Part shown: in pieces, positions 1 through 64,000 of the stretch
Layout of the letters: every line of letters begins with the position of its first letter
How positions within the stretch are numbered: the stretch's first letter is position 1
Assembly (NCBI RefSeq): GCF_023101685.1
Contig: NZ_CP082164.1
Coordinates: 7,130,001 to 7,194,000 of the forward strand
Reading direction: 5' to 3'
Origin: Bradyrhizobium sp. 186
Lineage (GTDB): Bacteria; Pseudomonadota; Alphaproteobacteria; Rhizobiales; Xanthobacteraceae
DNA: 64,000 nucleotides
The notes under the pieces: generated by a model
Seen by the model: only the letters and a program-made list of their open reading frames with translations
What the model was told of the DNA's origin: nothing
Database searches by the model: none
Program-made: the position numbers and the translations under genes

Positions 1-2
1 CC

Positions 3-713
3 ACCGATGCGCTCGCAGGCGCCGGCTATCACGTCATCGCACTCGATCTGCCGCCGTTCGGCTTCTCGGATCGGCCGGGCAGCTACAGGCGACAGGACCA
101 GGCCGAACGCGTCAACGACGTGCTGGTCCGGCTCAACGCGTCGCCGGCCGTCATCGTCGGCCATTCCTTCGGCGCAGGAGCTGCAACCGAGCTTGTGCTG
201 CGCTTCCCGGACCGAGCCCGCGCCCTCGTGCTGGTCGATGCCGCGCTGGGGTTGACGGCCACGCCGTCGGATGCGCCGGCGCTGCTGCATCCGAAATGGC
301 TGCGCGAAGTGCTGGTGTCGCTCACCGTCACCAATCCGCTGGCGACGAAGATGCTGCTGACGTCGCTGATCGCGAAGAAAGAGCGCGCACTGCCCGAATA
401 TGTCGAGATCCTCCAGCGCCCCCTCTCCCGGCAGAACAGCACGTCCGACATCGCCGACTGGCTGTATTATTTCGCGGGCTCGGATCGCGCCGCCCAAAGC
501 GCGGACCGCAGCGCCTATGCACGCCTGAAACGACCCGTCGCCATCCTCTGGGGCGAGCTGGATACGGTGACGCCGCTCGAACAGGCGCGCGATTTGAACG
601 TCTTGCTGCCACAGGCGCACTTAACCCTGCTACCCGGGCTCGGCCACATTCCGCAGATCGAGGATCCCAAAACCTTCAACGACGCCCTGCTCAAGACGCT
701 TGCAACATTCTAA
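3..713 (+). CDS. alpha/beta hydrolase, 5'-truncated by window edge
   Basis: The reading frame is open from base 3, so the true start lies outside the window. The visible 236 residues carry the alpha/beta-hydrolase fold signature: a strand followed by DLPPFGFSD, the nucleophile elbow GHSFG (Ser codon near 165), a late acid in GELDTVTP and the catalytic His in GLGHIPQ near the C-terminus. The family covers esterases, lipases, haloperoxidases and C-C hydrolases, and the substrate cannot be read from sequence. The next gene starts 34 bases downstream on the same strand, so it probably heads a short operon with the membrane proteins that follow. Confidence 0.9.
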   Translation, partial: TDALAGAGYHVIALDLPPFGFSDRPGSYRRQDQAERVNDVLVRLNASPAVIVGHSFGAGAATELVLRFPDRARALVLVDAALGLTATPSDAPALLHPKWLREVLVSLTVTNPLATKMLLTSLIAKKERALPEYVEILQRPLSRQNSTSDIADWLYYFAGSDRAAQSADRSAYARLKRPVAILWGELDTVTPLEQARDLNVLLPQAHLTLLPGLGHIPQIEDPKTFNDALLKTLATF

Positions 714-747
714 TCTCGGCAAGATTCGAGACTCCACCGGAGAGACC

Positions 748-1167
748 ATGGACATCATCAGATTTTGCGCCCTTGGCTATGCTGCGCTGCTCGGATTCGT
801 GATCCTGACCGGTTACATCCCCGCCTTCATCGACCAGAACGACATGATCTTCGGCCTGTTCCGCCGCACTTGGTATGCCGACGGACTGCATCTGGTCTCC
901 GCGCTGTGGGCGCTGACCGCCGCGCTGACCTCACGTCGCGCCTCCGAACTGTTCTTTCAGCTCTTCGGCGTGTTCTATTTCGCCGATGGCGTGCTCGGCC
1001 TCCTCACCGGAAGTGGCTATCTCGATTTCGGCATCCTCATCAACGGCGTGCTGAACCTGCCGCTCGCGACGCGCATCTTCGCCAATGCGCCGCATCTGGG
1101 CTTGGGCGGCGTCGCCATCCTGATCGGCCACCTGCTTGCGCCACTCACGCGCCCGGCCCATGCTTAA
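748..1167 (+). CDS. small polytopic membrane protein, unknown function
   Basis: A 139-residue hydrophobic protein with about four predicted membrane segments (roughly residues 4-24, 45-62, 66-87 and 112-132). ATG 748 is chosen because GGAGAG lies just upstream; an in-frame upstream codon at 700 would overlap the hydrolase gene and has no ribosome site. I do not recognise a named family. Its last codons overlap the start of the next gene (ATGCTTAA), which suggests translational coupling. Function unknown. Confidence 0.7.
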   Translation: MDIIRFCALGYAALLGFVILTGYIPAFIDQNDMIFGLFRRTWYADGLHLVSALWALTAALTSRRASELFFQLFGVFYFADGVLGLLTGSGYLDFGILINGVLNLPLATRIFANAPHLGLGGVAILIGHLLAPLTRPAHA

Positions 1168-2260
1168 GCGCCTGCGCCGCATCGTCCTCGCGCTAATCGC
1201 ACTGATCGCTGTCGCGATCCTGGCACCGATCGCCTATATCGAAGGGACCTGCCAGCCCGCCTCGCAAGCGGAATCATCCGCAACGGCGGCCGTTGAGCTG
1301 CCGCCAATCACGGAGAACGGTTATCGCCGGCGCCTGGACAACACCTATTTCACCTTCCCGGAGTGGTACATCGTCTATTCGTTCGAGGACTTAGGCCGCT
1401 TCCTGGATCATTCCAGCGAAAGCCAGTTCGGGTATCTCCGCCACATCCTCGGCTTCTGGCGCAGCTTCTGCACCATCAACCGCGCCATGCCGCCGGCGAC
1501 GGAATCTCGCTTCGACGTGAAGATGATGATCTACGTCATCGGCATCAGCTACTCCACCGAGTACGCGATCAAGGGATTTTACGAGAACACGGTCGGCCGC
1601 GTCTTCGAATGGATCCGGGGCGACAGGCTGACGCCACAGGACGAATATGCCCGCGCGGTGCTCCAGGACTACGCCGCGTTCCTCTACACCATCCCCTGGT
1701 TCAAATATCCGTTCCGCGAGAAGCTCGACGGGCTTGAGGCGATCCCGGCGCCGACGCCAAGCCGGTTGCGCAGCTGGGAGCGCGACTTCGCGCTTGGCAC
1801 CGAATATTTCCTCAAGATCGGCTATGCGCGCGCGATTCAGAAGGCGCTCGATGCTGCCAATGACGACGAGCCGCGCGACATCATGTTCGTGGTCGAGACG
1901 CTGCCGCCCAGCGTGCTGGCCGCCGAGCCGCGCATCACACCGGTTCGTGCGTTGTCGTCGGGCTGGCAGCTGGTGCAGGCGCCGCGCTACAAGGCACTGA
2001 CGGAGACCCTGAACAAGCTGCTGGATAGCGGGTACCACCTGGCGGAGATCGCCGGCAATCACGACATCCTCATCACGGTGATCGCACCGAACGACGCGAA
2101 GCTCGACATTACGGATACCACGGAACTTTTTTCGCTCGATCTCGATGCCAAGCCGGGCTTCCGCCGCGCGGGCCTCAAGGCTAGGATCGACCGGCTGGTC
2201 GAGATCAAGCGCGCGTTGACGGCCAAGGGTGTGAGCCTTGAGCACTTCTACGACTACTAG
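1160..2260 (+). CDS. hypothetical protein with N-terminal membrane anchor
   Basis: A 366-residue protein whose start ATG at 1160 overlaps the stop of the preceding membrane-protein gene by 8 bases. Residues about 7-28 form one hydrophobic segment behind a basic N-terminus (LKRLRR), so it is likely anchored or exported; the rest is soluble and rich in aromatic residues, for example the block around FTFPEWYIVYS. No family was recognised. The tight packing with both neighbours argues that it is a real gene working with the small membrane proteins around it. Confidence 0.75.
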   Translation: MLKRLRRIVLALIALIAVAILAPIAYIEGTCQPASQAESSATAAVELPPITENGYRRRLDNTYFTFPEWYIVYSFEDLGRFLDHSSESQFGYLRHILGFWRSFCTINRAMPPATESRFDVKMMIYVIGISYSTEYAIKGFYENTVGRVFEWIRGDRLTPQDEYARAVLQDYAAFLYTIPWFKYPFREKLDGLEAIPAPTPSRLRSWERDFALGTEYFLKIGYARAIQKALDAANDDEPRDIMFVVETLPPSVLAAEPRITPVRALSSGWQLVQAPRYKALTETLNKLLDSGYHLAEIAGNHDILITVIAPNDAKLDITDTTELFSLDLDAKPGFRRAGLKARIDRLVEIKRALTAKGVSLEHFYDY

Positions 2261-2576
2261 CCGGAGGAGACTGCGCCCGCTCGGCAGGATCGCGATTGCG
2301 GTCACGCTGGTTGTCGCCGGCTGGCTTGCGCTTGTCGTTGCCCTCACCTTCGGAACGACGCCGGGCCGCTCGCTAGCAGTGATCGGCCCGCAGGCGCAAG
2401 CGATCGCGGCGATCGCCAAGGCTGACGGCCGCGTGCTTACCTCAAGCGCTTACGTTACGATCGCCCGCTCTAATGCCGCGAATTTCGTCACCCGCCTCTA
2501 TACGGCGGGTGCCCTGCTCGTGCTCGACGCCGAGCAGGCCGGGGGCTGCAACGGGCTCGCGCCGAAGCGAAGCTGA
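2238..2576 (+). CDS. small single-span membrane protein, unknown
   Basis: A 112-residue reading frame that overlaps the end of the previous gene by 23 bases and would start at a TTG (2238), the only usable start codon in that stretch. It has a Ser/Thr/Arg-rich N-terminus, one strong membrane helix at about residues 17-39 and a short non-cytoplasmic domain. Overlap and same-strand packing suggest that it belongs to the same transcript. No family is recognised. The start codon is the weakest part of the call; a shorter product is possible. Confidence 0.5.
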   Translation: MSTSTTTSRRRLRPLGRIAIAVTLVVAGWLALVVALTFGTTPGRSLAVIGPQAQAIAAIAKADGRVLTSSAYVTIARSNAANFVTRLYTAGALLVLDAEQAGGCNGLAPKRS

Positions 2577-2586
2577 CGCGCGCGGC

Positions 2587-4185
2587 TCACGACCCGTATT
2601 TCTGATACATCGTATTCGTGAACAGCCCGGCCGGATCGTATTTGCGCTTGGCCGCGAAGAATTCCTCGATTTGCGGATAGGACTTTTTGAGCTGGTCGCG
2701 CGAGTAATACAGCTGGTACGGCAGGAAGAAGCGGCCCTGATTGGCGATCGTGAGGTCGATCAGCGCTTCCGTTGTCTTCTTCATGCGGCGGTTGCCCTCA
2801 TCGTCCGTCGGTTGATTGATGTAGAGCACCAGCGAGAATGCCGGCTCGGGCGAATAGGTCAGGAAGTTGTCTTCCTTGTGCACGATCCGGACCGAGGCGT
2901 TGAGCAGGTTGGTGTTGTTGGCGAGCATGATCTTGCGCATGCCGTCGACGACGGCGACGAAGTTTTTGCGCGGAATGAAGTATTCGTGGAGGATATCGGT
3001 TTCTTCCTGCAATGCGTCGCGCAGGTACGGTACGGAATCGTGCATGGGATCGTTGCGGCTGACGAGGCAGGCCTCGCCCGAGGCGATCGCCTGCGCCCGC
3101 GTCACCGTGCAATTCTCCATGCGGTGCTCGATGTGCTTCTCCGAGAACCATTTCAGCTCCTGGAAGAACGAGCCTTGCTTGGACAGGTTGATGGTGAGCC
3201 GCCGCAGTTTCGTGCCGCTGACCTCGCCGAGCGGCTGGCGCTTGAAGTCGGCGCCGTCGGCCTTGGTGTAGGTGTAGAGCAGCATTTCCTGCAAAAAGCT
3301 GCTCGGCGCGGTCGACAGATGGCCGTACATCAGGCCGATATTGCTGTCGTTCTCGATCTCGCCGGAGAACAGCGCGGGAAACGCCTTGTAGTCCAGCATC
3401 CGCCGGCCGGTCTGATAGACCGCGTTGTCGGCGATATCGAGCTCGGCCTCGATGATCACCCCGAACAGGCCGTAGCCGCCGACCACGAGGTTGAACAGCT
3501 CCGCATTCCCGGTCGGCGAGACGTTCTTGATCGAGCCGTCGGCCAGCATCACCTTCATCGCCTTTATCGAGCGGGCCAGCGCGCCGGCCTGGTGATCCAT
3601 TCCGTGGGCATTGACCGAGATCGAGCCGCCGACGCTGAAGATGTCGGTCGACTGCATGGCGCGCACCGCAAAGCGCGGATGCAGCGCGATCTGGATATCG
3701 TGCCAGGTCGCGCCCGGCTGCACGGTGACGCTGCGCGAGGCCTCGTTGAGCGTGATGCGGTTGAAGCTGCGCATGTCCAGCACGATGCCGCCCTTGCGGA
3801 AGGCCTGTCCGCCCATGGAATGGCGCACGCCCGCCGTCGTCACCGGCAGCTTGTTGTCGCGCGCGAACGCTAGCGTTTTCGCGATATCGTCGACGCTGTG
3901 CACCGCGACCATTCCGTAGATCTCGGTGCGGTTGAGACAGCTCGCATCGTTGATGCTGCCGCCGAGCTGCGACCATGTCACACCCTGTAGCGGCGCGATC
4001 GCCCTCACCTTGTCCAGATCGATCTTGCCGTGCTCGCCGATGTCATCGGCAGCCCGGCAATCCTTCGGCCCGGTGGGATCGGCCGCCAGCGCCTGCAATT
4101 TGCGGAAGCCATAGACGCCGAACAGCGCGACGAGGACGGCAAACGCCGAGACGCCTGCTTTGAACTTGCCGAAAGATTTGTGCAT
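2587..4185 (-). CDS. FAD-binding oxidase (PCMH/VAO type), membrane-anchored or exported
   Basis: A 532-residue flavoprotein. The N-terminal half is a PCMH-type FAD domain: after MVAVHSVDDI come GVRHSMGGQAF, where the His is a candidate for covalent FAD attachment, and LDMRSFNRI. The C-terminal end (KYDPAGLFTN) is like sugar-lactone and aldonolactone oxidases. ATG 4185 is chosen because it places a basic start plus a hydrophobic helix (residues 10-26) at the N-terminus; an in-frame ATG at 4230 adds 15 residues with no ribosome site. The gene is divergent from an exported amidohydrolase. Substrate unknown. Confidence 0.82.
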   Translation of the reverse strand: MHKSFGKFKAGVSAFAVLVALFGVYGFRKLQALAADPTGPKDCRAADDIGEHGKIDLDKVRAIAPLQGVTWSQLGGSINDASCLNRTEIYGMVAVHSVDDIAKTLAFARDNKLPVTTAGVRHSMGGQAFRKGGIVLDMRSFNRITLNEASRSVTVQPGATWHDIQIALHPRFAVRAMQSTDIFSVGGSISVNAHGMDHQAGALARSIKAMKVMLADGSIKNVSPTGNAELFNLVVGGYGLFGVIIEAELDIADNAVYQTGRRMLDYKAFPALFSGEIENDSNIGLMYGHLSTAPSSFLQEMLLYTYTKADGADFKRQPLGEVSGTKLRRLTINLSKQGSFFQELKWFSEKHIEHRMENCTVTRAQAIASGEACLVSRNDPMHDSVPYLRDALQEETDILHEYFIPRKNFVAVVDGMRKIMLANNTNLLNASVRIVHKEDNFLTYSPEPAFSLVLYINQPTDDEGNRRMKKTTEALIDLTIANQGRFFLPYQLYYSRDQLKKSYPQIEEFFAAKRKYDPAGLFTNTMYQKYGS

Positions 4186-4208
4186 AAAGTGATTCCGGTG
4201 GGAGGGCG

Positions 4209-4230
4209 ATGATCCGGGAGCGCGGATCAT
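4209..4230. promoter_or_regulatory. inverted repeat in divergent intergenic region
   Basis: ATGATCC and GGATCAT form a perfect 7-base inverted repeat with an 8-base spacer. A second perfect palindrome, GCAGGA-CCGT-TCCTGC, lies at 4261-4276. Both sit in the 207-base gap between the divergent FAD oxidase and amidohydrolase genes, where an operator controlling both would be expected. No regulator gene is adjacent, so operator function is inference. Confidence 0.35.
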
Positions 4231-4392
4231 TAGTCAAACGGGAGGCGAGCCGGTTCAAATGCAGGACCGTTCCTGCCTGCCGACCGTGACGAACGTCCTG
4301 CAACGCTCACCAGCCATGCGGCGACGAAAAGAATGGATCCCGTTGAACGTGGTATCCCTTTCCGTTCAAAATAATAAACGGGGAGAGAAACC

Positions 4393-5355
4393 ATGCTCAA
4401 TCGACGCAGCGTCCTGCTTGCCTCCCTCGCCGCCGGAGTAGCCATGACCGACAAAGCCCACGCCAAACCGGCGCAACCCGCGACGCCGGTCAATTTCGAC
4501 GTGCCGGCCCATGCCTGCGACTGCCACACCCATATCCACGGCGATCCCGAAAAGTTTCCGTTCTTCGCCGGGCGCGTCTATACGCCGGAGCCGGCTTCAC
4601 CGGAGGAGATGGCCGCGCTGCACAAGGCGCTGCATATCGAGCGCGTGGTGATCGTGACCCCGAGTGTCTACGGCACCGACAATTCATCGACCCTGTTCGG
4701 CATGAAGGCCCGCGCCACGGCCGCACGCGGCGTGGCCGTGATCGACGACAAGACCACGGAGAGCGCGCTCGATACGATGCATCAGGAGGGTTTCCGCGGC
4801 ATCCGCCTCAATCTCGCGACCGGCGGCGTCAACGACCCCAATGTCGGCCGGCCCCGCTTCACCGCCGCAGTCGAGCGCATGAAGGCGCGCGGCTGGCACG
4901 TGCAGCTTTATACCGCGCTAGCGATGATCACGGCGATCAGGGACCTCGTCGAGACGGCGCCGGTGCCCGTCGTGTTCGACCATTTCGGCGGTCTCGAAGC
5001 CTCGCGTGGCCTGGAGCAGCCGGGCTTTTCCGATCTCGTCGCGCTGGTGAAATCAGGCAAGGCTCATGTCAAGATTTCCGGCGCCTACCGTTCATCAAAA
5101 CTCGCGCCCGATTATCAGGACATGGTGCCGTTCGCGCAGGCGCTGATCGCCGCCAATCCTGACCGCATCGTCTGGGGCACCGATTGGCCGCATCCGGATT
5201 CGAGCCAGGTGCCGGGCCGGAAAGCAACCGACGTCGCGCCGCTCTACCAGATCGACGACGGGCGCCTGCTCAACCAGCTCCCGGTTTGGGCGCCGGATGC
5301 GGCGATCCGCACCAAGATCCTGGTCGACAATCCGGCGCGTCTCTACGGATTCTAA
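4393..5355 (+). CDS. exported amidohydrolase family 2 (LigI-like TIM-barrel hydrolase)
   Basis: A 320-residue metal-dependent hydrolase of the amidohydrolase-2 family. An N-terminal signal sequence (MLNRRSVLLASLAAGVAMTD, then cleavage near KAHA) precedes the barrel, which opens with CDCHTHIHG, the first metal-binding strand, and ends with GTDWPHP, the last. The closest type I can name is 2-pyrone-4,6-dicarboxylate lactonase and its relatives, which are normally cytoplasmic; the signal sequence is unusual. GGGAGAG precedes the ATG. The gene is divergent from the FAD oxidase, which is also predicted to act outside the cytoplasm. Confidence 0.85.
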   Translation: MLNRRSVLLASLAAGVAMTDKAHAKPAQPATPVNFDVPAHACDCHTHIHGDPEKFPFFAGRVYTPEPASPEEMAALHKALHIERVVIVTPSVYGTDNSSTLFGMKARATAARGVAVIDDKTTESALDTMHQEGFRGIRLNLATGGVNDPNVGRPRFTAAVERMKARGWHVQLYTALAMITAIRDLVETAPVPVVFDHFGGLEASRGLEQPGFSDLVALVKSGKAHVKISGAYRSSKLAPDYQDMVPFAQALIAANPDRIVWGTDWPHPDSSQVPGRKATDVAPLYQIDDGRLLNQLPVWAPDAAIRTKILVDNPARLYGF

Positions 5356-5532
5356 TTCGCGGCAAAACTCGCAACGCTCGAGCGATGTGGAACTTTGATT
5401 CCACATTGCGCAATCGCATCGACTCACACGAACGTGTTTGTGCTCCCGTTCGCTTTTCACCCGTTTGGATGAGGCGACGTTTCATTTTCGCCGGTACGCA
5501 CGCGCACAGATTTCATTTGTTCGTGCGGTCGC

Positions 5533-6159
5533 ATGCCTCTATCGCATTATCTTGCCGCGCTTTTCTCCGGCATTGGAATTGGTTTCACCGTCGCGGCTCC
5601 GATCGGGCCCATGGGAATGCTGTGCATTCAGCGCACATTGGCATCAGGCATGGCCACGGGCCTGGCAACCGGCTTCGGTGCGGCGACGGTGCATCTTGCC
5701 TACAGCACCTTTGCGGTGCTGGGCCTCGGGTCACTTGCACAGCCTTGGGTCGAGGCCAATGCAGTGGGCTTCGGCATCGTCTCGGCCCTCACGCTGCTGT
5801 GGTTCGCAATCCGGACGCATCGTAGTTCCCCGGTGTTTCAGGAAACGAGCGAGATCGACCGGGTGCGCCTGGCGCGCGCCTATCTCAGCGCGATCGCACT
5901 TGGGTTCACCAATCCGATCACGGTCATCCTGTTTCTGGCCGCGTTGCAAGCGTTCTCCACCCAATCCGCCGCGCCGCCGCTGGTCGCGGGCGTGTTCGTC
6001 GGCTCGGCGATGTGGTGGACGGTGCTCAGCACGGTGGTGGCGACGGCGCGGTCACGGCTGACACCACGTATGCTGTCGTTGAGCAGCCGGTTCGCGAGCC
6101 TGATGCTGCTTGGACTCGGCACCATGATGCTGGTGCGGATCGCGCAGCGGATGTTGTGA
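5533..6159 (+). CDS. LysE/RhtB family amino-acid exporter
   Basis: A 208-residue membrane protein of the LysE superfamily. The N-terminus has the typical GIGIGFTVAAPIGPMGMLCIQ segment, with glycine/proline spacing conserved in this family, and residues 120-135 contain the internal GFTNPITVILF motif. Six hydrophobic segments fit the family topology, and the length is normal. It would export an amino acid or similar small molecule across the inner membrane; the substrate is not predictable. It ends 11 bases from the stop of the convergent metal-efflux pump gene. Confidence 0.85.
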   Translation: MPLSHYLAALFSGIGIGFTVAAPIGPMGMLCIQRTLASGMATGLATGFGAATVHLAYSTFAVLGLGSLAQPWVEANAVGFGIVSALTLLWFAIRTHRSSPVFQETSEIDRVRLARAYLSAIALGFTNPITVILFLAALQAFSTQSAAPPLVAGVFVGSAMWWTVLSTVVATARSRLTPRMLSLSSRFASLMLLGLGTMMLVRIAQRML

Positions 6160-6169
6160 CAATCGGCCG

Positions 6170-9100
6170 TCAGCGCGCCCGGCGGGAGAAGAACGAGATC
6201 AGGACCGGCAGCGTCACCAGGATCACGATCGGCGCCAGCATCATGCCGGTGACGACGACCACCGCGAGCGGCTTCTGCACCTGCGAGCCGATGCCCTCCG
6301 ACAGCGCCGCCGGCAGCAGACCGATGCCGGCGACGACGCAGGTCATCAGCACGGGCCGGAGCTGCAACTCGCCGGTGCGTATCACCGCGCTCACGCGATC
6401 CATGCCTTCTTCGATCAGCTGGTTGAATTGCGACAGGATAATGATGCCGTCCATCACGGCGATCCCGAACAGCGCGATGAAGCCGATCGCCGCGGAGACG
6501 CTGAACGCCGTGCCGGTGATCAGAAGACCCAGCACGCCGCCGAAGATCGCCATCGGGATCACGCTCATGGCAAGCAGCGTGTCGGTCATCGAGCCGAAAT
6601 TGAGCCAGAGCAGGACGCCGATCAGCGCGAGCGAAATCGGCACCACGACCGACAAGCGCCGGATCGCGTCCTGAAGGTTGCCGAACTCGCCGACCCAGTC
6701 CATGTGCGCCCCGGGCGGCAATTGCACCTGGTCGGCGATCTTTTGCTGCGCCTCGCGGATCGCGCTGCCGAGGTCGCGCTCGCGCACCGAGAACTTGATC
6801 GGCAGATAGCGCTCCTGCTGCTCGCGATAGATGTAGGCTGCGCCGGAGACGAGGCTGATGCTGGCGACCTCGCTCAACGGAATCTGCGTGACAGTACCGT
6901 TCGGGCCAGGCGCGCCGATCCGCAAGTTCTGGATCGCCTCGGCGCTCCTGCGGAATTCCGGCGCAAGGCGAACGATGATCGGGAAGTGGCGGTCGCTTCC
7001 GGGCTCATAGATATCGCCCGCGGTATCGCCGCCGATCGCGACCTTGATTGTGGCGTTGATGTCGCCGGGGGCGAGCCCATAGCGCGCGGCCTTGGCGCGG
7101 TCGATGTCGATCTGGATGGTCGGCTGCCCGAGCGAGGTGAACACCGCAAGGTCGGTAACGCCCTGCACCGTCGCCAGCACCGACTTGATCTTGTTGGCGG
7201 TATCGGTGAGCGCCTGGAGATCGCTGCCGAACAGCTTGATCGAGTTCTCACCCTTCACGCCCGAGACGGCTTCGGAGACGTTGTCCTGGAGATATTGCGA
7301 GAAGTTGAATTCGACGCCGGGGAAGCGGTCGTCGAGCTGCTTGAGCAGTTGCGCAGTCAGCTCTTCCTTGCTGTGCGTGTTCGGCCATTCGCTGGCGGGC
7401 TTGAGCGGCGCAAAGAACTCGGCATTGAAGAAGCCCGCCGCATCGGTGCCGTCATCCGGACGACCGTGCTGCGACACCACGGATTCTACTTCGGGCCGGG
7501 CACGGATCAGCTTGCGCATCTCGTTGACGTAGGTGTTGCCTTCCTGGAGCGAGATGGTCGGCGGCAGCGTCGCACGGATCCAGAGATTGCCCTCTTCCAG
7601 CTTGGGCAGGAATTCGAGGCCGAGCAGGCGGCTGAGTGCCACCGTCATCAGCACGAGACCGACCGCGCCACCGAGCACGATGCTGCGGTTGGCGACCGCC
7701 CAATTCAGCACCGGCATGTAGATCCGGTGCAGGATCAGCATGATCCTCGTCTCGGTTTCCTTGAGATGCGCGGGCAGGATGATCGCGGACAGCGCCGGGG
7801 TGACGGTGAACGTCGCAAGGAGCCCGCCGGCGAGCGCGTAGGCATAGGTACGCGCCATCGGCCCGAAGATGTTGCCTTCGACGCCGGAGAGCGTGAACAG
7901 CGGCAGGAAGGCTGCGATGATGATGGCAGCGGCAAAGAAGATCGAGCGCGACACGTCGGCCGCGGCGCTGAGGATGGCATGGCTCTTCATGCCGAACAGC
8001 GTCTCGGGCGAGACGTGCTCGAATTCGGTGAGCGGCGTGGTCTGCGTCAGGCGGCGGAAGATGGCTTCCACCATGATGACGGTGGCGTCGACGATCAGGC
8101 CGAAATCGATCGCGCCGACCGAGAGCAGGTTTGCCGATTCCCCGCGCAACACCAGGATGATCACCGCGAAGAACAGCGCGAACGGAATCGTGGCGCCGAC
8201 GATCAGCGCGCTGCGGAGATCGCCGAGGAAGATCCACTGCAACAGCACGATCAGGAGGATGCCGACCACCATGTTGTGCAGCACGGTGTGGGTGGTGAGG
8301 TCGATCAGGTCCTTGCGGTCGTAGATGCGCTCGATATGCACGCCGGGCGGCAGGATACTGGAATCGTTGATGGTGTGAACGAGCTGCTCGACGCGCTTGA
8401 TGGTCGGGGTGCTCTGCTCGCCGCGGCGCATCAGCACGATGCCCTGCACGATGTCGTCGGCATCGTCGAGACCGGCGATGCCGAGACGGGGCTTCTGGCC
8501 AATCGTGACGGTGGCAACATCCTTCACCAGCACCGGATTGCCGCCGGTCTGGGCGATCATGGTGTTGGCGAGATCGTCGATCGAGCGGATCAGCCCCACG
8601 CCGCGCACCACGGCCGATTGCTGGCCGATATTGACGGTGTTGCCGCCGACATTGACGTTGGAATTGCTGACCGCCTGGAGCAACTGCGGCAGCGTCAGAC
8701 CGTTGGCGACCAGCTTGTTGAAGTCGACCTGCAGCTCATAGGTCTTGCTCTTGCCGCCCCACCCCGTGACGTCGATCACGCCGGGCACGGCGCGGAAGCG
8801 GCGCTGGAGGATCCAGTCCTGGATGGTCTTGAGGTCGAGCACGCTGTAGTTCGGCGGACCGACCAGCCGGTAGCGGAAGATTTCGCCGATCGGGCTGAGC
8901 GGCGAGATCTGCGGCTGCACGTTGCCGGGCAAGGGCGCGAGCTGCGCCAGGCGGTTCAGAACCTGCTGCAACGCCTCGTCATAGGTATAGGCGAAGGAGA
9001 ACTGGAGTTTGACGTCGGAGAGGCCGTAGAGCGAGATCGTGCGGATGGTGGTGAGGTTCTTCAAACCTGCGACCTGGGTCTCGATCGGGATCGTGATGTA

Positions 9101-9286
9101 ACGCTCGATCTCCTCGGCCGACAGACCTGGGCCTTGCGTCACGATATCGACCATCGGCGGGGTCGGATCGGGATAGGCCTCGATGTTGAGCTGGTTGAAC
9201 GCAATCAAGCCGCCGATCAGCACGGCAACGAACATGCCGACCATCAGGTAGCGCCGGTTGACGGCAAGGGCGACGAGACGATCCAT
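6170..9286 (-). CDS. heavy-metal RND efflux permease (CusA/CzcA family)
   Basis: A 1038-residue inner-membrane proton antiporter, full length for the HME-RND class. It starts MDRLVALAVNRRYLMV, has two large periplasmic loops and twelve hydrophobic segments, and carries the class-defining acidic TM4 block around DFGLIVDATVIMVE used for proton transfer. Repeats such as LPPGAHMDWVGEFGNL are characteristic. It lies 28 bases downstream of its periplasmic adaptor gene on the same strand. No TolC-type outer-membrane gene is present, so the third component must be encoded elsewhere. Cation specificity (Co/Zn/Cd/Ni or Cu/Ag) is not decided. Confidence 0.92.
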   Translation of the reverse strand: MDRLVALAVNRRYLMVGMFVAVLIGGLIAFNQLNIEAYPDPTPPMVDIVTQGPGLSAEEIERYITIPIETQVAGLKNLTTIRTISLYGLSDVKLQFSFAYTYDEALQQVLNRLAQLAPLPGNVQPQISPLSPIGEIFRYRLVGPPNYSVLDLKTIQDWILQRRFRAVPGVIDVTGWGGKSKTYELQVDFNKLVANGLTLPQLLQAVSNSNVNVGGNTVNIGQQSAVVRGVGLIRSIDDLANTMIAQTGGNPVLVKDVATVTIGQKPRLGIAGLDDADDIVQGIVLMRRGEQSTPTIKRVEQLVHTINDSSILPPGVHIERIYDRKDLIDLTTHTVLHNMVVGILLIVLLQWIFLGDLRSALIVGATIPFALFFAVIILVLRGESANLLSVGAIDFGLIVDATVIMVEAIFRRLTQTTPLTEFEHVSPETLFGMKSHAILSAAADVSRSIFFAAAIIIAAFLPLFTLSGVEGNIFGPMARTYAYALAGGLLATFTVTPALSAIILPAHLKETETRIMLILHRIYMPVLNWAVANRSIVLGGAVGLVLMTVALSRLLGLEFLPKLEEGNLWIRATLPPTISLQEGNTYVNEMRKLIRARPEVESVVSQHGRPDDGTDAAGFFNAEFFAPLKPASEWPNTHSKEELTAQLLKQLDDRFPGVEFNFSQYLQDNVSEAVSGVKGENSIKLFGSDLQALTDTANKIKSVLATVQGVTDLAVFTSLGQPTIQIDIDRAKAARYGLAPGDINATIKVAIGGDTAGDIYEPGSDRHFPIIVRLAPEFRRSAEAIQNLRIGAPGPNGTVTQIPLSEVASISLVSGAAYIYREQQERYLPIKFSVRERDLGSAIREAQQKIADQVQLPPGAHMDWVGEFGNLQDAIRRLSVVVPISLALIGVLLWLNFGSMTDTLLAMSVIPMAIFGGVLGLLITGTAFSVSAAIGFIALFGIAVMDGIIILSQFNQLIEEGMDRVSAVIRTGELQLRPVLMTCVVAGIGLLPAALSEGIGSQVQKPLAVVVVTGMMLAPIVILVTLPVLISFFSRRAR

Positions 9287-9314
9287 TCAGGTCTTCAGTT
9301 TCTTGGGTCGTCGA

Positions 9315-10559
9315 TCAGCTGCCGGACGCCGCGCGGTCGATGAACAGGCTGCCCTTGGTGACGATCTGCTCGCCGGGCTTCAGGTTGTTGGTGACCTCGA
9401 CGAGGTTGCCGTTGATGAGGCCGATCTTGATCTGGCGCAGTTCGACCGACTTGTCCTCGCGCGCGACCCAGATGCGGACCTGGTCGGCTTCGTAGATCAA
9501 GGCCCGCTTCGGCACCGCCGGTGCTGCGCGGTCGCCGGCGGAGTAGATCGTGACGTTGGCGAACATCTCCGGCTTGAGCAGGCCGTCCTTGTTGTCGATG
9601 GTGGCGCGGACCAGAAGGCGGCGGGTGTTGGGATCGATCGCAGTGGCGACGTAGTTGATCTTGGCGGTCAGCGGGCGGCCCGGCAGCGCCATCACGTTGA
9701 CGGTGATGTCCTGCCCGATGCACACGGAGGCGGCGTCGCTCTCGCGCACGAAGGCGGTGAGCCAGACCGTGGAGAGGTCGCCGATCACGAACACCGGATC
9801 GGTGGCGCCGGAATTGACATACTGGCCCGGGCCGATCTTGCGCTGCACGACCGTACCCGCGATCGGCGAGTAGATCGTGACCTCGGGATTGATGCTGCCC
9901 TTGTCGAGGAACGCCTTGATGGTCTCGTCGGTGAAGCCGAGGATGCGCAGCTTGTTGCGCGCGGCTTCCAGCGCCGTCGCCGAGGAGCGCATGTCGTTCT
10001 GCGCCTGGACCTGGGTCGCCTCGGCCTGCTGATAATCCTTCAGCGGGATGGCATGGCCCTCATAGAGATCCTTGGCGCGCTTGAACTGGATGTCGGCGAG
10101 ATCGACCGCCGACTTCGTCTTGTTCTGCGAGGTCATCGCCGCGATGAAATCATTTTGAGCCTGCACGGTGTCGGCGGCTTCGATTGCGAACAGCGGTTGA
10201 CCCTGCTTCAGGCTCTCGCCCGGCTTGGCGAGCAGCTTGGTCACCCGTCCGGCATAGGGCGAGAACACCGGCGTCGAGCGGTCCTCGTCGACAGCGACCT
10301 TGCCTTCGGTGACATATTCAGCCCGGAACGTCTTGGCCTTGACCGGCTCGATCGTCAGCGTTGCCCATTCGGACGGCGTCGGCGTGAAGTTCTGCGCATT
10401 CCTGCGCGACTGGCTGGATATCTCCGAGTGGCTCTTTTCCTTGGTCCCCGTATAGAGGAAGCCGTAGGCACCCGCGGCGGCAAGAGCTAGTAAAACTACG
10501 GATGCGATCACCCGTTGTTTTGTAAGCACCTGCAATCGTTTGGTATTTTCAGCTACCAT
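9315..10559 (-). CDS. RND efflux periplasmic adaptor subunit (CusB/CzcB-like)
   Basis: A 414-residue membrane-fusion protein that links the RND permease to an outer-membrane channel. An N-terminal membrane anchor (about residues 17-34) is followed by a barrel-sandwich hybrid (YAGRVTKLLAKPGESLKQGQPLF), an alpha-helical hairpin, the second lipoyl half (IYSPIAGTVVQRKIGPGQYV) and beta-barrel and membrane-proximal domains. It is the first gene of a two-gene unit with the permease. No cysteine/histidine-rich metal extension is visible. The 145 bases upstream to the next gene are A/T-rich for this genome and probably hold the promoter. Confidence 0.9.
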   Translation of the reverse strand: MVAENTKRLQVLTKQRVIASVVLLALAAAGAYGFLYTGTKEKSHSEISSQSRRNAQNFTPTPSEWATLTIEPVKAKTFRAEYVTEGKVAVDEDRSTPVFSPYAGRVTKLLAKPGESLKQGQPLFAIEAADTVQAQNDFIAAMTSQNKTKSAVDLADIQFKRAKDLYEGHAIPLKDYQQAEATQVQAQNDMRSSATALEAARNKLRILGFTDETIKAFLDKGSINPEVTIYSPIAGTVVQRKIGPGQYVNSGATDPVFVIGDLSTVWLTAFVRESDAASVCIGQDITVNVMALPGRPLTAKINYVATAIDPNTRRLLVRATIDNKDGLLKPEMFANVTIYSAGDRAAPAVPKRALIYEADQVRIWVAREDKSVELRQIKIGLINGNLVEVTNNLKPGEQIVTKGSLFIDRAASGS

Positions 10560-10704
10560 GGGGCCCGGTCAAGTCTGCGACGATCTCGGCAAATGTCTGC
10601 CTTATCGGTCGCGCTAATAGTGCCGAATTGAGATTTCACACAACCTAAAAAACGCGGGCAGGCTTTCGGTTTGCGTTAAAATTTTGCGACGCGTCAGCTC
10701 CACG

Positions 10705-12117
10705 TCAGCTTCGGGCTGGCCATTGCGGCGGATGGCTGCCGAGCGGCATCGACGGACGGCTCCATCGTGCCGGCGTTCTCGACAGCAGCGCTGAATGGCT
10801 CACCGCCTTCAAGGTGCCGAAGCCAGATGGCATGGTCTCGATGAACGCGCGATGTACGGCCTCGCCCGTAAGATCCGGGGTGTTCAGGCCGTGCTCGAGC
10901 CGACCGAGATTCCACAGCCAGCGTCCGGTCTGTGCCAGCGACACGCGCACGTGCCAGCTGCCGCCCTCGCGGGCCTGGCGGGCCTTGGCCATCATCGCGC
11001 CGAACGCCATCAGATAGCCGGTGGCATGATCGAGCATCTGTGCCGGCAATTCCTTCGGCCCATCGATGCCGGCGGCCTGTCCCTCGGCATGGTTGAAGCC
11101 CGTCGTGGTCTGCACCAGCGAGTCAAAGCCGCGCCGCTCCGCCCAGGGACCGGCATGGCCATAGGCCGACAGCGTGACGTAGACGATGCCGGGATTGATC
11201 CCGGCTGCATCCTCCGGTGAGAAGCCGAGGGCTGCGAGCGCCCGCGGTCGATAGCCTTGCGAGAAGATGTCGGCCTCTCTCAAGAGCTCGCGCAATTGCG
11301 CACGCCCGGCTTCGCTCTGGAGCTCGACGAAACTGGTGAGCTTGCCGCGGCCGGTGTCGATGGTGAGCCAGGGAATTGCGGGCAGCTCAGGCCCGGAGAC
11401 AAGCAGCACATCCGCGCCGTGCGCCGCGAGCGTGCGGCCGGCGACGGGGCCCGCAATGACGCGGGAGAGATCGAGCACGCGAAGGCCGGCGAGCGGGCGA
11501 TCGCCCCTCGACAATTCCTTGGGCCAGTGTTTTGGCGGGGCATCGCCGATCTTCTCGATCGAGATCAGCGGCAGCTCGGCCAACGCACGTGCCTGCGGCA
11601 GCGCGGACCATTCGTCGTAAGAGCGCATCAGGGCAACGACGCCGCCCGCGCCGTAGGCCGCAGTTTCAAAATCCTCGCCCTTCCATTGCATCAGCGCTGC
11701 CTGCACCTTCTCACGTTCGGGTTCGCAGGCGAGCACCTTGCAGATGGTGTCGCGGTGATGCCTGAAATTGGTGTGGCAGCGGACGAAGCGGCCATCGCCG
11801 GTCCTGTAGACGCCGGCAATGGCGTCCCAGGCCGGTGGCGGCGGCTTGTCGTCGAGGCGCAGGTAACGCTCGGAGCGGCATTCGACGACGGCGTGGCGCA
11901 TGTCGACGCTAACGTCCTGCACCTCGCCGCCGCGCAGCCTCCAGATTTCGGCAGCGGCAAGGCCGGCCGCGGCGATCGTCGTTTGTCCGGCAACGGCAAC
12001 GCGAAACGAGGACGGGATCTGCGGCTCCTCGCCCGTCAACCGCACACGGCCGCGCGCGGCAGGATCGCCGCCGACGGAGGTCCAGATATCGCTGAGAATG
12101 CCGGCGGGGCTTTGCAT
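10705..12117 (-). CDS. CaiB/BaiF family (class III) CoA-transferase
   Basis: A 470-residue family III CoA-transferase. Recognisable blocks are LAGLRVLDLSRVIAGPVAGRTLAAHGADV, the typical N-terminal nucleotide-type fold of the family, ending GRGKLTSFVEL, and a later YGHAGPWAERRGFDSLVQ segment. The Asp in QMLDHATG is a candidate for the catalytic aspartyl-CoA residue. About 190 residues precede the canonical start of the domain, so the protein is longer at the N-terminus than carnitine or formyl CoA-transferases. It transfers CoA between organic acids; the substrates are unknown. It is divergent from the small membrane protein gene at 12172. Confidence 0.85.
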   Translation of the reverse strand: MQSPAGILSDIWTSVGGDPAARGRVRLTGEEPQIPSSFRVAVAGQTTIAAAGLAAAEIWRLRGGEVQDVSVDMRHAVVECRSERYLRLDDKPPPPAWDAIAGVYRTGDGRFVRCHTNFRHHRDTICKVLACEPEREKVQAALMQWKGEDFETAAYGAGGVVALMRSYDEWSALPQARALAELPLISIEKIGDAPPKHWPKELSRGDRPLAGLRVLDLSRVIAGPVAGRTLAAHGADVLLVSGPELPAIPWLTIDTGRGKLTSFVELQSEAGRAQLRELLREADIFSQGYRPRALAALGFSPEDAAGINPGIVYVTLSAYGHAGPWAERRGFDSLVQTTTGFNHAEGQAAGIDGPKELPAQMLDHATGYLMAFGAMMAKARQAREGGSWHVRVSLAQTGRWLWNLGRLEHGLNTPDLTGEAVHRAFIETMPSGFGTLKAVSHSALLSRTPARWSRPSMPLGSHPPQWPARS

Positions 12118-12171
12118 GTCCGCTTCTCTTCCTTAGTTTTGCGACCTTCCATTAGCACACAAGGGAATACA

Positions 12172-12459
12172 ATGGCCGCCATCGATCCCCTCACCGCGGG
12201 CGCCGTGTTCATCGCAACGGCGGCCACCGACGCGGTCTATGTCATGTTCACCTCGGCCGTGATCGCGCGCAAGCGCGTGCCGGCGGCGAACTGGAGCGCG
12301 GTGTGGTACCTGCTCTCCTCCTACGCCGTGATCAGCTACACGGAAAACGCCTTCTATGTCGCTTTCGCGGCCTTAGGCTCATGGGTTGGCGCCTATGCCT
12401 CGCTGACCTTCCTGCACCGCCCGCCCGGCGGCCCGCCGGTGGGCGCGGCGCCGGAGTGA
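12172..12459 (+). CDS. small three-span membrane protein, unknown
   Basis: A 95-residue protein with about three hydrophobic segments (residues 7-30, 40-58 and 61-77) and a Pro/Gly-rich tail. ATG 12172 is used because AAGGGAA lies before it; the long open frame upstream is antisense to the CoA-transferase and is not coding. No named family is recognised. It stands alone between the CoA-transferase and a structured repeat. Confidence 0.65.
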   Translation: MAAIDPLTAGAVFIATAATDAVYVMFTSAVIARKRVPAANWSAVWYLLSSYAVISYTENAFYVAFAALGSWVGAYASLTFLHRPPGGPPVGAAPE

Positions 12460-12484
12460 AGGCGGGCCTCTTGCCATCTTGCAC

Positions 12485-12592
12485 GATGTCATCATCCGCG
12501 AAAGCGGATGATCCAGTATTCCAGAGACGGCAGTGATTGAGCCGAGAAGCCGCGGCGTACTGGATACCCCGCCTTCGCGGGGTATGACGTCG
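12485..12592. repeat. structured intergenic repeat (three-stem palindromic unit)
   Basis: Three nested or adjacent pairings are visible: hairpin TCATCCGC-gaaa-GCGGATGA at about 12492-12511; a long-range pair ATCCAGTA (12511-12518) with TACTGGAT (12558-12565); and hairpin TACCCCGC...GCGGGGTA at about 12565-12584. The block lies between the convergent ends of the small membrane-protein gene and dnaE2. From memory this unit is dispersed in Bradyrhizobium intergenic regions, but the copy number was not tested. Confidence 0.6.
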
Positions 12593-12618
12593 GATTTGTT
12601 GATGCGACTGTGATCGCC

Positions 12619-15600
12619 TCAATGAAAATCCCGCGACGGCGGCAGGATGCGGACGTTGCGGGGGTGGCGGATTTTTTGCGCGGGTGTATCGGCGTGGTCG
12701 CGGCGGTCGTCGTTGAGCGGCTCGATCAGGGCGGCGCCTGATGGCACCGGATGCTTGCGGCTCAGCGCATCATTGGCGAGGCCGATCAGATCGTGCGAGC
12801 GGTCGACCATGCGCTGGGCGATGAGATGTGTCACCTTTTCGGGGCTGCTTTGGATATAACCTTCGACCAGAATGAGGCGCGCGCCCATCACCTCTTTCCG
12901 GTACTGCTCCATGATCTTGGGCCACACCACGACATTGGCGATGCCGGTTTCGTCCTCCAGCGTCATGAACACGACGCCGCTGGCGCTGCCCGGCCGCTGC
13001 CGCACCAGCACCACGCCGGCGCAGCGGACGCGGCGCCGCTCGTTCTCATGACTAATGTCCTTGCAGGCGACGACACGCTCTCGCGAAAACATCTCGCGCA
13101 AAAATTCCATCGGGTGGCCTTTGAGTGAAAGCCGGATGGTCTGGTAGTCGGCGACCACCTGTTCGGCGCGCGGCATCACCGGCAACGGTTTTGCATGCTC
13201 GTCCGGCTGCTCGCGCGCGGTGGCCGCCTCGAACAACGGCAGCGGCACGTCGTCGGGCAGCCGCCGCACCTGCCACAGCGCCTCGCGGCGATCGAGCCCG
13301 AGCGAGCGGAACGCATCGGCGTCCGCGAGCAGGATCAGCGCGCGTTTGGGCAGGCCGGTGTCGCGGGCAAAGTCTTCCAGCGAGGTGAAGGGCCGGCGAT
13401 TGCGGGCGGCGACGATGCGGTCGGCCCAGTCCTCCTTCACCTCCCCCGCTTGCGGAGGAGGCCGCATCGCATCGAAAGATGCGATGCGGGTGGGGGCTCT
13501 CTCCTCTTGGGGAGCGTGAATCGCGGAGGCACCCCCTCCCCAACCCTCCCCCGCAAGCGGGAGAGGGAGCGCAATCCCGTCGTGGCTCGCGCTTTGCGCG
13601 CCCCGGAATGACAACTGAATTTGCTTCAACCGCTCCTCATCCTGGTCCAGCCAGTGAAAGCCATCGATCTGGCGGAAGCCCAAGCGGACGGCGCAGTATT
13701 TGCCGTCACTCTCTTCCATCGTGTTCTGCGCGAAGCTAAAGGACACGTCGATGTCACGCACCTCGACGCCGTTCTTGCGGGCATCGCTGACGATTTGCGC
13801 CGGGGCGTAAAAGCCCATCGGCTGCGAATTCAGCAGACCGCAGCAAAACGCGTCGGGGTGGTAATGTTTCAGCCAAGAGGAGATGTAGACGAGCTGCGCG
13901 AAGCTCGCGGCATGGCTTTCCGGGAAGCCGTAGGAGCCAAAGCCCTTGATCTGGTCGAAACAGCTTCTGGCGAAGTCGGCATTGTAGCCGCGCGCAACCA
14001 TGTTGCCGATCAGCTTGTCCTCGTATTTGCCGATGGTACCGACATTGCGGAAGGTTGCCATCGAGCGACGCAGGCCGTTGGCTTCCTCGGAGGTGAATTT
14101 TGCCGCCTCGATCGCGATGCGCATTGCCTGTTCCTGGAACAGGGGCACGCCCTTTGTCTTGTGCAGAACCTTGTAAAGCTCATCTGCGGGACCATGCTCG
14201 GGCGATGGCGAGGGATAGCTCACTTTCTCCTGGCCGTTCCGCCGCCGCAAATATGGATGCACCATGTCGCCCTGGATCGGCCCCGGACGCACGATCGCGA
14301 CTTCGATCACGAGATCGTAGAACGTCCGCGGTTTCAGGCGCGGCAGCATGTTCATCTGCGCACGGCTTTCGACCTGAAATACGCCGAGAGATTCTCCCCG
14401 CTGTAGCATTTGATAAACTTCGTCGTCATCCTTCGATTTGATATCCGCAAGCTCGTAACGCTTGCCTTTGTGATCCGCGATCAAGTCAAAGCACTTGCGG
14501 ATGCAGGTCAGCATGCCCAGCGCGAGCACGTCGACCTTCATCATGTTGAGCGCGTCGACATCGTCCTTGTCCCATTCGATGAAGGTGCGATCGTCCATCG
14601 CGGCGTTGCCGATCGGCACATAGCTGTCGAGCCGGTCCTGCGTGAGCACATAGCCGCCGACATGCTGCGAGAGATGGCGCGGGAATTCGATCAGCTCGGT
14701 CGCAAGCTCGACCGCAAGGTTGATCATGGGATTTTGCGGATCGAGGCCGGCCTGCTTGACCTGCATGTCGTTGAGGCCCTTGCCCCAGCTTCCCCAGACG
14801 GTGTCGGCGAGTGCGGCGGTGACGTCCTCGGTCAGGCCCAGCGCCTTGCCGACGTCGCGGATGGCGCTGCGCGGACGATAGTGGATGACGGTGGCGATGA
14901 TCGCGGCGCGGTGACGGCCGTAGCGGCGATAGACATATTGCATCACCTCCTCGCGCCGCGAATGCTCGAAATCGACGTCGATATCCGGCGGCTCCAGCCG
15001 CTCCTTGGAGATGAAGCGCTCGAACAACAGATCGACCTGGGTCGGATCGACCGAGGTGATGCCGAGCACGTAGCAGACCGCTGAGTTCGCCGCCGATCCC
15101 CGCCCCTGGCACAAAATGTTCTGGCTGCGCGCGTAGTGCACGATGTCGTGCACGGTGAGGAAATAATGCGCGTATTTCAGCTCGGCGATCAGCGCGAGCT
15201 CTTTCTTGAGGGTAGCGCGAAGCTTGTCGTCGATGTTGCCGCCGAAATATTTTTGTACGCCTGCCCGGGTCAGGTCCTCCAGATGGCCTTGCGCCGTCTT
15301 GCCCGGCGGCACCGGCTCGTCCGGATACTGGTATTTGAGCTGGTCGAGCGAGAAGTCGATTTTGTCCGCAAAGCGCATCGTCTCCGCGACCGCCTCGGGA
15401 AAATCGCGGAACAGCCGCGACATTTCCCTGGGAGTCTTCAAGAACCGTTCGGCATTGGCCTCGAGCTTCCTGCCGACCGCCTCGATCGTGGTCTTTTCCC
15501 GGATGCAGGTCAGCACGTCCTGGAGGGGACGGCGTGCGGGATGGTGATAGAGCACCTCGTTGGTCGCGAGCAACGGCACCTTTGCCGTCGCCGCGAGATC

Positions 15601-16143
15601 ATCAAGCCGCGCCAGGCGACGCCGGTCGTCGCCGCGATAGATCAGGCTCGCCGCGAGCCACACGCCTTCGGCGCGAGTCGCCTTCAGCCTCGCGAGAATG
15701 TCCTGCGCTTGCACGGCATCAAAATGATGCGGCAACGTCAGGACCAAAAGCTGGCCTTCCGAAAACGCCAGGAGATCGGTGAAGGTGAGATGGCACTCCC
15801 CCTTTTCGATCCGCGTGATGTCGTCGCCACGCTTGCCCATGGTGAGAAGCCGGCAGAGCCGGCCGTAGGCGGCGCGGTCACGCGGATAGACCAGGATGTC
15901 GGGCGTGCCGTCGATGAAGACGATGCGCGCGCCGATCAGGAGTTTTGGCTTGTGCAGCACCTCGGCATTGTCGAGTTCCTTGTAGGCGCGCACCACGCCG
16001 GCGAGCGTGTTGTGATCGGCGATGCCGATCGCGGGGATACCGAGGATGCTGGCCTGGTGCACATAGGCGCGCGGATCCGAGCCTCCGCGCAGGAAGGAAA
16101 AATTGGTGGTGATGCCGATCTCGGCATAGGCTGATGTCGTCAT
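12619..16143 (-). CDS. dnaE2: error-prone DNA polymerase DnaE2, carrying an in-frame repeat insertion
   Basis: A C-family polymerase used with ImuA and ImuB for SOS-induced translesion synthesis. The N-terminal PHP domain starts EIGITTNFSFLRGGSDP; the polymerase core contains GRGSAANSAVCYVLGI and PPDIDVDFEH, whose acidic residues bind metal; a helix-hairpin-helix and an OB-fold domain follow. ATG 16143 overlaps the imuB stop (ATGA); a longer frame to 16485 is antisense-like sequence inside imuB. At 1174 residues it is about 60-90 longer than the usual 1080-1110, which residues about 842-902 explain: they are encoded by palindromic repeat DNA (see 13436-13618). Whether the product is active is unknown. 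Confidence 0.93.
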   Translation of the reverse strand: MTTSAYAEIGITTNFSFLRGGSDPRAYVHQASILGIPAIGIADHNTLAGVVRAYKELDNAEVLHKPKLLIGARIVFIDGTPDILVYPRDRAAYGRLCRLLTMGKRGDDITRIEKGECHLTFTDLLAFSEGQLLVLTLPHHFDAVQAQDILARLKATRAEGVWLAASLIYRGDDRRRLARLDDLAATAKVPLLATNEVLYHHPARRPLQDVLTCIREKTTIEAVGRKLEANAERFLKTPREMSRLFRDFPEAVAETMRFADKIDFSLDQLKYQYPDEPVPPGKTAQGHLEDLTRAGVQKYFGGNIDDKLRATLKKELALIAELKYAHYFLTVHDIVHYARSQNILCQGRGSAANSAVCYVLGITSVDPTQVDLLFERFISKERLEPPDIDVDFEHSRREEVMQYVYRRYGRHRAAIIATVIHYRPRSAIRDVGKALGLTEDVTAALADTVWGSWGKGLNDMQVKQAGLDPQNPMINLAVELATELIEFPRHLSQHVGGYVLTQDRLDSYVPIGNAAMDDRTFIEWDKDDVDALNMMKVDVLALGMLTCIRKCFDLIADHKGKRYELADIKSKDDDEVYQMLQRGESLGVFQVESRAQMNMLPRLKPRTFYDLVIEVAIVRPGPIQGDMVHPYLRRRNGQEKVSYPSPSPEHGPADELYKVLHKTKGVPLFQEQAMRIAIEAAKFTSEEANGLRRSMATFRNVGTIGKYEDKLIGNMVARGYNADFARSCFDQIKGFGSYGFPESHAASFAQLVYISSWLKHYHPDAFCCGLLNSQPMGFYAPAQIVSDARKNGVEVRDIDVSFSFAQNTMEESDGKYCAVRLGFRQIDGFHWLDQDEERLKQIQLSFRGAQSASHDGIALPLPLAGEGWGGGASAIHAPQEERAPTRIASFDAMRPPPQAGEVKEDWADRIVAARNRRPFTSLEDFARDTGLPKRALILLADADAFRSLGLDRREALWQVRRLPDDVPLPLFEAATAREQPDEHAKPLPVMPRAEQVVADYQTIRLSLKGHPMEFLREMFSRERVVACKDISHENERRRVRCAGVVLVRQRPGSASGVVFMTLEDETGIANVVVWPKIMEQYRKEVMGARLILVEGYIQSSPEKVTHLIAQRMVDRSHDLIGLANDALSRKHPVPSGAALIEPLNDDRRDHADTPAQKIRHPRNVRILPPSRDFH
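13436..13618. repeat. palindromic repeat DNA inserted in frame inside dnaE2
   Basis: The stretch contains CTCCCCCGCTTGCGGAGGAG at 13441-13460, a perfect 10-base stem GCATCGCATC-gaaa-GATGCGATGC at 13464-13487, and CTCCCCCGCAAGCGGGAGAG at 13545-13564, followed by a second repeat-like block ending CGCCCCGGAATGACAA. The same kind of unit occurs between genes at 21776-21924. Here it reads through in frame and encodes residues such as PLPLAGEGWGGG and RPPPQAGEV, between DnaE2 segments EERLKQI and EDWADRIV. Ends are approximate to about 10 bases. Confidence 0.8.
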
Positions 16144-17792
16144 GCGAAGAGGCCGTGAACATACCAGTTGGCGGGAACGGGCTTGCCTTCCTCGTCGATG
16201 AGCTCGCTGTCGTAGAGACCGTCGCGAAAAATCCAGAAGCGCAGGCCTTCGGCATCCTCGACGCGAAAATAATCCCGCGTCAGTTGCCTGTCGTCCTGCC
16301 GCCACCATTCCATGGCGACGCGCTCGGGCCCTTCCACCCGCGCCACCGCATGCAGCGCGCGACGCCAGGTGAATTGATGCGGGGCTCCGTCCGGTACGGA
16401 CGCGAACGGCACCTTGATCGGCTCCGGTCTGTCGAACATGCGCAAGGGCCGCAGCGGCGGTTCGCTCTCGACGCGCGTCGGCCATTCGGCCTGCATGGCG
16501 ACAGCCAGGTGGTGCTGCGCTGATACGGCCAGCACTGCGCGCTCGGGGATATGGGTGTCCTGCGGCAGGTGCACGACAACGCGTTTGCCGCCGATGCGCG
16601 CGGCGATGCGGTCGATCAGCGCGGCGAGCTCGTCATTGTCGTGGACATGGGCATCGAGATCGCGCTGCTCCTGCACCACGATCTCGGTGCGGCTCGCCGA
16701 CAGCCGCACCATGTCGAAGCCGAAGCCGGGATCCAGGGGATCGGCGAGCGCATCGAGGTGCTCGCGAAACAGGCGGTCGATGACCGCGCTTCGCGTCACC
16801 GGTCGCCCGGTCTCGACCATGATCGCGCGCACCGCGCCGTCGGTGCGGAAGAAGGCGGCCTCTAACCGTCGCGCGCCCTTGCCCTGTTTTTCCATGGAAG
16901 CGATCAACGTATCGGCGAGCCGCGACAGCGTCATCGCGATCATGGTGTCGGTCGCGATCGGCTCGGCAAAGCGTTTTTCCACGATGTAGTCGGGCAGCGG
17001 TTTTCGCGGCCTGATCGGCGCATCGCCCTGCCCCAGCGCATGCGCGAGCTGCGTGGAGAACCGCGCGCCGAAACGCGCCGTGATTTCGTGGGAGCTGCGG
17101 GAAGCGACATCGCCGATGGTTTTCAGGCCTGCCCGGCGCAGGCCGGTGGTGATGGCCTCGCCGGCACCGAGCGCGGACACCGGGAAGGCGCTGATCGCCT
17201 CCGTCTCCCCGCCATCGGCCACGATGGTGCTATGTGCCTGCCGCGTCAGCGTGCGCGCGCAGACCGAGGTGCCGGCGATCGCCGCGCTGACGGCAAAGCC
17301 CTGCCGGGCAAGCGCGCGGACCAGCGCCTGCAACAGCGCGGCTTCCCCGCCGAACAGATGCGCGCAGCCGGTGATATCCAGGAACAGCCCGTGCGGCGGA
17401 TCGAGCGCGACCAGCGGGGTGAAGCGATCGCACCAGTCGGCGATGTCGCTGAGCGTTTTTGCATCGGCCGCGACATCGGCGTCGAAAACTTTCAGGTCCG
17501 GGCACATCGCCCGGGCATTGGCCAAGGGTTGGCCGATATGCAGGCCAAGACGCTCGGCAGCCTCATCCAGCGCATGGATCACCAGCGCATTGTTGTCCTT
17601 GGCGACGACGATGCTGGGCTCGTCTTTTTGTTTTGACGCGTTTTCTTCACGCGAACCGGCGTCCACTTCGCTTGAAAACGCTTTGCCCTTATCCAGCCCG
17701 ACGTTGCTGAAGAAGCGCTGGATCCGATCGATGGGCAGGCGCGGCAGCCACAGGCTGAGGATACGCCGGCGATTCACTGAACTGGCACTCAT
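16140..17792 (-). CDS. imuB: Y-family polymerase-like protein ImuB
   Basis: A 550-residue member of the DinB/Y-family polymerases, in the inactive ImuB branch that bridges DnaE2 and the beta clamp. The N-terminus reads RRILSLWLPRLPIDRI where active Y-family enzymes have a catalytic Asp pair, and LFLDITGCAHLFGG replaces the usual SxDE motif, so no catalytic acids are seen. ATG 17792 (MSASSVNRRR) is chosen; the extension upstream lies within imuA. The gene overlaps imuA by 104 bases and dnaE2 by 4 (ATGA), giving a translationally coupled three-gene SOS cassette. Confidence 0.92.
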   Translation of the reverse strand: MSASSVNRRRILSLWLPRLPIDRIQRFFSNVGLDKGKAFSSEVDAGSREENASKQKDEPSIVVAKDNNALVIHALDEAAERLGLHIGQPLANARAMCPDLKVFDADVAADAKTLSDIADWCDRFTPLVALDPPHGLFLDITGCAHLFGGEAALLQALVRALARQGFAVSAAIAGTSVCARTLTRQAHSTIVADGGETEAISAFPVSALGAGEAITTGLRRAGLKTIGDVASRSSHEITARFGARFSTQLAHALGQGDAPIRPRKPLPDYIVEKRFAEPIATDTMIAMTLSRLADTLIASMEKQGKGARRLEAAFFRTDGAVRAIMVETGRPVTRSAVIDRLFREHLDALADPLDPGFGFDMVRLSASRTEIVVQEQRDLDAHVHDNDELAALIDRIAARIGGKRVVVHLPQDTHIPERAVLAVSAQHHLAVAMQAEWPTRVESEPPLRPLRMFDRPEPIKVPFASVPDGAPHQFTWRRALHAVARVEGPERVAMEWWRQDDRQLTRDYFRVEDAEGLRFWIFRDGLYDSELIDEEGKPVPANWYVHGLFA

Positions 17793-18477
17793 CACATTTC
17801 CATTCCATGATCCACCGGCCACATGGGCCATGACGATTGCGAATGAGCTCGGCATCGAAGCGCGGCGCGCCCCAGACACTCCACATCGCCCCTGGCGGCG
17901 AATGCGCCGCACGCAGCATCCATCGTGTCTCCGCGGTCGACGGCAGCGGCTGCGCCGCCATGCGCAGCAGCAGGCCAGTTACGCCTGAAGACTGCGCGGC
18001 CAACGTCAGCTTGCGGCTCGCCACGAGATCGAACTGTCTGATTTCACCCCAGAGCTCGAGCACCACGGCACCCAGCGCATCGCAAGCGAGCGCATCGGCC
18101 GAAGTGCGCAGCGCACTCTCCACGTCGGCGGCGCGCACCATCACCACACGGCGCGGATCAAGCCCAAGCTCGGCAAGCCCGTGCATCGACAGCGCGCCTG
18201 TTTCCATGTCCAAAAAATCCTGCCGCACCCACAGCAGCGGTTTGCGTGCCGTCACGCGGCCCGCAAGTCCCGTGACAAAACCCGTCGCGGCCGCGCCCTG
18301 GCGGCCCTCGCAAAACACCTCATGGATCGCCGCGCGCGCAAGCCCGCCCTTCAGCGCGCTGTCGACCTCGCCATGGCCAAGCGCGACGCGATCGCGCTGG
18401 TGCACGACCTCCGCCGTCTCGATGCGCTCGATCTGGCCGCGCAAGGTCGCAAGCGCGCTGATGCGTGCGCCGCTCAT
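17689..18477 (-). CDS. imuA: SOS mutagenesis protein ImuA
   Basis: A 262-residue RecA-like protein that acts with ImuB and DnaE2 in damage-induced mutagenesis. Typical features are a short N-terminal helix region (ARISALATLRGQIERIE), the segment GGLARAAIHEVFCEGRQGAAATGF in place of a Walker A loop, and VVLELWGEIRQFDLVASRKLTLAAQSSGVTGLLLR. It is the first gene of the cassette, with a LexA box 64 bases upstream of its start. The C-terminal 35 codons overlap the start of imuB in another frame, a larger overlap than usual, so the last residues may be less conserved. Confidence 0.88.
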   Translation of the reverse strand: MSGARISALATLRGQIERIETAEVVHQRDRVALGHGEVDSALKGGLARAAIHEVFCEGRQGAAATGFVTGLAGRVTARKPLLWVRQDFLDMETGALSMHGLAELGLDPRRVVMVRAADVESALRTSADALACDALGAVVLELWGEIRQFDLVASRKLTLAAQSSGVTGLLLRMAAQPLPSTAETRWMLRAAHSPPGAMWSVWGAPRFDAELIRNRHGPCGRWIMEWKCDECQFSESPAYPQPVAAAPAHRSDPALLQQRRAG

Positions 18478-18540
18478 ACTCGCCGCTCCTTCAGGGATGG
18501 ATGCCGTGGCTCTCGAAGATAACCAACGGCTGGCTCATTT

Positions 18541-18555
18541 GTTCATGATATGTTC
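18541..18555. promoter_or_regulatory. LexA (SOS) box between imuA and udgX
   Basis: The sequence is GTTC-atgatat-GTTC, an exact match to the alphaproteobacterial LexA consensus GTTC-N7-GTTC. It lies in the 163-base gap between divergent imuA (start 18477) and the udgX-type gene (start 18641). Control of imuA-imuB-dnaE2 by LexA is established in related bacteria; control of the divergent gene is inferred from position. Confidence 0.85.
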
Positions 18556-18640
18556 TAATATAAAGCTAACGGGCGCATGAGAGTCAATCGAATTGGCGCC
18601 TCCACAGATTCATGAACGGAATCAATAGGATTCAAGTGCC

Positions 18641-20041
18641 ATGTACCTCATCACCCTCGACAGCGAGACCGACTTCGACGGCTGGCGCAAAGCTGCGCGC
18701 ACGCTCGCGCTGCATCAGGTCGCGCCGGCGGACGTGACGTGGGGTGTGCAAGGCCAAACGCAGGACCGGATGCCGCCCGGCCTGTCGGAAGCGCCAAGCC
18801 TTCCGCCGATCGAGACCGAAACCACATTCAGCGTGCCGGCCAATTTCATCGAGCTCGCACGCATCGCGATCCTGCATCGCGACGACGAACGCTTTGCGCT
18901 CCTCTATCGCTTGCTGTGGCGGTTGAAGGCCGATCACGATCTTCTGGAAACGATGGCCGATCCCGACGTGGCGCAGGCTGCCGCAATGGCCGGCAGCGTG
19001 CAGCGCGACGCGCAACGGATGCGCGACATCGTCCGTTTCCGCGAGATCGGGCGCGAGCAGAAGGCGCATTACGCCACCTGGTTCGAGCCGGAGCACCACA
19101 TCGTCGCTTTCACCGCGCCGTTTTTCGCCCGCCGCTTTGCCGACATGCCCTGGTCGATCCTCACGCCTGATATCTGCGCTCATTGGGACGGTCATGCGAT
19201 CTCTTTCACGCCGGGGATCAGCCGGACGGAGAAGCCCGCGCCGGGCCGCCTGGAGGAAACCTGGCGTCGCCATTTCCAGCCGGACCGGATGCCGACGCCT
19301 GAAGCACCGAGGACGCGCCCGAGGAACCTCCAGGAAGCGTCGATACTTGGACCCCTGCTCGCTGATGCCGAACGCTGGACCGGCGGGCGGATTTCCCCGC
19401 GCCCGGAGGCTCCCGTGACACGCAAGACCACAGCCGGCGACGATCTCGAAAGGCTTCGGGAGGAAGCCGCCCACTGCCGCGCCTGCCACCTCTACAAGGA
19501 CGCCACGCAGACCGTGTTCGGCGAAGGCCCGAAGTCCGCCAACATCATGCTGGTCGGCGAGCAACCCGGCGACAAGGAAGATCTCGCCGGCCATCCCTTC
19601 GTCGGCCCGGCCGGTCAGATGCTCGATCGGGCGCTGGAGGAGGCCGGCGTCGACCGCAAGAAGGTCTATGTCACCAACGCGGTGAAACACTTCAAATTCG
19701 TGCCGCGCGGCAAAATCCGCCTGCACCAGAAGCCGGCGACGCCCGAGATCCGGGCATGCCGACAGTGGTATGAGCGGGAAGTTTCGGCAATCCAGCCCGA
19801 TCTCATCGTGGCGATGGGCGCGACCGCCGCACAAAGCGTGTTCGGCAAGATCACTCCGATCGGCAAAAACCGTGGCCGGCTGATCGATCTTCCCGACGGC
19901 CGCAAGGCGCTGGTGACGGTGCACCCGTCCTATCTGCTCCGGCTGCCGGATCCGAAGGCCAAGGTGTTGGAATATCAGCGCTTTGTCGAGGATCTGAAGA
20001 TCGCCGCCACCTTGCAGAAGAAATCCGCGCGCGCCGCCTAA
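18641..20041 (+). CDS. udgX: UdgX-type uracil-DNA glycosylase fused to DUF4130-type domain
   Basis: A 466-residue two-domain protein. Residues 1 to about 240 resemble the DUF4130/TIGR03915 domain found with DNA-repair enzymes. Residues about 260-460 are a family 4-like uracil-DNA glycosylase: Fe-S cysteines (HCRACHLY and later RACRQW), GEQPGDKEDLAGHPFVGPAG, and the VHPSYLLR motif. The loop GKIRLHQKP with His362 is the UdgX hallmark; in characterised UdgX this His forms a covalent bond to the uracil-derived site. The gene is divergent from imuA across the LexA box, so it is probably SOS-regulated. Confidence 0.9.
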   Translation: MYLITLDSETDFDGWRKAARTLALHQVAPADVTWGVQGQTQDRMPPGLSEAPSLPPIETETTFSVPANFIELARIAILHRDDERFALLYRLLWRLKADHDLLETMADPDVAQAAAMAGSVQRDAQRMRDIVRFREIGREQKAHYATWFEPEHHIVAFTAPFFARRFADMPWSILTPDICAHWDGHAISFTPGISRTEKPAPGRLEETWRRHFQPDRMPTPEAPRTRPRNLQEASILGPLLADAERWTGGRISPRPEAPVTRKTTAGDDLERLREEAAHCRACHLYKDATQTVFGEGPKSANIMLVGEQPGDKEDLAGHPFVGPAGQMLDRALEEAGVDRKKVYVTNAVKHFKFVPRGKIRLHQKPATPEIRACRQWYEREVSAIQPDLIVAMGATAAQSVFGKITPIGKNRGRLIDLPDGRKALVTVHPSYLLRLPDPKAKVLEYQRFVEDLKIAATLQKKSARAA

Positions 20042-20139
20042 ATGCTGGCGGCAAAACGCCTTTCAGGCGCCGCTTGTCATCCAGCCTTCAAATCCATCGC
20101 GGACAATAGCCCTTACAGAAAGTTAAGGGGCGTCCAGAG

Positions 20140-21768
20140 ATGACCGACGTTGCATTCGACCGCGCGGTAGCCGATCCCGCGCCGATCCAGCCGGCCTCGC
20201 GGCCAAATCTCGACAAGGGATTCAACCCGCTGACGATGATCCTGTTCTTCGGCATCCTCGCCGCAGGCCTGCTGTTCGTCGCCTACAGCATCTATGTCGA
20301 CGTCAACGCGACCGGCACGAAGGTGACGACCTTCCTGCCCTACCTCCTCTTGTTCGTCGCGCTGCTGATCGCGCTCGGCTTCGAATTCGTCAACGGCTTC
20401 CACGACACCGCCAATGCAGTAGCCACCGTGATCTACACCCACTCACTGCCGGCCGAAGTCGCCGTGATGTGGTCAGGCTTCTTCAACTTCCTCGGCGTGC
20501 TCGCGTCCTCCGGCGCGGTCGCCTTCGGCATCGTATCGCTGCTGCCGGTCGAGCTGATCCTCCAGGTCGGCTCCAGCGCCGGCTTCGCGATGGTGTTCGC
20601 ACTGCTGATCGCCGCGATCCTGTGGAATCTCGGCACCTGGTTCTTCGGCCTGCCTGCCTCCTCCTCGCACACGCTGATCGGCTCGATCATCGGCGTCGGT
20701 ATCGCCAACGCCGTCATGCGCGGCCGCGACGGCACCTCGGGCGTGGACTGGAGCAAGGCGACCGAGATCGGCTACGCGCTGCTGCTGTCGCCGCTGGTCG
20801 GCTTCATCTGCGCCGCCGTGCTGTTGCTGCTCCTCAAGTTCATCGTGCGCAACCCGGCACTCTATGCTGCGCCCGAAGGCAACAAGGCGCCGCCGCTCTG
20901 GATCCGTGGTCTGCTGATCGCGACCTGCACAGGCGTCAGCTTTGCGCACGGCTCGAACGACGGTCAGAAGGGCATGGGTCTGATCATGCTGATCCTGATC
21001 GGCACCGTGCCGACAGCCTACGCGCTCAACCGCGCGCTGCCGGAATCGCAAGTCGTCCAATTCCAGAAGACCTCGGACGCCGCCTCCAAGGTGATCGCGG
21101 CGAAGGGCGCCGGCCACAGCATCATCGGCGATCCCCGTCCGGCGGTGACGCAGTACATCGCGCTGCACCACATCAACGAGGGCACCTATCCCTCGCTCGC
21201 CGCGCTGGTGAAGGACGTCGGCGACCAGGTCGCCAAATACGGCTCACTGACCAAGGTACCCGCGGAAGCCGTCGGCAACACCCGCAACGACATGTACCTG
21301 ACTTCGGAAGCCATCCGCTTCCTGATGAAGGACAAGGAAAACGATCTCAACAAGGACGAGGTCACGACCTTGAACGCCTACAAGGGCTCGCTCGATGCCG
21401 CCACCAAGTTCATCCCGACCTGGGTGAAGGTTGCGGTGGCGATCGCGCTCGGTCTCGGCACCATGATCGGCTGGAAGCGCATCGTGGTCACGGTCGGTGA
21501 GAAGATCGGCAAGACCCATCTCACCTATGCGCAGGGAGCGTCGGCCGAGCTCGTCGCCGCGGCAACGATCGGCGCCGCCGATGTGTTCGGCCTCCCGGTC
21601 TCGACCACGCATGTGCTGTCGTCCGGCGTCGCCGGTACCATGGCCGCCAACGGCTCCGGCCTGCAATGGTCGACCATCCGCAACCTGCTGATGGCCTGGG
21701 TGCTGACGCTGCCCTGCGCGATCGCGTTGTCGGCCACGCTCTACGTGATCTTCTCGCGCATCTTCTGA
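20140..21768 (+). CDS. pit: inorganic phosphate transporter, Pit family
   Basis: A 542-residue inner-membrane symporter for phosphate (probably as a metal-phosphate complex). Both PHO4-family signature halves are present: FEFVNGFHDTANAVATVIYT near residue 87 and the C-terminal FGLPVSTTHVLSSGVAGTM; GTWFFGLPASSSHTLIGSIIG lies between them. About 10-12 hydrophobic segments surround a soluble insert at residues 305-420. Length is in the normal range. It is a monocistronic unit; a palindromic repeat follows its stop codon. Confidence 0.92.
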   Translation: MTDVAFDRAVADPAPIQPASRPNLDKGFNPLTMILFFGILAAGLLFVAYSIYVDVNATGTKVTTFLPYLLLFVALLIALGFEFVNGFHDTANAVATVIYTHSLPAEVAVMWSGFFNFLGVLASSGAVAFGIVSLLPVELILQVGSSAGFAMVFALLIAAILWNLGTWFFGLPASSSHTLIGSIIGVGIANAVMRGRDGTSGVDWSKATEIGYALLLSPLVGFICAAVLLLLLKFIVRNPALYAAPEGNKAPPLWIRGLLIATCTGVSFAHGSNDGQKGMGLIMLILIGTVPTAYALNRALPESQVVQFQKTSDAASKVIAAKGAGHSIIGDPRPAVTQYIALHHINEGTYPSLAALVKDVGDQVAKYGSLTKVPAEAVGNTRNDMYLTSEAIRFLMKDKENDLNKDEVTTLNAYKGSLDAATKFIPTWVKVAVAIALGLGTMIGWKRIVVTVGEKIGKTHLTYAQGASAELVAAATIGAADVFGLPVSTTHVLSSGVAGTMAANGSGLQWSTIRNLLMAWVLTLPCAIALSATLYVIFSRIF

Positions 21769-21775
21769 AGACGTC

Positions 21776-21924
21776 TCCTCTCCCTCCCCGTTCTTACGGG
21801 GAGAGGGTTGGGGTGAGGGGCTACTGCTGCGATCACGGTGGGAGACGGACTCGCGGAGAGTCCCCCTCACCCGGAATTCAAGCTGCGCTTGAATTCCGAC
21901 CTTTCCCCGCAAGCGGGGCGAGGT
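21776..21924. repeat. palindromic intergenic repeat, same type as the dnaE2 insertion
   Basis: The unit contains CTCCCCGttcttaCGGGGAG (about 21784-21802), a perfect 11-base stem GGAATTCAAGC-tgc-GCTTGAATTCC at 21873-21897, and TTTCCCCGCAAGCGGGG at 21902-21918. It fills the gap between convergent pit and the M20 amidohydrolase gene. The outer stems match those of the element within dnaE2; the central hairpin differs. It could also help end transcription from both sides. Confidence 0.65.
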
Positions 21925-21940
21925 AAATGACGATCCGAGC

Positions 21941-23113
21941 CTACGACGCCGCGAGCGATTCCTCGACCAGCTTGACCCAGTAAGACGTGCCGAAGACGAT
22001 CGCCTCGTCGTCGAAATTGTAGGCGGGGTGATGCAGGCCGGCGCTGTCGCCGTTGCCGCAGAAGATGAAGGCGCCGGGGCGCGCTTCCAGCATGTAGGCA
22101 AAATCCTCGCCGCCCATCAGCGGCGGCATCTCGTGCACGTTGGCGTCGCCCGCGACCTGCTTGGCGATGCGCCGCGCCACCTCGGTCTCCGCCGCGTGAT
22201 TGTTCACGACAGGATAATTGCGCTTGTAGTGCAGATCGATCTTTGCACCCGTGATCTGCGCCACGCCCGCCACCACTTCGCGCACGCGCTTCTCGACGAG
22301 CTTGCGCACCTCTGGCGACAGCGTGCGGATAGTGCCCTTCAGTTCTGCCGTCTGCGGGATGACGTTGCGGGCATTGCCGGCGTGAAACTCGCAGATCGAG
22401 ATGACGGCCGATTCCAAGGGATCGACGCTGCGCGCGACGATCGACTGCAACGCCGTGATCAGCTGCGCGCCGACCAGCACGGAATCGACGCATTTATGCG
22501 GACGCGCGGCGTGTCCGCCGAGGCCCTCGATCTTGATGTCGACCTCGTCGGTCGCCGCCATGATCGGGCCCGACCGGATCGCGAACGAGCCGATCGGAAT
22601 GCCGGGACCGTTGTGCATGCCATAGACCTGCTCGATGCCGAAGCGCTCCATCAGGCCGTCCTTGACCATGGCCGCACCGCCGGCGCCGCCCTCCTCGGCG
22701 GGCTGGAAGATCACCACCGCATCGCCGGCGAAGTTGCGGGTCTCTGCGAGGTAGCGCGCGGCGCCCAGCAGCATCGCGGTGTGGCCGTCATGGCCGCAGG
22801 CGTGCATCTTGCCCGGATTCTTGGAGGCGTAAGGCAGGTTGGTCTGCTCCTCGACAGGCAGCGCGTCCATGTCGGCGCGCAGGCCAATGGTCTTGAGGCC
22901 CTCGCCAGCCGGTCTGTTGCCCTTGATCACGCCGACCACGCCGGTCTGGCCGAGGCCCGTCACGACCTCATCGCAACCGAACTCGCGCAAGCGGTCCGCG
23001 ACAAATGCTGCGGTGCGGTGAACATCGTACAGCAGCTCGGGATGCTGGTGGATATCCCGCCGCCAGGCCTGGATGTCGGGTTGAAGGTCGGCGACGCGGT
23101 TCACGATGGGCAT
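21941..23113 (-). CDS. M20 family metallo-amidohydrolase (hippurate hydrolase type)
   Basis: A 390-residue zinc or manganese peptidase-like amidohydrolase (M20D, hippuricase/N-acyl amino acid amidohydrolase group). Metal-site motifs are HACGHDGHTAMLLGAARYL and FQPAEEGGAGGAAMV; the second metal-binding region is ...PPLMGGEDFAYMLE. The dimerisation domain lies in between. ATG 23113 (MPIVNRV) is preferred to a TTG four codons upstream. It hydrolyses an N-acyl or N-carbamoyl amino acid; the substrate is not determined. It stands alone, convergent with pit and divergent from a GMC oxidoreductase. Confidence 0.9.
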   Translation of the reverse strand: MPIVNRVADLQPDIQAWRRDIHQHPELLYDVHRTAAFVADRLREFGCDEVVTGLGQTGVVGVIKGNRPAGEGLKTIGLRADMDALPVEEQTNLPYASKNPGKMHACGHDGHTAMLLGAARYLAETRNFAGDAVVIFQPAEEGGAGGAAMVKDGLMERFGIEQVYGMHNGPGIPIGSFAIRSGPIMAATDEVDIKIEGLGGHAARPHKCVDSVLVGAQLITALQSIVARSVDPLESAVISICEFHAGNARNVIPQTAELKGTIRTLSPEVRKLVEKRVREVVAGVAQITGAKIDLHYKRNYPVVNNHAAETEVARRIAKQVAGDANVHEMPPLMGGEDFAYMLEARPGAFIFCGNGDSAGLHHPAYNFDDEAIVFGTSYWVKLVEESLAAS

Positions 23114-23288
23114 GGAGGATCTCAAGCTTTGTTGGGAATGCAGGACTGTCTACCATGCAAGCGCCAGTCCACCCAACTGCCCCGGACAGGGGGTCTAGCC
23201 TTGCCCGCCCAGCATAGCCGGGCTTGTCCCGGTCCGCCGCGTCTGCCTATTAGGACGGAACGTTAAGTGACCATCCGGGTGGATCAGA

Positions 23289-24911
23289 ATGCCAAGGCGG
23301 CTCGAAGGTGAGTTTGACTATATCGTGGTCGGGGCCGGCACGGCGGGCTGCATCGTCGCCAACCGGTTGTCGGCCGATCCCAAGAACCGCGTCCTGATCC
23401 TCGAGGCCGGCGGCGACGACAACTGGATCTGGTTCCACATCCCGGTCGGCTATCTCTTCGCGATCGGCAATCCGCGCTCGGACTGGATGTTCAAGACCGA
23501 GGCCGAGCCCGGTCTCAACGGCCGCTCGCTCGCCTATCCCCGCGGCAAGGTGATCGGCGGCTCTTCGGCGATCAACGCCATGATTTCGATGCGCGGACAG
23601 TCCGCCGATTACGACCATTGGCGCCAGCTCGGGATGACCGGCTGGGGCTATGACGACGTGTTGCCGCTGTTCAAGCGGCTGGAAGACCACTTTCTCGGCG
23701 CGAGCGAGCATCACGGCGCGGGCGGCGGCTGGCGCATCGAGGCGCCGCGGCTGTCATGGACCGTTCTCGACGCCGTCGGCGACGCCGCCGAGGAGATGGG
23801 CATCAAGCGCATTCCGGATTTCAACACCGGCGACAACGAAGGCACGAGCTATTTCCACGTCAACCAGAAGCGCGGCCGGCGCTGGTCGTCGGCGCGCGGC
23901 TTCCTCAAGCCCGCACTGAACCGCCAAAATCTGCGGCTCGAGAAGCACGTGCTGGTCGATCGTCTCATCATCGAGCAGGGCCGCGCCGTCGGCGTGCGCT
24001 TCATCCAGAACGGCGAGATCGTCGAGGCGCGCGCCAAGCGCGAGGTGATCCTCTCGGCAGGCTCGATCGGCTCGGTCCAGGTGCTGCATCGTTCCGGCAT
24101 CGGACCCGCCAACTGGCTGTCGCCGCTCGGCATCGACATCGTCATGGACAAGCCCGGCGTCGGTCGCAATCTCCAGGACCATCTCCAGCAGCGCGCGATC
24201 TACAAGGTCGAGGGCGTCCGCACGCTGAACGAGACCTATTACAATCTGGTCCGCCGCGGCCTGATGGGGCTCGACTACGCCTTCCGCCGCCGCGGTCCGC
24301 TGACCATGGCACCGTCGCAGCTCGGCATCTTCACGCGCTCCGATGCGACGCGCGCCCGCGCCAACATCCAGTTCCACGTGCAGCCACTGTCGCTCGACAA
24401 GTTTGGCGATCCCCTGCACCGCTTCCCTGCCATCACCGTGAGCGCATGCAATCTCCAGCCGACCTCGCGTGGCACCGTGCGGCTACGCTCGGCGGCGATC
24501 GAAGAGAAGCCGATCATCGCGCCAAACTATCTGTCGACCGACGACGACCGCCAGGTTGGCGCCGACGCCATTCGCACCACCCGCCGCCTGATGCAGCAGA
24601 AGGCGCTCGCCAAATATCGGCCGAGCGAATATTTGCCCGGCCCCTCCGTCGGCGATGACGATGCCTCGCTTGCGAAGGCCGCCGGCGACATCGGCACCAC
24701 CATCTTCCATCCCGTCGGCACCGCGAAGATGGGCGCGGCGAATGATCCGATGGCGGTCGTCGACGAGCGCCTGCGCTTCTACGGGTTAGACAATCTGCGT
24801 ATTGTCGATGCTTCGATCATGCCGACCATCACCTCGGGCAACACCAACACACCGACCGCGATGATCGCCGAGAAAGGCGCGACGATGATTCTGGAGGATG
24901 CGAAGTCGTAG
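23289..24911 (+). CDS. GMC family FAD-dependent oxidoreductase (choline/alcohol dehydrogenase-like)
   Basis: A 540-residue flavoenzyme. The N-terminal FAD fold is FDYIVVGAGTAGCIVANRL, followed by the GMC signature 1 region YPRGKVIGGSSAINAMI and signature 2 around ILSAGSIGSVQVLHRSGIG; the C-terminal substrate domain has HPVGTAKMG with the catalytic His and SGNTNTPTAMIAE. Length is typical. Members oxidise choline, polyethylene glycol or other alcohols; neighbours do not indicate which. No signal peptide is visible. It ends about 100 bases before the metallophosphoesterase gene on the same strand. Confidence 0.9.
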   Translation: MPRRLEGEFDYIVVGAGTAGCIVANRLSADPKNRVLILEAGGDDNWIWFHIPVGYLFAIGNPRSDWMFKTEAEPGLNGRSLAYPRGKVIGGSSAINAMISMRGQSADYDHWRQLGMTGWGYDDVLPLFKRLEDHFLGASEHHGAGGGWRIEAPRLSWTVLDAVGDAAEEMGIKRIPDFNTGDNEGTSYFHVNQKRGRRWSSARGFLKPALNRQNLRLEKHVLVDRLIIEQGRAVGVRFIQNGEIVEARAKREVILSAGSIGSVQVLHRSGIGPANWLSPLGIDIVMDKPGVGRNLQDHLQQRAIYKVEGVRTLNETYYNLVRRGLMGLDYAFRRRGPLTMAPSQLGIFTRSDATRARANIQFHVQPLSLDKFGDPLHRFPAITVSACNLQPTSRGTVRLRSAAIEEKPIIAPNYLSTDDDRQVGADAIRTTRRLMQQKALAKYRPSEYLPGPSVGDDDASLAKAAGDIGTTIFHPVGTAKMGAANDPMAVVDERLRFYGLDNLRIVDASIMPTITSGNTNTPTAMIAEKGATMILEDAKS

Positions 24912-25014
24912 CGAGACCTTTCCTCACGAAAACGTCATCATCCTCTCGCGAATAAACTCGCCCCTCGCCCAATCACCTCCCCGAAGCCCAATTCCGGGCG
25001 AGAGGAGCTGCGCG

Positions 25015-25953
25015 ATGAGCGGACACGATCACGGCGAAGACGGCGTCAGCCGCCGCAAGGTGCTGGAATGCATGACCTGGGCCGGTACCGGGGTGCTCTG
25101 GACCATCACGGGCGGGGTGCCGCGCTCGCTCGGCATCATCGATTCCGCGCAGGCCGCGACCGCGCCCGGCATGACCTTCCTTCAGATCAGCGACAGCCAT
25201 GTTGGTTTCGACAAGCCGGCCAATCCCAATGCGCTGGGCACGCTGGAGGAAGCCGTCAACAAGATCAACGCGATGCCGGCCAAGCCGTCGTTCATGATCC
25301 ACACCGGCGACATCACCCATCTGTCCAAGGCCGCCGAATTCGACAATGCCGAGCGCATCATCTCGCAGAGCAAGCTCGACGTGCACTACGTGCCCGGCGA
25401 GCATGACTTCCTCGACGAGGAGGTGAAGTTCTATCGCGACCGCTACGGCCGCGGCACCAAGGGCCAGGGCTGGTATTCCTTCGACGCCGGCGGCGTGCAC
25501 TTCATCGGCCTCGTCAACGTCGTCGACCTCAAGGCCGGCGGCCTCGGCAATCTCGGCGCCGAGCAGCTCGCCTGGCTCGAGGACGATCTCCGCGGCAAAT
25601 CGAAATCCACACCAATCGTGCTGTTCGCCCACATCCCGCTTTGGACCGTCTATCCGGAATGGGGCTGGGGCACCGAGGACGGCGGCCGCGCGCTTGAATA
25701 CGTCAAGGGCTTTGGCTCGGTCACCGTGCTGAACGGCCACATCCATCAGGTGATGCAGAAGGTCGAGGGCAACGTCACCTTCCACACCGCGCGCTCGACC
25801 GCCTTCCCGCAGCCGGCGCCGGGAGCCGCCTCCTCACCCGGACCGATGAAGGTCGAGGACGCAAAACTGCGCTCCATGCTCGGCGTTGCCAGCATCAACT
25901 TCAAGCAGAACGAGCAGCGGCTCGCGATCATCGACACGCCGATCCAGGGTTGA
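25015..25953 (+). CDS. exported metallophosphoesterase (calcineurin-like)
   Basis: A 312-residue protein with all five calcineurin-like metal-site blocks in order: ISDSHVGFD, HTGDITH, VPGEHD, FAHIPLW and LNGHIHQ. ATG 25015 is chosen for the GAGAGGAG ribosome site just upstream. The N-terminus holds SRRKVLECMTWAGTGVLWTITGG, a twin-arginine-like export signal, so action in the periplasm is likely. The substrate (phosphomonoester, diester or nucleotide) is unknown. It is the first of four same-strand genes: phosphoesterase, cupredoxin, ECF sigma and anti-sigma. Confidence 0.85.
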   Translation: MSGHDHGEDGVSRRKVLECMTWAGTGVLWTITGGVPRSLGIIDSAQAATAPGMTFLQISDSHVGFDKPANPNALGTLEEAVNKINAMPAKPSFMIHTGDITHLSKAAEFDNAERIISQSKLDVHYVPGEHDFLDEEVKFYRDRYGRGTKGQGWYSFDAGGVHFIGLVNVVDLKAGGLGNLGAEQLAWLEDDLRGKSKSTPIVLFAHIPLWTVYPEWGWGTEDGGRALEYVKGFGSVTVLNGHIHQVMQKVEGNVTFHTARSTAFPQPAPGAASSPGPMKVEDAKLRSMLGVASINFKQNEQRLAIIDTPIQG

Positions 25954-25988
25954 TCCAGGGCTAATCCGAGGCTGAACGGAAGTTGACA

Positions 25989-26312
25989 ATGAAGACACTC
26001 AATCGCCGCGACTTCGGTGTCGCCGTGGCCGCGGCCATCCTGCTGCCCGTCACAAACGCCCGCGCCGACGACATGGAGGTGCATATCGACAATTTCGTCT
26101 TCCAGCCGGCCGAGCTCAAGATCAAGGCCGGCGCCACTGTGACCTGGACCAACCGGGACGACATCCCCCACACCGTCGTGGCGGCCGGCAAGTTCAGGTC
26201 CAAGACCCTGGACACCGACGACAAGTTCTCCTTCACCTTCACCAATGCGGGCGACTACAAATATTTTTGTTCGCTGCACCCGCACATGACGGGGATGATC
26301 AAGGTTGAGTAA
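25989..26312 (+). CDS. amicyanin-like cupredoxin
   Basis: A 107-residue blue-copper protein. A twin-arginine-like signal sequence (NRRDFGVAVAAAILLPVTNARA) leads to a single cupredoxin domain. Candidate type 1 copper ligands are His61 in DIPHTV and the loop C94-x2-H97-x2-M100 (FCSLHPHM), the short loop spacing of amicyanins. It should carry one electron or bind copper in the periplasm. ATG 25989 is used rather than the TTG two codons upstream. It lies 35 bases after the metallophosphoesterase gene and 115 bases before the sigma-factor gene. Confidence 0.88.
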   Translation: MKTLNRRDFGVAVAAAILLPVTNARADDMEVHIDNFVFQPAELKIKAGATVTWTNRDDIPHTVVAAGKFRSKTLDTDDKFSFTFTNAGDYKYFCSLHPHMTGMIKVE

Positions 26313-26339
26313 CGTCTCAAACCAAGGCATCTCTGTCTT

Positions 26340-26369
26340 GCCCGGCCGGCGGTCCCACGCTGGCCGGGC
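26340..26369. terminator. GC-rich hairpin between cupredoxin and sigma-factor genes
   Basis: GCCCGGCC (26340-26347) pairs with GGCCGGGC (26362-26369) to give an 8-base perfect stem. There is no T-run after it, so it is not a canonical intrinsic terminator. It may attenuate or process the transcript between the effector pair and the regulator pair, or be a repeat fragment. Confidence 0.35.
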
Positions 26370-26427
26370 TCGCGCATCTTCAGCCGTATCCAGGGAAGAA
26401 ACGAAACAAGAGGCAAAGCGAGAGGCG

Positions 26428-26976
26428 ATGCCCGTCAGCGATGATTTCCAGAAGGCGCAGCGTTTCCGCGAGGCCGCCCTGCCCCATCTCGACGACGTCT
26501 ACACGCTCGCGCGCTATCTGCTGCGCGATGCCTCCGACGCCGAGGATGCGGTGCAGGAGTGCTATCTGCGCGCGCTGAAGCATTTTGACAGCTATCGCGG
26601 CCCAGCGATGAAGCCGTGGCTGTTCGCGATCCTGCGCAATGTCTGCAACGCCGAATATGCACGGCGTGCGCATTCGCATGCCGCAATGGAGGACAAACCC
26701 GGCACCGCCGAGCAGACGCCGATATGGCAGGAGACCGAGGCGAGCCCGGAGACGGAAGTGCTGCGCAGCCGCGATGCCGGCGCCATTCGCAAGCTGATCG
26801 ACGCACTCGCCGAACCGTTCAAGGAGACATTCGTGCTGCGGGAGATCAGTAACCTGTCCTATCGCGAAATCGCCGAGGCCGTCGGCGCCCCCGTCGGCAC
26901 CGTGATGTCCCGCCTCGCGCGCGCCCGCGCCATGCTGCGCACGGCCTGGATGGCGGAAGAGGAGCATTCGAAATGA
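26428..26976 (+). CDS. ECF RNA polymerase sigma factor
   Basis: A 182-residue sigma-70 family protein of the extracytoplasmic function type. Region 2 runs from about residue 17 (YTLARYLLRDASDAEDAVQECYLRAL, then FDSYRG and PWLFAILRNVC), and region 4 is near the C-terminus (LREISNLSYREIAEAVGAPVGTVMSRLARAR). The linker between them is acidic. ATG 26428 follows AGAGGCG. The stop overlaps the anti-sigma start by 4 bases, so the two are translationally coupled. It probably directs transcription of this locus, including the upstream phosphoesterase and cupredoxin, but no promoter match was identified. Confidence 0.9.
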   Translation: MPVSDDFQKAQRFREAALPHLDDVYTLARYLLRDASDAEDAVQECYLRALKHFDSYRGPAMKPWLFAILRNVCNAEYARRAHSHAAMEDKPGTAEQTPIWQETEASPETEVLRSRDAGAIRKLIDALAEPFKETFVLREISNLSYREIAEAVGAPVGTVMSRLARARAMLRTAWMAEEEHSK

Positions 26977-27737
26977 CCTGCGACGAAGCAAAAATGCTGC
27001 TTCACGCGCTGCTCGACAACGAGCTCGATGCCGGCCACGCGCGCGAGATCGAAGCGCATATCGCAAGCTGCCCGGCCTGCGCCGCGGAGTTCGCGACACA
27101 ACGCGAGATGCAGCGCGTGCTCGCCGATACCAACCTGCGCTACACCGCGCCGGCCAGCCTGCGCTCCCGGATCGAGGCATCGCTGCCGCAACCGCAGCGC
27201 CAGCCGACCCGCCGCTCCGTGCTGCGCGGCTTTGCGATGGGCTCGGCCGTCTCCGCACTCGCCGCCTCCGGGGTCGTCGCCATCGTGCTGCGCCAGGATG
27301 ATCAGCAGCGCATTTTGTCGGAGGTCGTCTCCGCCCACCTGCGCTCGCTTCAGGCCGGTCACCTCACCGACGTGATCTCGACCGACCAGCACACGGTGAA
27401 GCCGTGGTTCAACGGCAAGCTCGACGTCGCCCCGCCCGTGATCGACCTCACTGCGCAGGGGTTTACGCTGGTCGGCGGCAGGCTCGACTATATCGACGCC
27501 CGCGCCATTGGCGCAGTGGTCTACCGGCGGCGGCAGCACGTCATCAACCTGTTCGTGGCGCAGACCGCCAGCATCGAGCATCGGCCGCCGAAGACGCAGA
27601 CCATGCAGGGCTTCAACTGCCGCCGCTGGGGCAATCGCGGCCTGAACTTCTGGGCCGTCAGCGACATCGGCGCCGACGAGCTCGCCGAGTTCGTCGACAA
27701 GTTCGAGGCGGCGATGAAGGGGAATGTGGAGGGGTAG
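26973..27737 (+). CDS. zinc-type anti-sigma factor, single-span membrane protein
   Basis: A 254-residue anti-sigma factor. The N-terminal ZAS domain has His29-x3-Cys33-x2-Cys36 (HIASCPAC) with an extra Cys3, the metal-binding signature of this family. A membrane segment follows at about residues 82-103, and the remaining 150 residues are periplasmic. The periplasmic part would sense the signal; it contains one Cys (in GFNCRRWG), so redox or metal sensing is possible. It overlaps the sigma gene by ATGA. The arginine pair before the membrane helix resembles a Tat signal but is probably a topology signal. Confidence 0.88.
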   Translation: MTCDEAKMLLHALLDNELDAGHAREIEAHIASCPACAAEFATQREMQRVLADTNLRYTAPASLRSRIEASLPQPQRQPTRRSVLRGFAMGSAVSALAASGVVAIVLRQDDQQRILSEVVSAHLRSLQAGHLTDVISTDQHTVKPWFNGKLDVAPPVIDLTAQGFTLVGGRLDYIDARAIGAVVYRRRQHVINLFVAQTASIEHRPPKTQTMQGFNCRRWGNRGLNFWAVSDIGADELAEFVDKFEAAMKGNVEG

Positions 27738-27747
27738 CCCTCAAGGT

Positions 27748-27764
27748 GTATCATTTATTGATAC
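27748..27764. promoter_or_regulatory. HigBA operator 1 (inverted repeat)
   Basis: GTATCA-tttat-TGATAC is a perfect inverted repeat with a 5-base spacer, lying 44 bases before the toxin start. It shares its half-site with operator 2, 34 bases centre to centre downstream. Antitoxins of the HigA type bind such palindromes to repress their own operon. Confidence 0.7.
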
Positions 27765-27780
27765 GCCTGGCCTTGAACAA

Positions 27781-27799
27781 TGTATCAGACAATGATACA
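27781..27799. promoter_or_regulatory. HigBA operator 2 (inverted repeat)
   Basis: TGTATCA-gacaa-TGATACA is a perfect 7-base inverted repeat with a 5-base spacer, ending 8 bases before the toxin's GTG start. It therefore overlaps the region where the -10 element and ribosome site should be. The same half-site occurs in operator 1. Confidence 0.72.
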
Positions 27800-27807
27800 T
27801 TGCTTGA

Positions 27808-28089
27808 GTGATCAGGACCTTCCGGGACAGGACGACTGAGGCGGTCTTTGACGGCGAAAGTCCTAAGGGCTTTCCAGCCGATCTGGTGAAGGTTGCGCGC
27901 CGGAAATTGCGCTATCTGCACGCGGCGGGCGAACTTGGCGACCTAAGGGCGCCACCCGGCAACCGTCTTGAGGCCCTGGCAGGCGATCGCAAGGGACAGC
28001 ACTCGATCAGGATCAACGATCAGTTCCGAGTGTGCTTCGTCTGGACAGCGCAGGGCCCCGCCGAGGTCGAGATTGTGGACTATCACTAG
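27808..28089 (+). CDS. higB: HigB/RelE family toxin
   Basis: A 93-residue RelE/ParE-fold toxin of the HigB (GraT-like) branch, a ribosome-dependent mRNA endonuclease. Matching features are IRTFRDRTTEAVFDGE at the start, RKLRYLHAAGELGDLRAPPGNRLEAL in the middle and the C-terminal basic strand HSIRINDQFRVCFVW, ending EIVDYH. The start is GTG at 27808. The toxin gene precedes the antitoxin gene, the usual order for this family, and both are behind two palindromic operators. Confidence 0.92.
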   Translation: MIRTFRDRTTEAVFDGESPKGFPADLVKVARRKLRYLHAAGELGDLRAPPGNRLEALAGDRKGQHSIRINDQFRVCFVWTAQGPAEVEIVDYH

Positions 28090-28100
28090 GAGACGCGACG

Positions 28101-28406
28101 ATGGCCAAAAAGCTCAAGCCCATGCATCCTGGTGAGGTTCTTCGGGAGGAATTTCTAATCCCGCTAGACATGTCGGCTGGTGCCCTTGCGAAGACTTGCG
28201 GCCTTCCTCGCACGCGAATCGAGCGGATCGCGAACGAGCAGACCGGGATCACCGCCGACACGGCACTTCGGCTGGCGAAGGCGCTCGGCACGACGGCGCA
28301 GCTTTGGCTCAATCTTCAGAACGATTACGACATCCAGATCGCCAAACGCGATCTAGGCAAGGCTCTCGATCGCATCGAGACCGTGAACAAGCCGAAAGCA
28401 GCCTGA
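28101..28406 (+). CDS. higA: HigA family antitoxin (XRE-type HTH)
   Basis: A 101-residue antitoxin beginning MAKKLKPMHPGEVLREEFL, the HigA/VapI signature, with a helix-turn-helix (ALAKTCGLPRTRIERIANEQTGITADTALRLAKALGT) and WLNLQNDYDI typical of the family. ATG 28101 follows AGGAGACGCGACG, 11 bases after the toxin stop. It neutralises HigB and represses the operon. It ends 9 bases from the stop of convergent hpnO. Confidence 0.93.
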   Translation: MAKKLKPMHPGEVLREEFLIPLDMSAGALAKTCGLPRTRIERIANEQTGITADTALRLAKALGTTAQLWLNLQNDYDIQIAKRDLGKALDRIETVNKPKAA

Positions 28407-28415
28407 ACGCTCAGC

Positions 28416-29807
28416 CTACGCCGATCTTCTCACCGCATTGTCCACCAGCGTCTTGCCGAGCGACCAGATCGCGCCGGGGACCTTGTGGCTGCCGGCGATG
28501 ACGTCGTCGAACGCGCGCTCGATCCAGTTGCAGTCTTCTTCGGTGATGGTGAGCGGCGGCAGCAGCTTGATGGTGTGGCTGCCGTGGCCGGCGACCTGGG
28601 TCAGGATCTTGTGATCCTTGAACAGCGGCACGGTGATGAGCTGGCAGAACAGGCCCTTGTTGGCGGCCTCCAGCACGTTCCAGGAGGCCCTCAGCCGCAG
28701 CGATTTCGGCGGACCGAACTCGATGCCGATCATCAGGCCCTTGCCGCGCACTTCCTTCAGCAGCTCGTAGCCAGGCACCATGCGCGTCAGCGCCAGGCGA
28801 AGCTCGGCGCCCCGCTTGGCGGCGGACTCGATCAGCTTCTCGGACTCCATGACATCGAGCGTAGCAATGCCCGCGGCCATTGCGAGATCGTTCTTGGAGA
28901 AGGTCGAGCCGTGCACCACCGCACGATCCATCTGGTTGAAAATCTTGTCGAAGATGCTCTTGCGCGTCAGCACCGCGCCAACCGGCACGTGGCCGCCGGA
29001 CAGCGATTTCGACAGCAGCACCATGTCGGGCTCGACGTTCCAGTGCTCGACCGCCAGGAACCGGCCGGTGCGGCCCATGCCGGTCTGGATCTCGTCGGCA
29101 ACGAACAGCGTGCCGTATTTCTTGCACAGCGCGGCGGCGCCCGGCAGGAACTCGTCGGTGGGCATGTTGACGCCCTTGCCCTGGATCGGCTCGACGATGA
29201 AGGCCGCGACCTCGCGCGAGGCCAGCGCCTTTTCGAGCGCGGCGAGATCGTTGAACGGAATCGAGGTGCAGCCCGGCAGCAGCGGCTCGAAACCGCCGCG
29301 GAAGTTCGAATCGCCGGTCAGCGACAGCGCGCCATAGGTCAGGCCATGATAGGCATGGGCACAATAGACGATCCCGGGTCGCCCGGTGGCGCCGCGGGCG
29401 AACTTGATCGCCGCCTCGACGCATTCGGCGCCGGAATTGGCGAAGAATGCCTTATCGAGATAGGGGACGTATTTCAAAAGCCGCTCGGCGAGCACGCCGG
29501 CGAGCACCGAGACGTCGAACTGGACGAGATTGGGCAGGTCGGCATCGAGCACGCTCTTGAGCGCGTCGCGCATCACCGGGTGATTGCGCCCGATCGCGAA
29601 CACGCCAAAGCCGGACAAGAGGTCGAGGTAGCGCGCACCGTCGCGATCGAAGAGGTATTGCCCCTGCCCCTTTTGGAAGCCGACATCGTAGCCGATCGTC
29701 TTCAGAACCCGAACGAACTGCTCGTTCAGATACCGATTATGCAGGGCGCTGCGCTGGGCCTGGCGGTCCGCGAACAGCTTAGACATGTCTGGATTTGGAC
29801 TGTGCAT
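28416..29807 (-). CDS. hpnO: hopanoid aminotransferase HpnO
   Basis: A 463-residue class III PLP-dependent aminotransferase. Typical motifs are SGAECVEAAIKFARGATGR, HAYHGLTYGALSLTG, the PLP-contact Asp in FVADEIQTGMGRTG, and the Schiff-base Lys in LLSKSLSGGHVPVGA. HpnO converts the hopanoid side chain to aminobacteriohopanetriol; the assignment to HpnO rather than ornithine aminotransferase rests on its place beside hpnN, ispH, hpnH and shc. An in-frame ATG at 29786 (MSKLF) is an alternative start. It is transcribed away from the DUF2147 gene that separates it from hpnN. Confidence 0.82.
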   Translation of the reverse strand: MHSPNPDMSKLFADRQAQRSALHNRYLNEQFVRVLKTIGYDVGFQKGQGQYLFDRDGARYLDLLSGFGVFAIGRNHPVMRDALKSVLDADLPNLVQFDVSVLAGVLAERLLKYVPYLDKAFFANSGAECVEAAIKFARGATGRPGIVYCAHAYHGLTYGALSLTGDSNFRGGFEPLLPGCTSIPFNDLAALEKALASREVAAFIVEPIQGKGVNMPTDEFLPGAAALCKKYGTLFVADEIQTGMGRTGRFLAVEHWNVEPDMVLLSKSLSGGHVPVGAVLTRKSIFDKIFNQMDRAVVHGSTFSKNDLAMAAGIATLDVMESEKLIESAAKRGAELRLALTRMVPGYELLKEVRGKGLMIGIEFGPPKSLRLRASWNVLEAANKGLFCQLITVPLFKDHKILTQVAGHGSHTIKLLPPLTITEEDCNWIERAFDDVIAGSHKVPGAIWSLGKTLVDNAVRRSA

Positions 29808-29948
29808 CCGCTACATACTTCGGTTGAGGGCCGTTTCGTCAACTGAAAACGGTCAGTAACTGAAAACGCTCTGTGCGGCCTTTTGCCCTTTTTCGGACCA
29901 TCTTCGCAAGCACAGCTTTAGACCATGTTGCACTGCCGAGGAACTATC

Positions 29949-30581
29949 ATGCGTTTGACCCTTTACACCGGAATATTACTGGCTGGCGGTTTCACCTGTC
30001 TGACCCCGGCCCTCGCGGCCGATCCCACCGGCGACTGGCGGGTCGCCGACAGCGTTGCCAACATCCGCGTCGCCCAATGCAATGGCAGCATGTGGGGCGC
30101 GGTGGCCTGGGAGAAAACCCCGGGCGGGCGGGACGAATACAATCCGGATGCGTCAAAAAAGAACAGGCCGACGCTGGGCATGGCGATCCTGATCGACATG
30201 AAGAAGACGGCCGGCGCCGATCAATGGGAAGGCCAAGTCTACAACGCCAAGGACGGCCAGCTCTATTCTTCGACCATCACGCCCGTGGGCTCCGATCAGC
30301 TCGAGATCAAGGGCTGCGTCCTCGGCTTTCTCTGCGGCGGTGAGACCTGGACCCGGGTCGGCCCGCCGATCCCTTTGAGTCCTGCCAACACCGCAGCCAA
30401 GGGCGCGCCGAAGACCACCGGCACGGCGCCGAAAGCCGCAGCACCGGCGGGCGCCGCAGCAGCTGCGACGCCACCCGCAGCCCCGAAAAGCGCCGCCGCA
30501 GCAAAGCCTGGTCAGAAAGGCGCCGCCGACCCCGTCGGCGACATCTGCCTACTCCCTGAGATTGCGGGGTTTGCCCATTAG
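29949..30581 (+). CDS. secreted DUF2147-type protein
   Basis: A 210-residue exported protein. A signal peptide (residues 1-24, ending ALAA) leads to a DUF2147-like domain with DPTGDWRVADSVANIRV, GSMWGAVAWEK and LEIKGCVLGFLCGGETWTR. From about residue 140 a low-complexity Ala/Pro/Lys tail follows. The last 33 bases overlap the 3' end of hpnN, which runs the other way. Related proteins are periplasmic beta-barrels of unknown role. Its position between hpnO and hpnN may link it to the outer membrane, by inference only. Confidence 0.75.
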   Translation: MRLTLYTGILLAGGFTCLTPALAADPTGDWRVADSVANIRVAQCNGSMWGAVAWEKTPGGRDEYNPDASKKNRPTLGMAILIDMKKTAGADQWEGQVYNAKDGQLYSSTITPVGSDQLEIKGCVLGFLCGGETWTRVGPPIPLSPANTAAKGAPKTTGTAPKAAAPAGAAAAATPPAAPKSAAAAKPGQKGAADPVGDICLLPEIAGFAH

Positions 30582-33137
30582 GGCCGGCTGGAACAGCAGC
30601 ACGGCGGCGAGCGTCGTCACCAGCGAGAGCGCCAGCAGCTTGCCCATGCTGGAGGTGCCGGGATGGCTCGACAGCCACAGGCTGCCGAACGCGGTCGCCG
30701 TCGTCAGAGCGCTGAAGAAAATCGCGCGCGTCAAGCTGGTCTGGAGCAGGTTTGTCCTCCCCGAGCGCCAGGCCACGACATAGTAGATCTTGAAGGCGAC
30801 GCCGACGCCGAGCAGCAGAGGAAACGCGACGATGTTTGCGAAGTTGAGGGGCAAGCCGATCAACACGCAGATCTCGAGCGTCACCGCGCCGGCAACCAGA
30901 AGCGGCACCAGCGTCATGAGCACGTCGACGAAGCGACGCAGCGTGATCCACAGCAACAGGCCGATCACCAGCAGCGCGTAGATGCCGGCGTGGATAAACG
31001 CCTTCACGACGGTGTCGCCGGATTTCAGGATCGAGACCGGCCCGCCGATCGCGGTCGGCTCGGCGACGAGCACCGCTGCCGCAAATTTGCGCAGCGTGTC
31101 GTTGTCGTTGGGATCGCCCTTCGGCAGCGCCTCGACGCGGATGATCCCGTCCTTGCTCTTCCAGGCGCTGACGAGATCCGGCGGCAATGACTTCAGCGTG
31201 ACCGGCTCGGCCTGCATTGCGTTCCTGAGCTGGTCGAACACGATCTTCATCGGCGTGATGAACACGTCCTGCGCCTTGTTGCGCGTGGCCTCGTCGCCAT
31301 TGGCGAGCTTATCGAGCGCGTCCGCCAGCCGGCGCGAGGCGACCGCGCCCGGGCCCTTCGCATCGCCCGCGGTCCGGCGCAGATTGTCGACCGAAGATTT
31401 CAGCGAGTCGACGTTCTCCTTGTCCGACGGCGCCGCGTCGATCTGATCCGGGTTGAGCGCGGGGTTCAGCACTTTGGCGCCCTGCGCGATCAGCTTCAGC
31501 TTCGGCTGCTGGTCTTCAGGTACGAAGCTGTCGAGCGACATCACCCGCAGCACTTCCGGCACCTTCTCCAGCTTTGCCTCGACCTGCCTCGCCTGCTCCT
31601 CGGACGTCGTCATCACGTTGATGGCATTGGCGCCGGTGTTCGGATCCTTGCGCAAATCGAGGAAGGTCGCGATCGATTCGGCCTTCGGGTTGCGCAGGTT
31701 CATCGGGTTGAAGTCGAACTTCATGAAGTAGAGCAACGGCAGGCCGGCGACCGCCAGCAGCAGCGTGCCACCCACGACCAGCACGCGGTGCTTCTCCAGG
31801 AAGTGATCGAGCGGCGCCAGGAAGGCGTAGCCGACCGGCTCCTTCTCGCCGGGCGGATTCAACAGCTTCAACAGCGCCGGCAGTATGGTGATCGAGGAGA
31901 GGAACGCCACCAGCATGCCGACGCCGGCGATCTGGCCGAGCTCCGAGATGCCCTTGTAGTCGGTCGGCATGAAGCAGAGGAAGCCGGCCGCGGTCGCCAT
32001 CGCCGCGAGCGACAGCGGCACTGCCGAGCGTTTCGCGGCCAGCACCAGCGCGCTGGAGAGATCGTTGTGCTTGTAGCGCTCCGAGCGATAGCGGACGCTG
32101 TACTGGATGCCGAAATCCACGCCGAGACCGACAAATAGCACGGCGAAGGCGATCGACAGCAAATTGAGCGAACCGACCATCATCAGGCCGGCGGCGGTTG
32201 TCAGCGCAAGGCCGACAAAGAGATTGATGAACACCGCGAAGATGATCTTCGCCGAATGCAGCGCCAGCCACAGGATGAGCAGCACGACGAGGACGGTGCC
32301 GATACCGTTGACGACGGCTCCCTCCTGGACGGTGGCGTATTCTTCATTGGCGATCGGCACCGGACCGGTCAGCCGCACACGCGCCTGGTATTTGGTCGGG
32401 AAATCCAGCTCGGCCGCGGCCTTGCGGATCGCGTCGGTGGCGCCCTTGCCAGGCTCCAGCGCGTTGTAGTCGAGGATCGGCTTGAACTCGATGAAGGCGC
32501 GCTTGTCCGAATCCGACAGCGGCTCGTCGCTGACGAGCTCACGCCAGGAGAAGCTGGCATTGCCCTTGTTGAGCACGGTCTCGACCGTCTGCGCGATCAG
32601 ATTGAAGGGCCGCTCGGTGTTGTCGAGCTTGACCTGGCCGCGCTTGACGCCGGCAAGTCCCGTCTCCAGCGCGCCAGTCAGGCCGCGGATCGAGGGATCG
32701 CCCGCCATGATTTCGATCAGAGGTGCCGCGGATTCGAACTGGCCGGTCGTCTTGCTGACCTCCTCGGTCGGCAGGAACAACAGGCCGTTCTTCTCGAAGA
32801 ACTCGCCGGAGCCGAGCTGCTGCACCGACTGGAAGCTGGTCTTGTCGTCCTTCAGCTTTGCAAAGAGCGCATCCGCCGCCGCGGTCGCCATCTCCGGCGT
32901 TCTCGCCTCGACGACAGCCGTGATCGTCGCATCGCGGTCGAAGGCGCGATCGAATTGCTGGTCGCGCTGGCGCCAGTCCAGATTCTGGGCAATCAGCGAA
33001 TTGATGTCGGTGTTGATGGCGAAGTGCTGAGACGTGTAATAGCCCGCTCCCACTGCCAGCAGGAGCCCGAGAACGACGACGAGGGGGGCAAACCGGGTGC
33101 AGGCCCTGACGATGGCAACGACTACGCTTTGCAGCAC
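30549..33137 (-). CDS. hpnN: hopanoid transporter HpnN (RND superfamily)
   Basis: An 862-residue RND/MMPL-type transporter that moves hopanoids from the inner to the outer membrane. An N-terminal helix (VVVLGLLLAVGAGYYTSQHF) is followed by a periplasmic domain with NTDINSLIAQNLDWRQRDQQFDRAF, a five-helix block with FVGLGVDFGIQYSVRYRSE, a second periplasmic domain and a second helical block (SLVTTLAAVLLFQPALMG at the end). Length and duplicated layout match HpnN. It is divergent from ispH-hpnH across a 453-base gap and converges on the DUF2147 gene with 33 bases of overlap. Confidence 0.9.
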   Translation of the reverse strand: MLQSVVVAIVRACTRFAPLVVVLGLLLAVGAGYYTSQHFAINTDINSLIAQNLDWRQRDQQFDRAFDRDATITAVVEARTPEMATAAADALFAKLKDDKTSFQSVQQLGSGEFFEKNGLLFLPTEEVSKTTGQFESAAPLIEIMAGDPSIRGLTGALETGLAGVKRGQVKLDNTERPFNLIAQTVETVLNKGNASFSWRELVSDEPLSDSDKRAFIEFKPILDYNALEPGKGATDAIRKAAAELDFPTKYQARVRLTGPVPIANEEYATVQEGAVVNGIGTVLVVLLILWLALHSAKIIFAVFINLFVGLALTTAAGLMMVGSLNLLSIAFAVLFVGLGVDFGIQYSVRYRSERYKHNDLSSALVLAAKRSAVPLSLAAMATAAGFLCFMPTDYKGISELGQIAGVGMLVAFLSSITILPALLKLLNPPGEKEPVGYAFLAPLDHFLEKHRVLVVGGTLLLAVAGLPLLYFMKFDFNPMNLRNPKAESIATFLDLRKDPNTGANAINVMTTSEEQARQVEAKLEKVPEVLRVMSLDSFVPEDQQPKLKLIAQGAKVLNPALNPDQIDAAPSDKENVDSLKSSVDNLRRTAGDAKGPGAVASRRLADALDKLANGDEATRNKAQDVFITPMKIVFDQLRNAMQAEPVTLKSLPPDLVSAWKSKDGIIRVEALPKGDPNDNDTLRKFAAAVLVAEPTAIGGPVSILKSGDTVVKAFIHAGIYALLVIGLLLWITLRRFVDVLMTLVPLLVAGAVTLEICVLIGLPLNFANIVAFPLLLGVGVAFKIYYVVAWRSGRTNLLQTSLTRAIFFSALTTATAFGSLWLSSHPGTSSMGKLLALSLVTTLAAVLLFQPALMGKPRNLRE

Positions 33138-33590
33138 TTCTTTTCTTTCTGCGTTTAACAGCTTGCCGGAAACGCCCGCTGTTTATCGGAGTTCCCAGGC
33201 GAAACCTATTGCTGTTTTGAGTGGCACTCGCCGGAACAAAGTTCGAAGTAAACGGCGGGAGAGCGCGGCAAAATCATGCGGGATGGCCGGTATAGCCGGG
33301 GAGTTGAGGCGGTAAAGTGGCGAAGCGGTAAGCACAAACGCCGCCCCCTTGGCTCGCTCAGCTGGGTTACTATAATACCGCCCGACTTCCCAATAGTGGG
33401 ACTCCGCGAGCATTCCGCCTTTCCTTGCTGCCGATTTTTTGACACAAAGTGCTGTGCTTTCCATACGCGGAACCCCCAACTGGGTGGGTGGCGCGAAACC
33501 AATGGTGCGGATATTGCAACTCATTGGTCAGTATCGGGGTGCCGCTGGGACGATTGAGCGGATTGGTGCAACTTACGTAATGGGCGTCCA
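33138..33590. other. 453-base intergenic region between hpnN and ispH
   Basis: It separates divergent hpnN and ispH and is less GC-rich than neighbouring genes. Short open frames are present on both strands but lack ribosome sites, recognisable domains and this genome's third-position GC bias, so none is called. It probably holds the two divergent promoters and untranslated leaders. No clear sigma-factor consensus, riboswitch or terminator was seen. Confidence 0.5.
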
Positions 33591-34517
33591 ATGGAAGTTT
33601 ATCTGGCGCAACCGCGCGGCTTTTGCGCGGGCGTGGTGCGAGCGATCGAAATCGTGGAACGGGCCCTGCAGAAGTACGGCCCGCCGGTCTACGTGCGCCA
33701 TGAGATCGTGCACAACAAATACGTCGTCGAGAGCCTGAAGAACAAAGGCGCAATCTTCGTCGAGGAGCTGTCCGAAGTTCCGCCGAAGGCAGTAACCGTT
33801 TTCAGTGCCCATGGCGTCGCCCGCAGCGTCGAGGAGGAGGCCGCCGCCCGCGACCTTCCCGTGCTGAATGCCACCTGCCCCCTGGTCACGAAAGTTCACA
33901 ATCAGGGGAAGCGCTACATCACCAAGGGCCGCACGCTGATCCTGATCGGCCATGCCGGCCATCCCGAGGTCGAAGGCACGATGGGCCAGGTTCCGGCGCC
34001 CGTGCTGCTGGTCCAGAGCGTCGAAGAGGTTAACGCGCTGTCGCTGCCTGCAGATACGCCAGTGGCCTACATCACCCAGACCACGCTGTCGGTCGACGAC
34101 ACCAGGGACATCATCGGGGCGATTCAGGCCAGATTTACAGATATTCAAGGCCCAGACATCCGGGATATCTGCTATGCGACACAGAACCGCCAATCTGCAG
34201 TAAGGGACCTAAGCAAGCTGGTCGACGTGATCTTGGTGGTGGGCGCCGCCAATAGCTCGAACTCGAACAGGCTCCGCGAAATCGGCACTGAGGCCGGGGT
34301 CGCGAGTTATCTGATCGCCGATGGCAGCAAGCTCGATCCGGAGTGGTTGAAAGGTGCCAGGACCGTCGGCCTCACGGCCGGCGCCTCGGCGCCCGAAGTG
34401 TTGGTGGATGACGTGATCGAAGCTCTGCGGCGGATCGGACCTGTTACGGTCTCGGTGCTCCCGGGCCGCGAGGAAAACATCGAATTCCGGCTTCCGGCCG
34501 AACTGGCTGCGAGCTGA
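33591..34517 (+). CDS. ispH: 4-hydroxy-3-methylbut-2-enyl diphosphate reductase
   Basis: A 308-residue Fe-S enzyme for the last step of the MEP pathway, making IPP and DMAPP. The three cluster cysteines are Cys12 (RGFCAGV), Cys96 (NATCPLV) and Cys194 ([10 protein letters not shown]). Other family blocks are [21 protein letters not shown] and [11 protein letters not shown]. It sits 36 bases upstream of hpnH and is probably co-transcribed with it; a copy in a hopanoid locus suggests dedicated precursor supply, and a housekeeping copy may exist elsewhere. The start at 33591 immediately precedes the conserved N-terminus. Confidence 0.96.
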
Positions 34518-34553
34518 CCTACCCGAATTCCAAGCCCAGGAAAGAAACTTGTA

Positions 34554-35714
34554 ATGGCTATACCCTTCTTCAAAGAAATGCGTATCGGCGGCTATTTGCT
34601 CAAGCAGAAAATGCTTGGCCGCAAACGCTATCCGCTCGTGTTGATGCTGGAGCCGCTGTTTCGCTGCAACCTCGCCTGCGTCGGCTGCGGCAAGATCGAT
34701 TATCCGGACGCGATCCTCAACCGCCGCATGACGGCGCAGGAGTGCTGGGACGCAGCCGACGAGTGCGGCGCGCCGATGGTCGCCATTCCCGGCGGCGAGC
34801 CGCTGATCCACAAGGAGATCGGCGAGATCGTGCGCGGTCTCGTGGAGCGCAAGAAGTTCGTCTCGCTCTGCACCAACGCGCTACTGCTCGAGAAGAAGCT
34901 CGATTTGTTCGAGCCCTCGCCCTACCTGTTCTTCTCGGTGCATCTCGACGGCTTGAAGGAGCATCACGACAAGGCGGTGTCGCAGAAGGGCGTGTTCGAC
35001 CGCGCCGTATCCGCGATCAAGGCGGCCAAGGCGCGCGGCTTCACCGTCAACGTCAACGCCACCATCTTCGACGGTCATCCGGCCGAGGAGATCGCAAAAT
35101 TCCTCGACCTCACCACCGAGCTCGGCGTCGGCGTGTCGATGTCGCCGGGCTACGCCTATGAGCGTGCGCCGGACCAGGCGCACTTCCTCAACCGCACCAA
35201 GACCAAGAAGCTGTTCCGCGACGTCTTTGCGATGGGCAAGGGCAAGAAGTGGAATTTCATGCATTCGGGCCTATTCCTGGACTTCCTCGCCGGCAACCAG
35301 GAATACGAGTGCACGCCGTGGGGCATGCCCGCGCGCAACATCTTCGGCTGGCAGAAGCCCTGCTATCTGCTCGGCGAAGGCTATGCGAAGACCTTCAAGG
35401 AGCTGATGGACACCACCGACTGGGAGACCTACGGCACCGGCAAGTACGAAAAGTGCGCCGACTGCATGGCGCATTGCGGCTACGAGCCGACGGCCGCGAC
35501 CGCAGCCATCAACCACCCGCTGAAGGCGATGTGGGTGTCGCTGCGCGGCATCAGGACCACGGGTCCGATGGCCCCGGAGATCGACATGTCCAAGCAGCGC
35601 CCGGCGCAGTACATCTTCTCCGAGCAGGTCCAGAAGAAGCTCTCCGATATCCGCCGCGACGAAGCCGCCGCCGCGCAGGAGAAGGCTGCGCGGAAGGCTT
35701 CGACTGCTGCGTAA
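34554..35714 (+). CDS. hpnH: adenosyl-hopene transferase HpnH (radical SAM)
   Basis: A 386-residue radical SAM enzyme that joins the 5'-deoxyadenosyl group to hopene (diploptene), giving adenosylhopane, the first extended hopanoid. The cluster motif is C38-x3-C42-x2-C45 (FRCNLACVGCGK), followed by AIPGGEPLIH, VHLDGLKEHHD and the C-terminal HpnH block KYEKCADCMAHCGYEPTAA. Length and domain order match the family. It is the second gene of ispH-hpnH. A dispersed inverted repeat and a terminator hairpin follow it. Confidence 0.95.
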   Translation: MAIPFFKEMRIGGYLLKQKMLGRKRYPLVLMLEPLFRCNLACVGCGKIDYPDAILNRRMTAQECWDAADECGAPMVAIPGGEPLIHKEIGEIVRGLVERKKFVSLCTNALLLEKKLDLFEPSPYLFFSVHLDGLKEHHDKAVSQKGVFDRAVSAIKAAKARGFTVNVNATIFDGHPAEEIAKFLDLTTELGVGVSMSPGYAYERAPDQAHFLNRTKTKKLFRDVFAMGKGKKWNFMHSGLFLDFLAGNQEYECTPWGMPARNIFGWQKPCYLLGEGYAKTFKELMDTTDWETYGTGKYEKCADCMAHCGYEPTAATAAINHPLKAMWVSLRGIRTTGPMAPEIDMSKQRPAQYIFSEQVQKKLSDIRRDEAAAAQEKAARKASTAA

Positions 35715-35729
35715 GCGCGACGCAGACCT

Positions 35730-35814
35730 GTAGCCCGGATGGAGCGAAGCGAAATCCGGGACAGTTTTGCCGCGTTGCAGGACCCCGGATTGCGCTTCGC
35801 TCCATCCGGGCTAC
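35730..35814. repeat. dispersed-type inverted repeat after hpnH
   Basis: GTAGCCCGGATGGAGCGAAG at 35730-35749 pairs with CTTCGCTCCATCCGGGCTAC at 35795-35814, enclosing a further partly paired core (ATCCGGG with CCCGGAT). Such units resemble mobile REP-like palindromes found in several proteobacterial genomes. It is noncoding and lies between the hpnH stop and the terminator hairpin. Confidence 0.75.
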
Positions 35815-35826
35815 GGACATCAAAAC

Positions 35827-35866
35827 AAAAGGCCCAGTCGCTAATGGCGACCGGGCCTTTTCTTTT
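35827..35866 (+). terminator. intrinsic terminator between convergent hpnH and hpnG
   Basis: AAAAGGCCC-a-GTCGC, loop taatg, GCGAC-c-GGGCCTTTT form a stem of 14 pairs with one mismatch, followed by CTTTT. The A-run on the other side makes it usable in both directions, ending transcripts from hpnH and from the hpnC-to-hpnG operon. Confidence 0.9.
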
Positions 35867-35885
35867 ATCGGATAGAGGAAAGCGC

Positions 35886-36635
35886 TCAGACCGTCTCGGG
35901 GACCAAAGCCTCGGTGTCGGCGAGTTCGGTGCCGATCAGGAAGTCGCGGCAGCCGCGCAGCGAGCGCAGTGCGCGGTTGAAGTCGATGCCGGTCGAGACC
36001 AATGCATGCAGCGTTGCCGGATTGCGCACGATGCCGCGCAGGACGGCCGCCAGATCGATCTGGCCGTTCGGCTTGATGGCGGCACGTGCGAGCGCCGGCA
36101 GCGCGCGGTGAGCGGGATCGCTGATAACCCGGACCGCGGCAAAGGGCAGCCCGGCCTCGGCGGCGTAGGCGGCCGCGATGTGGCTCTCCATGTCGACCGC
36201 CACAGCTCCGGTCTCGGAATGCAGCGTCGCCTTGCAGGAGCTCCCCGTAACCACCTCTTCGGCGCCGGCGAGGCTGCCGCGCACGACACGGCGGCGGCCG
36301 GAGGTCAGCTTGTCGATGAGGTCGTCGCTGAGCGACAGGCCCGCGCCCCAGCGGGCATCTCCCGCGAGCACTTCGGTCGCCACCACGACATCGCCGGAGC
36401 GCAGCGTCGGGTCGAGACCGCCGGCTACGCCGAAGGAGATGACGCCGCGAATCGTTTCGGGATCCACCACCGTCAGAAGCGCCCGCAACTGGGTCGGGCT
36501 GCTGGACGAGCAGATAACCGCCATTCCGGGCCCGGCCGCGATGCGGGCCTCCTGAACCAAACCAGTCACAATGAGTATTGGCCGCGGGTCTATGACATTA
36601 CCCACGGAAACATAGTCCCCCATCCCCAAAGTCAC
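35886..36635 (-). CDS. hpnG: hopanoid nucleoside phosphorylase HpnG
   Basis: A 249-residue phosphorylase of the purine-nucleoside/MTA nucleosidase fold. HpnG removes adenine from adenosylhopane to give phospho-ribosylhopane. Seen here are ILIVTGLVQEARIA, VISFGVAGGLDPTLRSGDVVVAT and the active-site VAVDMESHIAAAYAAE with the conserved Met-Glu. It starts with GTG at 36635, which overlaps the shc stop (GTGA), so it is translationally coupled as the last gene of the hpnC-D-E-shc-G operon. Length is normal. Confidence 0.92.
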   Translation of the reverse strand: MTLGMGDYVSVGNVIDPRPILIVTGLVQEARIAAGPGMAVICSSSSPTQLRALLTVVDPETIRGVISFGVAGGLDPTLRSGDVVVATEVLAGDARWGAGLSLSDDLIDKLTSGRRRVVRGSLAGAEEVVTGSSCKATLHSETGAVAVDMESHIAAAYAAEAGLPFAAVRVISDPAHRALPALARAAIKPNGQIDLAAVLRGIVRNPATLHALVSTGIDFNRALRSLRGCRDFLIGTELADTEALVPETV

Positions 36636-38584
36636 ATTCCGACCCCTACCACCCTGCTATTGGTGTCCCGCAAGTTCCAATACCGCGCCAGCGCCCACAG
36701 CGGAAAGAACTTTGAGTAACCGTGATACCGTAGATAGAATACACGGGGGAAGCCCGTCGCGGTGTAGCGCTGCTCGTCCCACAGTCCTTTTTCGTTCTGT
36801 GTTGCAATCAGGTACTCCACCCCGCGGGCGATGGCCGGGTGATCAACCTCGCCCGCTGCCATCAAGGCAAGCAAGGCCCATGCCGTTTGCGAGGCGGTCG
36901 AGGGGGCGGCCTCCCATCCCTTGTAATCCAGACGGTAGCTGACAGCGTCCTCGCCCCAGCCGCCGTCCGTGTTCTGGATCGAGGCCAGCCAGTCGGCCGC
37001 CTTGCGCATCATCGGGTCGTTATGGCCGACGCCCGCCATGTTGAGGGCGCACAGCACCGACCAGGTGCCGTAGATGAAGTTCATGCCCCAGCGACCGTAC
37101 CAGGAGCCCTCCGGGTGCTGGGTCCGCCTGAGATAGGCGATCCCGTCGACCATGTGCTTGCTGGTCTTCTCGGTCGCCCCGAGCTGGGCCAGCATCGAGA
37201 TACAGCGCGCGGTGACGTCCTCGGTCGGCGGGTCGAGCAGCGCGCCGTGGTCGGAGAACGGGATGTTGTTCAGGTAATATTCGAGATTGTTCACGTCGAA
37301 GGCAGCCCAGCCGCCGTCGTCGCTCTGCATGCCCTCGATCCATTCCCGGCCGCGGTCAATCGCCGCGTCATAGCCGGTCGCGCCGTGCTCCCGGCGCATG
37401 CGGTCCATCGACATCACCACCACCGCGGTGTCGTCGAGATCGGGATAATGGGCATTGTTGTACTGGAAGGCCCAGCCGCCCGGGCGCACGTCGGGCCGTT
37501 TCGCGGCCCAGTCACCCTTCACGTCGAGCTCCTGCTTCGGGATCAGCCAGTCGAGGCCGCGCTTGGCGGCCGGGACGGCTTCCGCGTCGCCGGCCTCGAG
37601 CAATGCGTGAGCTACCAGCGTCGTATCCCAGACCGGCGAGACGCATGGCTGGCAATAAGCCTCCTCCTCGCGGATCACCAGCAGCTTCTCGATGCCCCGG
37701 CGGGTGGTCGCCCGCGGCGGATAATTCTCATCCTTGCCGAGCGCATCGTACATCATGACGATGTTGGCCATCGGCGGATAGATCGCGCCCATGCCGTCCT
37801 CGCCGTTGAGCCGCTCCTCGATGAAGGCGAGCGCGGCGTCGATCGCACGCTTGCGCAAACGGGTCGGAAACATCGGCTCGACCACGCGCAAAATGCCGTC
37901 GAGCGCGCGGAACAGCACGAACCAGGCCATGCTCTGGTGCGGCGCCTTCGCGGTCATGCCGATCGAGCGCGGGTCCTGGAGGAACAACTCGTCGATGCCG
38001 ACGTCTTTCGGATTCTTCGCGCGCGGCTTCAGCGCGGCAAGCACCATCAGGGGCACCATGGTGGTACGCGCCCAATAGGAGATCTTGTTGAGATGGAACG
38101 GCGACCAGAACGGCAGCAGCACGATCTCGATCGGCAGCACCGGCACCGCGCGCCAGGTCACGACGCCGAACATTGCCAGCATGAAGCGCGTGAAGACGTT
38201 GCTGTTGACTGCGCCGCCGCGGGCATGGATTGCCGCGCGCGCGCGCGCCATGTGCGGCGCGTCGACGGAGTCGCCGATCATCTTCAGCGCGAAATAGGCC
38301 TTCACGCTGGCGCTCATGTCGAACGCGCCGTCATGCACCAGCGGCCAGCCGCCATGCGCGCCCTGCACGCGGCGAAGATAATTGGCGATCTTGGCTTCGA
38401 GCACGGCGTCGACCGGCTCGGCGAGGTGATGGCGCAGCAGAATGTATTCGGCCGGAATCGTGCAGTCGGCCTCGAGCTCGAACACCCAATGACCGTCGGA
38501 TTGCTGGAAGCCCAGAACGCCTTGCGTAGCCGACGCAATGCTCGATTCCAGGACTTCGCGGCTGGTCGCGTTCACGGAATCCAT
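36632..38584 (-). CDS. shc: squalene-hopene cyclase
   Basis: A 650-residue monotopic membrane enzyme (HpnF) that cyclises squalene to hopene and hopanol. The catalytic motif DLDDTAV (general DXDDTA) lies near residue 380, with QW-type repeats through the sequence, such as SDGHWVFELEAD near the start, GGWAFQYNNAHYPD, DDGGWAAFD, EGSWYGRWGMNFIYGTW and DGGWGEDAVSY. Length matches bacterial cyclases. It lies 51 bases after hpnE and overlaps hpnG by 4 bases, at the centre of the hopanoid operon. Confidence 0.97.
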   Translation of the reverse strand: MDSVNATSREVLESSIASATQGVLGFQQSDGHWVFELEADCTIPAEYILLRHHLAEPVDAVLEAKIANYLRRVQGAHGGWPLVHDGAFDMSASVKAYFALKMIGDSVDAPHMARARAAIHARGGAVNSNVFTRFMLAMFGVVTWRAVPVLPIEIVLLPFWSPFHLNKISYWARTTMVPLMVLAALKPRAKNPKDVGIDELFLQDPRSIGMTAKAPHQSMAWFVLFRALDGILRVVEPMFPTRLRKRAIDAALAFIEERLNGEDGMGAIYPPMANIVMMYDALGKDENYPPRATTRRGIEKLLVIREEEAYCQPCVSPVWDTTLVAHALLEAGDAEAVPAAKRGLDWLIPKQELDVKGDWAAKRPDVRPGGWAFQYNNAHYPDLDDTAVVVMSMDRMRREHGATGYDAAIDRGREWIEGMQSDDGGWAAFDVNNLEYYLNNIPFSDHGALLDPPTEDVTARCISMLAQLGATEKTSKHMVDGIAYLRRTQHPEGSWYGRWGMNFIYGTWSVLCALNMAGVGHNDPMMRKAADWLASIQNTDGGWGEDAVSYRLDYKGWEAAPSTASQTAWALLALMAAGEVDHPAIARGVEYLIATQNEKGLWDEQRYTATGFPRVFYLRYHGYSKFFPLWALARYWNLRDTNSRVVGVGM

Positions 38585-38635
38585 CTCGCTCGATTGCTCC
38601 GATAGTTGCCTTGAATTGATTGGGACAAATGCCCG

Positions 38636-39892
38636 TCAGGCCCGCTGCGCGGCCAGAACCAGATCGGCGGCGCGATCACCGGATCGGACCGATCCCTCGA
38701 TGGTTGCAGGCAATCCCGTAGCAGTCCAATCGCCGGCAAGGAACAGGTTTTTCAGCGCGGTGCCCGGCCCCGGACGCAGGGCATTCTGCGCCGGCGTCGC
38801 GGCAAAGGTGGCGCGTCGCTCGCGCACGATCTGCCAGGGTGGCAGTTCGCCGGAAACGCCGCCCGCCTTGCAGATGTCGTTCCAGATCGCCTGCGCAAGT
38901 TCCTCGCGCGGCATGTCGACCAAGCGGTCGCCATTGCTGATGGTCACGGAAAGCCGGTTGGGGAACGCGAACAGCCATTCCACGATCCCGCCGATCACGC
39001 CGAGGATTGGAGCCGAACCCGGCGGCGGTTCAACGCGGAAATGTGCGTTGACGATGGCACGGAATTCGGTCGGCGTCTTCAGACCCGGCAGCAGGCTCGA
39101 CGCGGCACGCGGCGGCACCGCCATCACGATGACATCGCCCTCACTGAGCTGGATCACATCCTCGCCGCCGAAATTCAGCGTGCCGACCTTGCCGTCGTTG
39201 GCCGCGAAGGAACGCAGCTCATGACCGAGCTGAACGGAGTGGCCACGCTCCTGCAAAAATTTCACGGCCGGCTCGATCAGTACGGCACTCAGGCCGTCGC
39301 GCGCGATCAGTGGGCGGCAGGCTTGTCCGCCGGCGAGCAGCGTCTCGCGCACGATCGCGCCGGCAAGCCCGGCTGAGCCTTCGGGCGGATCGACGTTGAG
39401 CGCTGCGAGCAGCAGCGGCTGTACCAGGCGCTGATAGAGGACGCCCTCGCAGGGAATGGACTTGCCGACCAGCGTCTCCTCAGACGCCCAGATCAGCGGC
39501 GCCAGCTTGAGATAGTCCATCAGGCCGGTGTCGGGAACGCGGCGGCTCTCGTCGAGCACCCAGGTCGGCAGCCGGCCATCGCCGAGATCGATCTGCCAGC
39601 GCTGCCCCGTCGTGAGATCGACAAAGGGAAACTGCGCGCGCTCCGGGCCGACGAGGCCCGCCTCGGTGCCGATCGAGCGCGCATAGGCGCGCGCATGACT
39701 GTTGCCTGACAGCAGCAAATGATTGCCGTTGTCGATGGTGAGTTTGGTGGCGCTGTCGAAATAGGAGCGGCAGCGGCCGCCGGCCTGGTTCGTCGCCTCG
39801 TGCACGGCGATCTTGAAGCCGGCATTGGCGAGCCGCACGGCGGCGGAGAGGCCGGAAATGCCGGCGCCGATGATGTGTGCTGTGTTTTGCAT
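38636..39892 (-). CDS. hpnE: hydroxysqualene dehydroxylase HpnE
   Basis: A 418-residue FAD amine-oxidase-type enzyme that reduces hydroxysqualene to squalene. The N-terminal FAD fold is AHIIGAGISGLSAAVRLANAG, followed by EATNQAGGRCRSY and the family block DNGNHLLLSGN; the C-terminal FAD contact is LFLAGDWTATGLPATIEGSVRSG. ATG 39892 is chosen because it shares one base with the hpnD stop (TGATG); the longer frame upstream is hpnD in another phase. It completes the three-step HpnC/D/E route from farnesyl diphosphate to squalene. Confidence 0.94.
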   Translation of the reverse strand: MQNTAHIIGAGISGLSAAVRLANAGFKIAVHEATNQAGGRCRSYFDSATKLTIDNGNHLLLSGNSHARAYARSIGTEAGLVGPERAQFPFVDLTTGQRWQIDLGDGRLPTWVLDESRRVPDTGLMDYLKLAPLIWASEETLVGKSIPCEGVLYQRLVQPLLLAALNVDPPEGSAGLAGAIVRETLLAGGQACRPLIARDGLSAVLIEPAVKFLQERGHSVQLGHELRSFAANDGKVGTLNFGGEDVIQLSEGDVIVMAVPPRAASSLLPGLKTPTEFRAIVNAHFRVEPPPGSAPILGVIGGIVEWLFAFPNRLSVTISNGDRLVDMPREELAQAIWNDICKAGGVSGELPPWQIVRERRATFAATPAQNALRPGPGTALKNLFLAGDWTATGLPATIEGSVRSGDRAADLVLAAQRA

Positions 39893-40731
39893 CAGAGAAA
39901 AGCGTAACGGAGCAGGATCGCGAAGCGTGTGACTTTCGACACACGCACCGGCTCGCGCGGCGCATTGAAACCGCGCGCGATCAGGAGGTCCAGAATGGCA
40001 TGATAATATTTCGACATGATCCGCGGCGCGCGCACCGCGCGGCGCCGGTTGCGGTTCATGATCTCGTCGGACTCCTCGAAATACGCCTTCGCGCGTTGCG
40101 CCAGCGGCAGACAGACCTTTGACAGCGCGCGCTCGACGATCACGCGGCCTGGATCGTTGGAGGTGATGCCGGCGTGCAGCAGGGCTTCGCGCGGCAGATA
40201 GAGCCGCCCGAGCGTTGCGTCCTCGTCGATGTCGCGCAGGATGTTGGTGAGCTGGAGCGCGCGGCCGAGATGATGGGCAAGCAGGATGCCGTCCTCTTCC
40301 GGCAGGCCGAACACCCGCACAGACAACCGCCCCACGGCGCTCGCCACCCGATCGCAATAGAGATCGAGCGTCGCCATGTCCGGCGCGCGGATGTCCTGCG
40401 GCACGTCCATCTCCATGCCGTCGACGATGGCGAGGAAATCCTCGCGTTTCAGCCCGAACGTCTTCACCGAAGCGACGTAGTCCTTCAGGCGGTCCGGCGG
40501 ATGGCCCTCATAGAGCGCGTCGATGTCGTCGCGCCACACCTGGAGCGCGGCCAGCCGTTCGTCGCGCGGTCCATCGGAATCGGCGATGTCGTCGACCTGG
40601 CGGCAGAAGCTGTAGATCTGGAACATCGCCTCGCGCTGGTCGCGCGGCAGGATGCGCATCGCGGCATAGAAGGAGCTGCCGGATGCGGTCGAGCCATAAC
40701 TGGCGCCGGGCGACGTCGCCTCAAGCGTCAT
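39892..40731 (-). CDS. hpnD: presqualene diphosphate synthase HpnD
   Basis: A 279-residue trans-isoprenyl diphosphate synthase (squalene/phytoene synthase fold) that condenses two farnesyl diphosphates to presqualene diphosphate. The two Asp-rich motifs are FCRQVDDIADSDGPRDERL and NILRDIDEDATLGRLYLP; YCDRVASAVGRLSVRVFG and the CSxAL-like C-terminal region are also present. It overlaps hpnC by 11 bases and hpnE by one, so the operon is tightly coupled. Assignment as HpnD rather than HpnC follows the second motif and gene order. Confidence 0.94.
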   Translation of the reverse strand: MTLEATSPGASYGSTASGSSFYAAMRILPRDQREAMFQIYSFCRQVDDIADSDGPRDERLAALQVWRDDIDALYEGHPPDRLKDYVASVKTFGLKREDFLAIVDGMEMDVPQDIRAPDMATLDLYCDRVASAVGRLSVRVFGLPEEDGILLAHHLGRALQLTNILRDIDEDATLGRLYLPREALLHAGITSNDPGRVIVERALSKVCLPLAQRAKAYFEESDEIMNRNRRRAVRAPRIMSKYYHAILDLLIARGFNAPREPVRVSKVTRFAILLRYAFL

Positions 40732-41605
40732 GAGCAGTCCCCGGTTTGCTAATGGCCTTGCGCCCGATCGCGCGACGGCCGACTTCGCCGATCATGCCGG
40801 CGAGGCTGAAGGTGAGGAGCTCGAGCTTGTTCAGATGCACCCGCTCGCGCAGGGGATCGCGCACCTTCAACAGGCGCACGATGCGGTCGGCATAGGCCTG
40901 GATGACGGAGATTTCGACGCCGAGACGGAGATCCCTCACCTCGGCACTCAGCGACTTGCTCTCGTTGAGAAGCGCTTCGTTGCGCACGGCAAGCGCCTGC
41001 AGGCAGGCCAGCATCGCCGGCGGCGACTGCGTCAGCCCGAGCTGCTCGACCGAAGCGCCGCTTGCCGCCAGCGCATCGCGCGGCAGATAAACGCGATTGA
41101 GCTCGCGGAAATCCTTGCCGCAATCCTGGAGGTGGTTGTTGATCTGAAGGGCCGCGCAAAGCGCGTCCGACGCGGCCCAGGTCGAGGTGCTCTCGCCATG
41201 GACGTCGAGCATGAAGCGGCCGACCGGCATCGCCGAATAGCGGCAATAGTGGATGACCTCGTCCCAGGTCTCGTAGCGCAGCTTGGTCACGTCCATGCGG
41301 AACGCAATCAGCACATCCAGCGCATGGCGCGGCGCCATGCCGCGTTCGGCCAGCGCGCGCCTCAGGCTCACGGCTTCGGCCTGGGTGTCGCCCTTGCCGA
41401 GCAGTTCGCTTTCGAGCAAGTCGAGATAGGCAAGCTTCTCGTCGGCCGGCAGCGTCGCATGGTCGGCGATGTCGTCGGCGGTGCGGACGAAATTGTAATA
41501 CGCCAGGATCAGCGCGCGATGACGTGGATGAATGATCCAGGACGCGACGGGAAAATTCTCGTCGCGGTCACCCTTGCCGGATCGCAATTCGCTCGCTGAG
41601 GTCAT
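40721..41605 (-). CDS. hpnC: squalene synthase HpnC (hydroxysqualene-forming)
   Basis: A 294-residue squalene/phytoene synthase family protein that converts presqualene diphosphate to hydroxysqualene. It carries the first Asp-rich motif in YNFVRTADDIADHATL, the HpnC block ENFPVASWIIHPRHRALI, and LQINNHLQDCGKDFRELNRVYLP in place of the second. ATG 41605 (MTSASELRSG) is chosen; an in-frame extension to 41716 has no ribosome site. It is the first gene of the operon hpnC-D-E-shc-G. Confidence 0.94.
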   Translation of the reverse strand: MTSASELRSGKGDRDENFPVASWIIHPRHRALILAYYNFVRTADDIADHATLPADEKLAYLDLLESELLGKGDTQAEAVSLRRALAERGMAPRHALDVLIAFRMDVTKLRYETWDEVIHYCRYSAMPVGRFMLDVHGESTSTWAASDALCAALQINNHLQDCGKDFRELNRVYLPRDALAASGASVEQLGLTQSPPAMLACLQALAVRNEALLNESKSLSAEVRDLRLGVEISVIQAYADRIVRLLKVRDPLRERVHLNKLELLTFSLAGMIGEVGRRAIGRKAISKPGTAHDA

Positions 41606-41797
41606 CGAGGGCTGGTCAACAATCGTTTGGACAGGAAGGGCTTTTTTCGCTCGCGCAGGCTCGCGCCAGAGATGCCGCCGCGGCCCCCATATAGGGGAAT
41701 ACGACCGCAAAACCAATCCTGTCTCTCGATGGCTGCCCTGCGGATCGAGCCCGAAAAGGCGGCCCGGGGTCCGCCTATTGTGGGCCAGCGACCGAGC

Positions 41798-42031
41798 TTA
41801 CTGGTTGTGGTTCTTCAGGACCTGGTCGCAGGCCTGCGAGATCTTGGCCCGGTTCTCCTTGAGGCAGGCCAGGATGGTGAAATCGCCCTGGTCGATGACC
41901 GGACGGCAGAACTTCTGCACATCACGCGTGCAGGCCTTCTGCTCGGAGTCCGTGCCACGCCCTTGCTGGGCAAACGCGGCGGTGGAAAGGGATGCCGACA
42001 GCAGGGTGAGAGCGACGAGAAGCTTACGCAT
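41798..42031 (-). CDS. small secreted cysteine-rich protein
   Basis: A 77-residue protein with a clear signal peptide (MRKLLVALTLLSASLSTAAFA, cleaved before QQGRG) and a short mature domain with four cysteines in the pattern C-x8-C-x13-C-x12-C (ACTRDVQKFCRP, LACLKENRAKISQAC). This matches single-copy bacterial relatives of the Golgi Cys-rich (GLG1) repeat. Function is unknown; two disulfides in the periplasm are likely. It is monocistronic, upstream of hpnC on the same strand with a 192-base gap. Confidence 0.8.
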   Translation of the reverse strand: MRKLLVALTLLSASLSTAAFAQQGRGTDSEQKACTRDVQKFCRPVIDQGDFTILACLKENRAKISQACDQVLKNHNQ

Positions 42032-42487
42032 TGTATTCCTTCATTCTGACGGCAGAATCGCACCGATCCCGGACAGCCCAGGGCGGACGGGAACGGATTG
42101 TTCTGGTGGCGAGTTGCCGCGGAAAGCACGGCATCGGAGAAGGCACAAGCGCTGGCAAATGCGGCCAAATTGGCGCCGCATCCACCAAATCAGGTCTTCC
42201 CTCGGTCTTCATTGGCAGATGTAAGAGGTTGATACTATGTCATAATTCTGGCACCTCGCGTTTTGCCGGGTACCTGTTGCAGACCTGCATCTGTCCTTGC
42301 CGTCTTTCCCGCCAGAAACACTGCGAAACATGGGGAATCTCGGAACAAGCCATGGCGAACGCGCTTCGCGATGCCGACATATGCGCCGGTTGGGCTTTGA
42401 ACCTGACACAGGCTCGGAACACTAAACCTTCGATGTGGCGAGACGTCCTATCTCGAGTGGACGTCGTTCCAAAACGGGATACTGAAG
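42032..42487. other. 456-base intergenic region, no gene called
   Basis: It separates the divergent Cys-rich protein gene and the secreted protein gene at 42488. Possible open frames on both strands lack ribosome sites and homology. The sequence is less GC-rich around 42190-42260. It should hold two divergent promoters. No strong palindrome, riboswitch or RNA gene was recognised. Confidence 0.45.
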
Positions 42488-42985
42488 ATGAAATTTTTTG
42501 GGCGATCTGGACAGGCGATCAAGGCGGCCGGCATTGCGGCTGCGCTGCTCTTCTCGGTTTCGGCGAGCCACGCTCAGTCGTCCGGACCGTTTGCCGGTTT
42601 CGACGGCGCATGGTCGGGCACCGGCACCGTGTCGCTGTCGGACGGCTCCACCGAGCACATCCGCTGCAAGGCGGACTACAAGGTGGCCGGCACCGGTCTC
42701 AACCTCAAGCAGGCCCTGCACTGCGCCAGCGACAGCTACAAGTTCGACCTCACCAGCGACGTGACGAGCCAGGGCGACCGCATCTCCGGCAACTGGAGCG
42801 AGGCCAGCCGCAACATCTTTGGTAATTTGCAGGGCACCGCCGGCGGCGGCCAGATCGAGGTGTTCGTCGAGGCCAACGGCTTTGCCGCCAACCTGACGCT
42901 GCGCACCAACGGCACCAAGCAGACGGTGCAGATCAGCTCCAAGGGCGAGATCCGCGGCGTCAACATCACGATGACCAAGACCTGA
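42488..42985 (+). CDS. secreted hypothetical protein
   Basis: A 165-residue exported protein. The signal peptide is residues 1-30 (basic start, then AAGIAAALLFSVSASHAQ). The mature part is beta-rich with GAWSGTGTVSLSDGSTEHIRCKADYKV and two cysteines that could form a disulfide. It reads like a small beta-barrel or lipocalin-like periplasmic protein of the kind common in Bradyrhizobiaceae, but no named family was identified. A strong intrinsic terminator follows at 43019. Confidence 0.78.
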   Translation: MKFFGRSGQAIKAAGIAAALLFSVSASHAQSSGPFAGFDGAWSGTGTVSLSDGSTEHIRCKADYKVAGTGLNLKQALHCASDSYKFDLTSDVTSQGDRISGNWSEASRNIFGNLQGTAGGGQIEVFVEANGFAANLTLRTNGTKQTVQISSKGEIRGVNITMTKT

Positions 42986-43018
42986 CGCGCTTCGCGCTCC
43001 AACGCCTCAGATCAAATC

Positions 43019-43050
43019 AAACCCCTGGCTCTCGCGAGCCAGGGGTTTTT
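43019..43050 (+). terminator. intrinsic terminator
   Basis: AAACCCCTGGCTC, loop TCGC, then GAGCCAGGGGTTTTT form a perfect 12-13 pair stem with a five-T run. It closes the gene at 42488 and, through its A-run on the other strand, can also end the MMPL transporter transcript coming from the right. Confidence 0.92.
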
Positions 43051-43085
43051 CTTGTCTGAAGGCGTAGTCGCTCGTCACGATCGAT

Positions 43086-45452
43086 TCAGATCGCGCGCTT
43101 GTCCGCACCCTGTAGCCTGGCGTGCAGATTGATCAGCCACATCGCCGTCGGCCGCAGGATGAAGAGGTCGGCGACGAGCGCCATGACCATCGAGAAGGCG
43201 CTGAGCCAGCCGAACAGCCGCAGCGATGGCAGGTCGGAGAACACGGTGACGACGAGGCCGCAGGCCAGCACCACCGTGGTCAGGATCAGCGCCGGGCCGA
43301 CCAGCACGGTTGCGCGCTCCACCGCGAGCGCCGAGCCGACGCCCGGCTTGCTCTCGAGCCTGAGACGATTGAGGAAGTGAATGGTTGCACTCAGCCCCAG
43401 GCCGAATGAGACGGTGAGCGCCACGACGCTGGCGAATTGCAGCCCCTCCCCCATCGCCCACAGCACGGTGCCCGACATCACCACCGGGAAGATGCCCGGC
43501 AGGATGCAGGCGAACATCACCACCCAGGAACGGAAGGCAAAGCCGATGAAGATCGCGACCAGCGCGAATTCGACGGTGAGCCCGCGGTTCAGTTTCTCGA
43601 TCATGCCGGCCGAGTTGCGCGCCGCGATGGCGGCGAGACCCGTCACCGCCACTTCGTAGCCGGGATGCTTCTTGCGCACCGCATCAAGCTCGGTGTCGAG
43701 CTTGTCGACGATCGGCAGCAGTTGGCTGGAATCCTTGTCCGGCACACGGCCTGCGACCACGACTGCATCCTGCTCGGCATCGATGAAGCGCCGCACCAGG
43801 TGCTCGGGGATGAGGCTCACATATTCCTTCAGCGTCGCGACGTCGGCGCTGCCGGCCTTTTCCGCAAGCCAGCGGCGCAGGGTTTCGACTGACCAGACGT
43901 TGCCGACACCGGCCGCCTTCTCCACGACCGCATGCACGTCCGCGATCGTCTGTAGCGTCTCCGGCGAATAGAGCGATTCACCCTTGGGGAACTGGATCAG
44001 CACGTTGACCGGGTTGGCGCCGGTGAGCTTGGCGTCGAGCCGGTCGCTGGCGGCGACCGCCTGGCGCTTGTCCGGCACCTGGTCGGCGAGCCGGTAGCGC
44101 GGCTCCAGATTGGCGTAGATCACGCCCAGGCCGGCGACGAACAGCAGCGCGATCAGACTGAACAGGCCGGGCCGGCCCACCATGCGCACTGCGATCCAGT
44201 AGCAGAAATTGCGCAGCGCCTGGACGCCGGCATCCGCGCTCTGGAACTTGGTCGCAAAGACTTTCTCGTTGCGCACCAGCAGCACGCCGAACACCGGCAC
44301 CAGCGACAGCACTGCGACCAGCGCGATGATGGTGGCGGCAAGGCCCGCCTCGCCGAACTTGCGGATCAGGTCGGAGTCGGAGAACTGGAGCGCGATGAAG
44401 GAAATGCCGGCGGTGCCGTGCGTCAGCACGCAGGCCGGGCCCACCACCAGAACCGCGTTCTTGAACGCGGTGAACTTGTCCTGGCCTGCGATCAGCCGGT
44501 CGCGCGCGGCGAAGGTGAGCTGCATCGAGTCCGAGAAGCTGATGACCATGATGAGCGGCGTCATCACGTTCAGGAACATGTTGAGATTGAAATTGGCCCA
44601 GCCGAGCGCGCCGAGCGCCAGCAGGATCGCGATCATCGGCGGGAATGCCGCCGCCACCATGAAGGAGATCTTGCGGAAGAAGATGATAGCGATGACGCAG
44701 CCGGCGAGAATGCCGAGAATATTGTAGGTGAGGCCGTCGCGCTCGACCGCGTTGCGGATCTCGAGCTGCATCACCGGCACGCCGGAGAGCTGCACGTTGA
44801 GCCCGGTGTCGCCGAGATCCTCCTTCGTCAGCGCGCGGATGTCGCCGATGGTCTTGGTGAGCTTGTTGGAGGCGACCACCTCGGGCTCGAGCGAGAGCAC
44901 GATCAGCGCAAGCGTGCCGTCCTCCGACAACAGCTTGCCGCGGATGATCTCGTTGGCTTTGACGGTTTCGATGAACTTGTCATAGGCCTCGCCCTCGGGC
45001 AGCTCGCCCGGGAATAGCGCGGCCGGCAGCTTGCCCGGCGCCGGCGCCTGGCGCGCGGAGAACAGCGAGACCAGGCCGCGGGTGCCCTCGACCAGTTGCA
45101 GGTCGGTGATGAAGTCGCGCAGCTTCTCGAGGTTGTTTCGGGCCAGGAGGTTCTTGCCCTCGATCACGACGAGGACGTCGAATTCCTCGGCCGGGAACTT
45201 CTTCGTCACCTCTTCGTACTGGTGGAATTCGCGGGAATTGGAACGGAACAGCTGCGACAGCGAATCGTCGATCTTGATCCGATAGATGCCGAACACTGCG
45301 CCGACGATCAGCACCAGCAGCACGATGCAGGAGACGATCGGCGCCCGGACGGCGATCAGCCCGATGCGCTCGAGCCCGAAGGCAATGGAGGAAACCGGCC
45401 CCTGTTCGACCTTGTCAACATGAACCTCATTCTCGCTGTGCTTTTCGAGCAT
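43086..45452 (-). CDS. MMPL/RND family lipid-type transporter
   Basis: A 788-residue inner-membrane transporter with the duplicated RND layout: helix 1 at about residues 38-58, a periplasmic domain beginning KIDDSLSQLFRSN, a helical block with PLIMVISFSDSMQLTFAARDRL, a second periplasmic domain, and a helical block with ALTVSFGLGLSATIHFLNRLR. It is related to but distinct from HpnN (862 residues) in the same locus. It lies between eutC and the hpnC operon. A role in hopanoid or other lipid movement is inferred from family and position; the substrate is unknown. Confidence 0.85.
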   Translation of the reverse strand: MLEKHSENEVHVDKVEQGPVSSIAFGLERIGLIAVRAPIVSCIVLLVLIVGAVFGIYRIKIDDSLSQLFRSNSREFHQYEEVTKKFPAEEFDVLVVIEGKNLLARNNLEKLRDFITDLQLVEGTRGLVSLFSARQAPAPGKLPAALFPGELPEGEAYDKFIETVKANEIIRGKLLSEDGTLALIVLSLEPEVVASNKLTKTIGDIRALTKEDLGDTGLNVQLSGVPVMQLEIRNAVERDGLTYNILGILAGCVIAIIFFRKISFMVAAAFPPMIAILLALGALGWANFNLNMFLNVMTPLIMVISFSDSMQLTFAARDRLIAGQDKFTAFKNAVLVVGPACVLTHGTAGISFIALQFSDSDLIRKFGEAGLAATIIALVAVLSLVPVFGVLLVRNEKVFATKFQSADAGVQALRNFCYWIAVRMVGRPGLFSLIALLFVAGLGVIYANLEPRYRLADQVPDKRQAVAASDRLDAKLTGANPVNVLIQFPKGESLYSPETLQTIADVHAVVEKAAGVGNVWSVETLRRWLAEKAGSADVATLKEYVSLIPEHLVRRFIDAEQDAVVVAGRVPDKDSSQLLPIVDKLDTELDAVRKKHPGYEVAVTGLAAIAARNSAGMIEKLNRGLTVEFALVAIFIGFAFRSWVVMFACILPGIFPVVMSGTVLWAMGEGLQFASVVALTVSFGLGLSATIHFLNRLRLESKPGVGSALAVERATVLVGPALILTTVVLACGLVVTVFSDLPSLRLFGWLSAFSMVMALVADLFILRPTAMWLINLHARLQGADKRAI

Positions 45453-45660
45453 GCCTTTGTCCAGTTCCTAAATCGACTCGGTGAGTGAGCTTATTGCGCC
45501 CCGCGAACGGCTTGAAAACGCCATGCAAATGGGAGGCTTGCCCTTTGAAAATGCGCGGAAAATCGCCGCGAGGGGTTTAGCAGGTGAATAGCCCGACTCG
45601 CAAGCAGGCGAAGCGTGGCCAAATCGATCAAGATGTGGCGATTTCCACCCCGGATGCCGG

Positions 45661-46446
45661 TCATCCGGGCGACGCTGTGCCAATTCGACGCGGCGCGCGG
45701 TCCGCACTCTCGTCCTTGAGCGTCACGCCGGTAACCTCCCTGGCCAGCCCCTCACGCACCAGCCAGGCGATCTTGAAGGCGGCCTCGTCATAGCTCAACC
45801 CGGCGTGGTGGATATTTGACACGCAGTTGCGTTCGGCATCGCTGCGGCCGGGCTTCGGCGCAAAGGTCAGATAGGCGCCGAGACTGTCGGGCGCGGACAG
45901 GCCCGGCCGCTCGCCGATCAGCGTCAAAACCATGCGCGCGCCGAGAATCGCGCCGATCTCGTCGCCGAGCGCGACCCGCGCGCCTGAGGCGACAACGACA
46001 CGGCCGATCGCGACAGCCTCCTCGGCCGCGAGCCGAGGCAGCAGGCTCTTCAGCAGCGCGACCGCGTGGGCATTCACGGCCGCCGCCGACAGGCCATCGC
46101 CGACCACGATCGCAAGCGGGCACGGCGTCGTGGCGCACTGCGCCAGGATCTCGGCTGAGCCGGCGTCGAGCTGCCGCCCGAGATCCGGCCGCCGTAGATA
46201 GTCCCTGCGATCGGTCGCCCGGCTCCTTGCCTCGCTGACGGCAAGGCCGAGTTCGCCGAGCCCGGCGACCAGCCACGGCACATCGAAGGCGGCATGCACG
46301 GCATCGCGGGCGCGGGCGTGGTCCAGGGTGAAATCGAGCAGCGGTTTTGTCGGCAGGCTCGCGCCGCTGCGCCCGAGCGCGACGCGCGCGGACGTGAACG
46401 ACCGCAAGTCCAGCGTCGGACGAACCGGAACGGGTTTGTCGGTCAT
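45661..46446 (-). CDS. eutC: ethanolamine ammonia-lyase small subunit
   Basis: A 261-residue EutC, the adenosylcobalamin-binding light chain of ethanolamine ammonia-lyase (ethanolamine to acetaldehyde and ammonia). Recognisable blocks are [58 protein letters not shown] and [12 protein letters not shown]. It is somewhat shorter than the E. coli protein. ATG 46446 overlaps the stop of hpnP (ATGA), so it is translationally coupled to hpnP rather than to eutB. The longer frame upstream is inside hpnP and not coding. Confidence 0.93.
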
Positions 46447-48029
46447 TCGGCGGGAACGGCGGCCTGGCGCAGCCGCAGCGAATAGTTCGACGCGTTTTGC
46501 TGGCCGCTGGAGGCCGCGCGAGCGAACTTGATCAGATGGTGCGCGATCATCGCGGAGCCGATCAGGCCTTCGAGGTCGCCGCGCCTGATCCGCCCCAGTG
46601 CGAACTTCCAGAACACCTTCTTGTAGTCGCCGAGCACACCAACCTTCCAGAAGATGTTTCGCAGCATGATCAGGGCGCGCTTGACGTTGGCCCAGGTCTT
46701 CATCTCCGGGGCCACCGGCACCTGGAGGCGGTTGGCATAGGTATAGTCGCATTGATGCTGATAGCGGGCGTAGACCTTTTCGGGCTCGTAGGCGACCTCC
46801 ATGCAGTGCCTCCAGGAGGCCACGACCTCGTCATAGGGCAACAGAAAGTTGACGTTGGAATCGCGGCCTTCGTCGTTGACGAGCCGCCCCTCGCGCTCCA
46901 ACCGGTCCCACAGCGGCGTCTTCGGCAGAGCCTGCAACAGATTGATCGTGAGCAGCGGAATCCTGGATTCCTCGACGAAGTTGATGAGCACGTCGGCAGT
47001 GTTCGGCTTGTCGGTGTCGAGCCCCATGATGATGCCCGAGACGACTTCCATGCCGTAGGCGTTGATGGTGCGCACGCCCTCCAGGATCGGGACCATCATA
47101 TTGTGGTCCTTGTGCATCGCGTGCAGCGCGTCGGGATCGGGGGTCTCGATGCCGCAGAAGATGGTGACAAACATCGCCTCGCGCATCTTCTCGAGGATTT
47201 CCGGGCGCTTTGCGATATTGAGCGTCGCCTCGCAGGCAAGCCGCATCACATAATTGTTCTTCTTCTGCCACTCGATCAGATGCGGCAACAGGTCCATCGC
47301 CGCCTTGCGGTTGCCGATGAAATTGTCGTCGACGAAATAGACCGTGTCGGTCATCCCGCATTCGCGCAAGCGGTCGAGCTCGGCGATGATCTGCTCGGGC
47401 GACTTGATCCGCGGGTTACGGCCATAGAGGCCGGGGATGTCGCAGAACTCGCACTGATAGGGGCAGCCGCTGGAATACTGGATGCTGCCGAGGAAGTATT
47501 TCTTCACGTCGGCGAGCTCGTAGGCCGGGATCGGAAACTCCGTCATCGGAATTCGGTCTTTGGTGGTCAGCACCACCTGCTGCTCGAGACGTGACGTGTC
47601 GCGCGACAGGATCTCGATCAGCTGGTTGGTGGCGTCGCCGAGCTCACCGACATGGAGATAGTCGAAGGACGGATAATAGTCCGGACAGGCGCTGACCGAG
47701 GGCCCGCCGAGCGCAACCGGCAGATCGAATTCATGGGCGCGGCGGCAGATGTCGTTCATCTGCTGGCGCTGGATGTGCATGCCGCTGACGAAGACCGCTT
47801 CCGCCCATTCGAACTCGTCCTCGGTCGTGCGACGGAGGTTCTCGTCGACGAATTTGACCTGCCATTCCTTCGGCAGATAGGCGGCAAGCAGCAACAGGCC
47901 CTGTGGCGGCATGAAGGCGCGGACGCCATCGGTCAAGGGATAGGAGTACTCGAAGGTGCCGAAGGACGAGGTGTAGCGCGGGAAGACGCAGAGAATACGC
48001 CGGATCGTTCCGTTGCTTTCAGCGCGCAT
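46443..48029 (-). CDS. hpnP: hopanoid C-2 methyltransferase HpnP (B12-binding radical SAM)
   Basis: A 528-residue class B radical SAM methylase. The N-terminal cobalamin-binding half contains [33 protein letters not shown] and [16 protein letters not shown]; the radical SAM cluster motif is C189-x3-C193-x2-C196 (GCPYQCEFC), followed by [21 protein letters not shown] and a C-terminal DUF4070-type region. HpnP makes 2-methylhopanoids. It might instead be another hopanoid-locus B12 radical SAM such as HpnJ, but N-terminal sequence and genome context favour HpnP. It starts 173 bases after the eutB stop and overlaps eutC by 4 bases. Confidence 0.88.
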
Positions 48030-48202
48030 CGAACTTTCCCCAACCAGATTCTATGAACGGTCCTGACGAGGCCACCAGACACCTAGCGTAACGCTGGGAC
48101 CGAATTTCCTCAATATTGTGGCACTGAACCAATTCGTGAGACGCGCCAATGGTTTCCCCGGTTCACGCCGGCGGGCGAAAGTTTTTCGCGGGCTTTTCCG
48201 CC

Positions 48203-49585
48203 TCACGCGATCAGCCGAGAGGCAAAATCGGGCAGCAGGCCCGCATCGCCGGCTAGGCGGAAATCGGCGCCCGCTATGCCTGACTGCGCCAGCCAATCGT
48301 CGAATTCCGGCGCCCTGCGCAGGCCAAAGACGTCGCGGGCATAGAGCGCGTCGTGAAACGAGGTCGACTGGTAGTTCAGCATGACATCGTCGGCGCCGGG
48401 CACCCCCATGATGAAGGTGACGCCGGCGGCAGCCAGCAGCGTCAGGAGATTGTCCATGTCGTCCTGGTCCGCCTCGGCATGGTTGGTGTAGCAGATGTCG
48501 ACCCCGAGCGGCAGGCCGAGCAGCTTGCCGCAGAAATGGTCCTCCAGCCCGGCCCGGATGATCTCCTTGCCGTCGTAGAGGTATTCCGGGCCGATGAAGC
48601 CGACCACGCTGTTGACCAGGAGCGGCGCAAAAGCGCGGGCGACCGCATAGGCGCGCGCCTCGCAGGTCTGCTGGTCGACGCCGTGATGGGCATTGGCCGA
48701 CAGCGCCGAGCCCTGCCCGGTCTCGAAATACATCACGTTCTGCCCGACCGTGCCGCGCTTGAGCGACAGCCCGGCCTCCTGCGCTTCCCGGAGCAACGCA
48801 ATGTCGATGCCGAAACTGCGGTTGGCGGCCTCGGTGCCTGCGACCGACTGGAAGACCAGGTCGACCGGCACGCCCTGCCCGATCAGCGCCAGCGTCGTCG
48901 TAACATGGGTCAGCACGCAGCCCTGGGTCGGGATCGCCAGCCGCACAATGATCTCGTCGAGCAGCCGCAGCAATTGCGCGATCACGGCCGGATCGTCGCT
49001 CGCGGGATTAATGCCGATGCAGGCATCGCCGGCGCCGAGCAGGAGGCCGTCGAGGATCGAGGCGGTGATGCCTTTAGCGTCGTCGAAGGGATGGTTGGGC
49101 TGGAGCCGCGTGCTCATCCGCCCTTTCAGCCCGATGGTGTTGCGGAAGGCGGTTGTCACCTGGCATTTCCTGGCGGCCAGGATCAGGTCCTGATTGCGCA
49201 TCAGCTTCGAGGCCGCGGCCGCCATTTCCGGCGTGATGCCGGGCGCCAGCTTGCGCAAGACCTCGGGCGTCGCGGTGTCCGACAGCAACCAGTCGCGAAA
49301 GCCGCCGACGGTGAGGGATGCCACCGGCGCGAAGGCCCTTGCGTCATGGCTGTCGATGACGAGGCGGGTCACCTCGTCGGCCTCATAGGGGATGACGGCC
49401 TCCTGGAGGAACTGCGCGAGCGGGACGTCGGCGAGCGCCATCCGCGCCGCGATCATCTGCTCGGCGTTGGCGGCGGCAATCCCGGCCAGCCGATCGCCGG
49501 AACGCGGCGGCGTCGCCTTGGCGAGGAGGTCGCGCAGGTCGGGGAAGGTGTAGGTCGTGGCGTCGATGCTGTGGCGGTAGACCAA
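48203..49585 (-). CDS. eutB: ethanolamine ammonia-lyase large subunit
   Basis: A 460-residue EutB, the catalytic TIM-barrel subunit. Near-universal blocks are present: GDACIGINPASDD, TQGCVLTHVTTT, YFETGQGSALSANAHHGVDQQT, NSVVGFIGPEYLYDGKEIIRAGLEDHFCGKL and CYTNHAEADQDDMDN. TTG 49585 is chosen because GGAGG stands 5 bases before it and the product then matches the E. coli length (453); another TTG at 49645 adds 20 unlike residues and has no ribosome site. It is the first gene of eutB-hpnP-eutC. No microcompartment genes or cobalamin riboswitch are seen. Confidence 0.94.
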   Translation of the reverse strand: MVYRHSIDATTYTFPDLRDLLAKATPPRSGDRLAGIAAANAEQMIAARMALADVPLAQFLQEAVIPYEADEVTRLVIDSHDARAFAPVASLTVGGFRDWLLSDTATPEVLRKLAPGITPEMAAAASKLMRNQDLILAARKCQVTTAFRNTIGLKGRMSTRLQPNHPFDDAKGITASILDGLLLGAGDACIGINPASDDPAVIAQLLRLLDEIIVRLAIPTQGCVLTHVTTTLALIGQGVPVDLVFQSVAGTEAANRSFGIDIALLREAQEAGLSLKRGTVGQNVMYFETGQGSALSANAHHGVDQQTCEARAYAVARAFAPLLVNSVVGFIGPEYLYDGKEIIRAGLEDHFCGKLLGLPLGVDICYTNHAEADQDDMDNLLTLLAAAGVTFIMGVPGADDVMLNYQSTSFHDALYARDVFGLRRAPEFDDWLAQSGIAGADFRLAGDAGLLPDFASRLIA

Positions 49586-49894
49586 AGGCCCCTCCGGGGT
49601 TCGTCGGCCAATGACCGACTCCAAATCGATCTGGAGGCGGTCCAAACGTCAGGGAATACGCGCCTAGCGATGATAGCGCACGCAGATGTTTAGGGCATGG
49701 CGTGCAGGGCGATTTGCCGGAAACCGATAATATCACACCAAACTCCTGAGACAGTTCGTATTTCGCTCGGCCAGGAGCAACCGTCCCGGACCGGCGCGTT
49801 AACGCCGCGTCCATCTTCATTCTGCATAGTTTTGCATCAATTTTACACGACCGCGCGCACCGGCCGCTCCAGGCCATTCGGGCCCCTGAACACC

Positions 49895-51625
49895 ATGACA
49901 ACTGACCGATCTGGGAATGCCGCCGGCCTGGCGGGCCGCTTCACGCTTGCGGCCAGGCTCTATGCGATCTTCGCGCTGTTCGCGCTGCTCACGGCGGCGA
50001 TCGCGATGCTGTCCGACTACAACAGCCGTCGCAGCGCCGACCTGATCGCCGCGATCGAGACGGCGAACGCCGCCGCGCTGAACGTCGAACGCGTCAATTC
50101 GCTGGTCTATGCGGTCGTGATGGAGTCGCGCGGCGTCTACATGTCGACCGATCCCGCCGTCGTGAAGAAATACGGCGAGGGCCTGCTCAAGTTCAACGCT
50201 CAGATCCTGGAGGTCATGAAGCGCTGGGAGGGCATCGTCAAGGCCGACGATTCCGAACAGTTTTCCACCTTCAAGAAGCGCATCGAGCAGTTCGTCGACT
50301 TCCGCAGGGAGCTGGTGCGCCGCGCCAACGAGATCAACCCGGCCGCGGGGCGCGAATGGGGCGACAACGACGCCAACCGCTCCGTGCGCTCCGCGTTGAA
50401 CAAGGATCTCGAGGCGCTGTCCAAGGTCTATGCCGAGCGTGCCAAACAGATAGCGCAGCAGACCGAGACCAACCGTATCCTTTCGCTGGCGCTGACCTGC
50501 CTCGGCGGCGTGGCGCTGGCGCTGGTCGTGATCGGCATCATCATCATCGCCCGCTCGATTGCGCGTCCCCTCTCGGCCATCACCGCCACCATTAAGCAAG
50601 TCGCCGACGGGACCGAGGACGTCGTTGTGCCGCACAGCGAGCGCGCCGACGAGATCGGCGCGCTGGCACGTGCCATCCAGGTCTTCCAGGAGGCGATGGG
50701 GCGAAACCGCAACCTCGCCTCGCAGGTCTCGCAGGACTCCGCCGCGCGCGAGCAGCGCGCCCGACATATCGAACAATCCGTCGAGGAGTTTCGCGAGGCG
50801 ATCGGTGCCGTCATGCGCGGTCTCACCGACAACGCCTCCGTCATGCGCGAGACCGCGCAGACGATCACGCGCGTCACCGCTGATGCGAGCAGCCGCGCCG
50901 GCACGGCGGCGAACGCCACCGAGCAGGCCTCGCACAACGTCACGGCGGTGGCAGGCGCCGCCGAGGAGCTGTCGGCTTCGGTGGTGGAGATCGGCCGCCA
51001 GGTGCGGCAGAGCGCAAGCGCGGTCGAGCAGACCGGCCAGCGCACCGAGAAATCGATCGCCGAGATCGAGAGCCTTGCCGCCGCGACCCAACGCATCGAC
51101 GGCGTGCTCAACCTGATCCAGGCGATCGCCGAGCAGACCAATCTGCTCGCGCTCAACGCCACCATCGAGGCCGCGCGTGCCGGTGACGCCGGCCGCGGCT
51201 TTGCCGTCGTCGCGCATGAAGTGAAAGCGCTGGCGGGCCAGACCGCCAAGGCGACCGCCGAGATCGGCGAGAACGTCTCCATGATCCAGGCCTCCACCCG
51301 CAACGCTGTCGACGCCGTCCGCGAGATCGGTGGCGCGGTGCGCGAGATCAACGACGTCACCTCGGCGATCGCCGGCGCGATCGGCCAGCAGGACGCCGCC
51401 ACGCGCGAGATTTCGTCCAACGCGCAATCGGCCGCGCAAGGCAACGAGACCCTGGTCGCCAACATCACCTCGCTCCGCGACGCCATCGGCGAGACCGATA
51501 CCGCCGCATCCTCGGTGCTGACGGCGGCAAGCAGCCTGACCGCAACCGCGGAGACGCTGTCGCGTGAGGTGGAGAAGTTCTTCCTGAACTTGCGATCGGA
51601 CAGCCGCACTGCCAGGGCGGGATAG
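49895..51625 (+). CDS. methyl-accepting chemotaxis protein
   Basis: A 576-residue transmembrane chemoreceptor. TM1 is at about residues 20-42, then a periplasmic helical-bundle sensor of about 145 residues, TM2 at about 190-212 ([22 protein letters not shown]), a HAMP domain ([17 protein letters not shown]) and a cytoplasmic coiled coil with the kinase-control tip [20 protein letters not shown] and [24 protein letters not shown] 49895 gives the basic-then-hydrophobic N-terminus. The C-terminus has no pentapeptide tether for CheR. Ligand unknown; no chemotaxis kinase genes are adjacent. Confidence 0.94.
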
Positions 51626-51632
51626 CAGCGCG

Positions 51633-51660
51633 TCCACCGCCCGCGAAGGCCGGCGGTGGA
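51633..51660 (+). terminator. hairpin after the chemoreceptor gene
   Basis: TCCACCGCC (51633-51641) pairs perfectly with GGCGGTGGA (51652-51660) over a 10-base loop. There is no immediate T-run, only an A-rich stretch afterward, so it is a probable but non-canonical terminator. Confidence 0.45.
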
Positions 51661-51666
51661 TCGCTA

Positions 51667-51806
51667 CAACAAAAAACCCGAAAACAACCCCATGCACAGT
51701 AGTCGGAGACAGCTTTATCAATGACTTAGCTGCCGGCCCGACTCCTTGCGAATTTACGAAACCATTTTGACACGTCGGGCAAAACACCGGCATGATGTCA
51801 TCATGG
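51667..51806. repeat. A/C-rich noncoding block, suspected dispersed sequence
   Basis: About 140 bases beginning AAAAAACCCGAAAACAACCCC and running to GCATGATGTCATCATGG, far lower in GC than the genes around it. The end contains the palindrome CATGATGTCATCATG, and TTTTGACA at 51765-51772 resembles a -35 element. From memory similar blocks recur in Bradyrhizobium intergenic DNA, but this could not be tested. No convincing open frame; a small RNA gene is possible. Confidence 0.35.
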
Positions 51807-52947
51807 CGATGGCGCGCCGCACCCTTCTCGCCCTGAGTGCGGCGAACGAAAATGGATTATCGTTCCAAGCTTGATTGATCGACAAATATTCGAACGCGGC
51901 CGACGTCCTCAACTTCACGATAGCGACTCAACTCCGTTTGGAGTTCGGGATCTGAATTGGCCCAAGCCAACCAATCGAACGGGACCGAACCCTGTAGATA
52001 GGTATCCACGAGAATCACGTCTGGGCGACCGTTTCGCACGTCCGCTAACAACTGCCGCCGCTCGAAATGTATGATGCTGTCCAGTCTTGCTTGCTCTGCT
52101 TGAGTTGGCTGCGAGCTGTTCTGGAGCAGCATTGCGCCGGCCGCTAGCAGCTGCACACACGAACTGCCCACCCAAGTCCCATCAATTTGACGGACGAGCG
52201 GATGCCCCAGAGCAACGTGATCCGTAATCGTGAGCAGCCGCGGGTGCTTTGCAAGTGCCTGGATACGCCGCTCCAGGGGCGGAAACGCCCGCTCCGACAA
52301 GGACAAACAGAACCCGATGAGCACAACGCCAGCAAAGCCGCCGATCCTGACCGACACCGGCAACGTCCTTGTGCGAACGTGTAGCAACGGCGCAGCAATC
52401 GCAAACATGCAAAGCGCGTATGCCGTATATGTCCAGCCCCTGCCTTGAAGAACGAAACTCGCGGCTCCACCAATCGCCGCGGCCAGCCACGGGCTTGCGT
52501 CGCCTCCCATTTTGAAGCCTTGTGGAGCCACCTGGCGCAGAAACGCAATAGAAGCAGTTATCACAACGATCGGCAAAGGAAGCAGACCAGCTAAACCCTT
52601 CCTCATTGGTAGATAGGTGGCAGTGACCATCGGGGCATAGGTAAACAGATAAGCGGGAAAGACGATAACGACCATTGCCCCGTAGCCGATGACGACAGCG
52701 GCGGCGGCACATGCTTCAGGGGTGAACAAGGGCCTGAGGGAACGATGGCGGATGGCGGCAAGGATGATCGGAAGGCCAGCCACCAGAGCAAGGTAGGGCT
52801 TGATGCTCATGGCCAGCCCGGCACACAGTCCTGCCAGGATCGCAACCGGTCCGGGGGAAAGGCTGCGCCAGCGGATCGCAGTGATGGCTACAAAGGGGGT
52901 CAGTGCAATGACGGCGATGTGTTCACGTTGGCCGAATACGGCGCTAG

Positions 52948-54382
52948 CATTACAGTTGCCGTTTTGCTTTGAGATGCGCGCGCTGAGCGGCAGCCTGGTG
53001 AGCTCTGCGCCAGAATGACCATGCGATGACATGCGCGGGTTGGATCCGCTTTCGAGCAAGCCTGATGGCGATGCGGCGGATTTCCTGGATTGACCAACGG
53101 ATTAGCGGCGGCGTGGGTGTGCTTTGGCTTTTGCCGGGGGGCGGCGTTTGGTTTTTTTGGGCGGTGGCGGATTGGCGCGATGGCGGATCGCCGCCATCAT
53201 GGCGAAGGCGAGCATCACCAGGGACACGTGGCGATGCCAGCCATGCCAGGACCTGCTCTCGTTATGATCGAGCCCGAACTCGTTTTTCGCGGTTTCAAAG
53301 CTGTCCTCGATCGCCCATCGATGGCCTTCGACCGCGACCAGCGTTTCAATTGATGTTCCCGCTGGGCACCAGGTGGTGAAGAAGGCGAGATCGCCATCGG
53401 CGATATGGCGACGGATCAGCAGACCGCGCGTCCATAAACCATCATTTGCGCTGTTGAACTGCTCGACCTCGAGATCGGCCAGTTCGAGATAACACCAGTC
53501 ATGCAGCCTCGGTCCTTTGGTTCCGGCTCCCGCCGACAAGCGCTTCCAGTCGGACGGGCGCCGCGTCCGGGCGATGTCTTCGGCCTTGCCGGCGACCGGC
53601 TGTCGCTTGCCCCAGGATCGGAAGACATGAGAGCTGCTGACCCCGAGCACATAGCCTTTGCCTGCCCGCCGTAGCTGCTGTTCGATATCGCCAACACCGT
53701 AGACCGTGTCACCGGCAACCCACTTGAATGGTACAGACGCGGTTATCGCACGTGCGATCATTCTCGTCGCAAGCTTTGGTTTGGTCGCAAAGCCGACATC
53801 GGCAGGCACGTATGCGGCTTCCAGACGATCTGGATCGTCAGTCCATTCCTTCGGAAGATACAACGCGCGATCGATGAACGCATGACCATGACGCGAAACG
53901 TAGGTAGCGAAGACGCCGATCTGGCAGTTCGTGATCTTCCCTGCCGAACCAGTGTATTGCCGTGCCACTCCGCACGAGGCCTTACCCTGCTTGAGAAAGC
54001 CGGTCTCGTCGATCACCAGCACCGCATCGTCATCCGCCAAGTGCTCGATGACATAGTCCCGGACGATGTCGCGCAGGGCATCAGCGTCCCAATCCCCGCG
54101 ACCCAGGATCGCCTGCTGCCGCCATGGGCCGGGATCGCCAGCCGCCTCCGCGCGCATCCAACCGGTCTTGCGCTGCTCATCTCCGAGCAGACCTTCCAGG
54201 AACAGGCCTGCATTCGTCGCCACACGCTCTTGCGTGAACAACGGACGTATCCGCTGCTTGACCTCTCGAAGCGACGCCGCCCACAACGCAAGCGTCTCCT
54301 CAACCGACGCGGCCCGCGTCCACGACATTCGAATCATGGTTGCCCATGGATTCAGAAGCCCGCAAACAAAGCAACTGTAATG
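52948..54382 (-). mobile_element. IS701-like insertion sequence, 1435 bp, intact
   Basis: The ends are exact: CATTACAGTTGC begins the element at 52948 and its complement GCAACTGTAATG ends it at 54382, with further imperfect terminal-repeat similarity inward. A perfect 4-base target duplication, CTAG, flanks it at 52944-52947 and 54383-54386, matching the YTAR preference of IS701-family elements. It contains one transposase gene in the same orientation as the interrupted host gene. The perfect duplication and intact transposase point to a recent insertion. Confidence 0.93.
53102..54337 (-). CDS. IS701 family DDE transposase
   Basis: A 411-residue transposase with an apparently complete DDE core: first Asp in AVLVIDETGFLKQG, second Asp in WVAGDTVYG, and Glu in HRWAIEDSFETAKNEFGLDHNESRSWHGWHRH. 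The N-terminus (VEETLALWAASLREVKQRI, then RYLEGL-type helices) is typical of the DDE_5/IS701 group, and the C-terminus is strongly basic with a Pro-Lys tail. No frameshift or internal stop is seen, so the element may be mobile. A second ATG at 54328 is an equally possible start. Confidence 0.92.
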   Translation of the reverse strand: MIRMSWTRAASVEETLALWAASLREVKQRIRPLFTQERVATNAGLFLEGLLGDEQRKTGWMRAEAAGDPGPWRQQAILGRGDWDADALRDIVRDYVIEHLADDDAVLVIDETGFLKQGKASCGVARQYTGSAGKITNCQIGVFATYVSRHGHAFIDRALYLPKEWTDDPDRLEAAYVPADVGFATKPKLATRMIARAITASVPFKWVAGDTVYGVGDIEQQLRRAGKGYVLGVSSSHVFRSWGKRQPVAGKAEDIARTRRPSDWKRLSAGAGTKGPRLHDWCYLELADLEVEQFNSANDGLWTRGLLIRRHIADGDLAFFTTWCPAGTSIETLVAVEGHRWAIEDSFETAKNEFGLDHNESRSWHGWHRHVSLVMLAFAMMAAIRHRANPPPPKKTKRRPPAKAKAHPRRR

Positions 54383-55007
54383 CTAGGAAGGATTGCGAAC
54401 AAAAACGCGAGCAAGCACGTTGAAGTGCTTCTCTCTCCAGCTCCCAACTTTGCCGCCGAAGCGACGCGATCGATCATGAAAAGCGCGCCAACGATCTCGA
54501 TCATCACCAGGATGATCACGATGATCTCAGGCGCAATGCCGGTCATTCGCGCAAGCAGCGCTGCCGGCATGTACAGGTAGACCGATAGCGGCGGATTCAG
54601 CTCGAAGAGGTCGACCCCAAGCTTTCGGCCATCCAGAATTTGCTCTCCTTCGGAAAGCAGGCAGCCCAAATCCGGGTTAAGAACGACAGGTACTTGAACA
54701 AGCAAGGCCGTCAGGAGGATCGCGGCCACGATAATCCAACGCTGATTCATGCCGAAGTTGTTTCCTAGCAGGGCCAGGGCGCTCTCCTTGGACGGAGGCG
54801 ATCTATTCTCTTTCACCTACGTGAACCTGCCATAGCGTGATCAGCGCTACTTTCAACCGGGAGCAGTTACTATTGTCCTACAATGCTCTGAAGCAATCTT
54901 GTTTCATGGCCAAGGGCAGAGGCGCGAGTGCCGGACTGCACCTCCTAACCCTGCTTCACACCCATAAGCGGGCATCTTTGAGTACGCCCCAGAAGAGGGC
55001 GACAGCC

Positions 55008-56240
55008 CTACCCCGCCATGATTCCTCCCCGCTTGATCAGCTCCTTGCCCACCGCCGCCAGATGCACCTGGTCCGGGCCGTCGCCGATACGGATGAAGCG
55101 GGCGTAGACATAGGCGCGCGCCAGGAACGTATCCTGCGAGACGCCGGCGGCACCGTGGATCTGGATGGCGCGGTCGATGACGCGCGCGGCCATGCTGGGC
55201 ACCACGATCTTGGCCGCGGCGATCAGGTCGCGCGCGGCCTTGTTGCCCTCGCGGTCCATCCTGTCGGCGGCTTGCAGCGTCAACAGCCGCGCCTGCGCGA
55301 TCTCGCAGAAGGAGTGCGCGATGTCCTCGCGCACCGAGCCCTGCTCGGCGAGCGGCTTGCCGAAGGCTGTGCGGGAGACCGCGCGCTGGCACATCAATTC
55401 CAGCGCGCGCTGGGCGCAGCCGATCAGCCGCATGCAATGGTGGATGCGGCCGGGACCGAGCCGCCCCTGCGCGATCTCGAAGCCGCGGCCCTTGCCGAGC
55501 AGGATGTTCTCGGCCGGGACGCGAACGTTCTCATACACTATCTCGGGATGGCCGACCGGCGCGTCGTCATAGCCGTACGTCAGCATGTCGCGCACGATGC
55601 GCACGCCCGGCGTAGTCTTCGGCACCAAAATCATGGATTGCTGGCGATGCCTGTCGGGATGGTCGGGCGCGGTCTTGCCCATCACGATCAGGATCTCGCA
55701 ATCCTCGTTCATCGCGCCCGACGTGAACCATTTGCGGCCGTTGATGACGTAGTCGCCGCCGTCACGCCTGATCTCGCACTGGATGTTGGTGGCATCGCTG
55801 GAGGCAACCTGCGGCTCCGTCATCGAGAAGCCGGAGCGGATGCGTCCCTCCAATAGCGGCTTAAGCCAGCGCTCCTGCTGCGCTGGCGTTCCGTAATGGC
55901 TAAGCACCTCCATGTTGCCGACATCTGGCGCCGAGCAGTTGAACACCTCGGGCGCCCAGAGGATGCGGCCCATGATCTCCTTCACGGGGGCATATTCGAG
56001 GTTCGTCAGCCTTGGGTTGGTAAGATCTGGACCGTGCTCGCCGGACAGGAACAGGTTCCAGAGCCCCTGCTCGCGCGCCAGGCGTTTCAGGTCCTGCAAA
56101 ACAGCCGGCGTTCTGTAGCGCGCAGCTTCCGGCTTCACCTGCTCGTAATAAAGCTCCTCGACCGGCTCGACATGCGTCCGCATGAACTGGCGGACGCGCT
56201 CCTGGAGCTCCAGCGAACGTGCGGAGTGTTGAAAATCCAT
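55008..56240 (-). CDS. acyl-CoA dehydrogenase (ACAD10/11-like)
   Basis: A 410-residue flavoenzyme for alpha,beta-dehydrogenation of acyl-CoA esters. Blocks include [17 protein letters not shown] (FAD/substrate contact), [11 protein letters not shown], the FAD dimer-interface [13 protein letters not shown], and [10 protein letters not shown]. At the catalytic position [10 protein letters not shown] has Asp where short- and medium-chain enzymes have Glu, as in the ACAD10/11 branch. ATG 56240 is fixed by GGAGGA 8 bases upstream. It lies 28 bases downstream of a substrate-binding protein gene, suggesting uptake and breakdown of an organic acid. Confidence 0.92.
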
Positions 56241-56268
56241 CGTATCCTCCGGTTCGCCGGCCAGCACG

Positions 56269-57480
56269 TCAGGTGCCGCGCAACAGCTCGCTCGCCACGA
56301 CCCAATCGTTGCCGTCGAACTGGAGGATATAGCCGTCCTTGATGGGGCGGAAATCCTGCGGCGTGGTGTTCAGCGTGATGCCGGGCATCAGCAGCGACAG
56401 CGGCACGCCCTTCATGTTTGCCGCCTGCGCCATGATGTTCTCGCGCGTCAGCTTGTCCTTGCACTGCTTCAGCAGAACCACCAGCGCCTCGGCGACGGTG
56501 TAGCCGTAGAGGCCCGCGACGTTGTTGACGTCGGCGCTGGGCAGACGCTTCTTCATGAAGTCGATATAGGCCGTCATTGCCGGATCGTCCTTCGGTGCCT
56601 CGACGAAAGGCTTGAGCGAACCGAGCGACAGCACGCCCTTGCCGGCATCGAGGCCCGCAGGCACCATCACGGTCGCTTTGTTGGCGCAGCCGCTGGCGAG
56701 GAAACGCGTCGCCTGCCAGCCGACTTCATGGGCTTTTCGGATCGCCTGCGCGCAGGCGCGCGGCGTCACCGAATAGATCATGAAGACGTCGGCCTTGGTG
56801 TTGGCGAGTGTCAGCACCTGGGAATCGACGGTGGGATCGGTGACCTCGAAGCTCGACGCCATCGCAATCGCCTTGTCGGCATCGGCTCCAAGCGCCTCCT
56901 TGACGCCGCGGAGATATTCCTTGCCGGCGTCGTCGTTCTGATAGAGCACCGCAAAGCGCGCGTTCGGGTTCTTGGCGCGGGCATAGGCGACGTCGATCGC
57001 GGCCTCGCTGGTGTAGTTCGGCGCCCAGGGCAACGCCATCGACCAGGGCATGTTGGCCGGATCGTTCCACTTCGATGCCGAGCTGATCAGGAAGAGCTGC
57101 GGCACCTTGTTGCTGTTGAGATATTTTGCGATCGCCGAACTCGGCGCGGTGCCCATGGTCGCGAAGATGAAGGCGACACCGTCGCCCTCGACCAGCCGGC
57201 GCACCGCCTCCATGGTCTTGGGCGGCGAGAATGCATCGTCGAGCGAAATCAAATTGAGCTTGCGGCCGTTGATGCCGCCCTTGTCGTTGATCTCGTCGAA
57301 ATAGCCCGCGATCACCCTGCCGGTGATGCTGAGCGGCGAAGCCGGCCCGCTATAGGGCATGGTGTTGCCGATCTTGATCTCGGTGTCGCTGACGCCGGGA
57401 CCGTAGGATTTTTGCGCGGAGACGGGCGCGGACAAACAGGCGGCAGCCAGCGCTGCGGCCAGGACCAAAGCGGCTTTCAT
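56269..57480 (-). CDS. branched-chain amino-acid type ABC substrate-binding protein
   Basis: A 403-residue periplasmic binding protein (LivK/Peripla_BP_6 family). A signal peptide ([22 protein letters not shown]) leads to [26 protein letters not shown], the typical first strand and loop; [27 protein letters not shown] and the two-lobed layout follow. Such proteins often bind aromatic or aliphatic acids rather than amino acids. The membrane and ATPase genes are not in the window. It is upstream of, and probably co-transcribed with, the acyl-CoA dehydrogenase. Confidence 0.9.
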
Positions 57481-57599
57481 GGTTTCTCCCCGGTGATTTA
57501 TCGTCGACGCGGCGAAGCGAATGCGCGGCGTGCTGCTTCTTGTCAGCGCGTCAGATCAGCGGAGTTCCACAAGGCCGTCTTGCGTCGAGTTGCTGTTGG

Positions 57600-58175
57600 T
57601 TAGTGGCGCCGCCGCAGACTGAAGCCCAGGCTGACCCAACCCGCACCTGCCATGATCAGGTCGATGCCGAGGAACAGGCCAAGGATATAGACGCTGTTCA
57701 CCGGCCAGCGCGCCAGGATCAGCAGCCCGAGCAGCAGCGTGATGACGGCTGAGAGCGCCACCCAGACCCACGGGCTCTCGCGCTTCATGCTGAAGGCGAG
57801 AAACAGCCGGACGGCGCCGGAGGCAAGCAGGGACGCTCCCAGGAACAGGGTCAATAGCGCTGCAGCAAACAGCGGATTCTCGAAGGTCAGGAAGCCCGCG
57901 ATGATGTAGAGCACGCCGAGCAACGCCCAGATCACGAATTTGCCCCAGCTCTTCATCTGGAAGGCGCCGATGACTTCCGTAACGCCGGCGACGATCATCA
58001 TCGCGCCGACCACGATCACGCTCGCCACCGTCGCCATCACCATGCTGCCGAGCGCGACGAAGCCGGCAACGAGATAGACCACGCCGAGAGCGACGATCCA
58101 GCCCCATTTGGCGTGTAGCGCTGCGATGCCCGATCCCAGGCTTGAATGTTGAGAGGTATCCGAAGCACTTGTCAT
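57600..58175 (-). CDS. HdeD family membrane protein (DUF308)
   Basis: A 191-residue protein with six hydrophobic segments arranged as three helical hairpins, each carrying the DUF308 pattern (for example GVVYLVAGFVALGSM, GAMMIVAGVTEVIGAFQM, GVLYIIAGFLTFENP). HdeD proteins are linked to acid resistance in enterobacteria; the mechanism is unknown. ATG 58175 (MTSASDTS) is chosen; a longer frame reaching 58526 has coding character unlike the rest. It stands alone between the substrate-binding protein and the sensor kinases. Confidence 0.88.
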   Translation of the reverse strand: MTSASDTSQHSSLGSGIAALHAKWGWIVALGVVYLVAGFVALGSMVMATVASVIVVGAMMIVAGVTEVIGAFQMKSWGKFVIWALLGVLYIIAGFLTFENPLFAAALLTLFLGASLLASGAVRLFLAFSMKRESPWVWVALSAVITLLLGLLILARWPVNSVYILGLFLGIDLIMAGAGWVSLGFSLRRRH

Positions 58176-58315
58176 GACGGCTACTCCTGCATGCGAAGCC
58201 CGGAGGCACACGTCAAAATAGCACGGGCCGCACCGGGGCAACAGCCAGCAGAGCAGCCTTGGCCCGCACCAACATTGGCGCAAATCAAGATCGAATACGG
58301 CGGTTCGCGCGCACC

Positions 58316-59434
58316 TCAGTCCGGAATGCTGAAAAAGAACGCCGCTCCCTTGCCGACCTCCGCGTTGGCCCAAATGCGCCCGCCATGGCGTTGCACGATG
58401 CGCGATGCGATCGAAAGGCCAATCCCCGTGCCCTCGTACTGGCCGGCGTCGTGAAATCGCTGAAACGCGGCGAACAGCTTGTCGGCCTGCTGCATGTCGA
58501 AGCCGGCTCCGTTGTCTCGCACGCAATAGAATTTTTCTCCGGCCTCAGTCCAGCCGATCACCGTGATGAGCGGCTTTTCCCGGTCGCGGGTGAACTTGAA
58601 GGCATTGGCGAGCAGATTGACCAGCACCTGCCGCAGCAGGGCCCGATCGCCAATGCAAGCGGGAATGTCGCTGACATGGATGACGACTATCTCGCGGCCG
58701 CCATGTTGCCGGCGTAGCTCGTCCACGACTTCGCGAACGAGCGCCCCGACATCGACCGGCCCCTTCGATAGCGGCTGGCGGCCGAGCTGCGACAGACGCA
58801 ACAGCCCGTCGATCAGGCGCTGCATGTGCTCGCCGCCTGCCATGATGGCGCCGACCAGATCCCGCGGCTTGTCAGGCCATTGCGCGGAATGATCCTCGAT
58901 CAGCGTCTCGGCGTAGCCGACGATGACCGAGAGTGGACCGCGCAGATCGTGCGCGACGGAATAGGAGAATGCCTCGAGTTCCCGGTTCGCCGCCTCGAGC
59001 TCGAGGGTCCGCTCGCGGACCCGCAGCGCCAGCTCCGCGTTCTCGAGGCGCAGATGCCGTACCGCAAGCGCGCGCTCCAGCACAGGAATGACGATGCTGA
59101 GCTTGAACGGCTTGAGAATGTAATCGAGCGCGCCCGCCTTCATGGCCTCGACCGCTGTCGCGATGGTTCCGTCGCCGGTCATGATGATGGCGACGAGATC
59201 CGGATCGATCTCCTGCGCGGCCCGCAGCAGCTCGATGCCGTTCATGCCCGGCATCATCAGATCGGCCAGCAGGAGGTCGCATTTCGCGCGCCGCAGCTCC
59301 GCCAGCGCGGATTGCGCGTCGGTGAAGCCGACCGGCTGGTAATCCTCACCCGGCAACGTATCGCACAGCGCCTTCATCTGCGCCGCCTCATCGTCAACCA
59401 CCAGGATGCGGGCCTTTGAATTTGCGGTCGGCAT
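58316..59434 (-). CDS. receiver-histidine kinase protein
   Basis: A 372-residue cytoplasmic protein with a receiver domain first (phospho-acceptor Asp58 in LLLADLMMPGMNG, conserved Lys108 in YILKPF), then a coiled coil and a kinase domain (phospho-acceptor His162 in FSYSVAHDLRGPLS; N-box NLLANAFKFT; G-boxes DNGAGFDM and GTGIGLSIASRIV). The order REC-HisKA-HATPase suggests it receives phosphate from another kinase before acting. Its start is 3 bases after the stop of the upstream hybrid kinase gene, so the two are co-transcribed. No DNA-binding output is encoded here. Confidence 0.92.
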   Translation of the reverse strand: MPTANSKARILVVDDEAAQMKALCDTLPGEDYQPVGFTDAQSALAELRRAKCDLLLADLMMPGMNGIELLRAAQEIDPDLVAIIMTGDGTIATAVEAMKAGALDYILKPFKLSIVIPVLERALAVRHLRLENAELALRVRERTLELEAANRELEAFSYSVAHDLRGPLSVIVGYAETLIEDHSAQWPDKPRDLVGAIMAGGEHMQRLIDGLLRLSQLGRQPLSKGPVDVGALVREVVDELRRQHGGREIVVIHVSDIPACIGDRALLRQVLVNLLANAFKFTRDREKPLITVIGWTEAGEKFYCVRDNGAGFDMQQADKLFAAFQRFHDAGQYEGTGIGLSIASRIVQRHGGRIWANAEVGKGAAFFFSIPD

Positions 59435-59437
59435 TTC

Positions 59438-62086
59438 CTACTCGCTCACCTCTATCGCACCTTGTGCGCGGCCGGGCCCGCAGCATCGCGCCAGCGTTTC
59501 CCTCAATTCGCGAAGCTTCGGCGGCTTGCTCAGGAGGTGGTCGACATGGGGCGGAATTTCATCCTCCGACATCAGGCGCTTGCCCCAGCCGGTCAGCATG
59601 ATCACGGGCGTGGCGGGCGAGTCAGTCTTGATCGAGCTCGCCACCTTGCGTCCGTCGACATTCGGCATGCCAAGATCGGTGATCACGGCCGCGAAGGTCT
59701 CACCGCGCGCGGAAGCGGCCCGGAACGCCGCGATGCCCGCAACGCCGTCATTGGCCGTAACGACGATATGCCCGTCCGCCTCCAGCGTATTGCACAACGA
59801 TTTGAGCAGGAGCGGATCGTCGTCGACCAGCAACAGGCGCAGCCGGGACGGCCTGGCGGATTCGAGCCGGTCCTGCGACGGCGCGGCCGGCACCGTCGAC
59901 GGTACCGGAAAGTTCAAAGACACGGTGGTGCCGCGACCGACGGCGCTGTCGATGTCGATGTCGCCGTTGTGCCGCCGGGCGACGCCGTAGACCATCGCCA
60001 GGCCCAATCCCGTTCCGCGCTCCCCTTTCGTCGTGAAGAACGGTTCGAGGCAGCGCCGGCGGGTCTCCTCGTCCATGCCCAGGCCGTCGTCACCCACCTC
60101 GATCCGCACCTGGCCGTGCCCCTCCGCGCCGGTCACGAGCTTCGTGCGCAGCGTCAGCGTCCCGCCGCCAGGCACCGCATCGACGGCATTGAAGATGAGA
60201 TTGATCAACGCTTCGCGGATTTCGCTCTCGATGCCGGAGATCGCCGGCAATGGCTCCGCCAGCTCGGTACGCAGCGCGATCACGGTTCCGCGGAGCTGCG
60301 GCATGTCGCTCCACCGCGCCCGCGTGAGGTCGACGACCTGCTGCACGAGCAGGTTGAGGTGGACCGGCATCAGCGTCAACTGCGGCTCGCGCTGCCGGTA
60401 GAACTCGCGCATGCGCGCCACGGTATGGGCCACGTCTTCGACCGCCCGCTGAATCGTCTCCAGATAATCGCGCGTGCGCGCGCTCAGGTTCGGCTCCCTT
60501 TCCAGAAGCGATTGGGTATAAAGCGACACCGGCGAGAGCGCATTGTTGATGTCATGCGCAATGCCGCTCGCCATCTGCCCAAGGGCGCGCAGCCGCTCCT
60601 GCTGCATCACGACCTGCTGGGTCTGCCGCAGATCCTCGTAAGCCTGTTGCAGGGCGCCATGGAGTTGCGCCTGATGGGCGGCGAGCGCGACATGCTCGCT
60701 CAATTGCCGCAGGAACTCGCATTCGCCGCTGCTGAAGCTGTCCCGCTCCCTTCGCCCCGCGACGAGGACTCCGAACACCCGGCTCTCCACCTGGAGCGGA
60801 GCCAGCACCATCGCGCGCAGCCCGCCCCGGGCGAGCCGGGCCGGGAACGGAAAGGAAGACTGCGCGATGTCCGGCTCGTAGACGAGTTGACCCATCACGC
60901 AACGCGAAAGGCCGTTCTCGTCGATGTCGATCCGCGAACGCTCCGGCATCGCGAGCTCCATCGCCAGCGCGCCGCTCTTGACCCCGACGCATTCCACCGT
61001 CAGCACATGATCGACCGGATCGTGAAAGCACAGGCAGCCGAACTCCACCGGCAACTGGTCTTCGAGACTGCGGACCACCACCTGGAAAATGCTGTTGAGA
61101 TCCTGCCGTTCGCCGATCGCGCGGGTGATCTGGTGTAACAGGCTCAATCGGGCGAGCTGCGCCTGGGCTTTCTGCTCCGCGTGCCTGCGCACGAGAATCT
61201 CGGATTCCAGGGCATCGTTGGACGCTGCAAGTTGTGCGGTCCGCTCCTCGACACGCACTTCCAGCTCCTCGTTCAAGCGCGCGAGCTCGGCTTCCGCCCG
61301 TATCCGCTCCAGCATGTCCAATGAAGCCATCTGCATCATCGAGAGCAGCAGGACGAGGCGTCCCGCGACCTTGCCGAGGTGAGCGACCATCGCCTCGGTG
61401 TCGTGCGGAGCCTGCGAGTACAACATCGCGACGTGGCCGAGCAGAACAACAGCGCCCATCAGCGCCAGCGGGCCGAAAATGCGGTCCGCCATTCGCAATC
61501 GCCAGCACAGGACGCTGGTGATCGCCCACAATGGCGGCGCCAGGATCAACACCGGACGGGTGATCTCAAGCAGACCCGGGGGACGATATGGCGGAAGATG
61601 CTGGAAGATCACAACCAGCAGCACGCCGACAACCGCCATAAACAGCGCGAAGGCCGGCGTCCCGACCCGATCGCGCCGCGACGACCAGATCGCGGCGAGG
61701 ATTCCGATCGCCAATATATGCGCCGCCGGCGGCCATGTCGCTGGCCGGAGAAATTGCCGCAAGGGTGCGACGAGCGCGAGCGGCCCCGACCATTCCACGA
61801 TCACGAGGACATGGAGGAACTCAAGGATGAAGGTGGCGCCGAAGGCGATCGCGAGCCACTTGGGAAGCGGCTGTTCGATACGGGCGCCCATATCCCAGAG
61901 CAGCAATGCCAGCAGGCCCGTGATGAGGGTCATGCTGGTGTCGAGAATGGTGTGGAGTTCCGGATAGTTCTGTCGTCCGGCGCCAAGCAACAACGCGCTG
62001 CCAATACCGAAGGCGATCAAGACGCCCACGACACTGAGCGATTGGCTTGCAGGCTTGTGATTTGCAGTCCTGGCCGCGGTGCCCAT
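59438..62086 (-). CDS. hybrid sensor histidine kinase with MASE4-like membrane sensor
   Basis: An 882-residue hybrid kinase. Residues about 15-265 hold seven or eight hydrophobic segments (MASE4-like, with NYPELHTILDTSMTLITGLLALLLWDMG), followed by a coiled coil, a GAF-like domain (about 330-480), HisKA with His511 in MASGIAHDINNALSPVS, HATPase (DGLGMDEETRRRCLEPFFTTK, GTGLGLAMVYG) and a C-terminal receiver with Asp804 in AAVITDLGMPNVDG. ATG 62086 (MGTAART) is preferred; an in-frame codon at 62215 adds 43 residues without a ribosome site. Signal unknown; it may respond to a membrane or redox cue and pass phosphate to the kinase downstream. Confidence 0.9.
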   Translation of the reverse strand: MGTAARTANHKPASQSLSVVGVLIAFGIGSALLLGAGRQNYPELHTILDTSMTLITGLLALLLWDMGARIEQPLPKWLAIAFGATFILEFLHVLVIVEWSGPLALVAPLRQFLRPATWPPAAHILAIGILAAIWSSRRDRVGTPAFALFMAVVGVLLVVIFQHLPPYRPPGLLEITRPVLILAPPLWAITSVLCWRLRMADRIFGPLALMGAVVLLGHVAMLYSQAPHDTEAMVAHLGKVAGRLVLLLSMMQMASLDMLERIRAEAELARLNEELEVRVEERTAQLAASNDALESEILVRRHAEQKAQAQLARLSLLHQITRAIGERQDLNSIFQVVVRSLEDQLPVEFGCLCFHDPVDHVLTVECVGVKSGALAMELAMPERSRIDIDENGLSRCVMGQLVYEPDIAQSSFPFPARLARGGLRAMVLAPLQVESRVFGVLVAGRRERDSFSSGECEFLRQLSEHVALAAHQAQLHGALQQAYEDLRQTQQVVMQQERLRALGQMASGIAHDINNALSPVSLYTQSLLEREPNLSARTRDYLETIQRAVEDVAHTVARMREFYRQREPQLTLMPVHLNLLVQQVVDLTRARWSDMPQLRGTVIALRTELAEPLPAISGIESEIREALINLIFNAVDAVPGGGTLTLRTKLVTGAEGHGQVRIEVGDDGLGMDEETRRRCLEPFFTTKGERGTGLGLAMVYGVARRHNGDIDIDSAVGRGTTVSLNFPVPSTVPAAPSQDRLESARPSRLRLLLVDDDPLLLKSLCNTLEADGHIVVTANDGVAGIAAFRAASARGETFAAVITDLGMPNVDGRKVASSIKTDSPATPVIMLTGWGKRLMSEDEIPPHVDHLLSKPPKLRELRETLARCCGPGRAQGAIEVSE

Positions 62087-62289
62087 ATCGTTACCAAAGG
62101 AAACGTCTTTTTGAGAAAAGGACGGCCCGAATCGAACGTCAGCGATCTTTCCCCTTTTTTTACAACGTATGCAATCCATACGTGCGACAGGCGCGAGGGA
62201 AGGTGCACCAGCCATCCCGGCTCCTCGGCTGCGCGCAATCCGGCAGGTGAATTGGCTCGCCGGGGGCGCCGCCGGGCTGCCCGCCGGGC

Positions 62290-63813
62290 TTACGAACCCT
62301 TCCGCTCCATGTCGAGCTCGGCCCTGAGACTATCGAGATCGCGATAAATTGAGGCGACCGCGAGCACGCGTCCGCCCTTGCGGTACTTCAGCATGCAATC
62401 CCTTCCAGAGATGCTGCCATCGATCGCGATGTCATCAAAGCTCTCGGCATGGCCGACATAGTTGATCGGCACGTCGTAATGCTGGCTCCAGAAGAACGGC
62501 ACGGCGTCGAAGCGTTCGCGCCGGTCCAGCATGTTGCGCGCCGCGGTCTGGCCCTGGCGCTCGGCCAGCACCCAGTGCTCGACGCGGATGTTTTGGCCGG
62601 AATGCGGATCGGGCCAGCGCGCGATGTCGCCGGCCGCGAAAATGCCGGAGGCGCTGGTTTCGAGACGTTCATTCACACTCACGCCGCGATCGATCGCAAG
62701 CCCTGCCTGCTCGGCGAGCGCAAGGCGAGGCCTCACGCCGATACCGACCACGACGAGATCGGCCTCGATGACGCCTCCGCTCTTCAGCGTCGCGCGCATT
62801 CCATCGAGCTTCTCCACGGTGTCCTTAAGGTGGAAGTTGACGCCGTTGTCTTCATGCAGCGCGCGAACGAAATCGCCCATCTCGGGTCCGAGCACGCGTT
62901 GCATCGGCCGCTCATCCGGGGCGACCACGTGCACTTCAAGCTTGCGTGCTCGCAGGGAGGCCGCGACTTCGAGGCCGATGAAGCTGGCACCAATCACCAG
63001 CGCGCGCTTCGCACTGCCCGCCGCCTTGATGATGGCACGGCTGTCGGCGACGGATCGCAAGGTGTGGACATGGGGCTGGTCGGCGCCGGGGATCTGCAAT
63101 TTGACCGGCTCGGCGCCGGTCGCAAGCAGCAGCCGGTCGAACGGCAGCTTGTCACCATTACCCAACGTCACGCTGCGCGCCTTGGGATCAATCGCGGAAA
63201 CATTCGTGTTGAGCCTGAGGTCGATGCCCGCGTCCGGATAGTAGTCCTCCGGCCGCAACGGCAGCCAGTCCTCCGGCGCGTTGCCGGCGAGATAGTCCTT
63301 GGACAGGTTCGGCCGGTCGACCGGCATCGCGCCGTCATTGCTGAGCATGGTGATGGCACCGGCAAATCCCTCGCGCCGGAGCGTCTCGGCCGCCGCGAAT
63401 CCGGCCGCGCCGCCGCCGACGATGACGAATTTTTCGGGTATCGGCGCGATGCGGTGGGGCGCCGAAGGCTTCGGCGCCTCACGCTTGCGCTGAACCAAAA
63501 TCCTGTCCCGATCCCGCGTCACTTCCCAGACTGCCAACGCATTCAGCGCCGGCGGCCGCGTGGCCTCGCCGGTGCGCAAGGAGAAGCAGGCGTGATGCCA
63601 GGGGCAGCGGATAGTGTCGTCGACCACCAGCCCTTCGGCGAGTGGCCCGTGGTAGTGGCTGCAAGCGGGCTCGATCGCAAAAACCTCATTGCCCGCCTGC
63701 ACCAGCAGGACATCCTCCTCACCGACATGGCCGAGCAGCTTGCCGTCCTTGAGATCGGCGAGCGAGACGCCCTTGGTCAGGTCGGGTCCACCAGGCTTGC
63801 TCTCCTCGCTCAT
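62290..63813 (-). CDS. Rieske-FAD oxidoreductase (AIF-like ferredoxin reductase)
   Basis: A 507-residue two-domain protein. Residues 10-105 form a Rieske [2Fe-2S] domain with ligands Cys51-His53 (ACSHYHGP) and Cys70-His73 (CPWHHACF). From about residue 125 comes a pyridine-nucleotide-disulfide reductase fold: FAD site VIVGGGAAGFAAAETLRREG, NAD site ALVIGASFIGLEVAASL, and GIFAAGDIARWPDP. This matches apoptosis-inducing-factor-like reductases; the electron acceptor is unknown. ATG 63813 is chosen for GAGGGAG placed 6 bases upstream. The next gene on the same strand is an alpha/beta hydrolase 85 bases upstream. Confidence 0.9.
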   Translation of the reverse strand: MSEESKPGGPDLTKGVSLADLKDGKLLGHVGEEDVLLVQAGNEVFAIEPACSHYHGPLAEGLVVDDTIRCPWHHACFSLRTGEATRPPALNALAVWEVTRDRDRILVQRKREAPKPSAPHRIAPIPEKFVIVGGGAAGFAAAETLRREGFAGAITMLSNDGAMPVDRPNLSKDYLAGNAPEDWLPLRPEDYYPDAGIDLRLNTNVSAIDPKARSVTLGNGDKLPFDRLLLATGAEPVKLQIPGADQPHVHTLRSVADSRAIIKAAGSAKRALVIGASFIGLEVAASLRARKLEVHVVAPDERPMQRVLGPEMGDFVRALHEDNGVNFHLKDTVEKLDGMRATLKSGGVIEADLVVVGIGVRPRLALAEQAGLAIDRGVSVNERLETSASGIFAAGDIARWPDPHSGQNIRVEHWVLAERQGQTAARNMLDRRERFDAVPFFWSQHYDVPINYVGHAESFDDIAIDGSISGRDCMLKYRKGGRVLAVASIYRDLDSLRAELDMERKGS

Positions 63814-63898
63814 GGTCATCTCCCTCACGGCTGACGCTCAACTCGGGATTTGGACGGCGCCGCCTGCGAAAGGTTCCTCGCGACGCCAAAAAATCGGG

Positions 63899-64000
63899 TC
63901 ACCCCGCCGCCTGGCGCACATCAAGCACCGCCTGCGCCCATTCGGCGGGCCGTTCCTGCGGCAGATTGTGGCCAGCCCCAGTGAACACGCGCCGCTCGAA
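63899..64000 (-). CDS. alpha/beta hydrolase, C-terminal fragment at window edge
   Basis: The last 33 codons of a minus-strand gene that runs off the window. The visible peptide includes FTGAGHNLPQERPAEWAQAV before a TGA stop at 63901-63899. GAGHNLPQERP followed by a final helix is the catalytic-His end of many alpha/beta hydrolases (haloalkane dehalogenase/epoxide hydrolase-like). It is upstream of the Rieske-FAD reductase gene on the same strand and may be in one transcript with it. Confidence 0.72.
   Translation of the reverse strand, partial: FERRVFTGAGHNLPQERPAEWAQAVLDVRQAAG

Follow-up and report, generated by a model that had tools for sequence, protein, structure and literature searches.

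The dnaE2 gene and the palindromic insert in the window

We analysed a 64,000-nucleotide stretch of DNA from Bradyrhizobium sp. 186 (hereafter the window; contig NZ_CP082164.1, positions 7,130,001 to 7,194,000), which belongs to a genome of 10.77 Mb. The window carries dnaE2, which codes for an error-prone polymerase that we take, from its family, to be an SOS enzyme. A mechanically called open reading frame on the minus strand (12619-16485, 1288 aa) runs uninterrupted across a palindromic stretch at 13436-13618, as a preliminary description of this DNA had proposed, and Pfam Pol III alpha domains flank the stretch on either side. The domains found in the protein are PHP, DNA_pol3_alpha, DNA_pol3_finger, HHH_6 and the OB fold. 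Among proteins of known structure its best relatives are Pol III alpha chains, and its close named relatives come mostly from Bradyrhizobium. If the protein starts at MTTSAYAEIG (16146), the roughly 60 residues previously described as added are correctly placed, at 843-903. Upstream of dnaE2 lie two ORFs, 16140-17912 and 17689-18477, that resemble what we take to be imuB and imuA. The features that we discuss are the following.

12619..16146, minus strand: dnaE2, error-prone Pol III alpha-type polymerase, 1175 aa from MTTSAYAEIG (ORF, Pfam, PDB relatives)
13432..13644, minus strand: variable linker of dnaE2, 71 codons in the window, between the conserved ...RLGFRQIDGFHWLD and DWADRIVAAR...
13441..13572, minus strand: core of a family A palindromic element, read ALPLPLAGEGWGGG...RPPPQAGE, at 40 or more places in the genome including its own
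13584..13631, minus strand: family B remnant (CGTC-type, Br-REP2-like), read LSFRGAQSASH, nhmmer E 1e-12
13440..13566, no strand assigned: inverted repeat with arms 13440-13461 and 13545-13566 and an inner perfect hairpin at 13462-13489
21776..21924, no strand assigned: palindrome between genes, broadly of the same type, E 2.4e-11 with the A model and E 8.7e-5 with the D model, predicted fold -88 kcal/mol

Palindromic DNA makes up most of the 71-codon linker. The two 22-nt arms are 91% complementary at a spacing of 83 nt and are accompanied by a perfect 12-nt hairpin. The predicted fold of 13436-13618 reaches -102.7 kcal/mol. Searching Rfam at gathering thresholds, we found no match in the window, and a search of a plasmid collection with dnaE2 returned only homologous polymerase genes of lower identity.

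The insert had been thought to join two repeat types and perhaps to have grown in two steps, and our analysis supports both two types and stepwise growth. The family B model, built without the linker of the window, picks out the remnant listed above, while the family A model, which was made from dnaE2 linkers including that of the window, matches 13428-13643 (E 8.2e-65). The window insert is thus a truncated CGTC-type repeat (family B), then family A. Searching the genome at nucleotide level showed that the segment is multi-copy and not single-copy: 13436-13618 gives at least 46 matches at E<=0.001 among the best 40 of 219 candidates. Since six of these rows repeat a listed place in its reverse reading, they amount to at least 40 places including the insert itself, so that at least 39 places elsewhere resemble it. 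Family B gives at least 75-76 matches in the same genome among the best 40 candidates, with both palindrome readings counted. The palindrome at 21776-21924 had been called the same type as the insert. It is of the same general type, but the likeness is looser than claimed; because the A model reaches only E 2.4e-11, we regard it as a cousin and no close copy of A. It contains a 12-bp hairpin (CGGAATTCAAGC/GCTTGAATTCCG), shows weak likeness to families A and D, and follows an ORF that by eye resembles a putative phosphate transporter.

We also checked the dispersed copies for their fitness as coding DNA. Of the 29 dispersed A copies among the matches listed in this genome, 28 are free of stops in the frame used by dnaE2, and this near absence of stops would make capture of the element easy. 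The net length difference from the dnaE2 copy is not a multiple of three in 23 of the 29, so most copies would break the frame if exchanged one-for-one. Checking for other genes that carry an element, we found no Pfam domain spanning an A copy in 10 chosen long open frames at 9 of the 29 dispersed copies, and none across a B copy in six frames with at least 60 aa on both sides, among 23 copies; in all three domain-bearing test frames (both frames of L030 and that of L357) the domain starts after the copy. Two further ideas were rejected. Family B does not appear to be a general landing pad for A, as none of the 29 dispersed A copies is nested in a detectable B, a comparison that short B fragments could escape. 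Conversion from the strain's own genome was not favoured either, for the family B insert of genome G052 is at best 84-85% identical to the listed B copies of its own genome and up to 89% to those of other genomes.

Occupancy and turnover of the linker across Bradyrhizobium

Extending the comparison to the genus, we found the DnaE2 region in 260 of 265 genomes searched and read the linker in 248; the 17 genomes left out comprise five without a match, three whose contig ends within the linker (G122, G231, G133) and nine that were not fetched or parsed. Linker length varies between 16 and 137 codons. By DNA comparison, 205 of the 248 genomes hold one of the families A-D or a remnant there, namely B in 141 (including 10 remnants shorter than 35 codons), D in 26, A in 25, C in 11 and both A and C in two, with G068 and G081 assigned by eye from a peptide motif. 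The insert is therefore no private event of a single strain but one filling of a site used by at least four families. No repeat, or a trace only, was found in 41 genomes, 37 of which have a repeat-free 22-codon linker of the type PDEEFLKKEQAKRQGKVYVTQE. The remaining four are G165 (16 codons), G113 and G190, which look like B remnants, and the doubtful G223. Two linkers stayed unclassified (G118, G225). The only stop among the 248 linkers is an in-frame TAA in the family D insert of G126 (L175).

All four families are multi-copy in genomes that carry them. We counted at least 29 matches of family C in G069 and 50 or more in G155, at least 40 of family D in G096 and at least 83 in G127, and at least 76 of family B both in G052 and in the genome of the window, where family A gives at least 46; these counts include the insert itself, both palindrome readings and fragments, among the best 40 candidates per genome. 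A loose motif for a B-like head precedes the insert in 23/25 A, 8/11 C and 17/26 D linkers, which suggests that B came first.

Some records stood out during this survey. L385, titled Frankia sp. RB7, carries a Bradyrhizobium-type dnaE2 (86% in the best segment) with a 22-codon linker, so that a wrong title or a mixed sample is probable. A second DnaE2-like match of 63-64% identity occurs in G016, G113, G131 and G194. The tblastn match to DnaE2, usually 3.3-3.6 kb long, extends over about 5.1-5.3 kb in L392, L414 and L427, where there seems to be a second matching piece on one side.

Building a FastTree phylogeny from the dnaE2 flanks with the linker removed (254 rows, including six from outside the genus), we estimated by parsimony the minimum number of family changes, a count that does not tell gain from loss. 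It is 77 when six doubtful rows are left open, and 81 when the doubtful rows are classed as they stood and two others are given their own state. Accepting only branches with support of at least 95 lowers it to 65, and only those with support 100 to 32. Before any branch is collapsed, the rows of the genus by themselves require 74. The nearest relative is of the same family in 133 of the 254 rows, against a shuffled mean of 91.

These changes raise the question of whether strains mostly exchanged a few old alleles by homologous recombination instead of receiving fresh insertions. We consider this unlikely as the account of most changes. In its favour, the C inserts agree at about 95% between G069 and G155, against about 82% for the gene sequence next to them, and the repeat-free 22-codon linker is similar in its 37 genomes although these are scattered over the tree. 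The adjacent flank also predicts the family slightly better than a distant one does: among 239 rows (chance 0.38), the prediction is right in 0.54-0.60 within 60-150 nt, in 0.53-0.57 at 300-450 nt and in 0.46-0.50 from upstream flank at least 600 nt away. Part of the turnover is therefore descent plus allele exchange and not new insertion. However, a flank as close as 60 nt gives the right family for no more than 54-60% of the rows, and close pairs of unlike family differ in what their flanks show. G238 (family D) and G239 (family B) have flanks that are 97.2% identical, with 98-99% in the adjacent 150 nt; several such pairs, G006 and G092 among them, likewise lie within 94-99% in both adjacent 150-nt flanks, while others drop to 85-91% in one of them. 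The A inserts, moreover, show by eye several different 5′ junctions.

Vertical descent contributes too, for the similarity between B inserts falls with gene divergence when gaps are counted (rho 0.25). The idea that insert identity is independent of gene divergence was dropped, as it was partly an artefact of ignored gaps.

Hairpin retention and the encoded loop

The hairpins are retained at this site. Against 25 dinucleotide shuffles per linker, the fold z lies below -3 in 193 of the 207 linkers assigned to A-E (two of these 207 come from outside the genus) and in only one of 47 linkers without a classed repeat. The covariation analysis uses a four-helix consensus of 46 family B inserts, taken from the 60 that have 46-53 codons among the 141 B linkers in all. 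Of 1373 pair cells, 98.1% are paired, and two-sided changes occur at 10 of 30 pairs, in 65 cells against a shuffled mean of 17.1 and 0-14 in slid controls. As a general mode of change, in-place stem swapping was not upheld: among 27 close B pairs (flanks >=0.92), with 20 two-sided and 33 one-sided changes in total, a two-sided change is seen in 15, and none of these 15 has a spacer at least 85% identical. The only clear in-place swap is G047/G077, just under that flank cut, with an identical spacer, helix 4 exchanged at three pairs and two one-sided changes beside it. The paired hairpins fit renewal from other copies, whole-stem swapping, self-correction of palindromes or selection on the stem.

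Structure prediction was then used to look at the encoded peptide. A full-length model reached a mean pLDDT of 47 (38 sequences) and was set aside for a 371-residue fragment model (82 sequences; mean pLDDT 78). In the latter the loop has a pLDDT of 32-43, whereas the helix that precedes it scores 82-88 and the one that follows it 94-96, and residues 858-896 stay below 50 without secondary structure. The linker is thus predicted to be a disordered loop between two helices, and the earlier suggestion of an exposed loop agrees with this model as far as the loop is concerned. Pol III alpha chains rank first in a Foldseek search with the fragment (14 hits at E<=0.001); with TM-scores of 0.3-0.4 for the query, this search supports the family and not an exact superposition.

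The insert peptide is weakly constrained. pN/pS is 0.59 in the linker and 0.08 in the flanks for 33 close same-family pairs. These were chosen out of 235 pairs whose flanks share at least 92% identity, with no genome used twice and under a peptide identity threshold of >=60% that lowers pN. Comparing whole-frame lengths in fetched stretches of 13 genomes, we found open frames of 1087-1101 aa for the replicative paralogue DnaE1 in all 13 and of 1079-1151 aa for DnaE2. The preserved frame and the strongly constrained flanks suggest that the polymerase works with inserts in place.

Does the hairpin itself do something, either as an mRNA or DNA stem that tunes dnaE2 expression or through a peptide that modifies activity, along the lines of the mutator hypothesis of Di Nocera et al.? 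The strong folds that are nearly confined to classed linkers and the excess of two-sided changes in the B inserts speak for such a function. However, 41 of the 248 genomes do without a repeat or keep only a trace, families, lengths and peptides are interchangeable, the linker evolves at a pN/pS of 0.59, and self-correction of palindromes or renewal from genomic copies would yield the same pairing without selection. We therefore hold a functional hairpin to be improbable.

Related sites, known palindromes and probable origin of the inserts

Outside Bradyrhizobium, we examined 46 genomes of the same family (six plus forty). Other GC-rich, palindrome-like stretches stand at the same place in eight of them: G303 and G388, whose stretches fold with z of -5.6 and -6.7, and G429, G324, G345, G334, G363 and G372, which were judged palindrome-like from their peptides, by eye. 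The remaining family relatives have 0-23 linker codons; the exceptions are G337 and perhaps G430, where a change seems to lie slightly further downstream. The preliminary description had asked whether distant genera share the same 60 residues; the genera examined carry different stretches there.

A neighbouring site lies about 20 residues upstream, measured from a WDxxLE/QNTLE motif to RLGFR. We sampled 44 loci there, all but L401 outside Bradyrhizobium, and could read 30, 29 of them outside the genus. The stretch is at least 30 residues long in eight of these 29, instead of 8-15. Six of the eight form strong hairpins (z -3.9 to -11.7 from 15 simple shuffles, the value for L424 being measured over a misplaced longer stretch); five inserts, without L436, were also folded separately. 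The hairpin-forming inserts are in:

L424 and L449, Bosea
L441, Caulobacter
L447, Hephaestia
L436, a Caulobacteraceae MAG
L440, an alphaproteobacterial MAG

The long stretches of L438 and L446 lack a strong hairpin (z -1.4 and -2.2). In terms of lineages, upstream hairpin-forming inserts are thus found in some Bosea, Caulobacter and sphingomonad DnaE2, and their sequences differ between genera. Bosea and Bradyrhizobium are members of one order, and the other named lineages with inserts belong to other orders. In 250 Bradyrhizobium loci the upstream stretch has 9 residues in 225 and 27 in one, and the motif was not found in 24. Long hairpin inserts upstream outside Bradyrhizobium therefore indicate that the place used within this junction differs between lineages.

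The Rickettsia palindromic elements, which had been offered as a parallel, are found in many unrelated genes. Compared by description, the dnaE2 inserts resemble them as multi-copy palindromes standing in frame within a conserved gene. They differ in that dnaE2 offers one gene site to several families, and no other gene carrying A or B appeared among the copies tested.

Intragenic repetitive extragenic palindromes (REPs) have been described before. In the accessible part of their work, Di Nocera et al. (2013, PMC3733652) report them in genes including DnaE2 genes, a set that may well include a dnaE2 of Bradyrhizobium or Rhodopseudomonas. The same text suggests that such inserts occupy flexible linkers and that repeats in repair polymerases create mutators. 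It notes different REPs at about the same recB site in two Xanthomonas species, and no dedicated transposase for CGTC repeats is reported in it. It places RPE-4 and RPE-6 in the CGTC superfamily, gives R. conorii the most intragenic CGTC repeats and mentions atypical loops in Bradyrhizobium CGTC-1. According to this description, CGTC-type REPs have a CGTC/TGTC tag, an 8-9 bp stem starting with AT, a CCA tail and a 4-5 nt loop, and head-to-head dimers predominate.

Family B fits much of this picture. Its consensus from the 46 inserts reads (C/T)GTC-ATTCCGGG...CCCGGAAT-CCA and TGG-ATTCCGGG...CCCCGGAAT-GAC, a dimer with the tags outward. The TGTC/CGTC outer ends, the 8-bp ATTCCGGG stems that begin with AT and the CCA tails are as in the CGTC REPs of PMC3733652, but the loops hold an extra inner stem (helices 2 and 4) in place of 4-5 nt. 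Because of these inner-stem loops, we call B CGTC-type with an atypical loop and do not settle it in any of the four CGTC families. By eye, one half of family B lies close to the consensus ATTCCGGG...CCCCGGAATGA of Br-REP2 from Bradyrhizobium japonicum USDA 110, a repeat described from intergenic regions and 3′-UTRs in a paper whose text does not mention dnaE2 (Hahn et al. 2016, PMC5082802). The A core at 13441-13572 (CTCCCTCTCCCGC...GGGGGAGG) has no terminal GTAG or CGTC tag, so we did not file A under the REPs. The Rickettsia parallel is closer than first apparent for family B, since RPE-4 and RPE-6 fall in the CGTC superfamily (PMC3733652), and looser for family A.

The preliminary description knew of no account of such repeats in dnaE2 of this lineage. 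REPs in DnaE2 genes had been reported in 2013, whereas no report of multi-family turnover at one protein site across a genus turned up in the literature covered, from which subscription journals and preprints were absent. Judged by titles and the starts of abstracts, PMC3733652 is the only one of the papers found on dnaE2 and Bradyrhizobium that concerns repeats. Apart from the recB remark, the accessible text of PMC3733652 describes neither the refilling of one site by different families genus-wide nor hairpin covariation in coding copies. What is new, as far as we found, is the multi-family turnover at one site over the genus.

We think it probable that a permissive loop in an SOS polymerase tolerates palindromes that preserve the frame and has been rewritten repeatedly. 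The DnaE2 loop between two helices of the helix-hairpin-helix region, just past the finger domain, would accept almost any in-frame peptide. A CGTC-type palindromic repeat, family B, would have entered it early in the genus, and the palindromic families A, C and D would later have come in beside or within B. Further rewriting may have followed, in which both arms of a stem change together, pieces are deleted back and alleles are exchanged between strains, and frame-breaking changes would have been lost. The encoded peptide would be mostly a disordered spacer, presumably without a large effect on polymerase activity. This order of events, and the reading of single changes as gains or losses, we infer from the comparison of present-day linkers. 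Against a purely neutral spacer, two-sided hairpin changes are more numerous than predicted, unless palindromes correct themselves or are renewed.

That a single ancestral insertion was inherited vertically and diverged in the ordinary way is very improbable: B is the commonest family, its 5′ junction Q.SFRG recurs by eye in many lineages, B-B similarity keeps some phylogenetic signal and the first B event could still fit, but A, C and D contradict it, each being a multi-copy element in its own right that takes the place of B or interrupts it in scattered lineages, and relatives from other genera hold further palindrome-like stretches.

The permissive loop, as we read it, makes DnaE2 a natural record of non-coding repeat DNA turning into protein. 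One site offers about two hundred natural replicates, with several families, empty alleles, remnants and apparently nested insertions. This makes testable the rate at which repeat DNA becomes protein, the limits set by frame, stops and loop tolerance, and the self-correction of palindromes in coding DNA. It is relevant, too, to the idea put forward in 2013 that mutators arise from repeats in repair polymerases (PMC3733652, in its accessible part). A bolder and improbable extension is that the junction of the finger and helix-hairpin-helix regions of DnaE2 is a palindrome capture zone throughout the alphaproteobacteria, with two neighbouring sites used according to lineage, and that the retained hairpins act on dnaE2 as an mRNA or DNA stem. 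If this were true, mobile palindromes would repeatedly retune the cell's own mutation-making polymerase.
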